A stretch of DNA of 64,000 nucleotides from Hymenobacter sp. 5317J-9 (GTDB lineage Bacteria > Bacteroidota > Bacteroidia > Cytophagales > Hymenobacteraceae), in the NCBI RefSeq assembly GCF_022921075.1, contig NZ_CP095050.1, positions 3,348,001 to 3,412,000 on the forward strand, in the 5' to 3' direction. Both the position numbers and the translations under genes were made by a program. The notes under the pieces are model-generated. The model searched no databases. It was not told the origin of the DNA and was given only the letters and a program-made list of their open reading frames with translations. Shown in pieces: positions 1 through 64,000 of this stretch (position 1 is the stretch's first letter; each line of letters opens with the position of its first letter).

Positions 1-965
1 GCCAGCCTTGAGGCGTACGTAAATATTGGTGTTGCCCAGTGTGCCGCCGGCGGTATTGGCGATGGTGGCGGTGGCGCCAAAGTCCGTCGAAAGCGTAGTC
101 AGCGACACTTCATAGTCAGTGGGCGCGGTAATGGTAATCGCACTGGCGGCCGTTAGGTTGCTGCCGCTCAGGTTAAACGACTGGTTGGCCGAAGGACCAT
201 TGCCTACTATATAGGTAAAGCCCGTGAGCGAAGTGGGGGCAGCCGTGAGGCTTGGGGTAACAGTCGCAAGGGTGCCCTTCACTGTGATATCATCCACTAC
301 CCACCGTTCAGCAGCGTTATCGTTAAGCAGTGAAATGCGAAAACGCATATTTGCGGTCGGGGTAATTCCCGTAACCGAGAGGGTGCTGGAGCTAGTCGAT
401 GAACCACCAGCTGCCGAAATAACAGCCGTTGGCGCATTATTCCCATCATATGAAGTCGATGAGGCACCCGTTGCAGAAAAAGGCCACGTCGCATTTGAAT
501 TACCAGCTAAGGTCAGTTCAGAAGACCAGTTGGCCCCGCCATCAGTACTGATTTCAATTTTAACATTATCACCATTGTCAGCCCCTTGTGCTAGGGTGCC
601 GAATGAAAAGGATGCTACCCGCACGCTCAGCGAGACGCTGGTGTAAGAACTAGTGTTAATGTCAGCATTTGAGGTAATAACTGCTGCGGTAACACTACCC
701 GTCCCTGTTCTGGCGTAGCCGGTATTAGTTGAAGAGAAAAACGGGCTATTAGCAGGCTTATCAGCCGTTGCTGATGAGTTTCCCGTGACGAAAGCCCCTC
801 CTGTACCCGAAAGTGCTACGGTTGCAGTTGGAGTAGCGGGCACGGTTTCAAAATCCTGAATGGCAATTGTCGTCTGCCCCCACCCTACCAGCGGTAACAG
901 TAGCGTCATCAGCAGCGCCACGCCGCGGCTGAAAAAGGCGGTAAAATGAGTACGGGTTGGGTGCA
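1..965 (-). CDS. Secreted repeat-containing surface protein, 5' part
   Basis: An open frame runs on the minus strand from an ATG at 965 to the window edge without a stop, giving about 321 residues of an incomplete protein. Residues 1-31 are a signal peptide (basic start, FFSRGVALLM core, ending VGWGQ). The next ~200 residues are rich in Ser, Thr, Ala and Gly and resemble the jelly-roll modules of Bacteroidota extracellular proteins (ISTDGGANWSSELT; a WVVDDITV strand at the module end). From about residue 235 a second module starts (SLTGFTYIVGNGPSANQSFN...), of the kind tandemly repeated in very large Hymenobacter secreted proteins that usually end in a type IX secretion tag. The C-terminus is outside the window, so neither enzyme domain nor sorting tag can be seen. 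Specific function unknown. Confidence 0.8.
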
Positions 966-1385
966 TAAGTAACGGGGTTTTAGGTAACTAAAAAAACACT
1001 TTTGGCTAGGCGCACTGCCTGTAAAATTAGGGGGACTTCATAGGACTCCACCCATGCCAGGCGTTACCAAAAGGTTACAATCCCGGGCAGTGCAAACCGG
1101 AGTGCCGGGATAGTGCCGACAGCGGAAGCCTATAAAGGCATAATCCATTTTAAAATGAATTAAAAATGAAGACCACAAAAAAAGCCTCCGCGACGGCGGA
1201 GGCTTTTTGGGGAAACGCGTGGCCGGCGGCAACGCCCACCTGGCGCTTCAAACGTTTGTGCCTGCCATTCCGGCTCCGGCGGGTGGGCGGGACGCTGCTG
1301 CCAGCGGCGGCAAACCGCTGGGTGGGTGGCCGCGGCCCGCGGCCCCATCCGGTTGAGAATGGCAGGACTTATCTCGGTGTATAGT
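966..1385. other. Intergenic stretch with one terminator
   Basis: These 420 bases separate two minus-strand genes. The only clear element is the hairpin at 1177-1208. The part next to 965 should hold the promoter of the left-edge secreted protein, but no good TAnnTTTG box is visible. Short frames here cross the hairpin and are not credible genes. Confidence 0.5.
1177..1208. terminator. Bidirectional intrinsic terminator
   Basis: A perfect 8-bp GC-rich stem (gcctccgc at 1184-1191 with gcggaggc at 1196-1203, loop of 4) is flanked by seven A on the left and five T on the right, so it can act on either strand. It lies about 180 bases downstream of the glycosyltransferase stop. Confidence 0.75.
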
Positions 1386-2648
1386 TCAGGAGTGGGCCAA
1401 TGCCGGCGCAAATGCAGCGGTGAGGGCCGCGCCGCGCGCCGCTTTGGCTGGGGCCGGTGCGGCGGCCCGGTGCAGGGCAGCCAGCACGTCTTCGGTGAGG
1501 GCGCACTGGCGCTGGTGCGAGTAGCGCCAGCGCTCCATGCGGGCGCGCTCCACCCGCTCGCGGGTGGCGGGCACGTCGTCGAGGCTGCGGCGAATGGAGC
1601 GGGCACAGGCGGCCACGTCGCGGTGCAGATAGAGCAGGCCGGTGTGGCCGTGCTGCACCAGCTCCACGGTGCCGCCGGTGGCGGCCGCCACCACGGGCAC
1701 GCCGGCGGCCATGGCCTCCAGGGTCACCATGCCGTAGGTTTCGTTTTCGGAAGCCAGCACAAACACGTCAATGGCCTGGTAAAACACCGCCGGGTTAGCC
1801 CGAAAACCCCGGAAATGCACCTGGCCTTCCAGCCCCAGGCGCTGCACCTGGGCCTGCAGCTGGCGCAGGTAGCCGTCGCCCTCGTTGCGGGTGGGCTCGC
1901 CCATGATGAGCAGGCTGGCGTGGCGGCCCAGTTGGGTGCACAGGTGGTGCAGCGCCTCAATTACGAAATCCTGCCCTTTGCCGGCATCAAACCGGCCCAG
2001 GATGCCTAATAGCGTCCCCTGCACGGGCAGGCCCAGCTCCTGCCGGGCCTCGGCGGCGGTGCGGCGGTGCGGGGCAAACTGCTCCAGCGGCAGGCCCAGC
2101 GGCACCACGTGCAGCTTGCCGGCGTCGAAACGGGTGCGGCGGGCCACCTCGCGGGCCAGGCCGGGCAGGGGCGTCAGCCAGGCATCGAGCTGGCGAAAAC
2201 GCAGGGTGTGCACCGGGCCGCGCTTGGGGCGCCCCAGCTGCATGTGCTGCTGGTAGATGACGCGCAGGCGCCCGCCCATCAGGCCCTTCACGAAGGTGGC
2301 CAGGGCCAAGTCCTTGTTCTGCGTCACCACCAGCGTGTCGACCTGCAGGCGCTCCAGCAGGATTTTGAGCTCCCAGGCGGCCAGAGGCATGGCCAGCCCG
2401 CGGCGCACCCGCAGGGTTTCGAAGGGCACAAACCATTCTTCGGCCCAGTGGGCCAGCGGCGTGGCGGGCGGCGCAATAAAGGTGATGCGCCAGCCGCGCT
2501 CCTGCATCCAGCCGCTGAATTTCAGGCTGTTCAGCTCCAGCCCGCCCAGGCTGCCGGAGAGGCAAAGCACCGCCAGCTGCGGCCGGGATTCCGGGGCATG
2601 AGCGTCCCGGCCGAGAACGGAGTTCCCGGTGACAAAGTGTGGCAACAT
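1386..2648 (-). CDS. Glycosyltransferase family 4 (GT-B fold)
   Basis: This 420-residue protein transfers a sugar from a nucleotide-activated donor, probably in the cytoplasm for cell-surface polysaccharide or glycolipid synthesis; donor and acceptor cannot be read. The N-terminal Rossmann half shows the glycine-rich SGSLGGLELN segment near residues 31-40. The C-terminal donor-binding half starts near residue 211 (GILGRFDAGKGQ) and carries the E-x7-E signature in ENETYGMVTLE (E303 and E311), followed by AAGVPVVA and GGTVELV. There is no signal peptide. The last ~30 residues are Ala-rich and probably disordered. It does not lie in a polysaccharide cluster: its upstream neighbour is a LytTR regulator, separated by a long inverted repeat. 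Confidence 0.85.
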   Translation of the reverse strand: MLPHFVTGNSVLGRDAHAPESRPQLAVLCLSGSLGGLELNSLKFSGWMQERGWRITFIAPPATPLAHWAEEWFVPFETLRVRRGLAMPLAAWELKILLERLQVDTLVVTQNKDLALATFVKGLMGGRLRVIYQQHMQLGRPKRGPVHTLRFRQLDAWLTPLPGLAREVARRTRFDAGKLHVVPLGLPLEQFAPHRRTAAEARQELGLPVQGTLLGILGRFDAGKGQDFVIEALHHLCTQLGRHASLLIMGEPTRNEGDGYLRQLQAQVQRLGLEGQVHFRGFRANPAVFYQAIDVFVLASENETYGMVTLEAMAAGVPVVAAATGGTVELVQHGHTGLLYLHRDVAACARSIRRSLDDVPATRERVERARMERWRYSHQRQCALTEDVLAALHRAAAPAPAKAARGAALTAAFAPALAHS

Positions 2649-2735
2649 AGCTCAGAAAGACAAAAAGAGTGTGAGGGCAGCGCGGTAGAAAGCGGAAGAG
2701 CGAGGGGACGAAGGCGAGGGGCGGGCAGCGTTAGT

Positions 2736-2836
2736 AGAACGTCATGCAGAGCGCAGCGAAGCATCTCGCTCGCCGTCACTTTTATGTAAATGCGTTGCGC
2801 TGGCGAGATGCTTCGCTGCGCTCTGCATGACGTTCT
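2736..2836. repeat. Intergenic inverted repeat, family A (34-nt perfect arms)
   Basis: Arms 2736-2769 and 2803-2836 are perfect reverse complements (34 of 34) around a 33-base loop. The arm core gtcatgcagagcgcagcgaa recurs at 5002-5098, and diverged relatives occur at 3646-3730 and 49655-49756. It lies between two co-oriented genes and would form a long mRNA hairpin; a short T run follows on the plus strand. Confidence 0.85.
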
Positions 2837-2864
2837 TTTTACACAAGGTGCCGTTCCCTCCGCC

Positions 2865-3617
2865 TTAGGTCCAGCGGCTGAGAAACTGCAGGAAGGTGTC
2901 CTTGTACTGGTCGCCCACCGGGATGGTGATGGCGCCAATCTGGACGGTGAGGCGGCGCACGGCCTCAATCTTGTCGAGCGCCACAATGAACGAGCGGTGG
3001 ATGCGCATGAAGCGCCGGGTGGGCAGCTTTTCCTCCATGGCCTTGAGGCTCATGAGGCTCAGCAGGGCGCGGGGCGTGCTTTTGAGGTGCACTTTCACGT
3101 AATCCTTCAGGCCTTCCACGTAGAGAATGTCGCTCAGGGCCACGCGCACCAGCTGGTATTCGGCTTTCAGAAACAGGTACTCTTCCTCCTCGGGGCCGGT
3201 GGCGGCGGGGGCGCTGGCGTGCTGGGAAGTGAGCTCGGCGTAGGCGCGGGCCTTGCCGGCGGCGCGCAAAAACTCTTCGTAGTTGAAGGGCTTGACGAGG
3301 TAGTCGAGGGCGTCGACGCGGTAGCCGTCCAGCGCATACTGGCTGAAGGCCGTGGTGAAGATGACGCGCGGGCCGGTGGGGCCCAGCACCCGGGCCAGTT
3401 CCAGGCCGTTCAGCTCCTGCATCTGAATGTCGAGGAAGGCCAGGTCGACCGCCCCGGGGTGCTCGTGCAGGTACTTCAGGGCCTCCACCGCGCTGCCAAA
3501 CTTGCCCACCAGCTCCAGAAACGGCGTTTTCTGAATAAACGACACCACCAGGCCCAGGGCCAGGGGTTCGTCATCGACGGCGATGGTGCGCAGGGGCGGC
3601 AGAGCGGGTTGGTTCAT
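2865..3617 (-). CDS. LytTR-family response regulator
   Basis: A 250-residue cytoplasmic response regulator. The receiver domain spans about residues 10-125, with acidic pair D15/D16, phospho-acceptor D63 (AFLDIQM), T89 and K109 (DYLVKP). A linker leads to a LytTR DNA-binding domain at about 145-250 (YLFLKAEYQLVRV, LYVEGLKDYVKVHL, FMRIHRSFIV). Proteins of this class are phosphorylated by LytS/YehU-type kinases, and the next gene upstream encodes exactly such a kinase in the same orientation. The two genes are separated by 103 bases that are mostly an inverted repeat, so they are probably one transcription unit. The target genes are unknown. Confidence 0.9.
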   Translation of the reverse strand: MNQPALPPLRTIAVDDEPLALGLVVSFIQKTPFLELVGKFGSAVEALKYLHEHPGAVDLAFLDIQMQELNGLELARVLGPTGPRVIFTTAFSQYALDGYRVDALDYLVKPFNYEEFLRAAGKARAYAELTSQHASAPAATGPEEEEYLFLKAEYQLVRVALSDILYVEGLKDYVKVHLKSTPRALLSLMSLKAMEEKLPTRRFMRIHRSFIVALDKIEAVRRLTVQIGAITIPVGDQYKDTFLQFLSRWT

Positions 3618-3645
3618 ATAAGAAAACGTCAGTTAAGTAAACGTT

Positions 3646-3730
3646 GTCATCCTGAGCGCCGCGAAGGACCTTCTCACGGCTGAACAAGTCGTTCCTCGGC
3701 GAATAGGTCCTTCGCGGCGCTTAGGACGAC
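3646..3730. repeat. Intergenic inverted repeat, family A-like, overlapping the kinase 3' end
   Basis: Arms 3646-3670 and 3706-3730 pair over 25 bases with two mismatches. The right arm runs into the end of the sensor kinase gene: it supplies the last codons (Val-Ser-Ser) and the TAA stop at 3721-3723. Confidence 0.75.
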
Positions 3731-4842
3731 ACGAGGGCCGGCTCAGGCAGGCTTACGGCACTTCCCTCCCCCACCGTCAGGGTGAGGTGCACCAGGAATT
3801 CGTTGGCCGGCGTGTGGTCGTCGACCACCAGCTCGAAGCGTCCGGGGTAGAGCAAATCGAGGCGGCGGCGGGTGTTGGCCAAACCGATGCCGTTGCTGCC
3901 GGCCAAGTCGGTGGAGGGCAGCGAGAGGCGGCTGTTGCGCACTTCCAGCTCCACCACGTCGGGCCAGGGCTGGCGAATGGCCACGTAGATGCGGCTGGGC
4001 TCGGTGGCCGCCACGCCGTGCTTGAAAGCATTTTCGAGGAAGGGCAGCAGCAGCATGGGGGCCACGGGCACGTCGCGCACGGGGTCGGGCCGCTCGAAAG
4101 TGACGGTGACCCGGTCGTCGAGGCGCAGCTGCATGAGGGTGATGTAGTCCTGCACGAAGGCAATTTCCTGGCTGAGCAGGGTCATGCCGCCGGCGGTGTC
4201 ATACAGCACGTAACGCATCATCCGCGAGAGGCGGTGAATGGCCGTGCGGGCCTGCTCGCCGTCGAGCAGCGTGAGGGCGTAGATGTTGTTGAGGGTGTTG
4301 AAGAAGAAGTGCGGGTTGATTTGGGCCTTGAGCATGGACAGCTCGGAGCTCACGCGCTGCTGCTCCAGCGTCTGGCGCAGCTGGGCGTCTTTCTGCCACT
4401 TCTGCACCACCGTGATGCAGGTGCTGATGCCCAGCACAAACATGGTGGTGAGCAGGCCCATGGAATCGAAGCGGTAGCCGCGGGGGTTGAGCCGCGGACG
4501 GCCCGCCACGGCCTCAAACGCTTTGTTCATGAGCGCGGGCAGGTTGAGGGCCGACTCCAGGAACTTGCTGAACACCAGCACGCCCAGCGCGATGCCCACC
4601 AGCGACAAAATGAACCAGCCCGTACGCCCGGTGAACAGCAGGCGCGGCACCAGCACCTTGGCCGTGAGGTAGAACGTGGCCACCCACACGCAGAACATGA
4701 GCCCCTGCTTCAGCCAGAACTGCGGCGGCATGGTGAGCCGGCCCGTGAGCGGCTGAAACAACAAAAACGTGAGTCCGAACAAGCCCCACACCAGCACATG
4801 AATGAGCGGAGCGAGGTAGCGCCGGGGGGTGAGGACGGCCAT
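3721..4842 (-). CDS. LytS/YehU-type membrane sensor histidine kinase
   Basis: From the chosen ATG at 4842 this is a 373-residue inner-membrane kinase with four predicted membrane segments (about residues 14-31, 47-65, 76-93 and 130-147), a short helix, a His_kinase domain (PF06580) with the phospho-acceptor in INPHFFFNTLNN (H178), and a C-terminal HATPase domain (ENAFKHG, GIGLANTRRRL). It has no large periplasmic domain, as is usual for the family. An in-frame ATG at 4887 would add 15 residues, but a TAnnTTTG box (4863-4870, minus strand) lies inside that extension, so I prefer 4842. It pairs with the LytTR regulator downstream. The final codons and stop come from an inverted-repeat arm. Confidence 0.85.
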   Translation of the reverse strand: MAVLTPRRYLAPLIHVLVWGLFGLTFLLFQPLTGRLTMPPQFWLKQGLMFCVWVATFYLTAKVLVPRLLFTGRTGWFILSLVGIALGVLVFSKFLESALNLPALMNKAFEAVAGRPRLNPRGYRFDSMGLLTTMFVLGISTCITVVQKWQKDAQLRQTLEQQRVSSELSMLKAQINPHFFFNTLNNIYALTLLDGEQARTAIHRLSRMMRYVLYDTAGGMTLLSQEIAFVQDYITLMQLRLDDRVTVTFERPDPVRDVPVAPMLLLPFLENAFKHGVAATEPSRIYVAIRQPWPDVVELEVRNSRLSLPSTDLAGSNGIGLANTRRRLDLLYPGRFELVVDDHTPANEFLVHLTLTVGEGSAVSLPEPALVSS

Positions 4843-4862
4843 AGCACAGGAGGAAAGCGAAA

Positions 4863-4870
4863 CAAACATA
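4863..4870 (-). promoter_or_regulatory. Candidate Bacteroidota -7 box for the LytS-type kinase
   Basis: On the minus strand the sequence reads TATGTTTG, a perfect TAnnTTTG match, about 20 bases before the chosen ATG at 4842. No well-spaced -33 TTG is obvious, so support is moderate. Confidence 0.35.
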
Positions 4871-5001
4871 CCCGGTCCGATTTCCAAAACCCGGCCAAAC
4901 CGACCGTAACCGGAATTGTATCGACGGCGGGGGCCGTTTTATCGGCCGGCGCGGGGGCGGGTTGAGAAGGCCCCGGCGCCGTCCCGCAACAGGAATAGCC
5001 T

Positions 5002-5098
5002 GTCATGCAGAGCGCAGCGAAGCATCCTCCCCGCTTCAACTAATCCAATCGTTGGAATGAAGGGCGCTGGCGAGATGCTTCGCTACGCTCTGCATGAC
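5002..5098. repeat. Intergenic inverted repeat, family A
   Basis: Arms 5002-5026 and 5074-5098 pair over 25 bases with one mismatch and share their core with 2736-2836. The repeat lies in the divergent region between the sensor kinase (-) and the pullulanase (+). Confidence 0.8.
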
Positions 5099-5164
5099 TG
5101 CATTTATCAATAACCACAGCTGGTCAGCACTCTTCATTGAGTACAATTCCCGAACTTTGCCGTC

Positions 5165-7150
5165 ATGATTCGCTCCCTCCTGTTGTTTGTGCTGCTATCT
5201 ACTACCAAAACCCCGGCGGCGCCGCTGCCCGACTTCGGCAGCTACCCCGTGTACCGCGGCCCCGACCTCGGCCTGACCTGGCGCGGCCCCCAGGCCAGCC
5301 TGCGCGTGTGGGCCCCCACCGCCGAGGCCCTGCACCTGAAGCTGTACGCGGCCGGCACCGGCGGCGCGCCCACCGCCGACTACGCCATGGCCAAGGCCGA
5401 GGACGGCACCTGGACCTACGCCCTGCCCGCCGGCACCACCGGTTTCTACACCGTGCAGGCCACCATCGCGGGCAAGAAAATGGCCGAAGTGGCCGACCCC
5501 TACGTGCACGCCGTGGGCCTCAACGGCCAGCGCGGGGCCGTGCTCAACCCCGCCACCGTGAGCCCGCCCGGCTGGGCCGATGACCTGCGCCCCGCCCTGA
5601 AACAGCCCACCGATGTCGTCATCGGCGAAGCGCACGTGCGCGACCTGAGCATGCACCCGCAGTCGGGCATCACCCGCAAGGGCAAGTACCTGGGCGTGGC
5701 CCAGCTCGGCACCCGCGGCCCCGAAAACGTGACCACCGGCTTGGAGCACCTCGTGGAGCTGGGCCTGACCCACGTGCACCTGCTGCCCACCAACGACTTC
5801 GCCAGCATCGACGAAGCCGCGCCCGCCAGCGCCAACCGCTACAACTGGGGCTATGACCCGCTGCACTACTCCGTGCCCGAAGGCAGCTACGCCACCAACG
5901 CCGCCAACCCCAGCACGCGCATCAGCGAGTTCAAGCAGATGGTGCAAAACCTGCACAGCCAGGGCCTGCGCCTGGTGCTGGACGTGGTGTACAACCACAC
6001 CGCCGACGCCCGGCGCAGCTCTTTCGAGCAGCTGGTGCCCGGCTACTACTACCGCCACAACCCCGACGGCACCCTGAGCAACGCCACCGCCTGCGGCAAC
6101 GAAGTGGCCTCGGAGCGGCCCATGGTGCGCAAGCTCATCGTGGAGTCGGTGGTGTACTGGGCGCAGGAATACCACGCCGACGGCTTCCGCTTCGACCTGA
6201 TGGGCGTGCTCGACGTGGAAACCATGCGCGCCATCCGCGTGGCGCTGGACCTGCAGGACCACAGCATCCTGCTGTATGGCGAGGGCTGGACCGCCGGCCC
6301 TTCGCCCCTGCCCGAAGCCAAGCGCGCCGTGAAAGCCAACATGGGCAAGCTCGACCGCATTGCCGCCTTCGGCGACGAGCTGCGCGACGGCGTGAAGGGC
6401 CACTACGCCCGGCAGACCGAGCCCGGCTTTGCCAGCGGCCAGGCTGGCCTGGAGGAGAGCGTAAAATTTGGCATTGTGGCCGCCACGGCCCACCCGCAGC
6501 TCGATTTTACCAAGGTGAACTATTCGAAGGCGGCGTGGGCCAACTCGCCGGCACAGGCCATCAACTACGTGGCCTGCCACGACGACATGGTGCTCTGGGA
6601 CAAGCTCAAGGCCTCGAACAAAGGCGCTTCGGAAGCCGACTTCATCAAGATGGACGTACTGAGCAACACCATCGTATTTACCTCGCAGGGCATCCCATTT
6701 TTGCCGGTGGGCGACGAGTTTTTGCGCACCAAGGGCGGCGCGCACAACTCCTACAATCTGCCCGACAGCGTGAACCAGCTGGACTGGGCCCGCAAGGCCA
6801 AGTACGCGGGCGTGTATGAGTTCTACCGCAAGCTCATTGCCCTGCGCCGGGCCCACCCCGCCTTCCGCCTGCCCACCGCCGAGCTGGTGCAGCAGCACTT
6901 GGAGTTTATGCCCAGCCCGGCCGGCACCATTGCCTACCACCTGAAAAACCACGCCGGCGGCGACCCCTGGCAGGACATCACCGTTATTTTCAACGGCAAC
7001 CGCTCGGGCATGGGCATCTCGCTGCCGCACGGCACCTACACGGTGGTGCTGCGCGGCAACGAAATCAACCAAGAAGGCTTCGACGTGCTGGAGGTGATGA
7101 GCGGCGTGCAGGTGCCCGGCAGCTCGGCCATGATTCTAATTCGGCAATAG
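5165..7150 (+). CDS. pulA: Secreted type I pullulanase (GH13 debranching enzyme)
   Basis: This 661-residue enzyme should hydrolyse alpha-1,6 links in pullulan, starch or glycogen limit dextrins. Residues 1-19 look like a signal peptide. A CBM48-like beta domain spans about 35-125 ([16 protein letters not shown]). The GH13 barrel has the type I pullulanase signature YNWGYDP (226-232), region I DVVYNHT (273-279), nucleophile D344 in [11 protein letters not shown], and acid/base E373 in YGEGW. Region IV reads HDD (472-474) where the family usually has HDN. The C-terminal beta domain is complete (ends [11 protein letters not shown]). It stands alone on the plus strand. The ATG is only six bases after a near-consensus box (gAACTTTG at 5152-5159), so an almost leaderless transcript is possible. 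Confidence 0.93.
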
Positions 7151-7176
7151 CCGCTGCTTAGGCACCGCCCGCCGAG

Positions 7177-7366
7177 GTAGAGACGCATACTTGCGTCTCG
7201 TTGTTCGCGCCGTTAGGCAATCATTTTAAGCAGTCGTGCATGAGTAATCGACTATCCTGGTCCGACCGCCCTAGGCGGTCCGACCGGCGGTGCCTTTTCC
7301 ATAAGGTTTCTTCTGGACGACTACTCAACCATCGTTCAACGACGAGCCGCAAATAGGCGTCTCTAC
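7177..7366. repeat. Nested inverted repeats, families B and D, after the pullulanase gene
   Basis: This region separates the convergent pullulanase (+) and GH3 (-) genes. The outer arms gtagagacgc (7177-7186) and gcgtctctac (7357-7366) enclose a small hairpin (gagacgca 7180-7187 with tgcgtctc 7192-7199) and a ccgccctaggcgg element at 7265-7277. The gagacgca core recurs at 10130-10240; the ccctaggcgg core recurs in longer form at 19683-19794. Confidence 0.7.
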
Positions 7367-7371
7367 CCCAG

Positions 7372-10041
7372 TCAATCAATCGCCACTTGCGCACCGGTCA
7401 GGGCCAGACTGGTTTTCTGCACGCGGCCGGCGGCCACAGCGGGCGCCAGGGGCTGGCTGCCGCCCACAAACACCTGCACGGTGCCGGGCATTTCCACCCG
7501 CTTGGCCTGGGCATTGAGGCGCGAAAGCTGGCGCGGCGTGAGCGTGAAGGCCACCGTTTGCTTAGCCCCGGGGGCCAGGTTGATGCGGCGGAAGCCTTCC
7601 AGCGCGTGGCGCGCCATCCGGCCTTGGGCGGCCCCGGCGTGCCGTACGTAGAGCTGCACCACCTCGTCGCCGGCCCGGGTGCCGGTGTTCTGCACGTCCA
7701 CACTCACCCGAATAGGCTGGCCGGTCACGGGCTTGCTCAGCACTTTCGGGTTGCTGTATTTGAATGTGGTGTAGCTCAGACCGTGGCCGAACGGAAAGAG
7801 GGGCTCGCCGGTGAAGTAGCGGTAGGTGCGGCCCGCCATGCTGTAGTTGTCGAAGGCAGGCAGCTGGGTTTCCGACTTGTAGAACGTCACCGGCAAGCGG
7901 CCAGCGGGGTTATAGTCGCCGAAAAGCACGTCGGCCAAGGCGGTGCCGGCGGCCTGCCCGCCGTACCAGGTGTTGAGAATGGCCGGCAGGTTCTGGGCTT
8001 CCCAGGGCGTGGCTAGCGCGCTGCCCGTCATCAGGACCAGCACCACGGGGCGGCCCGAGCCGTGCAGCACCTTCAGCAGGTCGGTTTGCACCTGGGGCAG
8101 GCCGATGGTGGTGCGGTCGCCGCCGCTAAACCCGGGCACCTTCACGTTCATCTCCTCCCCTTCCAGCTTGGGCGAGATGCCGCCCACAAACACAATGGCG
8201 TCGGCGTCGCCCACCTTGGCCAGGATGTTGGCCGCGTTCATGGGCACCACTTTCGCGCCGGTGAACTTGAGAATGGTGCGGCGGTCCACCTGGTAGTATT
8301 CCAGGCGAAGGTTCAGCTGCTGGCCGGCCGTCACGTTCAGCACGTGCTGGTTAGTGCTGAAGCCGCGGCCCTTCCAGGCGTCAATCACCAGCTTGTCGTC
8401 CACGAACAGCCGGTAGGCGTCGTCGCCGCTGATTTGCAGGGCCAGTTCCTCGGTAGCGGCCGGGGTGAAAGTGGCCTGGTAGCGGGCCGAGAAGTTCTCG
8501 GCGGGCAGGCCCGGCGCCACTTCCATCTTCACATTGGCCAGGTAGCGGTCGAGGCCGGCTTCCTGGCGGGTGACCACGGCCGGGCCTTCCAGGTTGGTGC
8601 CCTTGAAGTATTCGGCCTTGAAGCCCGGCTGCCCGTTGTAGGCCAGGTTTTTGTTGATATCGAGCGGCTCGTACACCGTGTTGCTGGCGTAGTCCACGCC
8701 TTGCACGTACACCACTTCGGTGCCCTTGCCCACCTTGGCCCGGATGCCTTCCAGCGGCGTCACAATGTTGGTGGCGAAGCCGTTGTAGTTGCCCAGCTGC
8801 ACGTCCTCGCGGTCGGCGTTGGGGCCGAGCACGGCAATTTTCTTCAGGTTTTTGCGCAGCGGCAGGGTGCTTTTCTCATTCTTGAGCAGCACCACCGACT
8901 CGCGGGCCATGCGCAGGGCGTGGGCCTGGTGCGGGGCGCTTTCCACCACGCTCAGCGGGATTTGGGCGTACTTCACGCGCTCCACCGGGTCGAACATGCC
9001 CAGCTGGAAGCGGATTTTGAAAAGGCGCTTCACCGAGGTGGTAAGCTGCTGCTCGGTGATGAGGTTTTTCTGCACCGATTCCAGCAGGGATTTGTAGGTG
9101 AACAGTTTGCCAGTGGCGCACTCCAGGTCGGTGCCGTGCAGCACGGCGTTGGCGGCCGCGGTGGCGGCGTCGGGGTCGGTTTTGTGGTGCTGCCAGAAGT
9201 CGTTCAGGCCGTCGCAGTCCGACGTCACGTAGCCTTTGAACTTCCACTGACCGTAGAGAATGTCGTTCATCAGCTTGTCGGAGCCGCAGCAGGGCTGGCC
9301 GGCGTAGGCGTTGTAGGCGCACATCACGCCGGCCACTTTGGCGTCCACTATCAGGTCGCGGAAGGCCGGCAGGTAGGTGTCCCACAGGTCGTAGTCGCTG
9401 ATTTGGGCGTTGAACTCGTGGCGCGACGACTCCGGGCCGCTGTGCACGGCAAAGTGCTTGGCGCAGGCCGTGATTTTCAGATACTTCGGGTCGTCGCCCT
9501 GAAAGCCTTTCACCAGCGCGGAGCCCAGCTGGCCGGTCAGGTAGGGGTCTTCGCCGTAGGTTTCCTGGCCGCGGCCCCAGCGCGGGTCGCGGAAAATGTT
9601 GATGTTGGGCGTCCAGAACGTGAGGCCCTGGTAGATGCCCCGCTCGCCGCGCCGCACGTACTCCTGGTGCACGGCCCGGGCCTCGTCGGAGGTCATGGTG
9701 GCCATTTGCAGCATGGCGTCCTTGTCAAACGTGGCCGCCATGCCGATGGCCTGCGGAAACACCGTCGTTTTCATGCTGGTGCGGGCCACGCCGTGCAGGG
9801 CCTCATTCCACCAGTTGTAGGCCGGGATGCCCAGCCGGTCGATTGCCGGCGAGGCGTTCAGCATCTGCGAAACCTTTTCGGGCAGGGTCAGGCGGCCCAC
9901 CAGGTCGTCCACGCGCTGGTCGATGGGCAGGTCGGGGTTCTGAAACGGGAATTCGACGGCCGGCTTGGGATTGGGATTAGCAGCCGGCTGGGCCCCGCTG
10001 GTGAGCAGGAACAGGCCGAGTAAAGCAGTAGCGAGTTTCAT
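7372..10041 (-). CDS. Secreted GH3 beta-xylosidase/beta-glucosidase with PA14 insert
   Basis: From the ATG at 10041 (889 residues) the protein begins with a signal peptide (MKLATALLGLFLLTSG). An ATG at 10107 would put 22 residues before it and is unlikely. The GH3 N-terminal barrel shows WWNEALHGVAR, KHFAVHSGPE (K195-H196) and the nucleophile in GYVTSDCDG (D275), the form common in GH3 enzymes acting on xylo-oligosaccharides. The alpha/beta sandwich domain is interrupted by a PA14 domain (about 480-615: FKAEYFKGTNLEG, FSARYQATFTP), and a fibronectin-III-like domain ends the chain. PA14 inserts in GH3 shape substrate access. It is the last gene of the xylan locus, so release of xylose from short oligosaccharides is its likely job; beta-glucosidase activity cannot be excluded. 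Confidence 0.88.
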   Translation of the reverse strand: MKLATALLGLFLLTSGAQPAANPNPKPAVEFPFQNPDLPIDQRVDDLVGRLTLPEKVSQMLNASPAIDRLGIPAYNWWNEALHGVARTSMKTTVFPQAIGMAATFDKDAMLQMATMTSDEARAVHQEYVRRGERGIYQGLTFWTPNINIFRDPRWGRGQETYGEDPYLTGQLGSALVKGFQGDDPKYLKITACAKHFAVHSGPESSRHEFNAQISDYDLWDTYLPAFRDLIVDAKVAGVMCAYNAYAGQPCCGSDKLMNDILYGQWKFKGYVTSDCDGLNDFWQHHKTDPDAATAAANAVLHGTDLECATGKLFTYKSLLESVQKNLITEQQLTTSVKRLFKIRFQLGMFDPVERVKYAQIPLSVVESAPHQAHALRMARESVVLLKNEKSTLPLRKNLKKIAVLGPNADREDVQLGNYNGFATNIVTPLEGIRAKVGKGTEVVYVQGVDYASNTVYEPLDINKNLAYNGQPGFKAEYFKGTNLEGPAVVTRQEAGLDRYLANVKMEVAPGLPAENFSARYQATFTPAATEELALQISGDDAYRLFVDDKLVIDAWKGRGFSTNQHVLNVTAGQQLNLRLEYYQVDRRTILKFTGAKVVPMNAANILAKVGDADAIVFVGGISPKLEGEEMNVKVPGFSGGDRTTIGLPQVQTDLLKVLHGSGRPVVLVLMTGSALATPWEAQNLPAILNTWYGGQAAGTALADVLFGDYNPAGRLPVTFYKSETQLPAFDNYSMAGRTYRYFTGEPLFPFGHGLSYTTFKYSNPKVLSKPVTGQPIRVSVDVQNTGTRAGDEVVQLYVRHAGAAQGRMARHALEGFRRINLAPGAKQTVAFTLTPRQLSRLNAQAKRVEMPGTVQVFVGGSQPLAPAVAAGRVQKTSLALTGAQVAID

Positions 10042-10129
10042 TCTGGAGAGAAGAGAGGCGGATAAAAATCGAAAGAGCAGCATGTGCCTGTGGCTGATAA
10101 TTTGCATGAGTCAGCTAAAAAAACCGACT

Positions 10130-10240
10130 GAACGATGTAGAGACGCAATATTTTGCGTCTCGTCGTTGAGGGGTGAAGTGTGAACGATGCTCGAACGGCG
10201 CGGCCGATGAGACGCAAAAAATTGCGTCTCTACATCGTTC
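10130..10240. repeat. Intergenic inverted repeat, family B (nested hairpins)
   Basis: Outer arms 10130-10148 and 10222-10240 are perfect over 19 bases. Each arm also contains its own gacgcaa/ttgcgtc hairpin. It fills the spacer between the GH43 gene (stop at 10245) and the GH3 gene (start at 10041) and could form a processing or attenuation hairpin inside the long transcript. Confidence 0.8.
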
Positions 10241-10244
10241 TAAT

Positions 10245-11591
10245 TCACTCAAAGCGCACCCAATCCACATCCACTGTCGCCCCAGACTTGGGCGCCACAT
10301 AAAGCGTGTGGGTGCCGGGCCGGATGGTCCCGACCGGCGCTTTCACTTCCTGCCAGGCGCTGCCCTTGGGCACGGTCACTTCGGCCACCACGGGCCCCGC
10401 CGGGTTATCCAGCCTGATTTGCAGGGTGGCGCCGGCGGCCGATACGCCCCGGAGCACAACGGCTTTCACCTTTTGCGGGCCAAACGCGACGCCGTTGTAC
10501 TGTACCCAGCCGCCCCCTTCGGAAAAGACTGTTTTCCAGCCCCGGAAGGTGTTGGCCGTGTCCAGAAAGGCAATGGCAGCGCCCTGCGGGCTCAGGCGGC
10601 TGTAGCGGTCGAGCTGGATTTTCTGGCGGGCATCCGTCAGGCCCACGCCGCGCAGGGTGGGCGTCACCTTCCGAATCGAGCCATCGGCGGCGAAGGACAG
10701 GCTGTCGATTCTGACGGAGCGATTCTTGTCGAATTTCGGCGACAAATCGTTGTGGTGGTAGAACAGATACCACTGGTTGTTGAATTGCGTGATGGAGTGG
10801 TGGTTGGTCCAGCAGCCGGTCGGCGACTCGTCCATTATCACGCCCTTCACCGTGAACGGCCCCAGCGGGCTGGCGCTGGTGGCATATTCGAGGCGCTCAG
10901 TCTTGTTCGCTACGTGCGGGTAGGTGAGATAATAAATGCCTTTGCGCTCAAACACGTACGGTCCCTCCTTCAGGCCTTTGGTGGGCAGCTCGCCCAGGGT
11001 TTTGGGGTCTTCGGCCAGTTCCAACATGTTCTCCTTCAACCTGGCCCCGAAGATGTTGCCCTGCGACCAGTAGAGGTAGGCCTGGCCGTCCTTATCAATA
11101 AACACGTTGGGGTCAATGCCGCGCACGCCCTTGATGGGCAGCGGCTGCGGCACGAAGGGGCCGGTGGGTTTGTCGGCCACGGCGACGCCGATGGTGAAGC
11201 CCTTGCTGATGGTCGTGTCGCGGGGCGCGGAGGGGAAGTAGAAGTAGTACTTACCGTTGCGCTGGATGCAGTCGGGGGCCCACATGCTGTAGCTGTCAGG
11301 CTTTACCCAGGGCACTTTGTTTTGGGTGACGATGACACCGTGGTCGGTCCAGTCGGTGAGATTGGCGGAGGAGAAAACGTGGTAGTCCTCCATCACAAAC
11401 CAGCCGGCCCGCCCGTGCCCGGGTGTGGCTCGGATGTCGTGCGAAGGGTACACGTACACCCGATTGCCGAACACACGGGCCGTAGGGTCAGCGGTGAACT
11501 GGTTGGTGATAAACGGGTTCTGGGCGTGGGCAGAGTGCAGGCCACTAATTAGTAGGGCCGCCAGCAGCCTGTTTTTCGCGTTCTGTATCAT
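10245..11591 (-). CDS. Secreted GH43 glycosidase with C-terminal CBM6-like domain
   Basis: A 448-residue protein with a signal peptide (cleavage near SAHAQ, residues 20-24). The five-bladed propeller of GH43 is shown by the base D35 (FTADPTARV), the pKa-tuning D160 (GIDPNVFIDKDG) and the acid E209 (LKEGPYVFERKG). The last ~125 residues form a beta-sandwich of CBM6 type (VQYNGVAFGPQKVKAVVLRG ... VDVDWVRFE). GH43 with CBM6 is typical of arabinofuranosidases or xylosidases acting on arabinoxylan; the exact subfamily cannot be fixed by eye. It lies between the GH43 at 11739 and the GH3 at 7372, all co-oriented. Confidence 0.88.
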   Translation of the reverse strand: MIQNAKNRLLAALLISGLHSAHAQNPFITNQFTADPTARVFGNRVYVYPSHDIRATPGHGRAGWFVMEDYHVFSSANLTDWTDHGVIVTQNKVPWVKPDSYSMWAPDCIQRNGKYYFYFPSAPRDTTISKGFTIGVAVADKPTGPFVPQPLPIKGVRGIDPNVFIDKDGQAYLYWSQGNIFGARLKENMLELAEDPKTLGELPTKGLKEGPYVFERKGIYYLTYPHVANKTERLEYATSASPLGPFTVKGVIMDESPTGCWTNHHSITQFNNQWYLFYHHNDLSPKFDKNRSVRIDSLSFAADGSIRKVTPTLRGVGLTDARQKIQLDRYSRLSPQGAAIAFLDTANTFRGWKTVFSEGGGWVQYNGVAFGPQKVKAVVLRGVSAAGATLQIRLDNPAGPVVAEVTVPKGSAWQEVKAPVGTIRPGTHTLYVAPKSGATVDVDWVRFE

Positions 11592-11618
11592 AAGTTCGGG
11601 TTGGATGCTTGTTCTGGC

Positions 11619-11728
11619 GGGGCGCCTCCCCCCCCGGCCCCCTCTCCGAGAGGAGAGGGGGAGCCTGACGATTGAACCGTTGAACGCACCCCTCTCCTTC
11701 CGGAGAGGGGCTGGGGGGGAGGCGCCCC
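11619..11728. repeat. Intergenic inverted repeat, family C
   Basis: The left arm begins at 11619 (ggggcgcctccccccc) and pairs with gggggggaggcgcccc (11713-11728); inner segments rich in cccctctcc/ggagaggg pair as well. The same family occurs at 47672-47768 and 50556-50698. It fills the spacer between two GH43 genes. Confidence 0.8.
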
Positions 11729-11738
11729 GGTAGCGCAG

Positions 11739-13298
11739 TTATTGAATGCGGAAGTAGTCGAAGTCGGCGTAGCCGCCTGCAGCCTGGGTAGCATAGTTGA
11801 AGAGGCCGAACCGGTAGCCCATAAAGTGCGGCAGCGTGTAGGCCATTTTGAGGAGTTTGCCCACCGGCTGCCAGGCCTTACCATCGAGGCTGTAGAAGAA
11901 GGTGGCGACATCGCGGCGGTCCTGGAAGTCGCAGGCTATTTTGAAATACACCTTGTCCTGCGTCAGCGGCAGGCGCTGCAACTCGACGGGCCTTTCCGAC
12001 TCGGCACTGACCATCACAATGGCCTTGCCGCCCGGCCCCGCCTGCACGCCCACCAGGCCGTAGCGCTTCTGCAGCACCCCGAGGCCGGCAAAGTCGCCTG
12101 CTTTCAGGTGCGACACGTCGAGGGCCGTAGTGCCCGTGCACGCCGGGCCGATGGTGCGCTGCGTGAGGGTGTTGCGGGCCATCACGAAGGACGTATCGAC
12201 GCGCCCGGTTTGCAGGCGGAGGTAGCCGGGGCGCTTGGCCACGGACCATAGCGCATTGTCGGGGTTGTGGTTCCACTGCCACACCAGCGGCAGGGGCGGC
12301 TCGCCCTTGCGCCTGCTGAATTCATCGGAAGCCACCAGACCGGGTATCAGGGCCCGGTTGGCGGGCAGGGGCAGTGTTTCGGGCACTTTGCCGGCGGGGC
12401 TACCCAGCACCGGCCAGCCCCCCTCCCACTGCACCGGCACCAGGTACGGAATGCGGCCCACGGCGCCATAGTCGCGGAATAAATAGGCGTACCACTTGCC
12501 CTCGGGCGTGTCGATGAGGCCGCCCTGGGCCACGCCTAGGTCTTGCAGTGCCACCCGGCCTTCGTAGGGGCCCGTAAGCTTGTCGGCCCGGTGCACCACC
12601 ACGGTGCGCATTCCGCCCTTCGGCCAGGTGATGTTGAAGAGGTAGTACTTGCCGTTGATTTTGAACAGCTGCGAGCCTTCGGCCGGCAGGTTGATGGCGC
12701 TGGGCGGGCCGGCCGGGGCGCTGGCATTCTCGATGATGACCTGCGGGCTGGTGCCCGGTTTCAGGCCCGATGCGTCCGCGGTAAGCTCGGCCAATTGGAT
12801 TTTACCCGCGCCGAACACCATGTACACGCGCCCATAGTCGTCGAAAAACAACGAATGGTCGTGCAGGCTGGGCCGGAAAGAAACCGCTTTCCAAGGCCCC
12901 TTCTCGATGTTTTTTGTGGAATAGACGTGGGTTTTGCCCGTGGTCTGGGCAAATGTGCTCACGTAGTACGTGCCTTGGTGGTAGCGCAGGCTGCTGGCCC
13001 AGGAGCCGCGCCCGTAGGTGCTCCGGCCGTTGGCTAGCGTCATGGCGTCGTTGCCGGAGAGGGTGTCGTAGGCGTAGCTCACCAGCTTCCAGTTCACCAG
13101 GTCCGTCGATTTCATGAGGGGCACCCCGGGGCTCATGTGCATGGTGGTGCTGCTCATGTAGTAGGTTTTGCCCACCCGAATGATGGACAAGTCCGGCACA
13201 TCGGCATACACAATGGGGTTGTGGGCCTGCGCCCACGCTTGCGGCCGTAGCCCCAACATCCCCAGCCAGGCCAGCAGTAGCAACAGGTAATTCTTCAT
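11739..13298 (-). CDS. Secreted GH43 beta-xylosidase/arabinofuranosidase with C-terminal sandwich domain
   Basis: A 519-residue protein with a signal peptide ending at PQAWAQA (about residue 25). The propeller starts at NPIVYADVPDLSIIR, with D36 as the general base. SSTTMHMSPGVPLMKSTDLVNW follows, then the HDHSLFFDDYGR block with the modulating Asp and the PAEGSQLFKING block with the acid Glu. The C-terminal ~200 residues (from about ASDEFSRRKGEPP) are a concanavalin-A-like sandwich of the kind found in GH43 beta-xylosidases, where it closes the active site. The stop lies just after repeat 11619-11728. Its upstream neighbour, the GH8 gene, ends 14 bases before its start, so the two are co-transcribed. 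Confidence 0.88.
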   Translation of the reverse strand: MKNYLLLLLAWLGMLGLRPQAWAQAHNPIVYADVPDLSIIRVGKTYYMSSTTMHMSPGVPLMKSTDLVNWKLVSYAYDTLSGNDAMTLANGRSTYGRGSWASSLRYHQGTYYVSTFAQTTGKTHVYSTKNIEKGPWKAVSFRPSLHDHSLFFDDYGRVYMVFGAGKIQLAELTADASGLKPGTSPQVIIENASAPAGPPSAINLPAEGSQLFKINGKYYLFNITWPKGGMRTVVVHRADKLTGPYEGRVALQDLGVAQGGLIDTPEGKWYAYLFRDYGAVGRIPYLVPVQWEGGWPVLGSPAGKVPETLPLPANRALIPGLVASDEFSRRKGEPPLPLVWQWNHNPDNALWSVAKRPGYLRLQTGRVDTSFVMARNTLTQRTIGPACTGTTALDVSHLKAGDFAGLGVLQKRYGLVGVQAGPGGKAIVMVSAESERPVELQRLPLTQDKVYFKIACDFQDRRDVATFFYSLDGKAWQPVGKLLKMAYTLPHFMGYRFGLFNYATQAAGGYADFDYFRIQ

Positions 13299-13312
13299 AG
13301 GTTGCTGGCCGA

Positions 13313-14617
13313 TTAGTGCGTTTGGGGCTTAATCACCTGGTATTTGCCGCTCAGGTGCATCAAGCTGAAGAGGTAGAGCAGGCCGTCGTAGTAGGGGTCG
13401 AAGTAGCCGTCTTCATAGGGCGCCAGCCTGGCATTCCAGAGGGCGTGCACGAAGTCCAGCTGCGGCGGGGCGGGCTGCATGAGCGAGGCCGCGGCCGAGG
13501 TAGCTACCAGGCCCAGCGAGTGGCGCAGCTTCTTCACCTTGCCCGCCGGCAGAATGAAGTCCGGCCGCGAGCCATCCACGTTGAACTGGTCTTCGAAGGT
13601 GCTGACCCCTTTGCTGCGCAAAAAGCCCTGGAAGCGCTGCGCGTACTGCTGCTGCCAGCGCCGGTCCTGGCCAAACCACACGTAGTCCATGGCAATGTTC
13701 ATGGGCACGCGCCAGGAGTCGTAGCGAAACGCGGGCGGCGCCCACTTGGTGGGGTGAGGTTGGCCGCTGAATTCGGTGTAGTCATAGTTAAGGCCCGTGG
13801 CCGCAGCGCAGGCGCGGTGCAGAAACGCGCGCGAGGTATCGGCGCAGGCGCGGTAAAACCGCTCGTGTCCGTCCCGGGCGTATTCGGCCCACACTTCCAG
13901 AAAGGCGGGCACGTGGTAAGAAGGGTCGGTCCAGGTGTACATCTCCCCCACCGGCACGAAGCTTATCTGCCTGGCCTTGGTGTTGAAGAGGTTGTACACG
14001 CCGCCGGTGCCGTCCTTTTTCCAGGAGGCGTCCAGGATGCGGCGGGCCTCCTGGTAGTAGTTGATGCCCGTGGCGTTGCCCCAGCGGTTGGCGGCAAACA
14101 GAAGGCTGGTCACGAAATACAGCTCGCCGTCGGAGGCCGGTCCTTCCGAGTTGCGCTTCATGGTGGCCGGGTTGAAGCTCCAGGCAAAGTAGCCTTCCAA
14201 CGGGCCGCTCTGGTGTTGCAGGTACTTCTTCGACCAGCGCCAGAGCCGGTCAAACACCTCTTTTTTGTTGAGCTGCACGGCCACCATCATGCCGTAGGAC
14301 AGGCCCTCGGTGCGGGCGTCCTCGTTCTTCACATCCGATACGTAGCCCATGGAGTCGCCCACGGCGAAGTACACCTTATTGGGCCCCTCAAATACGTCGT
14401 GGTAGGCCTTGGCCACCTTCCGGTCGATTTCGGCCTGGGTATAGCCCGCCTCCCGCAGCAGGCTGGGGTACTTGTTGGTGTAGAAAGCTCCTTTGCTGGC
14501 CGCGGGGCGTGGTTTTCCCTGGGCTTTGGCCCGGCCAGCCGATAAGTACACGAGGCACAGCACCAGCAGGCAAACCTGCCTGCCAGGGCTAGAAAGACGA
14601 AAGGAATGTTTCAGCAT
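13313..14617 (-). CDS. Secreted GH8 reducing-end xylose-releasing exo-oligoxylanase
   Basis: A 434-residue protein with a signal peptide (about residues 1-33, ending AGRAKAQ). Family GH8 is shown by GPNKVYFAVGDSMGYVSDVKNED and by the general acid E104 in ARTEGLSYGMM, the arrangement seen in Rex-type enzymes that remove xylose from the reducing end of xylo-oligosaccharides. Further family blocks are GYFAWSF, ASDGELYFVTSLLFA and FRYDSWRVPMNIAMD, where the segment around YDSWR includes the expected base region. An endo-xylanase of the same family is the main alternative. It lies among three GH43 genes, fitting cleavage of oligosaccharides imported by SusC/SusD. Confidence 0.87.
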   Translation of the reverse strand: MLKHSFRLSSPGRQVCLLVLCLVYLSAGRAKAQGKPRPAASKGAFYTNKYPSLLREAGYTQAEIDRKVAKAYHDVFEGPNKVYFAVGDSMGYVSDVKNEDARTEGLSYGMMVAVQLNKKEVFDRLWRWSKKYLQHQSGPLEGYFAWSFNPATMKRNSEGPASDGELYFVTSLLFAANRWGNATGINYYQEARRILDASWKKDGTGGVYNLFNTKARQISFVPVGEMYTWTDPSYHVPAFLEVWAEYARDGHERFYRACADTSRAFLHRACAAATGLNYDYTEFSGQPHPTKWAPPAFRYDSWRVPMNIAMDYVWFGQDRRWQQQYAQRFQGFLRSKGVSTFEDQFNVDGSRPDFILPAGKVKKLRHSLGLVATSAAASLMQPAPPQLDFVHALWNARLAPYEDGYFDPYYDGLLYLFSLMHLSGKYQVIKPQTH

Positions 14618-14658
14618 GAGGAAGGCGGCGGGCGGCGGAAAGAATGATTGGGCGGACG

Positions 14659-15615
14659 TTATTTGACCGGCGCCACGCCACTGGTGGTCTGCACGATGGG
14701 CTGAATGGTGCCGTCGGGGTTGTAGCGCAATTCATCCACACAAATGGAGCGCCGGTAATTGCCGCCGGTGGGCAGGGCGCCGTTGTGGTAGAAGAAGTAG
14801 CTCTTGCCCTTGTAGTCGATGATGCCCGGGTGCGTGGTAAAACTATTGGGCACGTTTTCCTGTATGATGCCGCGGTAGGTCCATGGTCCAGTGGCGCTGG
14901 GGCCCGTGCAATACTCAATCATTTCGGGCTTGGTGCCGGCGCCGGCGTACACGAGGTAGTACAGCTTTTTGCGCTTGTACACCCAGGGGCCTTCGATGTA
15001 GTTCTTGATGTTCAGCACCGTAATGGGGCCCGCCAGCTCCGTCAGGTTGTCCTTTAGCTTCACCCAGCGGCAGCTTAAGTTGCCCCAGTACAGGTAGGCC
15101 TGCTGGTCGTCATCAATGAAAACGGTGGGGTCGATATCGTCCCAGGCGTGCGGCTTGTCCTTGGTCATCTCGTTCACAATAAGCGCCTTGCCGATGGCGT
15201 CCCGGAACGGGCCGGTGGGCCGGTCCGACACGGCCACGCCAATGGCCGCGCCGCCCTGGCTGTGGTCGTCTTTCTTGTGGAAGGTGGCCACAAACCAGTA
15301 GAACTTGCCCTTGTGATACACGCACTGCGAAGCGTAGGCATCGCCGGTAGCCCAGGCAAAAGTTTTAGGGGACAAGCGCTTGCCGTAGTCTTTCCAGTGC
15401 ACCATGTCGGTGGTGGAATAGATGCGCCAGTCCGGCATCTTGTAGTTGGTCTCGCTAACCGAAGCCGTGTCGTGCCCGGTGTACAGAAACAGCGTGTCGT
15501 GGTACACGAGCGGCGCCGGGTCGGCCGTGAACACGTCGCGGATAATCGGGTTTTGCGCCCAAAGCGAGGCGGTGGCTACGCAGGCCAGCAGGCAGGTAAG
15601 CAGGATGCTTTTCAT
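14659..15615 (-). CDS. Secreted GH43 glycosidase, single domain
   Basis: From the ATG at 15615 this is a 318-residue single-propeller GH43 with signal peptide MKSILLTCLLACVATASLWAQ. The open frame extends 78 codons upstream into the esterase gene, but that part has no signal and lies antisense-like to real coding sequence, so it is rejected. The base is D32 (FTADPAPLVYHDT), the modulating Asp sits in DDIDPTVFIDDD, and the acid Glu in YIEGPWVYKRKK. It ends in TTSGVAPVK with no extra binding domain. Most likely an arabinofuranosidase or xylosidase; the MPDWRIYSTTDMVHW loop resembles the GH43 arabinan/arabinoxylan group. The upstream esterase gene stops 65 bases before its start. Confidence 0.87.
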   Translation of the reverse strand: MKSILLTCLLACVATASLWAQNPIIRDVFTADPAPLVYHDTLFLYTGHDTASVSETNYKMPDWRIYSTTDMVHWKDYGKRLSPKTFAWATGDAYASQCVYHKGKFYWFVATFHKKDDHSQGGAAIGVAVSDRPTGPFRDAIGKALIVNEMTKDKPHAWDDIDPTVFIDDDQQAYLYWGNLSCRWVKLKDNLTELAGPITVLNIKNYIEGPWVYKRKKLYYLVYAGAGTKPEMIEYCTGPSATGPWTYRGIIQENVPNSFTTHPGIIDYKGKSYFFYHNGALPTGGNYRRSICVDELRYNPDGTIQPIVQTTSGVAPVK

Positions 15616-15680
15616 GGTAAAGACAGCAGGAATGAAGGAGTTGACCGGCTTAATAAGGCCGGCCAGGGTGCATAAATCGC

Positions 15681-17651
<1,971 letters not shown>

Positions 17652-17701
17652 TCATGCGCGGCAACGAATGGGAGATGCTGGGCGGCGAAAGCCTCTAAAT
17701 C

Positions 17702-19636
17702 CTAGGGCTGCACCACGAAACCGCCGCGGGCCGGCAGCGTCAGACCAATTTTGTAATGCGGAAATGGCAACTGGTAGGTGCTGAACTCACGGTTGGTATT
17801 ACCGTCGGTTATGACTGTGCCAGGTCCGAGTCCTAATTTGATGGGGTCCAGTGTAATTTCTTTTGGAGCGTCGGTGGCATTAATGCCGGCCACGTACCAC
17901 TTACCATCGGGGGCCTGGCGGGCCAGCACGACGTATTCGCCGGGGAAGCCGTCAATGAATTTTACATCAACCCAGCGCGGCGGCAGCTTTTTCACGAACT
18001 CCTGCACGTAGGCGGGCTGCGCGGCCATGCCCTCGGGCACCTCGGCGTAGTGCTGAATGCCCGACTGGAACAGAACCGCTAGCGCCAACTCAAACGCGTT
18101 GGAAGTGCGGCGCTCTTTGCCGCGAATCTCCGAAAAAGCCATGGGCGTGAAGTCCATGGGCCCCACGGCGTTGCGGGTGAAAGGCAACGTGGCGCAGTGC
18201 GTGGCTTCTTGGTCGGTGTTGCGCTGGTCGAAGGTCAGGAACTCGAAGCCCTTCACCGCTTCCATGGTCATCAGGTTGGGGTAGGTGCGGTTCCAGCCGC
18301 GCGGCAAGGTGGCGCCGTGGAAATTCACCAGCAGCCCGGCCTGGGCAGCATCGGTCATGAGGTCCTGGTAGTAGTTCATGAACGACTGCCCGTCGCCGCC
18401 GAAAAAGTCGATTTTCACGCCCGCCACGCCCATCTGCTTGATGCGGGCGAACTCCTTGCGCCGGCTCTCGGCGTCGAACAGCACCTTGGTGGGCGTTTGC
18501 GGAGCCTGGTTCCAGCTGCCGTTGGAGTTGTACCACACCAGTAGGCCCACGTTTTTGGAACGGGCGTACTGCGCCAGCTCGGCCGTCTTCTCGTAGCCGA
18601 TTTGCGTGTCCCACAGCGCATCCACCAGGCAATAGCGCCAGCCCATGGCGGCCGAGTAGTCAATGAAGCGGCGCTGCACGTCGTAGGTGGTGTTCTTGTC
18701 CCCCATCAGCACCCACGACCACGACGACTTGCCGGGCGCGTCCATATTCACGGGCGCACTAGCAGGCGCGCTCAGGTCAGTGGTCAGCGTTGATTCCACG
18801 ATGGGCGCCAGCGAGTTGCCCAGCACCACCACGCGCCAGGGCGAGCGCCAGGGCAGGCGGCTTTCGGGCAGCAGCGGCGCATCAGGTGTGGTCCGTTCGG
18901 GCGCCTGCGGAAAGGCCATTGTGTAGTTGGCATCCGGCGATTCGTGGGCCAGGTGGCTGCCGCAGTAGCTGCGGCCCATGCCGGCCTCGGTGAGCAGCAC
19001 CCAACGCCCCCCGGCCTCAAACAAAGCTGGAAACGACCACCCCTGCCCGATGGTGGACGGCGTGCCCGCCGCGATGCCGCGCTGGTAGTTTTCCTCGTAC
19101 GAGGGCTGGGTGTTGGCAAAACCAGTCTGGGCCTTAGCGTGCGGGTGCAGCCAGCCCTTAGCATCAGCCGGCAGGTGGAAGCTGGTTTGCTCCGCCGTAA
19201 TGCGCTGCACTTCGGCGCTTTTGCCTTCGATGAGGTATTGAAACGCTACCCCATCGTTCGACACCTGAAACACGACGCTCAGCGTGGGCGCCCCGGCCGG
19301 GCCGGCGAAGTGCACCACGCGGCGATTGGCCCGGTAGCGGCAATTCGCGCGCTTGTCAGTGGCCAGTTGATAGTCGTCGGCCACGGCCGTCACCTTGTCG
19401 GCGCTGGCCAGCCTGAGGCCCTGCGACAGGTCGGCGCTGGCCAGCTGCAGGCCCAGGCGCGAGGGGCGCAGCAGCTCGGCGGCGCGGTAGCGCACGGCGT
19501 AGGTGGGCCGGCCCTGGCCGTCCACATCCACGCTCACCTGCACGGCCCCGTCGGGGCTGCCGACCACAACGGGCCCGGCGGCGTGGGAAAGGGAAGCGGC
19601 CAGCATCAACGAGCAGAAAAGAAAAGAGAACCGCAT
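17702..19636 (-). CDS. Secreted GH97 glycosidase, retaining (alpha-galactosidase-like) type
   Basis: A 644-residue protein with signal peptide (1-19, SLSHAA). GH97 architecture: an N-terminal beta-supersandwich (about 22-280), a catalytic barrel (about 290-560) and a C-terminal beta domain. In the barrel, AGVKIDFFGGDG places an Asp (D410) where retaining GH97 enzymes have their nucleophile, and TMEAVKGFEF gives E459 as acid/base. The inverting SusB-type alpha-glucosidases instead use two Glu residues. This suggests an alpha-galactosidase or beta-L-arabinopyranosidase rather than a starch enzyme, which fits side-chain trimming of complex xylans. It is co-oriented with its locus neighbours, with a 34-nt inverted repeat just upstream. 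Confidence 0.88.
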   Translation of the reverse strand: MRFSFLFCSLMLAASLSHAAGPVVVGSPDGAVQVSVDVDGQGRPTYAVRYRAAELLRPSRLGLQLASADLSQGLRLASADKVTAVADDYQLATDKRANCRYRANRRVVHFAGPAGAPTLSVVFQVSNDGVAFQYLIEGKSAEVQRITAEQTSFHLPADAKGWLHPHAKAQTGFANTQPSYEENYQRGIAAGTPSTIGQGWSFPALFEAGGRWVLLTEAGMGRSYCGSHLAHESPDANYTMAFPQAPERTTPDAPLLPESRLPWRSPWRVVVLGNSLAPIVESTLTTDLSAPASAPVNMDAPGKSSWSWVLMGDKNTTYDVQRRFIDYSAAMGWRYCLVDALWDTQIGYEKTAELAQYARSKNVGLLVWYNSNGSWNQAPQTPTKVLFDAESRRKEFARIKQMGVAGVKIDFFGGDGQSFMNYYQDLMTDAAQAGLLVNFHGATLPRGWNRTYPNLMTMEAVKGFEFLTFDQRNTDQEATHCATLPFTRNAVGPMDFTPMAFSEIRGKERRTSNAFELALAVLFQSGIQHYAEVPEGMAAQPAYVQEFVKKLPPRWVDVKFIDGFPGEYVVLARQAPDGKWYVAGINATDAPKEITLDPIKLGLGPGTVITDGNTNREFSTYQLPFPHYKIGLTLPARGGFVVQP

Positions 19637-19682
19637 GATAATCAGAGGATAGATCAGAAGAGTGATTCGGAAGTCGTATGGC

Positions 19683-19794
19683 CCGGTCCGCCCGCCCTAG
19701 GCGGGCCGACCGGTTGCCGTTTTGCGCCGCTGCGCCGCTCTTGATGGGCCGGGCTACTAACAACCGGTCGGCCCGCCTAGGGCGGGCGGACCGG
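19683..19794. repeat. Intergenic inverted repeat, family D (34-nt perfect arms)
   Basis: Arms 19683-19716 and 19761-19794 are perfect reverse complements over 34 bases, and each arm also contains the self-complementary cccgccctaggcggg core. A shorter copy of the core is at 7265-7277. It fills the spacer between the GH43 (stop 19823) and GH97 (start 19636) genes. Confidence 0.85.
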
Positions 19795-19822
19795 AACTAC
19801 AGCTTCTAAAACAGATGCCGCT

Positions 19823-21505
19823 TTATTTCTTGTACATGGGGTCGTTGCCCTCGTACTTCAGCCACTTGAAGGAAGCCGTGTTGGTGGTGGGCTGGCCCGA
19901 GGAGGTGGCATACATCCCGAACGTGCAGCCGATGAAGCCGCCCGCCACCTGCGTGCTCAGGAACTTGCCGTCCACCTGGTCCTTGAGCGTGGTCCAGGCC
20001 TTGCCATTCTCCGAAAACTGGAAGCTGTACTTATCGGCCTGGGCCTGAATGCGCAGCTGCACGCTGCCCGTGGCCGACTTGAGCGGGGCCTGGGCCAACA
20101 GCTCCGGCTGCTTCACATCGGCGGTGCTTTTGAAGAGCTGGAGCATGGATTTGCCCGCATCCACCGACTTGCAGAGGTAGTAGAAGTGCTTCTCGTCCTG
20201 GAAGATGGCCAGGCCGGCCTTTTCATTCGCCGCTTTCGGCGCGAAGGTCAGCTCGGTTTCGGCGGTGCAGTAGAGGTGCTGCTGGCGCTTGCCGATGAAG
20301 GATGGGTTGCCGGTTTCGGCGCAGGTTTCGGGCTTGAGTTTCAGGGTGAGGCCCTTGGCCTTGCTCAGCGAGAAGCTGGCGCTGTCCACGGTGCGCAGAA
20401 ACAGCAGCGCGGGGTCCAGCTGCTTCTCGAAGGTGAGGGTGTAGCCAAAGTTGCCGCTCTGGGGCCGCGCGCCGGGCTGTTTCACCTCCGGGAAATTGGC
20501 TTTGTAGGAGTATTGCACCCCGTTGGGGCCGGGCACCATCACCGGCCACTCGTCCTTCCATTCCACGGGCACGATGAACGTCTCGCGGCCGGTGTTGTAG
20601 AAATTGTCCTCGTAGGGCCGCACGGCCAGGAAAATGGCGTAGGTCTTGCCATCGGGCCCTTCCACAAACTGAGCGTGGCCGGCCGAGGTGATGGGGTCTT
20701 TGCGGTCTTTCGGCAGCTCGCGCTGCGAGAGGATGGGGTTCTTCTCGTAGGGCACGAACGGGCCCAGCGGCTCCTTGCTGCGGAACACTACCTCCGTGTG
20801 GTTCACCGAGGTGCCGCCCTCGGCCGCGTAGAGGTAGTGCCAGTTGCCCAGCTTCATCAGGTGCGGTCCCTCTATCCAGACCGGCTTTTTGCTCAGGTCC
20901 ACGCCCCCGTTCACCACGATTTTCGCCTCGCCCACGGTTTGCAGGGTTTGCGGGTTCAGCTCGATGATTTTGATGGAGCGGTGGCCGTCGTAGAGCGGCT
21001 TGTTGTCGGGCGGGTCGCTGTTGTAGATGACGTAGGCCTTGTCGCCCTCGAAATATAGCGAGGGGTCGATGCCGCGCACCTGGGGCAGGAAGGTGGGGTC
21101 GCTCCACGGCCCGGCCGGGTTTTTGGCCGTCACCACGAAGTTGCCCTTGTGGTCAATCTGCGTGCAGGTGACGTAGTACGTGCCGTTGTGGTACTCAATG
21201 GCCGGCGCAAACAGGCCCCGCGTCATGCGGTCGCCCAGGAAACTCATCTGCGACGGCCGGCTGATGACGTTGCCCACCTGCTTCCAGTTTTTCAGGTCGC
21301 GGCTATGCATCACGGGGATACCCGGGTAGTAGGAAAACGTGGAATTGACCAGGTAATAATCGGCGCCCACCTTCACGATGCTGGGGTCGGGATAAAAGCC
21401 ACTGAGGATGGGATTCACCAACTCAATCGATTGTGCAAACGCGCCCGAAAAAGGCAGCAACGCAAGTGCAGTAGGCAGAAGTTCTCGGAGTAGTTTGTAT
21501 TTCAT
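19823..21505 (-). CDS. Secreted GH43 beta-xylosidase-type enzyme with concanavalin-A-like domain
   Basis: A 560-residue protein with a signal peptide (1-25, FSGAFAQ). NPILSGFYPDPSIVKVGADYYLVNSTFSYYPG is the classic XynB/GH43 start, with D40 as base. RGIDPSLYFEGDK carries the modulating Asp and WIEGPHLMKLGNWHYLYAAEGG the acid Glu. From about residue 340 a beta-sandwich domain follows (FGYTLTFEKQLDPALLFLRT ... FQFSENGKAWTTL), as in beta-xylosidases where it closes the pocket. Expected to release xylose, or arabinose, from oligosaccharides. Repeat 19683-19794 lies directly downstream. Of the GH43 genes here, this one most resembles a true beta-xylosidase. Confidence 0.9.
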   Translation of the reverse strand: MKYKLLRELLPTALALLPFSGAFAQSIELVNPILSGFYPDPSIVKVGADYYLVNSTFSYYPGIPVMHSRDLKNWKQVGNVISRPSQMSFLGDRMTRGLFAPAIEYHNGTYYVTCTQIDHKGNFVVTAKNPAGPWSDPTFLPQVRGIDPSLYFEGDKAYVIYNSDPPDNKPLYDGHRSIKIIELNPQTLQTVGEAKIVVNGGVDLSKKPVWIEGPHLMKLGNWHYLYAAEGGTSVNHTEVVFRSKEPLGPFVPYEKNPILSQRELPKDRKDPITSAGHAQFVEGPDGKTYAIFLAVRPYEDNFYNTGRETFIVPVEWKDEWPVMVPGPNGVQYSYKANFPEVKQPGARPQSGNFGYTLTFEKQLDPALLFLRTVDSASFSLSKAKGLTLKLKPETCAETGNPSFIGKRQQHLYCTAETELTFAPKAANEKAGLAIFQDEKHFYYLCKSVDAGKSMLQLFKSTADVKQPELLAQAPLKSATGSVQLRIQAQADKYSFQFSENGKAWTTLKDQVDGKFLSTQVAGGFIGCTFGMYATSSGQPTTNTASFKWLKYEGNDPMYKK

Positions 21506-21586
21506 GCTGATGCGAAAAATGCTTTTCGTAAGTGTTTTTTAGGTTTTTAAATCAGTACGAACTCGCCGAAGCGGGCAAGGACGGCG

Positions 21587-23971
21587 CTATTTTAGCAGGC
21601 GCACATCGTACACGCCGCCCGCTGTAGATTCTGCGCCTGCCTGGAATTTCACGGTGAGCGCCGTCGGTGCGTTGGGCTGCCTAAGTGATTCCGGCAGGGC
21701 GTATTCCACGTCGTAAAAGTCGCCGCTCTCATTGCCGGCCAGCTGCACCTGCGCCAGGGGCTTGCCATTCACCAGAATGCTGAACTGCCGGTTCTTGTCG
21801 CCGCCCGCGTAGGTCACGCGGAGGGTGCGGGCATTGCGTTGCGGGTTGTGGAGGATGTAGCTGAACCAGCCTTTGGCGTGCCGCCAGTGGCGGTCGCGGT
21901 GCGTGCCGGTTTCGGTTTGCTCGCCCTGGAAGCCGTGGTCGGACTCGGGCTGCTGCTCGCCGGGGGTTACCTGGTCCACGGTGCGGGCTTCGAGGGCCCG
22001 CTTTTCCGCGTCTTTGCGCCGCAGCTCCTCCTTGCGGGCCAGCAGGCCGGCGGGCGTCGTCACGGGCCAATACACCATGTAGCGCGCGTCGTGAATCTGG
22101 TAGAACGGCACCAGCTGCACGTTGCGGTATTTCTCCGAGTCAATCAGCCCGGCGGCCGTGAAGGTAAGCGGCTGCCCCGCCACAGGCTTGAGGCCCTCGG
22201 CCACGTTGGGGCCGGCCGAAACCAGCACCGGCGCCTCCTCAATAGGATAAAGCTTGCCGCTGGGCACGTGCGACATGCGCGCGCCGTCGGCCCGCAGGCC
22301 CTTCAAATCGGTGGTATCCGTGACGGCCGCCAGCACCACCGGGCCATGCACAAACGACACCCAGGAGGACTTATCCGGCATATACTCGGCCGTGGTGGCC
22401 ATGGGCAGGGCCACAGTCACCACGTCGCCCGAGCGCCACTTGCGGCTCAGCGTGACATAGCCCGGCGCGGCCGCGCTGGTGGCCACTGGCTGGCCATTCA
22501 CTTGCACCTGCAATTGCCCCGCCGGTACCCACTTAGGCTGCCGGATGCTGAGCGCGAAGGTGCGCGGCTTTTTCAGGCTGAGCTTCAGCTGCGTGCGTTC
22601 CTCGTTGGGAAAAGTCGTTTCCTGCGTCAGGGTCATCCCCTGCTCAGCCCAGGTGAGGCGGGACGGGATGAACAGGTTCACCAGCAGCTCCTGCGGCCCG
22701 CGGTGCGCGTACACCAGCTCGCCGTATTTGCCGTGGTTTTCCAGGCCCGAGCCCACGCAGCACCAGAAGCCTTCCTGCGGCTGCGAATACACCCGGTAGT
22801 GCCGGGGGCGCATGGGCGTGAAGTACACAAAGCCCCCCTGCCCCGGGTGCTGCGACGACAAAATGTGGTTATAAGTCGCCCGCTCGTAGTAATCCAAGTA
22901 CTTCGTCTCGCCGCCGGTCAGGTACAGCTCCTTGCTGAGCTTGAGCATATTGTAGGTGTTGCACGTTTCCGGCCCCTCGGTGCTTTCCAGCATGGAAGCA
23001 AAGCTGGTGGCCGGGTTGAAGTGCTCGCTCACGCTGTTGCCGCCAATGGAAACCGTCCGGTTTTCCACCACCGTCTTCCAGAAAAAGGCCGCGGCCACGC
23101 CCCAGGCCGGGTCGCCGCCCACTTCCGCCACCCGCTCGAAGCCGATGACTTTCGGAATCTGCGTGTTAGCGTGCATGCCGTTGAGCACATCTTTGCCAGC
23201 CAGCAGGGGCTGGAGCACGGCTTGGTGCGAAAAGCGCTGAGCCAGCGCCAGGTACTTGCGGTTGTGCGTCAGGTCGGCCACGTCGGCAAAAATCTCGTTC
23301 AGGCCGCCGTGCTCGCTGCGCATCATCTCCTGCAGCTGCGCGTCGCTCAGGTTGGCCGTCAGGTCCAGAAACCAGTCCGTCAGCTTAATGAGCATGCCGC
23401 GGGCTTTGGCGTTGCCACCCACCGCGTAGGCGTCGCGCAGGCCGGCGAAGGTTTTGTGCAGGTTGTAGAGCGGCACCCATTTGTTGTTCAGCCCGAAGCT
23501 GTTGGCCTTGATGTTGCCGGCCTTCACCTCCGCCCACATGGCCGGGCCGCCGGGCACGCCGCCCAGGTAACCGTTGCCGCTTTTCTGCTGGCAAGCGTCC
23601 AGTTGGTCAACGAAGTAGTTTAGCCGCTGCTGCACCTGCACATCGCCGGTAGCGGCGTACATGTAGGCCAGGGCCGAGAGGTAGTGCCCACCCATGTGGC
23701 CGTCCAGGCCGGTGTTTTCCCAGTTGCCGTAGCGCTCGGCCTTGGACGGCAGGCCCGCCGAGGCCAGGTAGGGCGCCAGCAGCCGGTCGGGGTTCAGGGT
23801 CAGCAGGTAGGCCAAGTCCGTCTGCTGAGCCTCCCGGAACGGGCTGTTTAGCAGACGCACATCGGCCACGGGGAAGCTTTGCAGCTTCACTGCCTGTCCC
23901 GAGGCCAGCGTGGGCAGCGCTGAGAGCGTCAAAAGCAGAAATTTCCCTTTGTTCGTCAACATCGTTTGCAT
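21587..23971 (-). CDS. GH146/GH127 beta-L-arabinofuranosidase
   Basis: A 794-residue secreted protein (signal peptide about 1-25, TLASGQ; a second ATG at codon 4 is equally possible). The alpha/alpha barrel begins with SPFREAQQTDLAYLLTLNPDRLLAPY and contains NWENTGLDGHMGGHYLSALAYMYA. The zinc-cysteine centre of the GH127/GH146 clan is visible: E335 and C337 (GPETCNTYNML) and the adjacent C404-C405 (GFWCCVGSGLENHGKYGE), where the first Cys of the pair is the nucleophile in characterised members. Two beta domains follow, including DUF4986-like and C-terminal sandwich segments. GH146 enzymes remove beta-1,2-L-arabinofuranose, usually from pectic or complex arabinans, which extends the range of this xylan locus. 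Confidence 0.9.
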   Translation of the reverse strand: MQTMLTNKGKFLLLTLSALPTLASGQAVKLQSFPVADVRLLNSPFREAQQTDLAYLLTLNPDRLLAPYLASAGLPSKAERYGNWENTGLDGHMGGHYLSALAYMYAATGDVQVQQRLNYFVDQLDACQQKSGNGYLGGVPGGPAMWAEVKAGNIKANSFGLNNKWVPLYNLHKTFAGLRDAYAVGGNAKARGMLIKLTDWFLDLTANLSDAQLQEMMRSEHGGLNEIFADVADLTHNRKYLALAQRFSHQAVLQPLLAGKDVLNGMHANTQIPKVIGFERVAEVGGDPAWGVAAAFFWKTVVENRTVSIGGNSVSEHFNPATSFASMLESTEGPETCNTYNMLKLSKELYLTGGETKYLDYYERATYNHILSSQHPGQGGFVYFTPMRPRHYRVYSQPQEGFWCCVGSGLENHGKYGELVYAHRGPQELLVNLFIPSRLTWAEQGMTLTQETTFPNEERTQLKLSLKKPRTFALSIRQPKWVPAGQLQVQVNGQPVATSAAAPGYVTLSRKWRSGDVVTVALPMATTAEYMPDKSSWVSFVHGPVVLAAVTDTTDLKGLRADGARMSHVPSGKLYPIEEAPVLVSAGPNVAEGLKPVAGQPLTFTAAGLIDSEKYRNVQLVPFYQIHDARYMVYWPVTTPAGLLARKEELRRKDAEKRALEARTVDQVTPGEQQPESDHGFQGEQTETGTHRDRHWRHAKGWFSYILHNPQRNARTLRVTYAGGDKNRQFSILVNGKPLAQVQLAGNESGDFYDVEYALPESLRQPNAPTALTVKFQAGAESTAGGVYDVRLLK

Positions 23972-23989
23972 GAAATACTGGCCCGAAAC

Positions 23990-26611
23990 CTAGCGTTGGC
24001 CCAGACTGCCTTTCCCGTTTTTGGGCTCGGTGGCGCTGGTGGCAGTGGCCGGCGGGCCCAGGTAGGTGGCGGGCAGCTCGCCCGCACTCACCACCAGCTT
24101 TTCGAGCACCACGCCGGGGTCCACGCGCCAGAACTTGAGCGTGTGTGCGCCGGCCGTGGTCACGTTGTGTTGCGAGGTTTTCAGGTTGATGCTATTGGCC
24201 ACGATGCGCTCCCAGGGCCGGTTGCTTTCGCCGGGCTTCATGCCCGTATGCAGGTTGATGATTTGCGGCGCCTCATCGTCGAGCGACACGGCGTAACGCA
24301 GGCCGGTGGTATTGGTAAAGTCGAGGGTCGGGGCCAAGTAGGCGCTCACCGTCACGGGGCCGGCCTGGGCGAGGTTGATGCGGTACTCCAGGTGTGGGCT
24401 GTTGCCACCCGGCGTCTCAGTAGGCGCGACGGTAGTGGGGTACGTGCTCACGGCTCCCAGCGTGCGGCCCAGGTCGGGCAGGCGCTGCCAGCTTACGGGC
24501 CCGGCGTTCACGGCCTTGGTGTACTGCTCCGCCTCCACCGCCACGTAAGCGCCGGCAGCGGGCGCCGCCGGGTCCGCAATGGCCGTCGGCACAGCACCGG
24601 CGGGCAACGTCACCACCTGCGGCATGATATCCGCTTTCTCGTCGTGCCAGGAGGTGTAGCCGATGTGCATCTGGTCCATCATGTGGTTCCATTTGCCGCC
24701 GGCCACGGCGTGGTAGCGGTTCTTGATTTCGGCGTCTTTGGCAAACAGCGCCTGGGCTTTTTCGGCCAGCGCGTTGGTGTTGGGTTGGTTGGTTTTGGCG
24801 GCCTCGCGGTTTAGGGCCACAGTGTAGTACAGCTCGTTGAGGTTGGCGCAGGCCTGCACGGGATGCAGCACCAGCTCGTAAAAGGCGTCGTGGTCGGCGG
24901 CGGGCAGCTTTTGATTTATATCCTCCGCGCGGGTCCGCAGCTGATTGTACTCCGCTACCACTGTGGCCCACTCGCCGGTGACCAGGCTGTAGGTATTGGC
25001 GTCAATCAGCTCGGGCTTGCGGCGGCCGTTGTACTTAGCGTACTTGGCCAGAATGTCGGCGATGTCGGCTGCGTATTTCGGGCCAAACTGCTGGCTGGCC
25101 CAGCGCTGCGTGTAAGCCGCCACCTGGTCAGCCTTGATGTTGTCGGGGTTCCAAGCGTAGTCGAGGAAGAAGCTGATGGGCAATTCCATGGGCTTGAGGT
25201 CGCCCACGTTCACAATCCAAATCTGCTTCACGCCGTGCTCGTAGGCCAGGTGCATTTGCTCCCGCACGCGCGGCAAGGGGTTGGTGTTCAGCCAGCGGTA
25301 GCTGCGCGGGCCACCCACGTAGTCGAAGTGGTAGTAGATGCCGTAGCCACCCCGGCGGGGCGCGTCGCCGGGCTTGGGCAGCTTGCGCAGGTTGCCCCAG
25401 TTGTCGTCGCAGAGCAGCAGGGTCATGTCGTCGGGCACGCGCATGCCCTTGTCGTAGTAGTCCTGCACCTCCTTGTAGAGGGCCCAGAGCTGCGGGGTTT
25501 GGTCAGCGGGCTTGTGGGTTTCTTCGGCCAGAATTTTCCGCTGGTCGGCCACGATTTTTTCGAGCAGGGCAATGTTACTTTCCTGGCTCATGGGCTCGTC
25601 GCCGTCGCCGCGCATGGCCATGGTCACGATGCTTTCGTGGCTGCCCATGTTGCGGATGCCCTGCCGCCAGAAGCGGCGCAGGGTGGTGTCGTTGGTCTGG
25701 TAGTTCCAAGGGCCGTGGCCGTAGCGCTTCCACTCCTGCTGGGCGCGCTGCATGGGCTCGTGGTGCGAGGTGCCCATCACGATGCCGTACTCGTCGGCCA
25801 GCACCGGGCTCAGCTTGTCGTCGTCGTTGAAGGCATTGCCCCACATGGCCGGCCACAGGTAGTTGCCCTTGAGCCGCAGAATCAACTCAAACACATGCAC
25901 GTACATCTTCGAGTTGATGCCGCCGAATTTCTCCTTGCTCCAGCCCGTGAGCGCGGGCGCCTCGTCGTTCAGAAAGATGCCACGGTACTTCACCGCCGGC
26001 TCGCCCAGCGTGTGCCGGGCGGCCAGAATGCGCAGCGTCGTCTGAGGCTTCACCGGCACATCGGCCCACCAGTACCAGGGCGACACCCCAATCTGCTGCG
26101 AGAGGTCGTAGATGCCGTAGATGGTGCCGCGCTTGTCGCTGCCGGCAATCACCAGCGCCTGCTTCACGCCGGGCAGCGGGTTCATCACCACCTGCCGCAC
26201 AAAGGTTTCCCACTTGCCCGCCACGCCGGCCGTGCTGAGCTTGCCCGCCTTCACCAGCCCGTCAATCAGCGGGCTTTTGCCGATGGTGCCAATCAGCACA
26301 ACCTCAGCCCCCGCAGGTTTTTCAGTGCTGAAGCTAGGCGCGATTTTCGTCACGCGCTGCACGTCGGCCTGCAGGTCTTTGGCGGCCCGCAGCACGCCCG
26401 GCCAGTCGGCCGCGCTGGCGTAAATGGGCGCCGTTTTGCCATTGGCGGCCAGGGGGAAATCGGCGGCCGCTTTAGTTGTAGCCTTGGCGGCGACGGCCTT
26501 GGTTTGGGCTTGGGCGGCGGGGCTACTAAGCAGCACCAGCAACACCAGCCACAGCGCATGGCGCGAGGCAGCCGGTTGGATTAGCGAGCGAGTAATGGAT
26601 GGGGAAATCAT
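23990..26611 (-). CDS. GH115 xylan alpha-1,2-(4-O-methyl)glucuronidase
   Basis: From the ATG at 26611 the protein has 873 residues and begins with a secretion signal (hydrophobic ALWLVLLVLLSSPAAQAQ core). The longer frame from 26692 runs through a terminator-like hairpin and is rejected. GH115 blocks are clear: VVLIGTIGKSPLIDGL, GSDKRGTIYGIYDLSQQIGVSPWYWWADVP, KYRGIFLNDEAPALTGW, LKGNYLWPAMWGNAFNDDD, YGIVMGTSHHEPMQRAQQEW and DDNWGNLRKLP, followed by the helical insert and a C-terminal beta domain (about 720-860). Unlike GH67, GH115 removes glucuronate from internal xylose residues of polymeric xylan. It ends 18 bases before the GH146 start, so they are co-transcribed. Confidence 0.93.
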   Translation of the reverse strand: MISPSITRSLIQPAASRHALWLVLLVLLSSPAAQAQTKAVAAKATTKAAADFPLAANGKTAPIYASAADWPGVLRAAKDLQADVQRVTKIAPSFSTEKPAGAEVVLIGTIGKSPLIDGLVKAGKLSTAGVAGKWETFVRQVVMNPLPGVKQALVIAGSDKRGTIYGIYDLSQQIGVSPWYWWADVPVKPQTTLRILAARHTLGEPAVKYRGIFLNDEAPALTGWSKEKFGGINSKMYVHVFELILRLKGNYLWPAMWGNAFNDDDKLSPVLADEYGIVMGTSHHEPMQRAQQEWKRYGHGPWNYQTNDTTLRRFWRQGIRNMGSHESIVTMAMRGDGDEPMSQESNIALLEKIVADQRKILAEETHKPADQTPQLWALYKEVQDYYDKGMRVPDDMTLLLCDDNWGNLRKLPKPGDAPRRGGYGIYYHFDYVGGPRSYRWLNTNPLPRVREQMHLAYEHGVKQIWIVNVGDLKPMELPISFFLDYAWNPDNIKADQVAAYTQRWASQQFGPKYAADIADILAKYAKYNGRRKPELIDANTYSLVTGEWATVVAEYNQLRTRAEDINQKLPAADHDAFYELVLHPVQACANLNELYYTVALNREAAKTNQPNTNALAEKAQALFAKDAEIKNRYHAVAGGKWNHMMDQMHIGYTSWHDEKADIMPQVVTLPAGAVPTAIADPAAPAAGAYVAVEAEQYTKAVNAGPVSWQRLPDLGRTLGAVSTYPTTVAPTETPGGNSPHLEYRINLAQAGPVTVSAYLAPTLDFTNTTGLRYAVSLDDEAPQIINLHTGMKPGESNRPWERIVANSINLKTSQHNVTTAGAHTLKFWRVDPGVVLEKLVVSAGELPATYLGPPATATSATEPKNGKGSLGQR

Positions 26612-26659
26612 CGAAGTTTGCTTTATGGATAGAGCTGCGAGCCGCAGCCGAAGATGCTG

Positions 26660-26704
26660 AAAAAGGCCATCATACTGAGCGCAGCCGAGCATGATGGCCT
26701 TTTC
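26660..26704. terminator. Terminator-like hairpin between GH10 and GH115
   Basis: Arms aaaaggccatcat (26661-26673) and atgatggcctttt (26691-26703) pair perfectly over 13 bases with an A run before and a T run after, so it could stop transcription in either direction. The loop (ctgagcgcagccgagc) resembles repeat family A. It follows the start region of GH115 and precedes GH10 in transcription, so it may lower GH10 expression or hold read-through. Confidence 0.6.
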
Positions 26705-26713
26705 CAGGATTCC

Positions 26714-27829
26714 CTACTTTGCGGCCTGCACCACCGCTTGGAAAGCGGGTTTCGGCTGGAAGTTGCGGTCAAACAGCAAGGGGTAGCTGGTGCGGCCCCG
26801 GATGGGCCAGTCGTTCAGCCAGGAATCCGCGTCCGTCACGCCCCAGAGCGTGATGCGGTCGATAACGTCGCGGTGCTTGTGGAACAGGGCAAACAGGTCG
26901 GCGTAGCGCCTGGTCAGCTTTTGCTGCACCGAATCGGGCAGGCCGGTTGTGTACACGTTGTATTTGGCATCAGCCCCGAAGGTTTCGGCGATGTCGGCGC
27001 CCTGGCGACGGCTGGGGTTGGGCAGCACGTCGATGTCAAGCTCCGTGAAATTGACGTGCACGCCTAGCTTCGAAAAGGCCACAATGCTGGCCTCCACTTG
27101 CTCAATGGTCGGTTTGGTGAGGCCGTAGTGGCCCTGCATCCCGATGGCGGCCACTTTGATGCCTTTGGCCTGCAGGCTCTTCACTAGTTTGATGACGCCA
27201 GCCCGCTTTTCGGAGCGGTAGAGGCTGTAGTCGTTGTAGTAGAGCTCGGCTTTCGGGTCGGCTTTGTGGGCGTACTCAAAGGCTTTGGCGGCGAAATCCT
27301 CGCCGAGTATTTCCAGCCATTTGGTTTTGCGCAGGTCGCCCTGCTGGTCGTCGATGGCTTCGTTCACCACGTCCCAGCCGGCGATTTTGCCTTTGTAGCG
27401 GCCCACCACCGTGTTGATGTGCTCCTCCAGACGCTTGAGCAGCAGCTCGCGGCTTGCAGGCTTGCCGGCTCCGTCCTCAAACACCCACTTCGGGGTTTGC
27501 TGGTGCCACATCAGCGTGTGGCCGATGACCCACATCTTATTTGCCTGCCCGAAGGCCACGTAGTCGTCGGCGGGCTTGAAGTTGTACTGGTCGGGCTGCG
27601 GGTGCACGGCTTCCCACTTCAGCAGGTTCTCGGGGCTGATGGTGTTGAACTGCTGCTTGACGATGGCCGCCGTCTTAGTATCGCGGCCGCTCGTTACGCG
27701 GTAGCTGAGGGCGGCGCCCACGTAGAAATCCTTCTTGAAGGCATCCTTCAAAGGCCGGTCCGCCTTCGGCCCGAAGCCAAGACCGAGGCCGGCCAGCGCG
27801 AGGCACAACAGCGCTTGCTTGCTTTTCAT
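26714..27829 (-). CDS. GH10 endo-1,4-beta-xylanase
   Basis: A 371-residue secreted enzyme with a hydrophobic signal (MKSKQALLCLALAGLGLGFG) and one GH10 barrel. Acid/base E157 is in GWDVVNEAID and nucleophile E263 in NFTELDIDV. Other GH10 landmarks are FNTISPENLLKWE, GHTLMWHQQTPKW, YNDYSLYR and LWGVTDADSWL. No binding domain is attached. It is the main candidate for cutting the xylan backbone in this locus. It lies between GH51 (58 bases upstream) and GH115 (a terminator-like hairpin downstream). Confidence 0.96.
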   Translation of the reverse strand: MKSKQALLCLALAGLGLGFGPKADRPLKDAFKKDFYVGAALSYRVTSGRDTKTAAIVKQQFNTISPENLLKWEAVHPQPDQYNFKPADDYVAFGQANKMWVIGHTLMWHQQTPKWVFEDGAGKPASRELLLKRLEEHINTVVGRYKGKIAGWDVVNEAIDDQQGDLRKTKWLEILGEDFAAKAFEYAHKADPKAELYYNDYSLYRSEKRAGVIKLVKSLQAKGIKVAAIGMQGHYGLTKPTIEQVEASIVAFSKLGVHVNFTELDIDVLPNPSRRQGADIAETFGADAKYNVYTTGLPDSVQQKLTRRYADLFALFHKHRDVIDRITLWGVTDADSWLNDWPIRGRTSYPLLFDRNFQPKPAFQAVVQAAK

Positions 27830-27887
27830 AGATTACGGCTAAGGGAATGGGCGGCCGGGCAGTTGTCCCGGTCAGCTCCGGAAATAT

Positions 27888-29465
27888 TTATTTCAATTCG
27901 AGCACCACCACCGACTTGGCCGGCAGCTCCACGCTTAGCTTGTCGCCGCGTTTTTTGGCGCCGTTGAAAGCGGCCAACGTCACCGTGTTGGGCTTCTCAA
28001 ACGTGTTGTAATCGTTTATTTTGGCCGACGTCAGCACGCGGCCGGTCACCGTTTTCCAGGTCACGCCGGCCAGGGCCGTTTCTAGCTTGAGGGTTTTGTT
28101 GGGGTCCAGGTTTACCAAGGAGATGTGCACGGCGCCATTCTTGTCCTTCGAGGCCGAGGCATTCAGGGCCGGGATTTTTTCGTTGCCAAACGCGTAGTCC
28201 GGGCTGCTGAACTGCAACGGCAGGTACTGCGCGTCCTGGTGCACCTGGTAGAGGTCGAACACGTGGTAGGTGGGCGTGAGGAGCATCTTGTCGCCTTCGG
28301 TGAGGATGACGGCTTGCAGCACGTTCACGGCCTGGGCGAGGTTGGCGCCGCGCACCCGGTCGCAGTGGTTGTTGAAGATGTTGAGCGTGGTGCCGGCTAC
28401 AAGGGCGTCGCGCAGGGAGTTTTGCTGGTACAGGAAGCCGGGGTTGGTGCCGGGCTCCACGTCGGTCCACACGCCCCACTCGTCTACCAGCAGCGCTATC
28501 TCCTTGTCCTTGTCGTACTTGTCCATGATGGCGGCGTGTTTGCTTACCACGGCTTCCATTTTCAGGCAGTTGCGCAGGGTGCTGAAGTACCGGTCCTCGC
28601 CAAAGCCGGTGGCCTTGCCTTTGCTGCCGCTCCAGCTGCCGGTGGGCAGCGTGTACTGGTGCAGGGTGAGGCCCCACATCTGGTTGAGCGGGATGTTTTT
28701 CATGCACGTCTCGGTCCAATGGGCGTCGTCGCCGTTGGCGCCGCTCACAATGCGTTTGAGCGGGGTGCCGGGGTAGTTGTGGGCGAAGGTGGCGTAGCGC
28801 TTGTACACGTCGGTGTAGTACTCGGCCGTCATGTTGCCGCCGCAGCCCCAGCTCTCGTTGCCGATGCCCCACCAGCTCACTTTGTAGGGCTCGGGGTGGC
28901 CGTTTTTGCGGCGCTCGAGCACCATGGGCGTGTCCTCGTTGGAGTTGAGGTACTCCATCCAGTTGCTCATTTCCTGCACCGTGCCGCTGCCCACGTTGGC
29001 CGCGAGGTAAGGCTCGGTGCCAAGCAGGTTGCACAGTTCCAGGAATTCGTGCGTGCCGAAGCTGTTATCTTCGAGCGTATTGCCCCACCACAAATTCAGC
29101 ATCTTGGGGCGCTGAGCAGTAGGGCCCACGCCGTCGTGCCAGTGGTAGGTATCGGCAAAACAGCCGCCGGGCCAGCGCAGGTTGGGCACTTTGATTTTCT
29201 TGAGCGCCTCCACAATGTCCATGCGGATGCGGCCTTGCTGCGGGGCTTTGGAGTCTTTATCAGCCCAAAAGCCGCCGTAGATGCAGCGGCCCAGGTGCTC
29301 GGCAAAGTGCCCGTAGATGTGCTTGCTGATTTGCCGCTTGGGGTCGCCGGGCTGCACGGTCATTAGCACGGGTTGGCTTGCCCCTCCCTTCGATTGAGCG
29401 GAGGATGCAAGCGGTAGGGCCAGGCCCAGAGCAGCTACCGCCGCCAAGCGTTGAGTCAGATTCAT
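27888..29465 (-). CDS. GH51 alpha-L-arabinofuranosidase
   Basis: From the ATG at 29465 (525 residues) the protein has a signal peptide (1-24, PLASSAQ). A longer frame to 29678 adds 71 residues without family similarity and is rejected. GH51 blocks: YGHFAEHLGRCIYGGFW, NLRWPGGCFADTYHWHDGVGP, acid/base E204 in GIGNESWGCGGNM, and nucleophile E329 in LLVDEWGVW; the C-terminal beta domain ends LPAKSVVVLELK. It releases alpha-L-arabinose from arabinoxylan and arabino-oligosaccharides. The 302-base gap upstream, after xylA, makes an independent promoter possible. Confidence 0.95.
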   Translation of the reverse strand: MNLTQRLAAVAALGLALPLASSAQSKGGASQPVLMTVQPGDPKRQISKHIYGHFAEHLGRCIYGGFWADKDSKAPQQGRIRMDIVEALKKIKVPNLRWPGGCFADTYHWHDGVGPTAQRPKMLNLWWGNTLEDNSFGTHEFLELCNLLGTEPYLAANVGSGTVQEMSNWMEYLNSNEDTPMVLERRKNGHPEPYKVSWWGIGNESWGCGGNMTAEYYTDVYKRYATFAHNYPGTPLKRIVSGANGDDAHWTETCMKNIPLNQMWGLTLHQYTLPTGSWSGSKGKATGFGEDRYFSTLRNCLKMEAVVSKHAAIMDKYDKDKEIALLVDEWGVWTDVEPGTNPGFLYQQNSLRDALVAGTTLNIFNNHCDRVRGANLAQAVNVLQAVILTEGDKMLLTPTYHVFDLYQVHQDAQYLPLQFSSPDYAFGNEKIPALNASASKDKNGAVHISLVNLDPNKTLKLETALAGVTWKTVTGRVLTSAKINDYNTFEKPNTVTLAAFNGAKKRGDKLSVELPAKSVVVLELK

Positions 29466-29767
29466 GCGTGTCGTCGGGTTCGGAAAGGGTAGTGAGCATG
29501 GTCTGCCAGTCAGCGCAAAAGCCGCTGCCGACGGCAAAACGGCGTTCCGGCCCGCAAGCACCTGACTTGCGTGAAGCGTGGCCCGCTCACCAACAGGCCT
29601 GCCTTCGTGCCGGAACGCCGGAGCCGCCTCCGGCCACGAGCTCACGCGAGCCCGCCGCCATCGGCAAAACGTCCCCAACCAGTCGCCTTGTTATTCCCAC
29701 CACGTAGCGGTCGGCCGGTTCCGTTTTTCTTGGCAGGCCGCCGCGCACTGCGCGGCGGCCTGTTCTC
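29466..29767. other. Intergenic stretch between xylA and GH51 with hairpins
   Basis: This 302-base gap is the widest inside the locus. Directly after the xylA stop there is a perfect 13-bp GC-rich hairpin (29735-29747 with 29749-29761) without a U tract on either strand, so it looks more like an mRNA-stabilising or processing structure than a terminator. Further on, ggcgttccgg and ccggaacgcc segments around 29543-29635 form a second inverted pair. No convincing gene or TAnnTTTG box was found. Confidence 0.5.
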
Positions 29768-31099
29768 TTAGATGTACTGGTTGATAATGGCTTCCAGCCA
29801 CTCCTGCTTGCCGCTGCGGGGCGTGGGTTCGCCGCTCTTGTGGGCAATGGTGCGCAGGTCTTCCAGGGTAAGGCCGCCGCGCTCGAACTCAGCACCCTGG
29901 CCGGAATCAAACGAGGCGTACCGCTCCTGGCGAAACTTGCGGTAGGGCGACTTCTCCAGAATGTCGTTGGCCACCACCAAGGCGCGGGCGAAGGTGTCCA
30001 TGCCGGCGATGTGGGCAATGAAAATGTCCTCCAAATCCGTAGAGTTGCGGCGGGTTTTGGCGTCGAAGTTGATGCCGCCGTGCTGGAAGCCGCCGTGCTC
30101 CAGGATGATGAGCATGCTCTCGGTCAGCTCGTTCAGGTTGTTGGGGAACTGGTCGGTGTCCCAGCCGTTCTGGTAGTCGCCGCGGTTGGCGTCCATCGAG
30201 CCCAGCATGTTGGCATCGGCGGCCACCTGCAGCTCGTGCTGGAAGGTGTGGCCGGCCAGCGTGGCGTGGTTCACTTCCAGGTTCAGCATGAAGTCGTTCT
30301 CCAGGCCGTGCTCCTTGAGGAAGCCGATGACGGTGGCCGCATCGAAGTCGTACTGGTGCTTGGTGGGCTCGGCCGGCTTGGGCTCGATGAAGAATTTGCC
30401 CGTGAAGCCCTGCTGGCGGGCGTAATCGCGGGCCATGGTCAGGAAGCGGCCCATGTGGGCTTGCTCGCGCTTCATGTCGGTGTTGAGCAGGGTCATGTAG
30501 CCCTCGCGGCCGCCCCAGAACACATAGTTCTCGCCGCCCAGCGCAATGGTCGCGTCGATGGCGTTTTTCACCTGGGTGGCGGCGTGGGCCACCACTTGGA
30601 AGTCGGGGTTGGTGCTGGCGCCGTTCATGTAGCGCGGGTTCGAAAACACGTTGGCCGTGCCCCACAGCAGCTTCACGCCGGTTTCGGCCTGGTGCTGCTT
30701 GGCGTAGTCCACAATGGTGGCCAGGTTGCGCTCGTACTCGGCCAGCGAGTTGCCTTCGTCCACGAGGTCAATGTCGTGGAAGCAGTAGTACGGCGTGCCC
30801 AGCTTGGTGAAAAACTCAAAAGCGGCGTCCATCTTGTCCTTGGCGCGGCCGATGATTTCGTGGTGCGAGTCCCAGGCAAATTGCTTGGTGCCGGGGCCGA
30901 ACGGGTCGCCGCCGGTGCCGGTGAAGGTGTGCCAGTACGACACCGCGAAGCGCAAATGCTCCTTCATGGTCTTGCCGGCAACCACGCGGTTTTCATCGTA
31001 CCATTTAAAGGAAAGCGGGTTATCCGATTCGCGGCCTTCGAAGCGAATGGTGTCGATGCCCGTAAAAAATTCTGTCTTGGAGAGCGTGTTGCTAGACAT
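29768..31099 (-). CDS. xylA: Xylose isomerase
   Basis: From the ATG at 31099 the protein has 443 residues, the normal length for long-form (class II) xylose isomerases, and no signal peptide, so it is cytoplasmic. It converts D-xylose to D-xylulose. Landmarks: [37 protein letters not shown], the catalytic HDID (H108, D111), [17 protein letters not shown] with metal ligands, and [17 protein letters not shown]. The open frame extends 66 codons upstream into xylB, but the family N-terminus starts at MSSNTLSK. The start overlaps the xylB stop by eight bases (ATG inside the last xylB codons), which suggests translational coupling. Confidence 0.97.
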
Positions 31100-32603
31100 A
31101 GGAAGGGGTGGTGATTGTATTTGGAATACGGTGAGATAATGCGTCTTGCCAGCGGCCGTAAGCGGCATGGTATTGTTCACGAAGCCGGTCAGTCGGCTCC
31201 ACGGTGAGAATGCGTTCGAGGCCACCGAAGGCTTCGGCCGGGCTGGCGTACACGCCGGCCCCGATGCCCGCGCCGCGCGCCGCGCCCTGGGCCGCATCGG
31301 TGTTGTAGAGCTCCAGCTCCACGTTGCCGCTGTTCACGAAAGCCTCGCGGAACACCGGGCTCAGGAACATGTTGGCGTTGCCGGCGCGCACCTTGCGCAC
31401 CTGCACGCCGCTGGCCCGCATGATGTCCATGCCGTAATTGAGGGCGAACACAATGCCTTCCTGGGCCGCGCGCAGCACGTGGCTTTGGTGGTGAATGTTG
31501 AAATTGAGGCCGCGCAGCTCGGCGTCGGCCGGGCGGTTTTCGAGGATGCGCTCCACGCCGTTGCCGAAGGGCAGAAACACGAGCCCCTCCGCCCCTACCG
31601 GCGCCTGGGCGGCCAGTTGGTTCATGCGGTCGTAGGGCAGCTCGCCCACGATTTTGCGGAGCCAGCTGTTTAGGATGCCGGTGCCGTTCAGGCACATGAG
31701 CACGCCGTTGCGGGGCTGGGCGGGCGTGCTGTTCACGTGCACGAAGGAGTTCACCCGCGAGCGGGGGTCGGGCGTGTTGGTTTCGTTGATGCCGTAGACC
31801 ACGCCGCTGGTGCCACCCGTGGCCGCCACTTCGCCGGGGTTCAGCACGTTCAGCGAGAAGGCGTTGTTGGGCTGGTCGCCGGCCCGGTAGCTGATGGGCG
31901 TGCCAGCCGTCAGGCCCAGCTCCTGCGCGGCTTCGGCGCTCACGTGGCCCTGCACCGAGAAGGTGTCCACCACCTCGGGCAGCAAGTCGGCGCTGATGCC
32001 GTAATAGTCCAGCAATTCCTGGGCAATGGCCTGGCGCTTGAAATTCCAGAATACGCCTTCCGACAAGCCGGAAACGGTGGTTTGCAGCTGCCCGCTCAGC
32101 TTGAAGGCAATGTAGTCGCCGGGCAGCTGAATCTTGTGAATCCGGGCGTACACGTCGGGCTCGTTTTCGCGCACCCACTTCAGCTTGGAAGCCGTGAAAT
32201 TGCCGGGCGAGTTCAGGAAATTGCTCAGGCAAAACTCCTCTCCCATCTCCTCAAATGCCTGGTTGCCGAAGTCCACGGCGCGGCTGTCGCACCAGATGAT
32301 GGCGGGACGCAGCACCTTTCCGGCTTTGTCAACCAGCACCAGCCCGTGCATCTGATAGGTGATGCCGATGCCGGCCACCAACGAAGTATCAAAGCCGTAG
32401 CTGGCTTTCAGTTCGGCGGTGGCATTCACGCATTCCTGCCACCAGCGCTCGGGGCGCTGCTCAGCCCAGTTGGCCTGGGGCACGCTGATTTCCATCTCCT
32501 GCTTGGGAGAAGTGACAGCCGCCACGCACTTGCCCGAGTTAATGTCGAGCAAGGAGACTTTTATAGAAGAGCTACCGATGTCGTAGCCGAGGAGGTATTT
32601 CAT
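31092..32603 (-). CDS. xylB: Xylulokinase (FGGY family)
   Basis: A 503-residue cytoplasmic kinase that phosphorylates D-xylulose to xylulose 5-phosphate, feeding the pentose phosphate pathway. The ATG at 32603 gives the normal FGGY start, [17 protein letters not shown]; an upstream in-frame extension lacks similarity. The sugar-binding and catalytic region includes [14 protein letters not shown]; the second domain has [14 protein letters not shown] and [15 protein letters not shown] with nucleotide-binding glycines. It precedes xylA, with its TAG stop overlapping the xylA start. It follows the esterase-like gene by 44 bases. Confidence 0.95.
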
Positions 32604-32647
32604 GGAGAATAGAATAATCAACGTGCCCTGCCAGAGGCAAACGGGAA

Positions 32648-34621
32648 TCAGAGGCGACTGGTGGCGCCCGGCACCTCCGGCTCGGTGGTGAAGGTGGAGG
32701 CCGGCAGGCCCTCTTTGTTGTACAGGTTTACGCCCTCGGGGTTGTCGGCCCAGGCGTAGCGCACCACGGTGGGGTTGGGTACCTGGTCGCTCCACACCAC
32801 CACTTTGTTGCCCTCAATCCTGGCCTGAGCCCACACAAACTTTTTGTCGGGCCCGGCGATGGCGAAGCCCTTCAGCGGCTCACCGCCCTTGGCCATCAGC
32901 CCGCTGCCGGTGCTCGTGAAGCTCAGCGTGGCTTTGTTGCCCGCCACCTGCATGCTCTGATACAGCGGACCCGGCGATACCACTTTGGCGTCGCCGTAGG
33001 CCACTTTTTGGGCAGCCAGGGCCAGGCGGTGGCCGGGAGTTTGCTTGTCGAGGGGGTGAATGTCGTTCCACTCGCCGACGTCCAGAATCACGGCCATGCC
33101 GGTGTGGGGCAGCGCCAGCCCGCGGCGCTGCACGTCGCGCACCACGGCCCAGCCGCTTTCCGACGGCTCCTTTCGGGCCATCATGAAGTTGGGCAGCTGC
33201 GCGTAGAGAAACGGCAGGTTGGGCTGCTTGAACTGCTTGCGCCAGTCGACAATCATGCCGTCGAACAGGGCCTGGTAGTCGCCGGTGCGGCCGGCGTTGC
33301 TCTCGCCCTGATACCACAGCACGCCCTTGATGGCATACGGCAGCACCGGTGCAATCATGCCATTAAACAAGCCGCCCGGCGTGTACTGGAAGGTGGTGGT
33401 GCCGGGCGTGGGCGGCATGGTGGCGCCCAGCTTGTACTGCCAGGGCCCGCGCAGGTCGATGGTTTGGCCCGCGGCCGTCAGCTCGTATTTCTTGCCCATC
33501 GTGAAGCCGCCGCGACCGCCGTTGCTGATGAGGCGCACCGTCACCACGTTTTTGCCGGCTTTCAGCACGCCGGGCTTCACGTCGTATTTGCGGGGCGGGT
33601 ACTGGTAGCCGGTGCTGCCCACCAGCTGGCCGTTGATGTATGTGGAGTCGGCATCGACCAGCGTGCCCATCTCCAGGCGGGCGGGCTGGCCCACCATGGC
33701 GGCCGGCACGTCCACGTCCTTGCGGAACCACACCACGCCGTTCACCGGGCCCAGCGGGGTTTTATCGGCCCAGAAGCCGGGCACCGGCATGGTGGGCCAG
33801 CTGCTGGCGTCATAGTCAGGCGCCGACCATTTCTGCTGGCCCCGGGCCTCGCCCTGGTCGGTTTTATAGAGGGTCTGGTACCAGTTGGCCACCGCGGCGC
33901 CTTCGCGCTGCCGGATGCCGAGCACCACGGTGCTGTCTTTGAATTTGGCGAGCTGCTGCTCGTAGGTCGGGAATTGCTTCAGGCCGTCGGCGCTCAGCCA
34001 GGCTTCGGCCGGCGAACCGCCCACCGCGTCTTTGATGATGCCCACGGGCACCTGGTATTTGGCGTTGATTTCCTTCGCGAAGAAGTAGGCCACGGCCGAA
34101 AACTTCAGCACCGTTTGCGGGTCGGCCGCAATCCACTTGCCGCCCGTCACGTCCTGCTGCGGGCGCTGGAAGTTGTAGGTCAGGGGTACCTCGTATTGGC
34201 GGATGCCGGGGTTGGCGGCCTGGGCGATGACGTCGGGGTACTTGTCGCGCAGGCGGCTCATGGGCGTTTCCATGTTCGACTGGCCCGAGCACAGCCACAC
34301 GTCGCCCACCATGATGTCTTTCACGGCCACCTGGTTGCTGGCCTTGATGTTCATCTCAAACGGGCCGCCCGCTTTCAGGCGGGGCAGCTGCACGCGCCAG
34401 CGGCCATCGGGGCCGGTGGTAGCCTTGTGGGTTTTGCCCAGGAAGGCCACCGTCACCGCCTCGCCGGGCCGGGCCCAGCCCCACACGGCCACGTCGGCGT
34501 CGCGCTGCAGCACCATGCCGTCGCTCACGAGGCGGGGCAAGCGCACCTGGGCAGCGGCTTGGCGCGCCACAGGCAGGCTCAGCAGCAGTACAACGGCAAA
34601 CACATTGGCTTTCACAGACAT
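32648..34621 (-). CDS. SGNH-type acetylesterase (sialate O-acetylesterase/CE20-like)
   Basis: A 657-residue secreted protein (signal peptide 1-24, ARQAAAQ). The family start LPRLVSDGMVLQRD leads into a small beta domain, then the SGNH esterase with nucleophile motif VWLCSGQSNME, block GGSPAEAWLS, a beta jelly-roll insert (about 275-400: WFRKDVDVPAAM, YINGQLVGSTG), then GVLWYQGESNAG and the catalytic Asp/His in WNDIHPLDKQTPGHR. Proteins annotated as sialate O-acetylesterase in plant-polysaccharide loci often belong to CE20 and deacetylate xylan or xyloglucan oligosaccharides. The xylan context favours acetyl-xylan deacetylation over sialate; substrate is inferred. A terminator precedes it, so it may start a second transcript segment. 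Confidence 0.82.
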   Translation of the reverse strand: MSVKANVFAVVLLLSLPVARQAAAQVRLPRLVSDGMVLQRDADVAVWGWARPGEAVTVAFLGKTHKATTGPDGRWRVQLPRLKAGGPFEMNIKASNQVAVKDIMVGDVWLCSGQSNMETPMSRLRDKYPDVIAQAANPGIRQYEVPLTYNFQRPQQDVTGGKWIAADPQTVLKFSAVAYFFAKEINAKYQVPVGIIKDAVGGSPAEAWLSADGLKQFPTYEQQLAKFKDSTVVLGIRQREGAAVANWYQTLYKTDQGEARGQQKWSAPDYDASSWPTMPVPGFWADKTPLGPVNGVVWFRKDVDVPAAMVGQPARLEMGTLVDADSTYINGQLVGSTGYQYPPRKYDVKPGVLKAGKNVVTVRLISNGGRGGFTMGKKYELTAAGQTIDLRGPWQYKLGATMPPTPGTTTFQYTPGGLFNGMIAPVLPYAIKGVLWYQGESNAGRTGDYQALFDGMIVDWRKQFKQPNLPFLYAQLPNFMMARKEPSESGWAVVRDVQRRGLALPHTGMAVILDVGEWNDIHPLDKQTPGHRLALAAQKVAYGDAKVVSPGPLYQSMQVAGNKATLSFTSTGSGLMAKGGEPLKGFAIAGPDKKFVWAQARIEGNKVVVWSDQVPNPTVVRYAWADNPEGVNLYNKEGLPASTFTTEPEVPGATSRL

Positions 34622-34671
34622 AACAAAGGAGTAATAGCGAGAAGAATCAAAACCAGTACCCTCTCATAAAT

Positions 34672-34702
34672 AAGCCCCGATTTCGGAGCGAAATCGGGGC
34701 TT
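34672..34702. terminator. Intrinsic terminator after susD
   Basis: A perfect 14-bp stem (34672-34685 with 34689-34702, loop of 3) containing the aagccccg/cggggctt core follows the susD stop on the minus strand by about 25 bases; a modest U-rich tail (ttattta) follows. It would weaken transcription from susC/susD into the downstream enzyme genes. Confidence 0.75.
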
Positions 34703-34727
34703 ATTCAGGTGGCAAAATCGGGGGCTG

Positions 34728-36491
34728 TTAGTACCCGGGGTTCTGGGTGATTTTGCCGCTGGTGCGGTCAATCTCCGTCTGCGGAATGGGCCGCAGCACG
34801 TGGAAATCCTTGATGTTGATGGCCGCGTTGGAGCCGTACACCCCGCCGCCCTGGCTCCGCAGCGCGGGGGCGTAGTTGGTGTTGCGAATGCGCGTCAGCA
34901 GCTCGCTGGCGCCGGTGGCGGTCCGGGTACGCTTCAGGTCGTGCCAGCGGTGCATTTCGCCCGCCAGCTCGCGGGCCCGCTCGTCGAGGATGAAGTCGAT
35001 GGTGACCTGCGCCGACGTGATTTCCATTTGCGTGGTCCGGCCGGGCGCGGCGGCGCGGCGGCGCACCACGTTGATGTAGTCGCGGGCCTGGGCGGAGTTG
35101 CCCAGGTAGAAGTACGCTTCCGCCGCAATCAGATAGGTTTCGGCCAGGCGGTACACGATGTTGGGCCGGATGGAGAAGCCGTTCACCGAGGTGCGGGTGG
35201 GCGAGTCGTATTTGTTAAGCGTGGGGAAGAATTCGGTGGTAATCTGGTTGGGCTGGAACACGCGGTACGGCGCGGGCGTGCGGTTGGCAATCTGTGCCAG
35301 GCGCGCGGCCGACAACGGCCGGCCCGAGTACCAAATCGAGGTGTCGCCCACCACAGCCCGGGTGGTGCCGCCGTTACCGCCCGGGTTGTTCACCCGGTAC
35401 ACCGAGGTGAACCAGCTGTTGTAACGCGTGTCGGTGGTGCGGAGCGCTGCGTCGGCCTCCAGCGGGGCGCCGCTGGCATCGCGCAGGATGTAGGAATCCA
35501 GCAGGAAGTACGTGGGCGAGTGGCGGGCAAACGGACGGCCGTTGGCAATGTCGCGGGCCATGTTGGGCAGCAGGTCATAGCGGCTGCGGAAGTTAAAGCC
35601 GCCCACGTTTTCGCCGCCGAAGGTAAAGCCATCGATGCGCGAGAACGTGGCATCGCCGTTGAACTGGGCGTTCATAATCACCTCTTTGCCGTTCTCGTTG
35701 CCGTTGGCAAACACGGCGCCGGGCGTGGCTTCCAGGCCCAGGCCGTAGCGGGTCTGGTTGTCGATGAGCTCTTTGGCGTACTGGGCGGCCAGCGTGTAGT
35801 CGCCGGTGGCCCCGGCCGGAATGGCGGTGGCGCGGGTCAGGTACACCTTGGACAGCAGGTGCAGGGCCGTGGCGCGCGTCACGCGGCCGGGCTGGGCGGG
35901 CTTGTCGGCAATGGCCGCCAGAGCCTCGGTCAGGTCCTTGATAATCTGGGCGTACACGCTGGCCATGGGCGCGCGCACGATGTCCTTGGTGGGCGAATCG
36001 ACGAAGGTGAGCATGAGCGGCACGTCGCCGAAGTCCTGCACCAGCCGGAAGTAGTAGTTGGCGCGCAGCAGCTTGGCTTCGGCCAGGAGCTGGGTTTGGC
36101 GGGCCGGGGCAATGCCCTGGGCCTGCGGGCCGTACTGCAGCACCCCGTTGGCGTTGTTAATCTGGGTGTAGCAAATCGTCCAGATAAACGAGTGCGAGCC
36201 GTCGTTGAGCGGGGTCAGGTCGTTGGGGCCGTAGTCGCTCAGGCCGCTGCTGTTGGCAATGCCGTTGGTGAACAGGTCGGTGCCGGCCTCGGTGGTGAAG
36301 AAGCCCGAGTCGTTGCCGTAGAGCTGGCGCAGGCCCGAGTACACGCCCGTCACGCCGGCCTCCACGCCCTGGGCGGTTTTGAGGAAGCTGGGGGTGAGCA
36401 CCGATTGCGGGTTTTCTTCCAGAATGTCTTTCTGGCAGCCGGTGGTTGCCAGAAACAGCGCGGCACCCAGCGTTAGAACTATCTTTTTCAT
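34728..36491 (-). CDS. susD: SusD/RagB-type surface glycan-binding lipoprotein
   Basis: A 587-residue outer-membrane lipoprotein: the signal ends in a lipobox with C19 (LATTGCQKD). The SusD helical tetratricopeptide core is visible (VEAGVTGVYSGLRQLYG; EAKLLRANYYFRLVQDFGDVPL; YAQIIKDLTEALAAI; TALHLLSKVYLTRA), as is the C-terminal signature (RLAETYLIAAEAYFYLGN ... FILDERARELAGEMHRWHDLKRT ... LRPIPQTEIDR). It binds oligosaccharides on the cell surface and closes over the SusC barrel. It follows susC by 100 bases. The partner enzymes say the ligand is a xylan fragment. Confidence 0.96.
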   Translation of the reverse strand: MKKIVLTLGAALFLATTGCQKDILEENPQSVLTPSFLKTAQGVEAGVTGVYSGLRQLYGNDSGFFTTEAGTDLFTNGIANSSGLSDYGPNDLTPLNDGSHSFIWTICYTQINNANGVLQYGPQAQGIAPARQTQLLAEAKLLRANYYFRLVQDFGDVPLMLTFVDSPTKDIVRAPMASVYAQIIKDLTEALAAIADKPAQPGRVTRATALHLLSKVYLTRATAIPAGATGDYTLAAQYAKELIDNQTRYGLGLEATPGAVFANGNENGKEVIMNAQFNGDATFSRIDGFTFGGENVGGFNFRSRYDLLPNMARDIANGRPFARHSPTYFLLDSYILRDASGAPLEADAALRTTDTRYNSWFTSVYRVNNPGGNGGTTRAVVGDTSIWYSGRPLSAARLAQIANRTPAPYRVFQPNQITTEFFPTLNKYDSPTRTSVNGFSIRPNIVYRLAETYLIAAEAYFYLGNSAQARDYINVVRRRAAAPGRTTQMEITSAQVTIDFILDERARELAGEMHRWHDLKRTRTATGASELLTRIRNTNYAPALRSQGGGVYGSNAAINIKDFHVLRPIPQTEIDRTSGKITQNPGY

Positions 36492-36591
36492 GTTGATTGC
36501 TGATTTGAAGGGAATGGGAAGGGGCGCTTGTTTGTCGGTTGGGGCACTGCCCTCGAGCTTGCAGCCCGGTCAACCAATAAGAAGTTTGCTC

Positions 36592-39500
36592 CTAGAAGCC
36601 CAGGTTAACACCCGCGATGAAGGCGCGCGTAACGGGGTAGTTGCTGCCGCCCTGGAAATCGAGGTTGGCCGAGGCCGTGCCCGTGTTGCTGAAGCGCGTC
36701 GAATACGAGAGGGCGTCGGGGTCGATGGCCTTGTTGCGCTGGTAGTACTTGTCGGCAGCCCAGATGTAGGGGTTCTGCACCTGCAGGTAGATGCGGGCCG
36801 AGCTCAGGAAGGCCGACTTGGCCCAGGCGGCCGGGATGGTGTAGCCCAGGTCGATGCTGCGGATTTTGATGAACGTGCCGCTGTGGTAGCCCAGGGTCGA
36901 GCCGTAGGTGGGCCACTCGTTGGCGCGGGCCGTCTGGTCGGGCTGGGGGTACTCGTTGGTGGGGTTGGTGGGCGTCCAGTAGTCGAAGTTCAGCTGGTTG
37001 CGGCGGCCGGTGTTGGTGGCGTAGTAGCTGGGGCCGAAGGAGTACGGGTCGACCACCGTGGCGCCCACGCGGGTCAGGGCCACAATGTTCAGGTCGAAGC
37101 CTTTGAAGCGGAAGCGGTTGGTGAGGCCGGCCTCAAACCGGGGCTGGCGCGAGCCAATCACCTGGCGGTCGGCGGCATCAATCTTGCCGTCGCTGTTCAC
37201 GTCTTCCACCTTAATCTGGCCCGGCTTGGTGCCGTATTTCCGCGCCTCGTCGGCCTCAGAAGTTTGCCAGATGCCCACTTTCTTGAAGTCGTAGAACACG
37301 TACAGCGGCTGGCCAATGAAGCGCTGGTTGCCCACGTCGTCGCGGGGGTTGCCGTTGGCATCGTACAGGTTCAGGTCGAGCAGTTTCTCGCGGTTCACGG
37401 TGAAGTTCCAGTCGGTGCTCCACTCAAAGCCGTTGACACTGGCCGAGCGCACGTTGGCCGTGGTCAGCGAAATCTCAATGCCGCGGTTCTGGGTTTGGCC
37501 GGCGTTGCGGATGAAGGAGCCGTAGCCGCTGGCCGTGGGCAGGGCGTCGGGCAGCAGCAGGTCGCTGGTGCGCTGCTGGTACACTTCCACGCTACCCGTC
37601 AGACGGTTGTTGAAGAAGCCAAAGTCCAGGCCCACGTTGGTGGTGGTGGTGTATTCCCAGCCCAGGGCGGGGTTCGGAATGTTGTTGGGCACCACGCCCA
37701 CGGCGCCCACGGGGCCCCAGTTGTAGTAGCCGTTGCCCAGGCCAGCGCCCAGCGAGCCCTGCGTCTGGTAGGGGTTGATGGCGGTGCTGCCCACGCGGCC
37801 CAGGCTGGCGCGCAGCTTCAGCACGCTCAGCCAGTCCTGGCCTTTGAGGAACTGCTCGTTGGCGATGTTCCAGGCCACGGCGGCCGAGGGGAACCACTTG
37901 TACTTGTTACCGGGCGCCAGGCGCGACGACCCGTCGTTACGCGCCGTCAGCGTCACCGAGTAGCGGTTGTCGAACGAGTAGTTGATGCGGCCCATGTACG
38001 ACTCCAGCGCCCAGTCGATGGGCTGCCGGTTCACGTTGTTCACGCTGTTGGGGGTACCGGCCCCGAGGTTGCTGTTCAGCTGGTAGTCGGCCAGCGTGCC
38101 CTGCACCGAACCGCTGAAGCCGTCGTTGTGGAAGGTCTGGCGGCTGTAGAGGGCCGTCACGTTCAGGTCGTGCTTATCGGCAAACGTGCGGTTATAGGTC
38201 AGGATGTTTTCTGCCAGCAGGTTGTAGGCAATGCTCGAGCCGCTGCTGGCCGAGTTGAGGCCGGCGTTGTTCTGCGGCGTCACCGAGGCGTAGAAGGCAT
38301 CATCGGCCTGGGTGCGGCCGTCGAGGCCCACGTTGAGGCGGTAGTCCAGGCCTTTCAGGATGTTAATCTGGCCGTAGAGGCTGTTAAAGCTGCGCAGGCG
38401 GCGGCGGCGGTCCAGGTGGGCATTGGGTGCGTACAGCGTCAGCGGGTTCGAGAGTTGGTCGCCGTTGGGATACAGCACCAGTTGGCCGTCGGGGCCGTTG
38501 GTCGACGCCAGGGGGCTGGTCGTCAGAATCTGGTACAGCACGTTCACGTTCGGGTCGTTTTCGTCGGTGAAGGTGTTCAGGCTATTCGCTCCCACCTTCA
38601 CGCGCCCCCCGATTTTCTGGTCGAGCGTGCCGCGCACCGAGTAGCGCCGGAAGCGCTGCACCGGCACAATGCCCGTCTCGTCGTAGTAGCCCAGCGAGGC
38701 CGAGTACTGCGTTTGCTCGGTGCCCCCGGTCAGGCCCAGCGTGTGGTTCTGGATGTGGCCGTTCTGGAACAGCAGGCTCTGGTAGTCGGTGGTTTTGCCG
38801 GCGGCGTAGTTGGCCCGCTCGTCGTTGGTCAGGAACGTGGTTGCGGTGGCCGGGTTGAAGGTGGGGGTTTGCGCCCGGAACGCCTCCAGGCGGTAGTTGT
38901 AGTACTGCTCGCCGTTTTGCAGGTCGAATCGGTCGTAAATCCGCTTCTGGCCGTAGTAGCCGCTGTAGGTGGCTTTGGCGGCGCCGTTTTTGCCGCGCTT
39001 GGTCGTAATCAGAATCACGCCGTTGGCGCCGCGGGCGCCGTAAATGGCCGTCGAGGAGGCGTCTTTCAGCACTTCCACGCCGGTCAGGTCGTCGGGGTTC
39101 AGGTCGTTGAGGCTGCCGTCGTAGGGCACGCCGTCCACCACCAGCAGCGGGTCGTTGCTGCCCGAAAGCGAGCGGTTGCCCCGGATGCGGATGGTGGGCG
39201 CCTGGCCCGGCGCCGTGCCGTTGCTCGAAATGTTGACGCCGGCCGCGCGGCCCTGCAGGGCCTGGCCCACGTTGGCCACGGGCACGTCGCGCAGGGCCTG
39301 CTCGTCCACCGAAGAGATGGCGCCCGTCACCTGGCTTTTCTTCTGCACGCCGTAGCCCACCACCTGCACCTCGTTCAGGGCCTGGGCTTCGGTGGTGAGG
39401 CGGGCATTCACGGCCCCGGACGCGCCCACCGGCACCTCCTTTTTCTCGTAGCCAATGGAGCTAATCACCAGCGTGTTGCCGCCATCGGGCATGCTCAGCG

Positions 39501-39732
39501 TGTACTCGCCGGCCGCGTTGGTGGTGGCGCCCACGGTGGTGCCTTTCACGATAACCGTCACGCCCGGCAGCGGCTCGCCGTTATCCGACGTGACCGTGCC
39601 CGACACCGTGCGGCCGGCCTGGGCCCAGGCCTCGGCCGGCATCATGCCGCCCAGCAGCAGCGCCGCCGCTCCGAAGAGTTGCGCCCAGCGCCGGACTGGG
39701 CGCGGCGCAGCGTTTGATAAAAGTAGTTGCAT
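36592..39732 (-). CDS. susC: SusC/RagA-type TonB-dependent outer-membrane transporter
   Basis: A 1,046-residue outer-membrane protein. The signal peptide (about 1-39, AEAWAQA) is followed by a carboxypeptidase-regulatory-like domain (about 43-115, VSGTVTSDNGEPLPGVTVIVKG), a TonB-box region (VQVVGYGVQKKSQVTG) and the plug with the SusC signature (LLVVDGVPYDGSLNDLNPDDL, EVLKDASSTAIYGARGANGVILITT). The barrel ends in a terminal Phe (VNLGF), as required for outer-membrane insertion. With SusD it imports xylo-oligosaccharides using TonB energy. It follows the SDR gene by 69 bases and is the fourth gene after the operator. Confidence 0.96.
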   Translation of the reverse strand: MQLLLSNAAPRPVRRWAQLFGAAALLLGGMMPAEAWAQAGRTVSGTVTSDNGEPLPGVTVIVKGTTVGATTNAAGEYTLSMPDGGNTLVISSIGYEKKEVPVGASGAVNARLTTEAQALNEVQVVGYGVQKKSQVTGAISSVDEQALRDVPVANVGQALQGRAAGVNISSNGTAPGQAPTIRIRGNRSLSGSNDPLLVVDGVPYDGSLNDLNPDDLTGVEVLKDASSTAIYGARGANGVILITTKRGKNGAAKATYSGYYGQKRIYDRFDLQNGEQYYNYRLEAFRAQTPTFNPATATTFLTNDERANYAAGKTTDYQSLLFQNGHIQNHTLGLTGGTEQTQYSASLGYYDETGIVPVQRFRRYSVRGTLDQKIGGRVKVGANSLNTFTDENDPNVNVLYQILTTSPLASTNGPDGQLVLYPNGDQLSNPLTLYAPNAHLDRRRRLRSFNSLYGQINILKGLDYRLNVGLDGRTQADDAFYASVTPQNNAGLNSASSGSSIAYNLLAENILTYNRTFADKHDLNVTALYSRQTFHNDGFSGSVQGTLADYQLNSNLGAGTPNSVNNVNRQPIDWALESYMGRINYSFDNRYSVTLTARNDGSSRLAPGNKYKWFPSAAVAWNIANEQFLKGQDWLSVLKLRASLGRVGSTAINPYQTQGSLGAGLGNGYYNWGPVGAVGVVPNNIPNPALGWEYTTTTNVGLDFGFFNNRLTGSVEVYQQRTSDLLLPDALPTASGYGSFIRNAGQTQNRGIEISLTTANVRSASVNGFEWSTDWNFTVNREKLLDLNLYDANGNPRDDVGNQRFIGQPLYVFYDFKKVGIWQTSEADEARKYGTKPGQIKVEDVNSDGKIDAADRQVIGSRQPRFEAGLTNRFRFKGFDLNIVALTRVGATVVDPYSFGPSYYATNTGRRNQLNFDYWTPTNPTNEYPQPDQTARANEWPTYGSTLGYHSGTFIKIRSIDLGYTIPAAWAKSAFLSSARIYLQVQNPYIWAADKYYQRNKAIDPDALSYSTRFSNTGTASANLDFQGGSNYPVTRAFIAGVNLGF

Positions 39733-39801
39733 GGATTTGAGTGGGTTTTTGGTGGGTAAGTGGTTGTGTTAAGTGAAAAGCGGGAGGCAGCCCAGCACCG
39801 C

Positions 39802-40632
<831 letters not shown>

Positions 40633-40656
40633 GTCGGGGAGAGTTGCAGGGGAGAA

Positions 40657-42774
40657 TTACTTGAGCTGGTAGAGGTCTACCAGGGTTTTGACGTCGGCCA
40701 GCGTGCGGGTGGGCGGCGCGAAAGGGGCCGGAATGGGCTGCCTGGAGAAAGTCTGGAAGTAGAGCACGCAGGCGTCGCGCCACCACAGGGCCTCGCGCCG
40801 CTGAATGGCGAGGCGGGCGACCACGTCGGCGTGCAGGGCCGGGTCCACGGCGGGCTTCACACTGGCCCAGCGCTGCTGCATCCACGTCACCGAGTCGGCG
40901 CCGGTGTAGTAGCGCGTCACCAGCTCGTTCCAGAGGGTGCGGCCGGTGGGCAGCGCCTGCTTCCAGCCCACGTGGTGGAACCAGAGCAGGTAGTTGAGCG
41001 GGCAGGTTTTGGGGTCACCCCACTCCTTCTGCACGCCGGCCAAGTACAGCGCCAGGGCGTTCGAGCCCGTGGCAGTGCGGTTGAAGCCCAGGCCCAGCGA
41101 GTCGGCCTTGTGGTAATACACGGCCGTCCAGTCGGGGCGGCCGGCCTGGGCCAGCCAGGGCTCGGGACCGTAGTGAATGTTCTGGCCCATGATGTGGTGC
41201 AGACCCAGCGGCGTGGTGTAGCGCACGTAGATGTCGCGCGACTTGTCCATCATGTCCACAATGGTGGCCACGGCCTGGGGCTCGTGGGTCAGCGTCATGT
41301 TAGTCCATTCTGTGGCAATGGCTTTCGAGGTCAGCGTGTAGTCCCAAGCCAGGCGGCCGAAGGCGTACCAGTTGGCCTGGCCCATGGGGTGGCCGGTCCA
41401 GTTGCGGTCGGAGCCGATGTTGGCCACGCCGGCAATGCCGCTGATGCGGTGCTGGTCGAGGCTGCCATCCACCACTTTAGCCACCGTGGAGCCGGTTCCC
41501 TTGGTTTGGGTGTCGGCGTCGAGGCACTCCTTGAACATGGGCGCCAGGTACACCAGGTGCGTGGCCATGCCCAGGTATTCCTGGGTAATCTGCACTTCCA
41601 GCACCAGCGGCGTCTTGGGCATGGCCCCAAACAGCGGGTGGAAAGGCTCACGGGCCTGGAAATCGATGGGCCCGTTTTTTACCTGCACCAGCACTTTGGG
41701 CGAGAACTTCCCATCGAGCGGCTTGAACTCTTCGTAGGCTTGCTTGAACCGGTCGTCGCTGCCGGCCTTGTACACAAAAGCGCGCCACATCACAATGCCG
41801 TCGTGGGTGCCCAGGGCCGTGGCCAGCATGTTGGCGCCGTCGGCGTGGTTGCGGCCGTAGTCCTGCGGGCCGGGCTCGCCCTCGGAGTTGGCCTTCACCA
41901 GGAAGCCGCCGAAATCAGGAATTTCCTTGTAAATCTCGTTCGTCTTGGCGGCCCACCACTGCTGCACCTGCGCATCGAGCGGGTCCGCCGTTTTCAGGCC
42001 GCCAATCACCTTGGGCGCCGCCCAAAACACCGACAAATACACCCGAATGCCGTAGGGCCGCAGCACGCCCGCCAGCGCCTTCACCTTCCCGATGTACTCC
42101 GGCGTGAGGTAGCGCGCACTGGCGTTCACGTTGTTAATGGTCACGCCGTTGATGCCGATGGAGGCATTGGCGCGGGCGTAGTCGGTGTAGCGCGGGTCGA
42201 GGCGTTGGGGCAGTTCGTTCCACTTCCAGATGCTACTACCCGCGTAGCCACGCTCCACGGTGCCGTTGGGGTTGTCCCAGTGGTTGAGCATTCGGTACTG
42301 AATGCGCGGGCTGCTGCTCAGGCGCAGGTTGGCCACGGACTGGCCGGTTTGCAGCTGCCGCAGCAGGGCAAACACGCCGTAGAGCACGCCGGCCCCGCTC
42401 CGGCCCTTCACTACCAGGTTTTTACCCTGCGTAGCAATCTGGTACTCATCGCGGCTGGCCGAGCTACCGGAAACGTTTGCCGATTGGTCAATTGCCAGCA
42501 CGATGCCGCGCTTGGTGCCGGTGGGCGCTGCCAGCAGCGGCACCGCCTGGCCCAGCAGGCCCTGCAGGCCACGCTGCAGCTCGGCAGCGGCGGTTTTCAG
42601 AACCACATCGCTCCCACCGGCGGCCACAAACTGCGCCGCGGCGCGGTACTGCGCCAGTCGCGCCGCGTCGGCCACCCGGTCGTACTTCAGCCACAGCCGA
42701 TAGCCGTCGTCGGCCACGCAACGCGGCGCGGCGGCAACTACAAGCAGCAACAACAACAGGGACCGGAGCAACAT
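40657..42774 (-). CDS. GH67 alpha-glucuronidase
   Basis: A 705-residue protein with a hydrophobic N-terminal signal (LLRSLLLLLLVVAAAP). GH67 blocks: NVSGSSASRDEYQIAT in the N-terminal beta domain; IQYRMLNHWDNPNGTVERGYAGSSIWKW; GFLVKANSEGEPGPQDYGRNHADG, where K-A-N-S-E holds the general acid Glu of characterised GH67 enzymes; and GLHHIMGQNIHYGPEPW and LWFHHVGW in the C-terminal part. GH67 removes (4-O-methyl)glucuronate only from the non-reducing terminal xylose of short aldouronic acids, complementing the GH115 further down. It lies 25 bases after uxuA and 24 bases before the SDR gene. Confidence 0.95.
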   Translation of the reverse strand: MLLRSLLLLLLVVAAAPRCVADDGYRLWLKYDRVADAARLAQYRAAAQFVAAGGSDVVLKTAAAELQRGLQGLLGQAVPLLAAPTGTKRGIVLAIDQSANVSGSSASRDEYQIATQGKNLVVKGRSGAGVLYGVFALLRQLQTGQSVANLRLSSSPRIQYRMLNHWDNPNGTVERGYAGSSIWKWNELPQRLDPRYTDYARANASIGINGVTINNVNASARYLTPEYIGKVKALAGVLRPYGIRVYLSVFWAAPKVIGGLKTADPLDAQVQQWWAAKTNEIYKEIPDFGGFLVKANSEGEPGPQDYGRNHADGANMLATALGTHDGIVMWRAFVYKAGSDDRFKQAYEEFKPLDGKFSPKVLVQVKNGPIDFQAREPFHPLFGAMPKTPLVLEVQITQEYLGMATHLVYLAPMFKECLDADTQTKGTGSTVAKVVDGSLDQHRISGIAGVANIGSDRNWTGHPMGQANWYAFGRLAWDYTLTSKAIATEWTNMTLTHEPQAVATIVDMMDKSRDIYVRYTTPLGLHHIMGQNIHYGPEPWLAQAGRPDWTAVYYHKADSLGLGFNRTATGSNALALYLAGVQKEWGDPKTCPLNYLLWFHHVGWKQALPTGRTLWNELVTRYYTGADSVTWMQQRWASVKPAVDPALHADVVARLAIQRREALWWRDACVLYFQTFSRQPIPAPFAPPTRTLADVKTLVDLYQLK

Positions 42775-42799
42775 GGGTGGGATTGGGAAGGGCAGGTAG

Positions 42800-44044
42800 T
42801 TAGGCGAGTTGCGGGGCTTGGGCGGGGCGCCGGTTGGGCGGCGCTTCGGTGGCCAGCCCGCGGCGGATGCCGTATTCCAGCCCCCGCAGCTCGGCCAGCC
42901 CCCGCAGGCGGCCGATGGCCGAGTAGCCGGGGTAGGTTTTCTTTTTGAGGTCGTCGAGCATCTGGTGGCCGTGGTCGGGGCGCATGGGAATGGCGACGGC
43001 GCCCTCGCCGCTGGCGGCGCGGCGCTGCTCTTCCAGCACCAGCTCGCGCACCACGGCGTACATGTCCACGTCGCCGGTCAGGTGGTCGGCTTCGTGGAAG
43101 TTGCGCGGGTTTTCCTCGCGCTTGGTGGCGCGCAGGTGAATGAAGTGGATGCGCGCGGCAAAGCGCCGGGCAATGGCGGGCAGGTCGTTGTCGGCCCGCA
43201 CGCCCAGCGAGCCCGTGCAGAACGTGAGGCCATTAGCCGGCACGTCGCAGGCCGCAAACAGCTGCGCGAGGTCGTCGGCGGTGCTCACCACGCGGGGCAG
43301 GCCCAGCAGCGGATAAGGCGGGTCGTCGGGGTGAATGCAGAGGCCGATGCCCAACTCCTGGGCCACCGGCGCCACTTCCCGGATGAAGTAGTGCAGGTTA
43401 TCGCGCAGCGCCGCGGCGTCGATGGCGGCGTACTCGTTGAGCAGGCTTTGGAAGTTACTCAGCTCAAACGCTTCCTCCGAACCCGGCAGGCCCAGCAGCA
43501 CGGTGTTGGTGAGGCCGGCTACATCCTCGGCGCTCATAGCCGCAAATTGCTGGCGGGCCGCTGCGGCCACGGCAGGCTCGTAATCGGCCTCGGCGCCGGG
43601 CCGCTTCAGAATGCAGAGGTCGAAAAGCGCAAAATCCTGCCACACAAAGCGCAGGGCGCGCGAGCCGTCGGGCAACTCGTAGCTGAGGTTGGTGCGCGAC
43701 CAGTCCAGCACCGGCATGAAGTTGTAGCACACCGTGCGGATGCCGCAGGCGGCCAGGTTGCGCAGCGAGGCCTTGTAATTGTCTATATAAAGCTCGCGCG
43801 AGGGGCGGCCTTTTTTGATGTCTTCGTGCACCGGCAGGCTTTCCACCACGGCCCAATGCAGGGGCGAGTGGGTGGCGTTGTCGGCCTCAATGAGCTGCTG
43901 GCGGGCCTGAATCTCGCTTACCGACCACTCCTCGCCCACCGGCAGCTGGTGCAGCGCCGTGACCACGCCAGCGCAACCGGCCTGCCGAAGGTCGAAAAGC
44001 GAAACGGGGTCGTGAGGACCGAACCAGCGCATGGTGTGCAACAT
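42800..44044 (-). CDS. uxuA: D-mannonate dehydratase
   Basis: A 414-residue cytoplasmic enzyme that dehydrates D-mannonate to 2-keto-3-deoxygluconate. Family blocks: MRWFGPHDPVSLFDLRQAGCAGVVTALH, YNFMPVLDWSRT, GIGLCIHPDDPPYPLLGLPRVVST, LTFCTGSLGVRADNDLPAIA, IHFIHLRATKREE and IPMRPDHGHQML (metal and catalytic residues). The chosen ATG at 44044 is four codons before a second possible ATG (MRWFG). It is the first gene of the long minus-strand locus, directly behind the divergent promoter with the 34-bp palindrome. Its final ~30 residues are basic and Pro-rich. Confidence 0.95.
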   Translation of the reverse strand: MLHTMRWFGPHDPVSLFDLRQAGCAGVVTALHQLPVGEEWSVSEIQARQQLIEADNATHSPLHWAVVESLPVHEDIKKGRPSRELYIDNYKASLRNLAACGIRTVCYNFMPVLDWSRTNLSYELPDGSRALRFVWQDFALFDLCILKRPGAEADYEPAVAAAARQQFAAMSAEDVAGLTNTVLLGLPGSEEAFELSNFQSLLNEYAAIDAAALRDNLHYFIREVAPVAQELGIGLCIHPDDPPYPLLGLPRVVSTADDLAQLFAACDVPANGLTFCTGSLGVRADNDLPAIARRFAARIHFIHLRATKREENPRNFHEADHLTGDVDMYAVVRELVLEEQRRAASGEGAVAIPMRPDHGHQMLDDLKKKTYPGYSAIGRLRGLAELRGLEYGIRRGLATEAPPNRRPAQAPQLA

Positions 44045-44084
44045 GGCAACTGTTAGGTAAAATACAATTTGTGTTATACCCAGA

Positions 44085-44092
44085 CAAAGCTA
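44085..44092 (-). promoter_or_regulatory. Candidate -7 box for the uxuA-led xylan locus
   Basis: Reads TAGCTTTG on the minus strand, a full match to TAnnTTTG. It would start transcription about 35 bases before the uxuA ATG. The -33 element is weak (TTTACGG about 20 bases upstream). Confidence 0.5.
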
Positions 44093-44215
44093 CCTGCACC
44101 ATTACCGTAAATGCGGCAGATAGGTCGTTTGGCTGACTTACTACCGAATGTAGAAGGAGAAACACCAAGTTGGTTCTACCAAAATCGGCCAAATTTTACA
44201 GCATTGGCAACAAAA

Positions 44216-44249
44216 CTATCGGCATCGTTTCCGGAAACGATGCCGATAG
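44216..44249. promoter_or_regulatory. Perfect 34-bp palindrome, probable LacI-family operator
   Basis: All 34 bases are self-complementary around a central CG within tttccggaaa (centre between 44232 and 44233); the outer half-site reads ctatcggcatcg. LacI-family operators are palindromes with a central CpG, and this one lies next to a LacI-type gene. It abuts the plus-strand -7 box at 44251 and sits upstream of the uxuA box, so it can serve both directions. It is longer than a usual 16-20 bp LacI operator. Confidence 0.75.
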
Positions 44250-44250
44250 A

Positions 44251-44258
44251 TAACTTTG
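44251..44258 (+). promoter_or_regulatory. Candidate -7 box for the LacI-type regulator
   Basis: TAACTTTG matches TAnnTTTG and begins two bases after the palindrome, so a bound repressor would cover the promoter (autoregulation). A second match, TATATTTG at 44291-44298, lies nearer the ATG at 44370 and is an alternative. Confidence 0.45.
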
Positions 44259-44369
44259 CATTTCTTTCGCCAAAATTTTTTTTTGTGCGTTATATTTGAG
44301 TGAGTACTCACGGCATAACCCCGTTCATCCTGCTCCACAGCCACCTTTCTTCACTTAATACAATTATTA

Positions 44370-45548
44370 ATGGCCATCTGCATCAAATGCAAGCTTTCTG
44401 ATACGGTGTTGAAGGCCGGGTTTGTGCGCGGAAAGCAGCGCTACCTCTGCAAAAGCTGCGACTACCACTTCACGGAAGAGAAAACCGGCCCGAGTCCGGA
44501 CCGGCGCCGCGCCCAAACCACCATCGGCGACGTGGCCAAGGCCGTGGGCGTGGCCTCGTCCACCGTGTCGCGCGCGCTGAACGGGCACACCGACATCAGC
44601 CCCGTCACCCGGCAGGCCATTCTCGACGCCGCCCGGCTGCTTGACTACCACCCCAACTTATTGGCCCAAAGCCTAAAGAGCCGCGAAACTCACACCCTGG
44701 GCGTGCTGATACCGGACCTGGAGCGGCCGTTTTTTGCCACGGCCGTGAGCGGCATTCAGGCGGTGGCCACAGAGGCCGGCTACCGCGTGATGATTTGCCA
44801 GTCGAAGGAATCGTACCGCACCGAGGTGAGCAACGTGCAGGCGCTGGTGGCCAGCCAGGTCGACGGCCTGCTCATCTGCCACTCGCGCGAAACCGAAAAC
44901 TTCGACCACGTGAAGCCCGCCGCCTGCCGCGGCATCCCGGTGGTGCACTTCGACCGCGTGAGCAACGAGGTAGACAGCGCCAAGGTCATCCTTGACGACT
45001 GGAACGGTTCCTATAATGTGACCGAGCACCTCATTCAGCAGGGCGCCCGGCGCATTGCCATCCTGGCCGGGCCCGAGTCGCTGCTCATCAGCCGCAACCG
45101 CCTGGCCGGCTACCAGCACGCCCTGCGCCGCTACCAGCTGCCCCTGCGCCCCGAGTACGAAGTGCACATCGAATTTCAGTCCGAAGAAGCCGAAGCCGCC
45201 CTCGATGCCTGGCTGGCCCTGCCCGAGCCGCCCGACGCCATTTTTTGCATCAACTACACCAACGCCTTCGACCTGCTGGTGGCCCTGAAAAAGCGCGGCG
45301 TGCGCGTGCCCCAGCAAATGGCCGTGGTGGGCTTTGGCGACGAGTTCATGGCCGCCATGATTGAGCCCGGCCTCACCACCGTCGACCTTCACCCCTACCG
45401 CATTGGCCAGCAGGCGGCCCGCCTTTTCCTGGAGCAGGTGCAGCAGAAGGAGAATTTCCAGCCCCGCACCTTCGTCATTGCCGGCGACCTCATCATCCGG
45501 CAGTCGTCGCTGAAAGGCGAAGGCGACCTTTTCCGGCTGAGTATATAA
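44370..45548 (+). CDS. LacI-family regulator with N-terminal IS1-type zinc ribbon
   Basis: A 392-residue cytoplasmic regulator with an unusual front end. Residues 4-37 form a four-cysteine zinc ribbon (C-x2-C at CIKC, C-x2-C at CKSC, with GFVRGKQRYLCKSCDYHF between), the fold found at the N-terminus of IS1/IS1595 transposition proteins. Residues ~49-100 are a normal LacI HTH and hinge (TIGDVAKAVGVASSTVSRALNGHTDISP ... NLLAQSLKSRETHTLG). The rest is the periplasmic-binding-protein-like effector domain (TLGVLIPDLERPFFA; EHLIQQGARRIAILAGP; VPQQMAVVGFGD). It is transcribed away from uxuA and is the obvious regulator of the xylan/glucuronate locus. The effector is unknown; the glucuronate genes placed first suggest a uronate. 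Confidence 0.92.
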   Translation: MAICIKCKLSDTVLKAGFVRGKQRYLCKSCDYHFTEEKTGPSPDRRRAQTTIGDVAKAVGVASSTVSRALNGHTDISPVTRQAILDAARLLDYHPNLLAQSLKSRETHTLGVLIPDLERPFFATAVSGIQAVATEAGYRVMICQSKESYRTEVSNVQALVASQVDGLLICHSRETENFDHVKPAACRGIPVVHFDRVSNEVDSAKVILDDWNGSYNVTEHLIQQGARRIAILAGPESLLISRNRLAGYQHALRRYQLPLRPEYEVHIEFQSEEAEAALDAWLALPEPPDAIFCINYTNAFDLLVALKKRGVRVPQQMAVVGFGDEFMAAMIEPGLTTVDLHPYRIGQQAARLFLEQVQQKENFQPRTFVIAGDLIIRQSSLKGEGDLFRLSI

Positions 45549-45849
45549 AGCCACCGGCTCAAGAATCGGGCATTTCGTATACGTATATGTAATGCCGGCT
45601 TTCCCTTTACGATAGTTGACCGGGTGGCGCAGGAATCAGAACTTCGCGCCTCCCGACCACCATTTCATTATTAATATGAAAAAATAGCTTTTTCATTTTG
45701 AAAAAAATGCCCCCGTCAAGCCTCGTGCCTGGCGGGGGCATTTTTATTTATACACTTGATTTAAAATTACTTACAGACAATATAGCGAAATTATTACTGA
45801 ACCGGCACTGGTATTGGCATTAGGTGCAAGTCACCAAACACACGCTGCC
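45549..45849. other. Intergenic stretch between the regulator and the ABC-type cluster
   Basis: About 300 AT-rich bases. They hold a small imperfect inverted repeat around cgtatacgtata (45574-45585), the terminator at 45701-45746, and a short leader before the coiled-coil gene. No clear TAnnTTTG box was recognised. Confidence 0.5.
45701..45746. terminator. Intrinsic terminator
   Basis: Seven A, then tgcccccgtca (45708-45718) pairing with tggcgggggca (45730-45740) with one wobble, then a T run. It can end transcription from the regulator gene and blocks read-through into the ABC-type cluster. Confidence 0.8.
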
Positions 45850-46548
45850 ATGGCCATTCTTGATAACCTCACCAAAGCCGCGAAGGACTTCTTCATCGAA
45901 GACGATGGGGCGCCCCGCCCGGCCCCCGCGCCCGCCCCGGCGGTAGCGGCGCAGCCCACGCCGGCCGCGCCGCTGGCTGCCAGCCCGGCGCCGCTCGTCA
46001 CCCAGGCTGAGCAGCGCCACCTCGACCACATTGCCGGCCTGCTGGCCGGCGACGGCAAGGACTTCGGGGCCTACACCAAGATGGTGAACAGCATGGCCGG
46101 TAGCGGCCTCACCGGCCCCCTGCTTTACCAAACGGCCTTCAACGCCTTTTCGGCCCTCACCGGCGTGAACCAGACGGCCCTGCTGGCCTCGGCCGAGCAG
46201 CTGGCCACCAAGCTGGCCGAAGACCGGGCCCGGGTGCTGCAGCGCCACCGCGAGAAAATGGGCGAAAGCCCGGATTCTAAAGCCGCCCCCGGCCCGCTGG
46301 CGCTGCTGCAACAACGCGAAACGCAGCTGCAAGCCGAAGTGGCCTCCCTCACCGAGCAGCTGACCCAGAAAAGCCAGCAGCTGCGCGAAATCCAGCAGCA
46401 GGCCCTGGCCGAAAAGCAGAAAACGCAGGCGGCGTTGGCCTCCTATGAGCTGGCCAACGCCGCCGCTGCCGCCGACTTGCAAACGCACCGCAAGGCGGCC
46501 CAGAACTTCTTGAATCCCTCCTCTTCCACCACTTCTTCAAACGCCTAA
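45850..46548 (+). CDS. Ala/Pro-rich helical coiled-coil protein of the ABC-type cluster
   Basis: A 232-residue protein without signal peptide or membrane segment. Residues 1-20 are an amphipathic start (MAILDNLTKAAKDFFIEDD), 21-55 a Pro/Ala linker, 56-125 a compact helical region (AEQRHLDHIAGLLAGDGKDF ... GPLLYQTAFNAFSALTGV), and ~135-215 a long Gln/Glu-rich coiled coil (QQRETQLQAEVASLTEQL). The tail is Ser/Thr-rich. An upstream in-frame ATG at 45814 is less likely than the one at 45850. I do not recognise a named family. It ends four bases before the PspA-like gene, so the two are translated together and may interact through their coiled coils. Confidence 0.8.
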   Translation: MAILDNLTKAAKDFFIEDDGAPRPAPAPAPAVAAQPTPAAPLAASPAPLVTQAEQRHLDHIAGLLAGDGKDFGAYTKMVNSMAGSGLTGPLLYQTAFNAFSALTGVNQTALLASAEQLATKLAEDRARVLQRHREKMGESPDSKAAPGPLALLQQRETQLQAEVASLTEQLTQKSQQLREIQQQALAEKQKTQAALASYELANAAAAADLQTHRKAAQNFLNPSSSTTSSNA

Positions 46549-46552
46549 CCCC

Positions 46553-47548
46553 ATGAATACTTTGCTCACAACTACTTCTGATACCGACACCGGCCTCCCC
46601 AAGTGGCAGAAGCCGGAGAAAGTGGCCGGCCGCCTCGTGCTGCTGGGCCTGGCAGGCACGGCCGTGTACTACTGGGGCGTGATTCTGCCCTTCCTGGTCG
46701 ACATGGTATTCAACAGCGTGAAGCTGGGCATTGGGCTGGGCGTGCTGTTCGTGCTGTTTTTGCTGGCCACGAACAAGCGCATCCACGCCGGGCTGTGGTA
46801 CGCCGGACAGCGGGTGCTGCGCACGCTGGCGGGAATTTTCGTGAATACCGACCCCATCGGCATCATGCAGGACTACATCAAGAACACCGAGCAGGAAGCC
46901 CGCAAGATGGACGCCGAAGTGACCAACATCGAAGGCGCCCACGAGCTGGTGAAGCGAAAGCTGGCCGCCAACGATGCCCAAATGAAGGAATACCTGGCCC
47001 TGGCCAGCTCGGCCGCCCGCCAGAACGAAAAGGACATGGCCGAGAGCTACGCCAGCCGCGCCGCCCAGCTGGAGGACTACAACAAGCGCCTGCAGCCCAT
47101 GGCCACCACCACCGCCAACGTGAGCGTGGTGATGCGCCAGATTCTGAAAGCCGCCCTGCGCCAGATTGACGGCAGCAAGTTCAAAGTCAACCTCTTGAAA
47201 GACGAATACGAGCTGGTGAAACGCACCAGCTCCGGCATGCGCGCCGCCATGAACATCCTGCGCGGCGACCCCGACAAGAAGTACTTCTTCGACCTGGCCA
47301 CCGACCGCGTGGCCCAGGACATGGCCCAGCAGCTGGGCCAAATCAAGCAGGCCATGCGCTACTCGCAGGAGTTTGTGAAGGAGATGGACATTCAGAACGG
47401 CGTGATGAGCGAGAAGGGTCAGCGCTTACTCACCAAGTACCAGAACGGCGATTTCAACGCCGTGCTCAACGAAAAACCCCAAGCCACCCAATCCTTCGCC
47501 GCCACCAAAAAAGCCTCCGATGATGCCTATTCTAGCCTGCTTGATTAG
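46553..47548 (+). CDS. Membrane-anchored PspA/IM30-like coiled-coil protein
   Basis: A 331-residue protein with two membrane segments near the N-terminus (about 27-48 and 53-70: LVLLGLAGTAVYYWGVILPF; LGIGLGVLFVLFLLAT), followed by long helices. The stretch from about residue 98 (VNTDPIGIMQDYIKNTEQEARKMDAEV...) through the alanine-rich helices (ARQNEKDMAESYASRAAQLEDYNKRL) has the layout of PspA/IM30/Vipp1 proteins, though PspA itself lacks the membrane segments. The similarity is by eye and moderate. In a cluster with an OmpA-fused binding protein and an ABC pump, a role in envelope stress or membrane organisation is an inference. Confidence 0.75.
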   Translation: MNTLLTTTSDTDTGLPKWQKPEKVAGRLVLLGLAGTAVYYWGVILPFLVDMVFNSVKLGIGLGVLFVLFLLATNKRIHAGLWYAGQRVLRTLAGIFVNTDPIGIMQDYIKNTEQEARKMDAEVTNIEGAHELVKRKLAANDAQMKEYLALASSAARQNEKDMAESYASRAAQLEDYNKRLQPMATTTANVSVVMRQILKAALRQIDGSKFKVNLLKDEYELVKRTSSGMRAAMNILRGDPDKKYFFDLATDRVAQDMAQQLGQIKQAMRYSQEFVKEMDIQNGVMSEKGQRLLTKYQNGDFNAVLNEKPQATQSFAATKKASDDAYSSLLD

Positions 47549-47714
47549 CTTTTTGCTGGCCTGCGGCCTGGTGAGTCTGCTGGGCCAGCCGGCGCCCGTG
47601 ACGGTGGCGCCTCATGCCGCTTCGGTAGAACGTCATGCCGAGCACAGCCGAAGCAACTCGCTCGCCCGGCATCTCACCCCCCGGCCCCCTCTCCAAAAAA
47701 GAGGGGGAGCCTAA
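47520..47714 (+). CDS. Possible small lipoprotein whose 3' end is repeat-derived
   Basis: A 64-codon frame overlaps the end of the PspA-like gene by 29 bases. Its N-terminus looks secretory (PILACLISFLLACGLVSLL, with a lipobox-like LLAC). After about residue 36 the sequence is encoded by repeat remnants (family A-like cgtcatgccgagc, then family C), giving a typical repeat-translated tail (LTPRPPLQKRGG). It may be a real small gene truncated by repeat insertion, or chance. Confidence 0.3.
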   Translation: MMPILACLISFLLACGLVSLLGQPAPVTVAPHAASVERHAEHSRSNSLARHLTPRPPLQKRGGA

Positions 47715-47768
47715 CGCCAGCGCATAGCCGGTGCCCCCTCTCTTTTGGAGAGGGGGTCAGGGGGTGAG
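47672..47768. repeat. Intergenic inverted repeat, family C
   Basis: Arms about 47672-47698 (ctcaccccccggccccctct...) and 47743-47768 (...ggagagggggtcagggggtgag) pair with few mismatches. It lies in the 300-base spacer between the PspA-like and OmpA-fused genes, the only wide gap in that cluster. A diverged family A fragment lies just before it (47630-47660). Confidence 0.75.
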
Positions 47769-47848
47769 GTTGACGCCTGCCCCCAAAACAACCCAAAAAT
47801 CAACGCGCCCCAAATCGGGCGCCCCACTCCTCTTTTGCCTTACCTAAA

Positions 47849-49627
47849 ATGACAACACGTGGTAAATTCGTAATCGGCCTGCTCATCGTAGCCGCCCTTT
47901 ACTTCGGCATCAACAAGCTCATAGCCAGCGGTGCCGTCTTCAAAAAAGCCGAAACCGAATCGGTACTCCTCAACTCCATCGAGCTGCCCGCCGCCACCGG
48001 CGGCAACCGCGCCAACATCGTGGTGCCGCTGGCTCCGCTGCCGGGCACCGCTCCCGCCGAAAAAGGCACGCCCGTGGTGTGGGAGGTGATGGCCTGGAAC
48101 AGCCAAATGGCCGGCATGCTGGCCAACGGCGGCCCCCGCACCACCATGGGCTCGGCCCTGGCTGCTAATGGCGTGGACCTGCAGATTGTGCGCCAGGACG
48201 ATGTGAGCAAGATGCAGGCCGACCTGGTGAAAAACGCCCTGGACCTGCAAAACAACCCCGCCACGCCCGGCCTGATTGTGAGCATCATGGGCGACGGCCT
48301 GCCCGCTTTTTCGGCGGTGCAAGCTGAATTGCAGAAGACTGGCACGCAGCTGCAGATTCTGCCCTACTCGGTAGGTAAATCCTTCGGCGAAGACAAGCTG
48401 ATGGGCCCCAAAGAGTGGCTTGACAACCCCAAATCGGCTCTGGGCAAAACCATTGCCTGCTACCTGCGCGACGGCGACCAGAACATCGCCCTGAAATGGT
48501 GCGCCGACAACGGCCTGAAAGTGAACCCTGACGAAACCACCTACGACCCCGAAGCCGTGAACTTTATGGCCGCCAGCGACTTTCTGGTTGCCGCTGAGAA
48601 GTACATCCTCGGCAAGCCCGAAGCCCGCACCAAAGTGGTGAACGGCAAGAACACCGGCGTGAAGGTGGACGTGGCGGCCGACGCCGTGGCCACTTGGACG
48701 CCCGGCGACGTGAACATTGCCAAGCAGCGCGGCGGCCTCGTCAACATCGTGAGCACGAAGGACTACTCCAACCAGATGCCCAACATCATGGTGACGACCA
48801 AGCGCTGGTACGATGCCCACCAGAAGGAAGTGCTGGGTTTGATGACGGCCTTTGCCGTGGCCGGCGACCAGGTGAAATCGCACCCCGAAGCCCTGACCCG
48901 CGCCGCCGACATTTCGGCCACCGTGTACGGCGACCAGGACAAGCCCGGCGCCTACTGGCTGAAGTACTACAAAGGCGTGAGCGAAGCCGACCGCAACGGC
49001 GAAGTGGTGGAGCTGGGCGGCAGCAAAGCCTTCAACTTCAGCGATAACCTGAGCTTGTTTGGCCTCGACGAAGGCGGCACCAACGTGTACGCCGCCGTGT
49101 ACAAAACCTTCGGTGATGTGCAGAAAAAGCTCTACCCTAAAGAACTGCCCAGCTACGTGCCTCTCGACCAGATGCTGGACCTGACGCCCCTCAAAAAGCT
49201 GCAGGCGCAATACAAAGGCAAAACCGTGGCGCCGGCCGAAACCCAGCAGTTTGCCGCCGATGACGAAATCCGCCAGAGCGTGAGCAAGCGCGCCTGGAAC
49301 ATCGCCTTCAACTCGGGCCAGAGCACCTTCACTCCCGCCGCCGAGCGCGACCTCAACCAGCTCTTCAACGACCTCGTGGTGGCCGGCCGCCTGAAAGTGG
49401 CCGTGCACGGCCACACCGACAACACCGGCGACCCGCAGAAAAACCAACAGCTCTCCGAGGACCGCGCCATGGCCGTGGAGCACTGGCTCGAAGCCAAAAG
49501 CCGCAGCGCCTTCCCCGACGGCCGCGTGCAAGTGTACGCCCACGGCGCCACCGAGCCGCTAGCCAGCAACGCCACCCCCGACGGCAAAGCCAAGAACCGC
49601 CGCGTGGAAATCGTGCTGGGCAACTAA
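47849..49627 (+). CDS. Membrane-anchored ABC solute-binding protein fused to an OmpA domain
   Basis: A 592-residue protein. Residues ~7-28 are one uncleaved membrane segment (FVIGLLIVAALYFGINKLIA). Residues ~65-430 form a periplasmic binding-protein domain of the nitrate/taurine/phosphate type (VVWEVMAWNSQMAGMLANGG ... LIVSIMGDGLPAFSAVQAEL ... MPNIMVTTKRWYDAHQKEV). Residues ~485-592 are an OmpA/MotB peptidoglycan-binding domain (FNSGQSTFTPAAERDLNQLF; HGHTDNTGD; LSEDRAMAVEHWLEAK; KNRRVEIVL). The protein would thus bridge the inner membrane and cell wall while presenting a solute-binding module to the permease encoded next. The ligand is unknown. Confidence 0.88.
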   Translation: MTTRGKFVIGLLIVAALYFGINKLIASGAVFKKAETESVLLNSIELPAATGGNRANIVVPLAPLPGTAPAEKGTPVVWEVMAWNSQMAGMLANGGPRTTMGSALAANGVDLQIVRQDDVSKMQADLVKNALDLQNNPATPGLIVSIMGDGLPAFSAVQAELQKTGTQLQILPYSVGKSFGEDKLMGPKEWLDNPKSALGKTIACYLRDGDQNIALKWCADNGLKVNPDETTYDPEAVNFMAASDFLVAAEKYILGKPEARTKVVNGKNTGVKVDVAADAVATWTPGDVNIAKQRGGLVNIVSTKDYSNQMPNIMVTTKRWYDAHQKEVLGLMTAFAVAGDQVKSHPEALTRAADISATVYGDQDKPGAYWLKYYKGVSEADRNGEVVELGGSKAFNFSDNLSLFGLDEGGTNVYAAVYKTFGDVQKKLYPKELPSYVPLDQMLDLTPLKKLQAQYKGKTVAPAETQQFAADDEIRQSVSKRAWNIAFNSGQSTFTPAAERDLNQLFNDLVVAGRLKVAVHGHTDNTGDPQKNQQLSEDRAMAVEHWLEAKSRSAFPDGRVQVYAHGATEPLASNATPDGKAKNRRVEIVLGN

Positions 49628-49654
49628 TCCCTAAGTGACACCCAACAAAAAGAA

Positions 49655-49756
49655 GGTCATGCTGAGCGAAGTCGAAGCATCTCGCGTGTGGTAGCAATCA
49701 ACGCTACTTCAACGAAGCGATAGAGATAGAGATGCTTCGACCAACTCAGCATGACC
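49655..49756. repeat. Intergenic inverted repeat, family A variant
   Basis: Arms 49655-49683 (ggtcatgctgagcgaagt...) and 49729-49756 (gagatgcttcg...cagcatgacc) pair imperfectly. It lies between the OmpA-fused binding protein and the permease, with a T run after it on the plus strand, so it may reduce downstream expression. Confidence 0.75.
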
Positions 49757-49776
49757 GTTCTTTTTTCTCATTCCCA

Positions 49777-50553
49777 ATGAAAACCTTATTCGCCCCCAAT
49801 GCCCAGCCGCGCCGCATCGTCTTCACCTCCATGGTGGTAGCGCAGGTGGCTCTGCTACTGCTGCTGTGGGTGTTCTACCCCATGCAACTGTTCCCTAGCC
49901 TGGGCGAGGTCGTCCGCGCCCTCGGGGACCTCATTACCAGCCAGGGCCTGATTCCGGAGCTGTGGGCCAGCATGACCACGGCCCTCGAAGCCCTGGCCGT
50001 GGCCACGGTGCTGGCGCTGGCAATCTCCTACCTCACGGCGCTGCCGTTCTTCCGGCCCATTGCCTACGCGGCCTCCAAGATGCGCTACCTCACCCTCACC
50101 GGCCTCACCTTCTTCATGGCCCTGATGGTGAGCTCCGGACACCAGGTGAAGCTCTCGGTACTCATCTTCGGCGCCACGGTGTACTTGGTCACGGGCATGA
50201 CGAGCGTGATTCTGACCACTACGCAGGAGGAAATGGACCATGCCCGCACCCTGGGCATGAGCGAGTGGCGCAGTTTCTACGAAGTCGTGGTGCTGGGCAA
50301 GCTCGACGACATGCTGGAAGTGGTGCGCCAGAACTTCGCCATCATCTGGACCATGATTACGCTGGTCGAAACGCTTTACCAAAGCGAAGGCGGCATCGGC
50401 CTGCTGCTGTATAAGCAGAACCGGTATTTGCACCTCGATGGCGTACTGGCCATTCAACTTGTGATTTTGGCCACCGGCGCCATGCAGGACTACGTGTTTG
50501 TGCTGCTGCGGAAGGTGTTTTTTCCTTATTCCTCTTTAGGAACATCCGCCTAG
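49777..50553 (+). CDS. ABC transporter permease (nitrate/sulfonate-type)
   Basis: From the ATG at 49777 (258 residues) this is an integral inner-membrane permease of the binding-protein-dependent type, with about six hydrophobic segments (for example VVAQVALLLLLWVFYP; ALAVATVLALAISYLTAL; VLIFGATVYLVTGMTSVIL). The cytoplasmic loop that contacts the ATPase is visible as EMDHARTLGMSEWRSFYEVVVLGKLDDM. An earlier ATG at 49732 lies inside the repeat and is rejected. It pairs with the OmpA-fused binding protein before it and the ATPase after it. Confidence 0.9.
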   Translation: MKTLFAPNAQPRRIVFTSMVVAQVALLLLLWVFYPMQLFPSLGEVVRALGDLITSQGLIPELWASMTTALEALAVATVLALAISYLTALPFFRPIAYAASKMRYLTLTGLTFFMALMVSSGHQVKLSVLIFGATVYLVTGMTSVILTTTQEEMDHARTLGMSEWRSFYEVVVLGKLDDMLEVVRQNFAIIWTMITLVETLYQSEGGIGLLLYKQNRYLHLDGVLAIQLVILATGAMQDYVFVLLRKVFFPYSSLGTSA

Positions 50554-50555
50554 CG

Positions 50556-50698
50556 GGCGCCTCACCCCCCGGCCCCCTCTCCCAAAGGAGAGGGGGTGCC
50601 TGCCGACTTCTCGTCATCCCTTCAACCCGAATTAGCTCGCCCGCGCCGCCGTGGCCCCCCCCTCTCCTTTGGGAGAGGGGGCCGGGGGGTGAGGCGCC
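50556..50698. repeat. Intergenic inverted repeat, family C (41-nt perfect arms)
   Basis: Arms 50556-50596 and 50658-50698 are perfect reverse complements over 41 bases, the longest in the window, and each arm carries its own ctctcccaaaggagag hairpin. It fills almost the whole spacer between permease and ATPase. Confidence 0.88.
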
Positions 50699-50711
50699 AA
50701 TCAGAACAACC

Positions 50712-51542
50712 ATGACTGCCCTCCCTTTCAACTACAAAGAGCCCATCCTCACCCTGAGCAACATCTCCATGTCGTTCCACGGCGAGACCATCCTGCGCGA
50801 CATCAACGCCCAAATCCTCGACGTGACGCGGCCCAACATGAGCCAGGGCCAGGTGGTGGGCTTCTACGGCCGCTCGGGCATCGGCAAGTCGGTGCTGTGC
50901 CGCATCATGGCGGGGCTCATCCGGCCCAGCGGCGGCACCGTGGAAGTGGGCCAGGCCCAGCAGGCCGTGGAGCCCGGCATGGTGGGCTTCGTGCAGCAGC
51001 GCTACCCGCTGTTCGACCACCGCACCCTGCTCGACAATCTCCTAGTGGCCGCCCAGCGCAAGCACGCCCCTGAGGCTGCCCGCCAGCACGTGGATATGTA
51101 CCTGGAGCGGTTTGGCCTGGCGCCGCACGCCCGCAAGTACCCGGCCCTGCTCTCGGGCGGGCAGCGGCAGCGGGCGGCCATCGCCCAGCAGCTGCTCTGC
51201 TCCGACCACCTCATCCTGCTCGACGAGCCTTTCTCCGGCCTCGACGTGGCCATGATTGACGAGTTGAAGCGCATCATCGTCGAAGTCACTACCATGGACG
51301 AGCTGAACACCGTCGTCATCGTCTCGCACGACCTCGTGACCACCACCGCCCTGGCCGACCGCCTCTGGCTGCTGGGCCGCGAGCGCGACGCCAGCGGCCA
51401 GTTCCTGCCCGGCGCCACCATCAGCCCCCGCCACCAGTACAACTTGGCCCAGCTCGGCCTGGCCTGGCACCCCGACGTCGAAGCCGAACCAGAATTCGCC
51501 CAGTTTGTGGCCGAGATTAAGGAGGAGATTCGGGGGAGTTAG
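50712..51542 (+). CDS. ABC transporter ATP-binding subunit
   Basis: A 276-residue cytoplasmic ATPase. Walker A GRSGIGKSVLC (about residues 54-64), Q-loop near GFVQQRYPLF, signature LLSGGQRQRAAIAQQL, Walker B LILLDEPFSGLD and H-loop VIVSHD are all present, so it should be active. The C-terminal ~40 residues (YNLAQLGLAWHPDVEAEPEF) extend beyond the core. It completes the transporter with the permease (49777) and OmpA-fused binding protein (47849). Confidence 0.94.
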   Translation: MTALPFNYKEPILTLSNISMSFHGETILRDINAQILDVTRPNMSQGQVVGFYGRSGIGKSVLCRIMAGLIRPSGGTVEVGQAQQAVEPGMVGFVQQRYPLFDHRTLLDNLLVAAQRKHAPEAARQHVDMYLERFGLAPHARKYPALLSGGQRQRAAIAQQLLCSDHLILLDEPFSGLDVAMIDELKRIIVEVTTMDELNTVVIVSHDLVTTTALADRLWLLGRERDASGQFLPGATISPRHQYNLAQLGLAWHPDVEAEPEFAQFVAEIKEEIRGS

Positions 51543-51570
51543 GCCTACGTTAATCGCACTGGATTATGGC

Positions 51571-51587
51571 TGTATTTGCTAAATACA
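51571..51587. promoter_or_regulatory. Small AT-rich palindrome before the HEPN-like gene
   Basis: tgtattt-gct-aaataca is a perfect 7-bp inverted repeat about 110 bases before the DUF3644-like ATG; a related aaatttagca segment follows at 51605-51614. It could be an operator or part of the border of acquired DNA. The rest of the 151-base spacer shows nothing clear. Confidence 0.3.
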
Positions 51588-51693
51588 CAACACCTTGTTA
51601 ACCAAATTTAGCAATAATAAAAATCAATAAAACCCTTTTCTCCAATGGCTTCCTAGTAACTTGACGCCGCATTTTAGTTGTTAACACCTCTCC

Positions 51694-52767
51694 ATGCAAC
51701 CAACGTCTACTATCCGCCGCCGCAAACCGCCAATGACAAAAATCTTGATTGAAAGTGCGGTGGCTTTCATGGGGCAAGCTGTAAATCTTCAGAATGCAAC
51801 ACAAATAGCTCAACGTCATGAAAAAGTCGCCATTGCAATGGCAACGGCGTGGGAAAAAATTTTAAAGGCTTTTCTCTATCGTATTGATAGAAGAATTATT
51901 TATTATCCATTGCCTAGGGTTCAAAGAGGACAACCAAGGCCTAAAAGAAAAACCCTGTCTTTGGACAGGTGCCTAGATGAAGTTCAGAACAGACTAGGAA
52001 AGCCTTTTGAGGCCACAAAAGCCATTATCGAGCAGGCCGGTGAATACCGCAATGAATGTATTCACTTCTATGGCGAACGACTTGATGCTGTTTTGATGCC
52101 TTTATTCTCGCAATGTTGCTTAAACTTTAGTGAGTTTTTGAGGCAGCATTTCAGCAGGGAGTTATTCTCAGAGCTCGAGCTTGCCATTCTTCCTCTGGCA
52201 TACCAACTGCCCTTCGTTGCAGAGGACTTTTTAACCACACATAACGCCAGTCACGGAGCGAGTCAAGAGGTCAAGGATTTCTTGCAGGGCTTAACCGACG
52301 TTGGCCGGCGGCTACATGAAAGTGGGCACACTGACTCTATTTTGGTGAAATACCATCTTGCACTTGTAAGTGTTAAAAATTCTGGAGAAGCAGATGGCGT
52401 TGTCCACGTCGACAATGCGGCTCCATCTGACACAACAATTCGGATTGAACGCCCAGTACAGGGCGAGATTCGTCTCACATCAAGTAGGAATGCTGCAATT
52501 GTGCGACTTTCTGACGATGATTTGCCTCGCCATGGCTATGTGCTCGGCTACCAGGACTTATTATTCCAAGTCATGAAAGAAGGGTACAAATGGGATGAAG
52601 GAGTTAAGAATTTCGTCAAAAGCTTAAGAGAGGACGCTAGTCTTTGCTACGTTCGCAAAGCAAACCCAATGAGTGTAAAAAGCTCCACTACATGCCTTTA
52701 CCATACTGATGTACAAGCTCGCTTAATGGAATACTTGTTAGCAAAAGGCGCACGACGGGCAGCTTAA
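51694..52767 (+). CDS. DUF3644/HEPN-like protein, probable horizontally acquired
   Basis: A 357-residue cytoplasmic protein unlike its neighbours. Residues ~15-70 form two helices of the type seen in DUF3644 (ILIESAVAFMGQAVNLQ; KVAIAMATAWEKILKAFLYRI). At 119-124 the sequence RNECIH gives R-x4-H with Asn after Arg, the catalytic motif of HEPN ribonucleases. The C-terminal ~130 residues (LGYQDLLFQVMKEGYKW ... YHTDVQARLMEYLLAKG) resemble a DNA-binding or recognition region. The gene is AT-rich: 23 of 60 bases at 51781-51840 are G/C, against 44 of 60 at 52861-52920 in the next gene. HEPN proteins often act as toxins or defence effectors; that role is inferred. A second start at 51733 is possible. 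It ends 12 bases before the sigma-54 regulator. Confidence 0.75.
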   Translation: MQPTSTIRRRKPPMTKILIESAVAFMGQAVNLQNATQIAQRHEKVAIAMATAWEKILKAFLYRIDRRIIYYPLPRVQRGQPRPKRKTLSLDRCLDEVQNRLGKPFEATKAIIEQAGEYRNECIHFYGERLDAVLMPLFSQCCLNFSEFLRQHFSRELFSELELAILPLAYQLPFVAEDFLTTHNASHGASQEVKDFLQGLTDVGRRLHESGHTDSILVKYHLALVSVKNSGEADGVVHVDNAAPSDTTIRIERPVQGEIRLTSSRNAAIVRLSDDDLPRHGYVLGYQDLLFQVMKEGYKWDEGVKNFVKSLREDASLCYVRKANPMSVKSSTTCLYHTDVQARLMEYLLAKGARRAA

Positions 52768-52779
52768 TTACAAGTAACC

Positions 52780-54138
52780 ATGCCCACCGGAACCCTCCTA
52801 ATCATCGACGACGAGGCGCGCTTGCGCCAGTTGCTGGCCCAGGTGCTGGAGCTGGAAGGCTACGCCGTGCTGCAAGCCCCCGACGCCACCCGCGGCCTGG
52901 AGCTGCTGCAGCAACACGCCGACGAGGTGCTGCTGGTGCTCTCCGACGTGAAGCTGCCCGACGCCAACGGCGTGGACCTGCTGCCCCGCCTCAAAGCCGC
53001 CGCACCCGATGCCGAAGTGGTGCTGCTCACCGCCTACGGCACCATCCCGGATGGCGTGAAGGCCATGAAGCTCGGCGCGTTCGACTACCTCACCAAGGGC
53101 GATTTTGAGCAGCAGCTGGTGGTCGTCGTCGACCGCGCCGCCGAAAAAGCCCGCCTCCGCAAGCGCGTCACCGAGCTGGAGCGCCGCATGGGCCAGCGCC
53201 ACACCTTCGAGGCCATGATAGGCGCCTCGCCCGAGCTGCAGCGCGTGCAGCAGCTGGCCCGCCAGGTGGCCCCCACCGACAGCACCGTGCTGCTGGAAGG
53301 GCCCACCGGCAGCGGCAAGGAGCTTTTTGCCCAGGCCATCCACCAGGCCAGCGCGCGCAAGGCCAAGAACTTCGTGGCCGTGAACTGCAGCGCCTTTCCC
53401 AAAGACCTGCTCGAATCGGAGCTGTTTGGCTACCGCAAAGGCGCCTTCACCGGCGCCCTCACCGACAAGAAAGGCCTGCTGGAAGAAGCCAACGGCGGCA
53501 CCCTGTTTCTGGACGAAATCGGCGAGCTGGAGCTCAACGTGCAAGCCAAGTTCCTGCGGGTGCTGGAGCTGCAGCAGTTCGTGAAGCTCGGCGACACCAA
53601 GCCCACCAACGTGAACCTGCGCATGGTGGCCGCCACCAACCGCAACCTCAAGCAGGAAGCCGCCGAAGGCCGCTTCCGGCCCGATTTGTACTACCGCCTC
53701 TCGGTGTTCACCATCCAAGTGCCGCCCCTCAAAGACCGGCCCGCCGACGTGGCCCCGCTGGCCCAGCACTTCCTGCGCGACTTCGCCGCCAAGCTCAGCA
53801 AGCGCCTGCCCGGCCTCGCCCCCGAGGCCCTGGCCCTGCTGCAGCGCTACCCCTGGCCCGGCAATGTGCGCGAGCTGAAAAACGTGCTGGAGCGCGCCGC
53901 CATCCTCGCCCCGAGCGGTGAGCCGTTGTCGGCTGACTTTCTGCCCGATGAGTTTCACGCCCTCGGCCGCCCTGCCCGCCCCGGTGCCGACGCCGCCGAC
54001 GACAGCCTGCGCGCCCTCGAAGCCAGGCACATCGAGAAACTGATGCGCGAGCTGGACGGCAACAAGCCCGAAGTGGCCAAGCGCCTAGGCATTGGACTGA
54101 CGACGCTATACAGAAAGCTGGAAGAGTACGGGTTGTAG
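52780..54138 (+). CDS. Sigma-54-dependent NtrC-family response regulator
   Basis: A 452-residue regulator with all three domains. Receiver (1-125): acidic D10/D11, phospho-acceptor D56 (LSDVKLPD), K106. AAA+ (about 145-375): Walker A GPTGSGKE (174-181), the sigma-54-contacting GAFTGA (221-226) and Walker B TLFLDE (241-246), with RPDLYYRLSVF and WPGNVRELKN. The C-terminal FIS-type HTH is at ~420-450 (PEVAKRLGIGLTTLYRKLEEYG). It needs RpoN for transcription activation. Likely partner is the kinase at 57700, which has the same orientation, with a hybrid kinase between them on the other strand. It converges with that kinase, with only 21 bases between the stops. Confidence 0.95.
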   Translation: MPTGTLLIIDDEARLRQLLAQVLELEGYAVLQAPDATRGLELLQQHADEVLLVLSDVKLPDANGVDLLPRLKAAAPDAEVVLLTAYGTIPDGVKAMKLGAFDYLTKGDFEQQLVVVVDRAAEKARLRKRVTELERRMGQRHTFEAMIGASPELQRVQQLARQVAPTDSTVLLEGPTGSGKELFAQAIHQASARKAKNFVAVNCSAFPKDLLESELFGYRKGAFTGALTDKKGLLEEANGGTLFLDEIGELELNVQAKFLRVLELQQFVKLGDTKPTNVNLRMVAATNRNLKQEAAEGRFRPDLYYRLSVFTIQVPPLKDRPADVAPLAQHFLRDFAAKLSKRLPGLAPEALALLQRYPWPGNVRELKNVLERAAILAPSGEPLSADFLPDEFHALGRPARPGADAADDSLRALEARHIEKLMRELDGNKPEVAKRLGIGLTTLYRKLEEYGL

Positions 54139-54159
54139 CGCGAACTCGCCGAGTCCACG

Positions 54160-57100
54160 CTACGGCCTGCTCCCCGTGAGCTCCAGCAGCAGCTGGCAGA
54201 GGGCGGCTTCTTCGTAGGGCTTGGTGAGGCAGGCGTTCATGCCGGCGGCTAGGTAGGCGGCGCGGTCGGCCTCGAAGGCATTGGCGGTGAGGGCGATGAT
54301 GGGCACGTTGGCGCGGGCCGGGTCGGGGTGGCGGCGCAGGGCCTGGGTCACCTGCACCCCGCTCAGGCCGGGCATGCGGATGTCGAGCAGGGCCACGTCG
54401 AAGGAATATTTCAGCAGTTGGGCCAGCGCGTCGAGACCGTTGCCCACGGCCTGCACCTGCACGCCCCAGTGCTCCAGCACGGCCACGGCAATGCGCTGGT
54501 TCACGGGGTTGTCTTCGGCCAGCAGCACGCGCAGGCCGCGCAGGCCTTCGTAGGATGCCTCGGCGGGCGCGGGCGTTTGCAGGGCCGGGCCCTCGGTGGC
54601 GCGGGGCAGCACCAGCTGGAAGGAAAACGTGGTGCCCAGCCCGGGCTCGCTGTAGAGCTGCAGGCTGCCGCCCATCTGCTCCACCAGCTGCCGGCTGATG
54701 GCCAGCCCCAAGCCGGTGCCGCCGAAGCGCAGGCTGGTTTCGGCGCTGGCCTGGGCGAAGGCCTCAAAAATGTGGGCCTGCTGGTCGGGGGCGATGCCGA
54801 TGCCCGTGTCCTGCACCCAGAACCTGAGCAGCAGCTCCTGCGCGGTTTCGTGCAGCACCCGCGCGCCCAGCTGCACGCTGCCGCGCTCCGTGAACTTGAT
54901 GGCGTTGGAGAGCAGGTTGAGCAGCACCTGGTGCAGGCGGTAGGCGTCGCCCAGCACGCGGGGGCCCGTGGGGGCCGGCAGTTCAATTTCGAGGTGCAGG
55001 CTTTTTTCGGCCGCCAGGGCGGCCACGGTTTGCCCGGCGCCCTGCAGGGCCACGGCCAGGTCGAAGGAGGCGTGGTTGAGCTCCAGGTGATGGGTGGTGA
55101 TTTTGGCCATGTCGAGCACGTCGTTCAGCAGGGCCAGCAGGTGCCGGCCGGCGTGCTGCATGGTGTTGAGGTACTCGCGCTGCGGGTCGGTGAGCGGGGT
55201 TTTCTGCAGCAGCGCGGCCATGCCCAGCACCCCGTTGAGGGGCGTGCGGATTTCGTGGCTCATGCGGGCCAGAAAGGCTTCTTTGGCCAGGGCGTTTTCT
55301 TCGGCTTCGCGCTTGGCTTGCTGCAGCGCCTGCTCGGCCTGCACGGCCGGGGTCACGTCGTAGCCCGAGGCCACCACGTAGGGCGGCGCGCCGGCTTCCA
55401 GCACGGGGTAGGAGTAGCAATGCACGTGGCGGCGCTCGCCGGCCCGGGTGAGCACCACCAGGGTCTGCTCCTGGGTTTGCAGGGTCATGTCGCCATCGAA
55501 ATAAGCCTGCAGCGCGGCGCGGCTTTCGGGGAGCACAATGTCGTGCAGATAGCTGCCCACCAGCTCATTGGCGGGCCGGCCCAGCAGCCGCTCAACGGCG
55601 GGATTTACGGAGAGCAGCTTGCCGTGCAGGTCGTGGGTGCAGATGAGGGCCTGCGAGTAGAATACCAGGTCGTGGTACTGTTTCTCGCGGCGCTCCAACT
55701 CCTGGCGGGCCCGTTTCACGGCCGTGACGTCGGTGCCCACGCTGAGCACGCCGAGCTGGCCGTCGGGGCGCTGCATGGGGCGTTTTTCCACTTCATAAAA
55801 GCGGGTTTCGCCGCTAGTGAGCGTGAAAGGCAGCTCCCGGGCCTGGGGCCGCTGGGTGGCGCGCACCAGGGCGGTGAGCCCGTGCAGCTGGCGCACTTCT
55901 TCGGCCGTTACGGGGTCGCTGTCGGGGTTTTGCTGGTGCTGCGCTTGGGCCGACAGGCTCCGGAAGGCCTCGTTGGTAAACGACACGCTGCCGTCGGGGT
56001 CGCTCATGTAGATGACGTTGGGCAGGGCATCGAGAATCTGGCGCACGAAAGTTTCCTGGGCCCGCAGCATGGCCTGCACGTTCTGTTGCAGCTTTTCGGC
56101 GGTGTAGCGGGCAGTGATGTCGATGCCCGCCCCCACCACAATGCGCAACGTGCCGTCGGGCTCGAACACGGGCCGCAGGTGGCGCAGCATGAGCTGGGGC
56201 CGCTGCTTGTGGTCGGTGCGCATTTCTTCCCAGGTCACGTCGGCGCGGGTGCGCACGGCCAGGTTGAAGTACTGCTCCCGCTGCTGGCGAATCCCGTCGG
56301 GCTGCTGCTTGCGGCGCAGGGCAAAGTATTCCTCGTTGGTCAGGCCAATGATTTGCCGGCGCACGGCAGGGTCCGAAATCGACGCCGGATTCACGAACAG
56401 AAACCGGTGCTCGGCGTCGAACACGGCCACGTCGACGGGCAGCAGGTTGAGAATGGACTCGTAGAACGTTTGTTGCCGCAGGAGCATTTCCGCGGCCAGC
56501 GTGCGCTCCGTGATGTCGACGCCGGAGCTGATGACGCGGAGCGAGCCGTCGGGGAGGCGCACTGGCCGGTAGCGCAGCAGCACGTGCACGGGCCCGTCGG
56601 GGCCAGAGCGGGTTTCTTCCCAGGCCTGCTCCTGCTGCGTGCGCAGGGCTTCGGCAAAGGCCGCGGCGCGGCGCTGGCTGATGGCCGCCGGCCGCTGCCG
56701 CTGGGCGCAGGCCTCGGCGCTGGTGCGGCCCAGCATCCAGGCGCGGGTGGCGGGGTCGGGCTCCACGGCGGGGTTCACGAACAGGTAGCGGTGCGCGTCG
56801 TCGAACACGGCCACGGCCGACGGCACTTGCTCGAGCACGCCCTCGTAGAAAGCCGACTGGGCGAGGAGCCGCTGCTCGGCCAGGTGGCGCTCGGTCACGT
56901 CGCGGTAGCATATCAGCCGCCCGGCCCCCAGCGGGTCCAGCACCAGGTAGTCCAGCTCCAGCACGCGGCCGTCGGCCAGCACAAAAGGCTCCTGCAGCAC
57001 CGTCTGCCCGGCCGCGTGCAGCGCCCACGCCCGCCGGGTGAATGCCTCGGGGTCTTCAAAAGCCGCTTCAATGCGCACGGCGGCGGGCGGAATGGCCGGG

Positions 57101-57402
57101 CCACCCTCGGCCGGTCCGGCCACCGGCGGCAGCCCAAACAGGTCCCAGAAGTGCTGGCTCACAAACTGAATCTGCCCCTCGGAATCAACCTGCATCAGGC
57201 CCAGACGCAGGTTTTGCACCAGGGCCATGAGCTGGGCGTGCTCGCGCCGGGCCCGCACCACTGAGCCGGCCAGTTGCTGCTCCAGGGCAGCCACGCGGGC
57301 CTGCGCTTCGGCCAGCGCGGCCTCGGCCTGCTCACGGCCGGCGCGCTCTTGCTCCACGCGGGCGGCCCACTCGGCGGCATCGGCAGAAGGGGATGTTTTC
57401 AT
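54160..57402 (-). CDS. Multi-PAS hybrid sensor histidine kinase
   Basis: From the ATG at 57402 this is a 1,080-residue soluble hybrid kinase with no membrane segment. Order: a coiled coil (about 12-60, [21 protein letters not shown]), five PAS domains (about 60-700; two near-identical units with the [16 protein letters not shown] and [16 protein letters not shown] repeats), HisKA with [11 protein letters not shown], HATPase ([27 protein letters not shown]) and a C-terminal receiver ([10 protein letters not shown], phospho-acceptor in [10 protein letters not shown]). A longer frame to 57501 includes a promoter-like box and is rejected. A typical phosphorelay kinase; input and partner unknown. 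It lies between the sigma-54 regulator and its likely kinase. Confidence 0.92.
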
Positions 57403-57699
57403 GGCCAGAACGTGGAATACGCCGCGCGCCGCGCCGGCAGCGCCCGAAACGGGCAGCTCCCGCCAGGCGCCAACGGCGGAACCGGCCCGGCAGCCCAACA
57501 AAGGTCGAACCCCGAACAGAGATAGCCAACTGTAATATTCTTAGCTCTCATGCTATTAATCGATTATGGGCCATCTACCCGCACGGCTGCTTGGGCCCAT
57601 GCGGGCGTGTGCCGCGGCGCGGGCACGCAGGCCCTAGCTTCGCGCCCGGGTTGGCCGCCGCAGGATTGCGCGTTTTTTCCGGTTCCAGCTGCTTGTTTC
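57403..57699. other. Divergent spacer between the two kinases
   Basis: 297 bases. The half near 57500 holds the box for the hybrid kinase; an AT-rich patch at 57530-57565 probably carries the promoter of the plus-strand kinase. An in-frame ATG at 57550 would extend that kinase by 50 residues without a signal or family match, so it is treated as leader. Confidence 0.45.
57499..57506 (-). promoter_or_regulatory. Candidate -7 box for the hybrid kinase
   Basis: Minus strand reads gACCTTTG (one base off TAnnTTTG), with TTG 20 bases upstream (57527-57529), about 95 bases before the ATG at 57402. It lies inside the longer possible reading frame, supporting the shorter start. Confidence 0.3.
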
Positions 57700-59154
57700 A
57701 TGTCCCTCAAACTTAAAATCCGCCTTAGTGTCTTCCTGTTGCTGCTGCTGCTGCTGGGGCTGGGCGGCTACGCCTTTCTCACCATCAGCTACCTCGAGCA
57801 CGGGGCCCACGGCATTGAGCAGGCCGATTTCAACCTGGCCCGCTCCACGGTGCTGGCTTTTCTGCTGGCCGGCACGGCCGTGGGCATCACCATGATGGTG
57901 CGGCTGCCCCGCATTGTGGTGCGCCCGCTGCGGCGCCTCACCTCCGACGTGGAGCGCGTGGCTGGCCCCGGCCCCGCTACCCGCGTGGGCGTGGGCCGGC
58001 GCGACGAAGTGGGTTCCGTGGCCACCGCCGTGAACCGCGTGCTGAGCCAGGCCCAGAACGAGCGCCGCGCCACTCTGGCCGAGCTTTTCACGGAGCGCAA
58101 CCGCATGGACAGCCTGGTACGCAGCCTGGATGAAGGCCTGCTGCTGCTCGACGAGCACCGCACCATCATCCTGGCCAACCCCGTGGCCTGCGACCTACTA
58201 GGCCTGCGCGAAGCCGAGCTGGAAGGAAAATCGGCCGACCAGCTGGCCGAAACCAACGAGCTGCTGCGCGAGCTGCTGGCCCCGCTGGCCGCCCACAACC
58301 TGGCCGGCGACGCCGAGCCCGACCCCGTGTTCACCTTCCCGCACAAGGGCGAGTCGCCGCACTATCAGCTCAGTATCAGCCCCATCGAAATGACCGACAG
58401 CACCACGGGCAAGCCAGTGCCCGGCGGCCACATTTTCTGCCTGCGCAACGTGTCCGACTTCAAGAAGCTCGACGAAGTGAAATCCGGCTTTCTGGCCACC
58501 ATTTCGCACGAGCTCAAAACGCCGCTGGCCAGCATCAAGCTCAGCCTCATGCTGCTGCAAAACGAGCGCACCGACGCCACCGAGCGCCAGCGCCTGGCCA
58601 CCGGCATTGGCGAGGAAACCCAGCGCCTGCTCAACATGGTGGGCCAGCTCATCGACGTGGCCCGCCTCGACGCCGGCGCGGGCATCAAGCTCGACGTGCA
58701 GCGCATGCGCCTGGCCGACGTCATCGGCTACGCCACCCAAACCGTGCACCCGCAACTCACCGACAAGCAGCTGCGGCTCGAGGTGCAGGTGGCCGACGCG
58801 CTGCCCGAGGTGCAGGGCGACGTGGAAAAAACCACCTGGGTGCTCATCAACCTGCTGTCCAACGCCATTCGGTATTCGCCCGCCGCGGCGCCGCTGGTGG
58901 TGCGCGTGATGCCCTGGGGCGAAATGGTGCGCGTGAGCGTGGAAGACTGCGGCCCCGGCATTCCGGCCGAGTACCACAAGCGCATTTTTCAGCGGTTTGC
59001 GGGCGTGCCGGGGCGCACCGCCACGGGCAGCAGTTCGGGGCTGGGGCTGAGTATATCCCGGGAGTTTATTAATGCGCAGGGCGGCGCGCTGTGGGTTGAA
59101 AGCCAGCCGAATAAAGGCAGTCGCTTTTTATTTACCCTACCTGCCACGGCTTAA
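57700..59154 (+). CDS. HAMP-PAS sensor histidine kinase
   Basis: From the ATG at 57700 (484 residues). The first membrane segment (about 7-28, LSVFLLLLLLLGLGGYAFL) is followed by only ~20 periplasmic residues and a second membrane segment (about 48-66, TVLAFLLAGTAVGITMM), so there is no real extracellular sensor. A HAMP domain (RIVVRPLRRLTSDVERV), a cytoplasmic PAS domain (about 135-250, DEGLLLLDEHRTIILANPVACDLLG), HisKA with ISHELKTPLASIKL, and HATPase (LLSNAIRYSP, GLGLSISREFI) follow. No receiver is attached. The sigma-54 regulator at 52780 is the likely partner. The short loop suggests either membrane or cytoplasmic sensing, or loss of a periplasmic domain. Confidence 0.92.
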   Translation: MSLKLKIRLSVFLLLLLLLGLGGYAFLTISYLEHGAHGIEQADFNLARSTVLAFLLAGTAVGITMMVRLPRIVVRPLRRLTSDVERVAGPGPATRVGVGRRDEVGSVATAVNRVLSQAQNERRATLAELFTERNRMDSLVRSLDEGLLLLDEHRTIILANPVACDLLGLREAELEGKSADQLAETNELLRELLAPLAAHNLAGDAEPDPVFTFPHKGESPHYQLSISPIEMTDSTTGKPVPGGHIFCLRNVSDFKKLDEVKSGFLATISHELKTPLASIKLSLMLLQNERTDATERQRLATGIGEETQRLLNMVGQLIDVARLDAGAGIKLDVQRMRLADVIGYATQTVHPQLTDKQLRLEVQVADALPEVQGDVEKTTWVLINLLSNAIRYSPAAAPLVVRVMPWGEMVRVSVEDCGPGIPAEYHKRIFQRFAGVPGRTATGSSSGLGLSISREFINAQGGALWVESQPNKGSRFLFTLPATA

Positions 59155-59471
59155 AGACGCACAAAAAAAGTCATAAGCAGCGGCAGGCTGGCACAAGAAA
59201 GTCCTGGGTTAGGGGGGGGTGCCGGGGTTGCAAACTAGGTGGGCGTGGGCGTGGCGGCCGGTGCGCTGCAATGAAGCCGTTAAGCTAGAGGATTCCGGTG
59301 AAAGGGCCAAACGCGCTGGGGGAGCCAGAAGCAAACGGCCGGGACGAAATTTGTTGCTTCTTCGCGGACTAAAACGCCTTCGCAGCGCCGGTTTTCCCGT
59401 ATTTGGGCTACTTTGGCCGAACTGTGCGCGGCCAGCCCACCGGCAACACCACAACTGCAAATTCGGCTCTT
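59155..59471. other. Intergenic stretch before the AsmA-like gene
   Basis: 317 bases with no gene. Near the end, ctactttgg (59408-59416) is a loose -7-like match about 60 bases before the ATG at 59472. A G run (59213-59220) is present; no hairpin or repeat family was recognised. Confidence 0.45.
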
Positions 59472-62400
59472 ATGAAATCATTTCCCTTTCGGCGCGTGGT
59501 GGCGGCAGTGCTTCTGCTGGGCGTGCTGGGGGGAGTGGCGGCCGTGTGGCTGCTGGGCAGCGAGTACGGCCGCAGGCTGGTGGCCCAAAAAGTACGCCGG
59601 GCCCTCACGCACAATTCGGAACTGGTGCTGGAGCCGTTCAGGGTGGAGCTGTCGCCGTGGCGCGATTTTCCGCACCTCACGGCTTCCATTCAGCACATTG
59701 CCCTCACCGATACTTCCTACGGCCGCCGCATGCCCGTGCTGCGCATTGCCCGCGCCGACCTGCGCGTGGAGCTGCTGCGCCTGCTGCGCGGGCAACTGCA
59801 GGTGAAGCGCCTGGCCGTGACCGACGTGGACTTCCGGGAGCGGGTCGACTCGCTGGGCCGGTCCTGGGGGCTGCGCGGCAAGCGGCGCCGCGGCACCGGC
59901 AGGCCCCCGCTGGTGAACCTGCAGCTGGACGAACTGCTGGTGTCGAATTTCCGCTTCAGCGCCCAAAATGGTTACCTGCGCACGGCCTTTGGCGCCCAGG
60001 TCGATGCGGCCCACCTGTCGGCCCGGCTGCAGGGCGGTGTGCTGCACGTGGCCGGCACCCTCGACGGGCAGCTGAGCTACCTGCGCACCCGGGCCGGCAC
60101 CTTGTTTGAGCGCGAGCCGGTGCACGCCGCCGTGCACTACCGCTACGCCTTCGCCAACCGCCAGGGCCTGCTCTACCGCACCCGCGCCACCCTCAACGGC
60201 GACACCATTCGGGTGAGCGGCACCCACACCGTGGCCCCCGACCACCCCGAAGGTGCCCTCCTGAACCTGCGCTTCGTGGGCAACCAGCCCCTCACCGATG
60301 TGCTGCACGCGGCCCTGCCCCCGCGCCTGGAGCCCTACCTGGCCGGCGCCACCAGCCCCAGCAAGGCCCACATCCACTACACCATCTCGGGGCTGAGCGG
60401 GCCCAAAGTGACGCCGCACAACGTACTGACCTTCGGCCTGCGGGCGGCAAGCCTGAAATGGCCCGGCGAGGGGCGCCACATCACCCGCTGGGACCTGGCC
60501 GGCACCCTCGACAACGGCCCTCGCCACAACGTGCGCTCCCAGGTGCTCACCCTGAAGCGCTGCCGGATTTACTCCCGCGCCGGCCGCCTCGACGTGGCCA
60601 TGACCTTGCGCGATTTCAAGCGGCCGTTTGTGAACGGGCGTTTCCGGGGCCGCACCGAGCTGCCGGAACTGGCCGCGGTGGTGTCGCCGGGCCGCTGGCA
60701 GGCCCGCGCCGGTGTGGCCGACCTCGACGTGCAGGTGCGCGGCCTGCTGCCCCCGCCGCCCGGCCGCCCCGAGCAAGGACCGCGCAAAAACATGTCGCTG
60801 CGTGGCACCGTGACTCTCTCCCAGGCTTCTTTTTTGCTGCCGGTGCGGGGCGCCGACCTCTCGGGCTTCGACGTGAAAGTGGGCCTGCGCGACAGCCTGT
60901 GGCAGCTTTCCAACGCCACGGGCGTGCTCAATGGCATGCGTTTTCGGGCCTCGGCCACCACCGTGTACCTGCTCGATTACCTCACCGGACAGCACCCCAC
61001 GGCCAGCATCAAGGGTTCGTTTGCGGTGGATGAGCTGCGCGTGGCCAGCCTGCGCACGCTGCTGCGGCCGGTGCCGCGGGCGGCGGGGCCGGCCTTTGCG
61101 CCCACCAGCCAGCCCAAGCCGCGCCGCGCACCGCGCAACCGCGCCCAGCTGGCCGCCACGCTGGGCAGCCAGCTGATTCCGCCGGGCCTGCTGCTGGACG
61201 CCAGCCTGCGCTGCCAGCGCCTGCTGCTGGCTTCCGACACCCTCTACGACCTGGCCGTGACCGTGCGCCACGACGGCCAGCAGGTGCAGCTGCAGCACTT
61301 AGCCGGCCGGGTGTGGGGCGGCGAGGTGCGCGGCAACGTGCACTGGCCCACCGACCCCGACAACCGCGTGGCGCCCGTGGAATACGAGCTGGGCGTGCAC
61401 TTCGCCACTCTGAATTACCGGCAGTTTGTGGAACGCTTCACCCGGCCGGAGCCGCCCGCGGCCACCCGCGCCGGCCGCCCGGGCAAAGCCGCGGGCGCGG
61501 CCGTGCCGGCCCTGCGCGACCTGCTGCTGGCCGCCAACGGCCGCCTTACCCTCGACATCGACCACGTGCAGCTGCCCGAAGAGGAAAGCCTGGGCAGCGT
61601 GAACCTGAAGCTGGAAAAAACGGGCTCGCTGCTGCGCCTGCCCTACCTGCGCTTCCGCACGCCCGAGGGCGGCCGGGGCGAGGCCACTGCCACGGCGCAG
61701 GTGGAAAACCTGCGCCTGCTGGCCGCCGACGCCGACCTGACCCTGCGCTACGCCACCCTCGACGTGACGCGTTTGCTGGGGCTTATTGCCAACCTCACCA
61801 CTCCGGCCGACACCGTGTTTACGGCCCAAACCCTGGCGCGGGCCGAGCGCCGGGCCGAGCGCCGCGCCCAGCGAGCCGAATCGAAGGTGAACCGCTCGCT
61901 GCTCTCGAACGGGGTGCTGAGCGCAGTGCTGCACGTGGAAGCCGACCGGGTGAACTACGCCGCCATCAGCGGGGGGAAATTCCGGCTCTTGGCCCACCTG
62001 CTTGAAGGCCAGGCCCGGCTGGACGAATGCTCGGTGGAGGCGCTGGACGGCCGCATCAGCCTGAGCGGCTCGATGCGCAGCACCGCCAACCGCGCCCACC
62101 ACCCCACGCAGCTGCAAATGCGCCTACAGGACGTGGCCCTGCCGGCCCTTTTCTCCACCATCACAAGCATGGGCCTCAATGTGTTGGGCGGCGACAATGT
62201 GCGGGGCAGCCTGCGGGGCGTGGCCGACATCCGCACCGACCTGAACGCGCGGTTTCTGCCCAACCTCTCCAGCACCGACGGCTACCTCAAAACCGACATC
62301 AAAGGCCTGGAGCTGCTGAACGTGGAGGTGCTGATGGAGGCGCTGAAATTCATGAAGGCTGAGCGCACCGGCCATCTGTTCTTCGAGCCCGTGAGCAGCG

Positions 62401-62773
62401 AGTTTTTGCTGACCCAGGGCCAGCTCATCATTCCGGGCCTGCGGCTGAACAGCAACCTGAGCAACCTCGAAATCAGCGGGCACTACGGGCTGGAGGGCGC
62501 CACCAACCTGTTTATCGGCCTGAAACCGCTGCAGGCGCTGTTTGGCAACAACGACAAGCGGGTGGAGCGCATTCAGAACGGGGAGCCGGGCAGCCAGACC
62601 AACAACGGCAAGCTCACCTACGTGAACCTGCGCCGCACCGCCCCAAAGAGAAATACAAAGTCCGCCTGTTTCAGCGCGACGAGCAGCGCGAGGCCATGGC
62701 CCGCCTACGCCAGCAGTACCGCGACTACCTCATCAGCCAGCGCCTCGATACCACGGTGCGGCTGCTGCGCTGA
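59472..62773 (+). CDS. AsmA-like envelope protein, frame broken by one missing base
   Basis: An open frame starts at ATG 59472 with an N-terminal membrane anchor (about 8-28, VVAAVLLLGVLGGVAAVWLL) and the AsmA/DUF748-type pattern (VQKV-like LVAQKVRRALTHNSELVLEPF, LRIARADLRVELLRLLRGQLQVKRLAVTDVDF), continues as long beta-rich repeats for over 1,000 residues, and has the C-terminal family part (DGYLKTDIKGLELLNVEVLMEALKF; LEISGHYGLEG). At 62640-62648 the frame is lost. Restoring one base in the CCCC run gives EKYKVRLFQRDEQREAMARL ... TVRLLR and a stop at 62771-62773. The interval is 3,302 bases, one short of a multiple of three, about 1,100 residues when repaired. Such proteins span the periplasm in lipid transport or outer-membrane upkeep. 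It may be a sequencing error or a true mutation. Confidence 0.75.
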
Positions 62774-62825
62774 CGTTCTTTTGCATCTCCAATCACCTTT
62801 TGCGACTTCGCCCCTCCCTTTCCTG

Positions 62826-64000
62826 ATGCTTCGCCCCTACTTCACTCTTGCCCTGCTGGCGGCCCTTTGCGCCGCCGCCCCGGCCGCTCACGCTCAAACC
62901 CGGGCGCAGGATTCCACCTTCGTGCGGCAGAACTACACCAAGCTCGACCGCCAGATTGTGATGCGCGACGGGGTGAAGCTCTACACCACCATCTACGTAC
63001 CCAAAGACGCGTCGGCGGCCATGCCCTACCCTTTTTTCCTGATGCGCACGCCCTACTCGGCCGGGCCGTATGGCGAAGACAAGTACCCGACGCGCGGCCC
63101 GGGCCCCAGCCGGGAGCTGTCGCGGGAGAAGTACATTTTTGTGCACCAGGACGTGCGCGGGCGCTACATGAGCGAGGGCCAGTTTGAGGAGATGACGCCG
63201 GCGCTGACCGCCGCCGCGGCTGCCAACCCCAAAGCCCACGACGAAAGCACCGACACCTACGACACCATTGAGTGGCTGCTTCAGCACGTGCCCGGCAACA
63301 ACGGCCGCGTGGGCATGTCGGGCATCAGCTACCCCGGCTTCTACGCCACGGCGGCGCTGCCCAACGCCCACCCGGCGCTCAAAGCCGTGTCGCCGCAAGC
63401 CCCGGTCACGGACGAGTTTATGGGCGACGACGCGCGGCACAAGGGCGCGTTTTTCCTGCTCGACAACTTCGATTTCACGAATTATTTCGACGTGCCGCGG
63501 CCCCAGCCCGTGGCCCGCTACGAGCAGCTGTTCGCCTTTGAGCCCAAGGATGCCTACAAGTTTTTCCTCGACCTCGGCCCCGTCAAAAACGCCAACGGCC
63601 CGCAGTATTTCAACAACCGGGCCCGCATCTGGAACGAGTACCAGCAGCACGAAACCTACGACGCCTACTGGCAGGCGCGCAACATCCGCACGGCCCTCAC
63701 GGGCGTGAAGCCGGCCGTGCTGGTGGTGGGCGGCTGGTTTGATGCCGAAGACCTGTTCGGCGCCCTGAATACTTACAAAGCCATTGAAAAGCAAAACCCC
63801 GGCGCCACCAACCGCCTCGTGATGGGCCCCTGGACCCACGGCGCCTGGGCCCGCCCTGACTGGAGCAAATTCGGCCCACTAAATTTCGGCTCGAACACCG
63901 CCCAAACCTATCGCGAGACGCTGGAAACGCCGTTTTTCAATTTTTATTTGAAAGACAAAGGCACCTTCAACCCGGCCGAGGCGACGGTGTTTAACACGGG
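62826..64000 (+). CDS. Secreted CocE/NonD-family hydrolase (alpha-amino acid ester hydrolase-like), 5' part
   Basis: An open frame from ATG 62826 runs off the window (about 391 codons seen). Signal peptide 1-23 (LALLAALCAAAPAAHAQ). The alpha/beta-hydrolase core has VMRDGVKLYTTIYVPKD, the oxyanion/Tyr region VHQDVRGRYMSEGQF, DESTDTYDTIEWL, the nucleophile Ser in GISYPGF, and later VVGGWFDAEDLFG and GPWTHGAW near the acid and His. These blocks match X-Pro dipeptidyl-peptidase S15/CocE proteins, most like alpha-amino acid ester hydrolases or glutaryl-acylase types; the natural substrate is not known. Because the gene before it lost its frame, the two read in one frame without a stop, yet this gene has its own ATG and signal. 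Confidence 0.88.
   Translation, partial: MLRPYFTLALLAALCAAAPAAHAQTRAQDSTFVRQNYTKLDRQIVMRDGVKLYTTIYVPKDASAAMPYPFFLMRTPYSAGPYGEDKYPTRGPGPSRELSREKYIFVHQDVRGRYMSEGQFEEMTPALTAAAAANPKAHDESTDTYDTIEWLLQHVPGNNGRVGMSGISYPGFYATAALPNAHPALKAVSPQAPVTDEFMGDDARHKGAFFLLDNFDFTNYFDVPRPQPVARYEQLFAFEPKDAYKFFLDLGPVKNANGPQYFNNRARIWNEYQQHETYDAYWQARNIRTALTGVKPAVLVVGGWFDAEDLFGALNTYKAIEKQNPGATNRLVMGPWTHGAWARPDWSKFGPLNFGSNTAQTYRETLETPFFNFYLKDKGTFNPAEATVFNT

Follow-up and report, generated by a model that had tools for sequence, protein, structure and literature searches.

Organization of the Locus

The window analysed here is a stretch of 64,000 nucleotides from Hymenobacter sp. 5317J-9 (contig NZ_CP095050.1, positions 3,348,001 to 3,412,000). 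Within it, five genes, here called A to E, lie on the plus strand between positions 45850 and 51542, which confirms the coordinates given in an earlier note on this DNA. Gene A (45850..46548) encodes a soluble protein of 232 amino acids, whose N-terminal part bears a short conserved motif, K-D-[LF]-F, followed by a Pro/Ala linker and, at the C-terminus, a coiled coil. Gene B (46553..47548) encodes a protein of 331 amino acids in which two N-terminal transmembrane helices precede a helical hairpin of the PspA/VIPP1-like kind. The product of gene C (47849..49627; 592 amino acids) combines an N-terminal membrane anchor, a solute-binding domain of the TauA/NrtA type (about residues 73-452; 48065..49205) and a C-terminal OmpA-like peptidoglycan-binding domain (residues 487-584; 49307..49600). 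Gene D encodes a probable type I importer permease, NitT/TauT-like, of 258 amino acids (49777..50553); its reading frame is open from 49732, the start at 49777 being the most likely one. Gene E (50712..51542; 276 amino acids) encodes an ABC ATPase with intact motifs.

The cluster is framed by putative regulatory elements. A sigma54-like -24/-12 element, CGGCAC-N5-TTGGC, lies on the plus strand at 45803..45818, 32 bases 5′ of the start of gene A. On the other side, the cassette is adjoined by a gene for an NtrC-type sigma54 response regulator (52780..54138, plus strand; Pfam assignment), probably its regulator, and this gene is followed by a convergent one for a hybrid sensor kinase (54160..57501, minus strand), possibly the partner of the response regulator.

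Conservation and Inheritance of the Cassette

The arrangement A-B-C-D-E, on one strand and in this order, is found throughout the genus Hymenobacter, sporadically in other Bacteroidota and, unforeseen in the earlier note, on viral contigs. The genomes tested were those of Bacteroidota, and the bacterial sample consists of the best 80 of 167 genome loci, nearly all from Hymenobacter; nearly all of these loci carry the five genes. The cassette is also present on 129 viral contigs, many of them of 200-578 kb, of which 80 were inspected, and the exact order occurs in 74 of 90 viral loci. The exceptions, viral and bacterial alike, are mostly located at contig ends.

Chance can be excluded, since the five genes keep their order in bacteria and phages even where the median pairwise identity is as low as about 16-40%. 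Furthermore, the pairwise identities of the five proteins are correlated (Spearman 0.51-0.80, values as high being reached in 0 of 500 permutations), which, together with the common order and strand, indicates that the cassette travels as a unit. The earlier note had treated the genes as one cluster, a view that a lack of conserved linkage would undermine; the linkage is clearly conserved, indeed nearly absolute, the order being kept in bacteria as well as in phages. In the tree, most of the diversity is held by viral sequences, and bacteria appear at no fewer than three places. No plasmid carriage of the binding domain was found. The idea of a defence system was discarded, the PADLOC matches being merely generic (OmpA/MotB-like, ATPase).

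An AAA+ ATPase gene lies directly 3′ of E in Flavobacteriaceae, and one of another type occupies this place in six phage loci, while none follows E in the window or in most Hymenobacter loci.

The Viral Copies

The presence of the cassette on viral contigs raises the question of whether these are bacterial fragments miscalled as viral, in which case the module would merely be a sporadic bacterial operon. One contig (L015) is likely such a case: it is a Hymenobacter-like fragment, at 84% identity, on which no hallmark gene was found. Moreover, 26 of the 50 contigs tested have neither a capsid nor a sheath match. The remaining 24 carry T4-type capsid and/or tail-sheath genes. The T4-type major capsid protein is encoded on 20 of the 50 viral contigs and in none of 14 control genomes, and the sheath gene is present on 15 of the 50, so that for the hallmark-bearing contigs the objection is already refuted. 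In one of the viral contigs (that of L129), the distance from the cassette to the capsid gene is about 10 kb and that to the tail sheath and neck genes 5 kb, and in LR756500, the only further record of the cassette that a search of annotated phages returned, capsid and terminase genes are both present. Taken as an account of the viral copies in general, miscalling is thus highly improbable. As a separate matter, an alternative genetic code was considered for the tail-sheath gene of one phage, on account of three TAA codons, and rejected, as the frame is open for 806 amino acids.

A Wall-Anchored Binding Protein With Its Transporter

The OmpA domain of the binding protein C matches PF00691 with 71.1 bits (cut-off 27.2), and in the AF2 model of the protein (pLDDT 87.7) this domain superposes on TagL (5m38) with a Z-score of 18.4 at 1.4 Å. 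The residues D524 and R539 of this domain are invariant in 28 homologues, and we take them to be the Asp/Arg pair that holds diaminopimelate in A. baumannii OmpA. The solute-binding part has only a weak NMT1 match (E 0.009), and its profile matched nothing among PDB sequences. Its modelled structure, in turn, aligns with TauA (6ssy) over 290 of 297 residues (Z 25.2, 3.3 Å) and with NrtA, CmpA and SsuA at a Z-score of about 22. Among 28 diverse homologues, 59 columns of C are invariant, many of them polar and situated in the binding domain. Nearly all homologues have a single N-terminal transmembrane segment and no lipobox, and together with the OmpA domain this gives the predicted double anchoring, in inner membrane and wall, that the earlier note had proposed for this protein.

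As for its partners, the permease D of the window scores 17.2 bits against BPD_transp_1, under the cut-off of 26.4, which a phage homologue exceeds (27.8 bits); the window protein matches the SsuC model with an E value of 6e-6. The ATPase E matches ABC_tran with 85 bits; judged with simple patterns, 136 of 154 homologues keep all four of its motifs intact (Walker A, signature, Walker B and H-loop).

The earlier note had argued that being tied to the wall makes a role as a free solute carrier improbable for a binding protein. This does not follow, given that known type I importers work with tethered binding domains, as in the case of lipoprotein binding proteins and of OpuA and GlnPQ. Indeed, because the binding fold, many of its polar residues, the permease and the ATPase motifs are all conserved, C, D and E probably still act as a transporter. 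The movement of lipids, also evoked in that note, finds no support, the fold being TauA/NrtA-like and not that of a lipid carrier.

The Coiled-Coil Proteins

Protein A gave no above-threshold family match in a Pfam-type domain search and lacks a transmembrane segment in 141 of 142 homologues. A relationship between A and B was ruled out (hhalign, 1.9%).

Several layers of evidence relate B to PspA. It matches Pfam PspA_IM30 with an E value of 2e-6 and 28.0 bits, below the gathering score of 33.9, for which reason we call it PspA-like and not a PspA. The hairpin of its AF2 model, which is of middling confidence (pLDDT 66.7), superposes on VIPP1 (7o3w and 7o3x) over 134 amino acids at 1.1-1.3 Å, and VIPP1 tops the Foldseek list for the model (E 5.6e-3); BAR domains give higher Z-scores than VIPP1 against the same model, helical hairpins being structures that match many folds. 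In a profile comparison with 15 Bacteroidota PspAs, the Hymenobacter-type B reached a probability of 71% (hhalign), in an alignment that starts from a shared DP[IF] motif at the start of alpha1. Taken together, these data bear out the PspA-like character attributed to B in the earlier note. The phage-type B showed no match to canonical PspA in a direct profile comparison (hhalign) and matches the Hymenobacter-type B at 57%; its presumed relation to PspA rests on this link, on its position and on its topology. The source genome also keeps a separate canonical PspA, scoring 121 bits.

Putative Regulation in Hymenobacter

Of 77 Hymenobacter loci, 45 have the motif [CAT]GGCA[CT]N5TTGG[CA] upstream of gene A, whereas 0.26% of shuffled regions contain it; the sequences flanking the motif have diverged. 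The element described above is the only exact match in the window, where 0.57 would be expected, so that from the window alone it could be due to chance; its -12 part reads TTGG instead of the usual TTGC. A homologue of the response regulator, with at least 70% identity, lies near the module in 42 of the 65 Hymenobacter loci that leave space for such a gene, and in ten related loci a homologue of the sensor kinase (62-87% identity) stands beside the regulator. RpoN is encoded in the genome. In Hymenobacter, the cassette is probably switched on by sigma54 together with the neighbouring response regulator, and the element and the adjoining regulator recall stress-type control, such as that exerted on psp by PspF.

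An Envelope-Maintaining Machine or an Importer?

From the gene anatomy, predicted folds, linkage, co-inheritance, phage location and conserved promoter-like element, we infer that A to E may constitute a single trans-envelope machine maintaining the envelope, in which a wall-tethered importer is coupled to an ESCRT-III-like scaffold, a reading to which we give an even chance. In such a machine, C, D and E would make up an ABC importer of type I, NitT/TauT-like, with the binding protein held between the inner membrane, by its N-terminal anchor, and the peptidoglycan, by its OmpA domain. B, inserted through its two transmembrane helices, would present the PspA/VIPP1-type, ESCRT-III-like hairpin on the cytoplasmic side and build up a scaffold that surrounds the transporter or lies close to it, and A would be a soluble partner tuning B. 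The complex would preserve the integrity of the inner membrane and its attachment to the wall when the envelope is under stress, with the import of a small solute, probably an anion, as its energy-using or sensing input. Huge phages would carry the cassette so that the host envelope stays functional throughout infection. By analogy with PspA/Snf7 operons, the AAA+ gene after E in Flavobacteriaceae and phages would count in favour of this machine. Its weak points are the sub-threshold score and middling model of B, the phage-type B that lacks a direct PspA match, and the TTGG at -12.

A simpler reading, possible if less probable, is that of a nutrient importer with accessory proteins, in which C, D and E take up a sulfonate, nitrate, phosphonate, bicarbonate or a vitamin-like compound, A and B position or regulate the transporter, the OmpA domain holds the binding protein, and the phage copies are auxiliary metabolic cassettes feeding the infected cell. 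The binding fold of the TauA/SsuA/NrtA/CmpA group, the invariant and often polar columns of C and the intact ATPase motifs all suit it. Moreover, conservation is much stronger in C, D and E than in A and B, as would also be expected of simple uptake assisted by accessory coiled coils, and this counts against the machine. However, no exception to the presence of A and B stands out, the viral and bacterial loci being complete but for a minority, mostly at contig ends; no metabolic gene recurrently linked to the cassette was found in phages, and the Hymenobacter context suggests sigma54 control of a stress type. The double anchoring of C, the PspA-like partner and the regulator gene nearby could likewise belong to a signalling or mechanical device of the BceAB or FtsEX type, which would sense the state of the wall or of a solute without transporting it, and recruit or release the PspA-like protein. 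We consider this unlikely, as the permease is probably of the importer type (BPD_transp_1/SsuC) and not of the MacB type, and transport would account just as well for the intact ATPase and the conserved binding domain.

The retention of the five-gene cassette, intact and with its order unchanged, in dozens of giant phage contigs suggests a use by phages in managing the envelope of their host during infection. More tentatively, huge myoviruses might carry it as an ancient core accessory unit, an ESCRT-III-like scaffold with a wall-tethered ABC importer, by which the inner membrane of the host would be kept tight and energised while a long infection lasts or when defence systems attack the membrane; bacteria would have acquired it from phages on several occasions, or passed it to them, and brought it under stress control.

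Relation to Known Systems

The cassette shares with the classical psp system (PspA, PspBC, PspF) a PspA-type protein and an envelope context, and in Hymenobacter control by sigma54 and an enhancer-binding protein may be a further common trait. Unlike in that system, B has transmembrane helices of its own, the unit includes an ABC importer and the regulator beside it is not PspF; neither PspB nor PspC was found among the five genes or their recurrent neighbours. The binding fold, the ATPase type and, probably, the permease type are those of NitT/TauT importers (TauABC, SsuABC, NrtABCD, CmpABCD), whereas C, rather than being free or lipid-anchored, carries a membrane anchor and an OmpA domain, and the link to A and B is obligate. 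As in MotB/PomB, TssL/TagL and ZorB, an inner-membrane protein reaches the peptidoglycan through an OmpA-like domain, but here this domain is borne by the binding protein of an ABC importer, and an ion-channel motor subunit is absent.

PspA/ESCRT-III superfamily genes for envelope maintenance were named for the response of the host to phage. The occurrence on many huge phages of a strictly conserved cassette that joins a PspA-like gene to ABC and peptidoglycan-anchor genes reverses this view, and leads one to ask whether giant phages bring their own machine for membrane repair and wall tethering.

Operons combining PspA/Snf7, AAA+ and ABC genes are mentioned in one sentence of a 2024 PSP survey (mSystems, PMC11237479), which reports PspA/Snf7 operons with an AAA+ ATPase, and very probably represent the same bacterial system. 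The survey includes neither the phage copies nor the fixed five-gene order, the promoter, the regulator or the family tree, and the window and most Hymenobacter loci differ from its operons in having no AAA+ gene after E. No description of the phage copies was found in the literature searched; the main text of the huge-phage paper mentions only unspecified membrane or surface proteins. The cassette would explain a set of phage genes listed in PHROGs largely as of unknown function. Hymenobacter, a cultivable genus with a defined promoter-like element, offers a compact system in which to study the cooperation between an ESCRT-III-like protein and an ATP-driven transporter.

Conservation and Rarity of the Cassette in Bacteria

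All five genes were found at the positions given in an earlier note on this DNA, with intact reading frames and on one strand (A 45850-46548, B 46553-47548, C 47849-49627, D 49777-50553 and E 50712-51542, + strand). That note had claimed that they belong together, and the claim is strongly supported by an HMM survey of 106 loci, nearly throughout which the order A-B-C-D-E is kept on a single strand. Gene B is present in 76 of 101 genomes of the genus Hymenobacter; across the phylum the module is rare, only 8 genomes out of 395 from Bacteroidota giving strong scores for the binding domain. The Flavobacteriaceae copies are chromosomal, two of them (loci L209 and L210) adjoining the ATP synthase operon, and they are followed downstream of E by a gene for a CbxX-type AAA+ ATPase. 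Six phage loci also have an AAA+ ATPase after E, of a different kind, and this position fits an earlier published note on PspA/Snf7 operons.

In the window, gaps of 300, 149 and 158 bases separate B from C, C from D and D from E, each harboring an inverted repeat (47668-47768, 49647-49764 and 50556-50698), the last one with 41-base arms that are 100% complementary. Joint transcription is therefore not self-evident, though the gene order is conserved. These repeats resemble REP elements, and their core is also present at other places in the window; about 15 related loci carry, between D and E, a gene resembling a REP-associated transposase.

Around 16 of the 101 Hymenobacter genomes contain B-type genes of a 31-35% class, in variant operons without the ABC part (loci L235, 3820-6995; L236, 4330-7175; L237, 6429-9411). 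There, A-B is followed by a gene for one membrane-anchored protein whose motifs (VELGASGFNSF, DIGSGNTK, IIGGVPFE) resemble those of GppA/actin-type ATPases and whose Pfam match is weak (E 0.06-0.08). In view of this partner, A-B may be a core that is reused with differing third components.

The Cassette in Huge Phages

A tblastn search of phage records revealed all five genes, in order, in LR756500.1, an uncultured phage of 462 kb. Furthermore, scanning IMG/VR with an alignment yielded 129 contigs, the longest of 578 kb, the best 80 of which were analyzed. The exact order A-B-C-D-E occurs in 74 of 90 viral loci, contig ends cutting most of the remainder. A T4-type major capsid protein is encoded in 20 of 50 contigs versus 0 of 14 control genomes, and a tail sheath in 15 of 50; together, one or both were found in 24 of 50, contigs without a match being candidate phages. 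LR756500 has capsid and terminase, and the contig of locus L129 has capsid, sheath and neck genes near the module, so that the phage nature of the hallmark-bearing contigs is supported. A 51.5 kb contig filed as viral in IMG/VR (L015, IMGVR_UViG_2627853892_000001) most likely comes from a Hymenobacter chromosome: identity is 84%, regulator and kinase genes are neighbors, and a search of it for phage hallmarks found none.

Near the module, phage loci (L108, L114-L116, L118, L119, L128, L129 and others) encode a recurrent protein of about 155 aa, secreted and rich in beta structure, that matches no family; it was counted 11 times in a first survey and 18 in a second, and in 22 loci it is followed by a small, acidic one of about 149 aa. 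On L129, 1.7 kb downstream of the module, a membrane-anchored protein (15208-16392) looks SPFH/band-7-like by eye, and a Pfam search of it gave no SPFH match. In Bacillus, PspA has SPFH proteins as partners.

An unrooted tree of C (96 representatives, the bacterial sampling being biased to Hymenobacter) places most of the diversity among viral sequences. Hymenobacter forms a single clade, the Flavobacteriaceae fall inside one viral clade and other Bacteroidota inside another, and the starred branches force at least three changes between host and virus, whatever their direction. The pairwise identities of the five proteins covary (Spearman 0.51-0.80; none of 500 permutations as high), so the five genes are transferred together. 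Divergence is fastest in A and B (median identity 0.16-0.18) and slowest in C, D and E (0.34-0.40).

Protein Anatomy and Possible Function

Protein A is a soluble coiled coil with no transmembrane segment, and a family search gave it no match. Protein B has two N-terminal transmembrane helices, then a long helical region, with a PspA_IM30 match below threshold. Its AlphaFold2 model is weaker than that of C (pLDDT 66.7); residues 100-233 superpose on VIPP1 (1.1 Å over 134 residues), and VIPP1 chains top the Foldseek list. The Hymenobacter-type B profile matches canonical Bacteroidota PspA at 71%, aligned from a DP motif kept in both, while the phage-type profile, with no direct match to PspA, reaches the Hymenobacter-type one at 57%. 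Since a separate, ordinary PspA is encoded elsewhere in the same Hymenobacter genome, B appears as an additional, membrane-anchored relative.

In protein C, an N-terminal transmembrane segment is followed first by a solute-binding domain and then by an OmpA domain. The AlphaFold2 model, based on an alignment of 28 sequences, is confident (pLDDT 87.7, pTM 0.85); it places a binding protein of TauA/SsuA/NrtA/CmpA type in the middle (Z 25.2 against TauA, over 290 residues) and an OmpA-like domain at the C-terminus (Z 18.4 against TagL, 1.4 Å). Across the 28 sequences, many only 30-48% identical, 59 columns are invariant, many of them polar residues within the binding domain; among those of the OmpA domain are the Asp and Arg predicted to hold peptidoglycan. 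The two remaining genes encode a permease (D) and an ABC ATPase (E); simple pattern searches recovered all four ATPase motifs in 136 of the 154 homologues of E.

The earlier note had reasoned against transport from the tethering of the binding protein, an argument that we do not accept. We give an even chance to the cassette being an envelope-maintenance machine that would couple a PspA/VIPP1-like scaffold to a wall-tethered importer. The main rival, a plain nutrient importer to which the coiled coils would be accessory, seems rather doubtful, and a signalling device, placed third, improbable. The system is no wholly new category, since PMC11237479 already mentions the bacterial operon, in a single sentence, and all the parts have known folds. 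As far as the literature searched shows, four things are undescribed: the presence of the fixed five-gene unit in huge phages, the tree of this unit, the promoter-like element and the variant with A-B only.

Putative Regulation in Hymenobacter

The sequence [CAT]GGCA[CT]-N5-TTGG[CA] lies some 30-55 bases upstream of A in 45 of 77 loci (candidate element at 45803-45818, + strand, in the window) versus 0.26% of shuffled regions, and its flanks have changed among loci. It shares with sigma54 promoters the GG-N10-G spacing, but has TTGG instead of TTGC. RpoN is encoded in the Hymenobacter genome, and 42 of 65 loci have an NtrC-type sigma54 response regulator close to the module (52780-54138, + strand, in the window). 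Element and regulator tend to co-occur (32/10/10/13; Fisher p 0.014, loci being counted regardless of relatedness), and a diverged paralogous operon set has neither. This arrangement recalls PspF, and the regulator would presumably act on the operon. Between the two, the window encodes a DUF3644 protein (51694-52767), of a family often found in mobile or defence-related regions.
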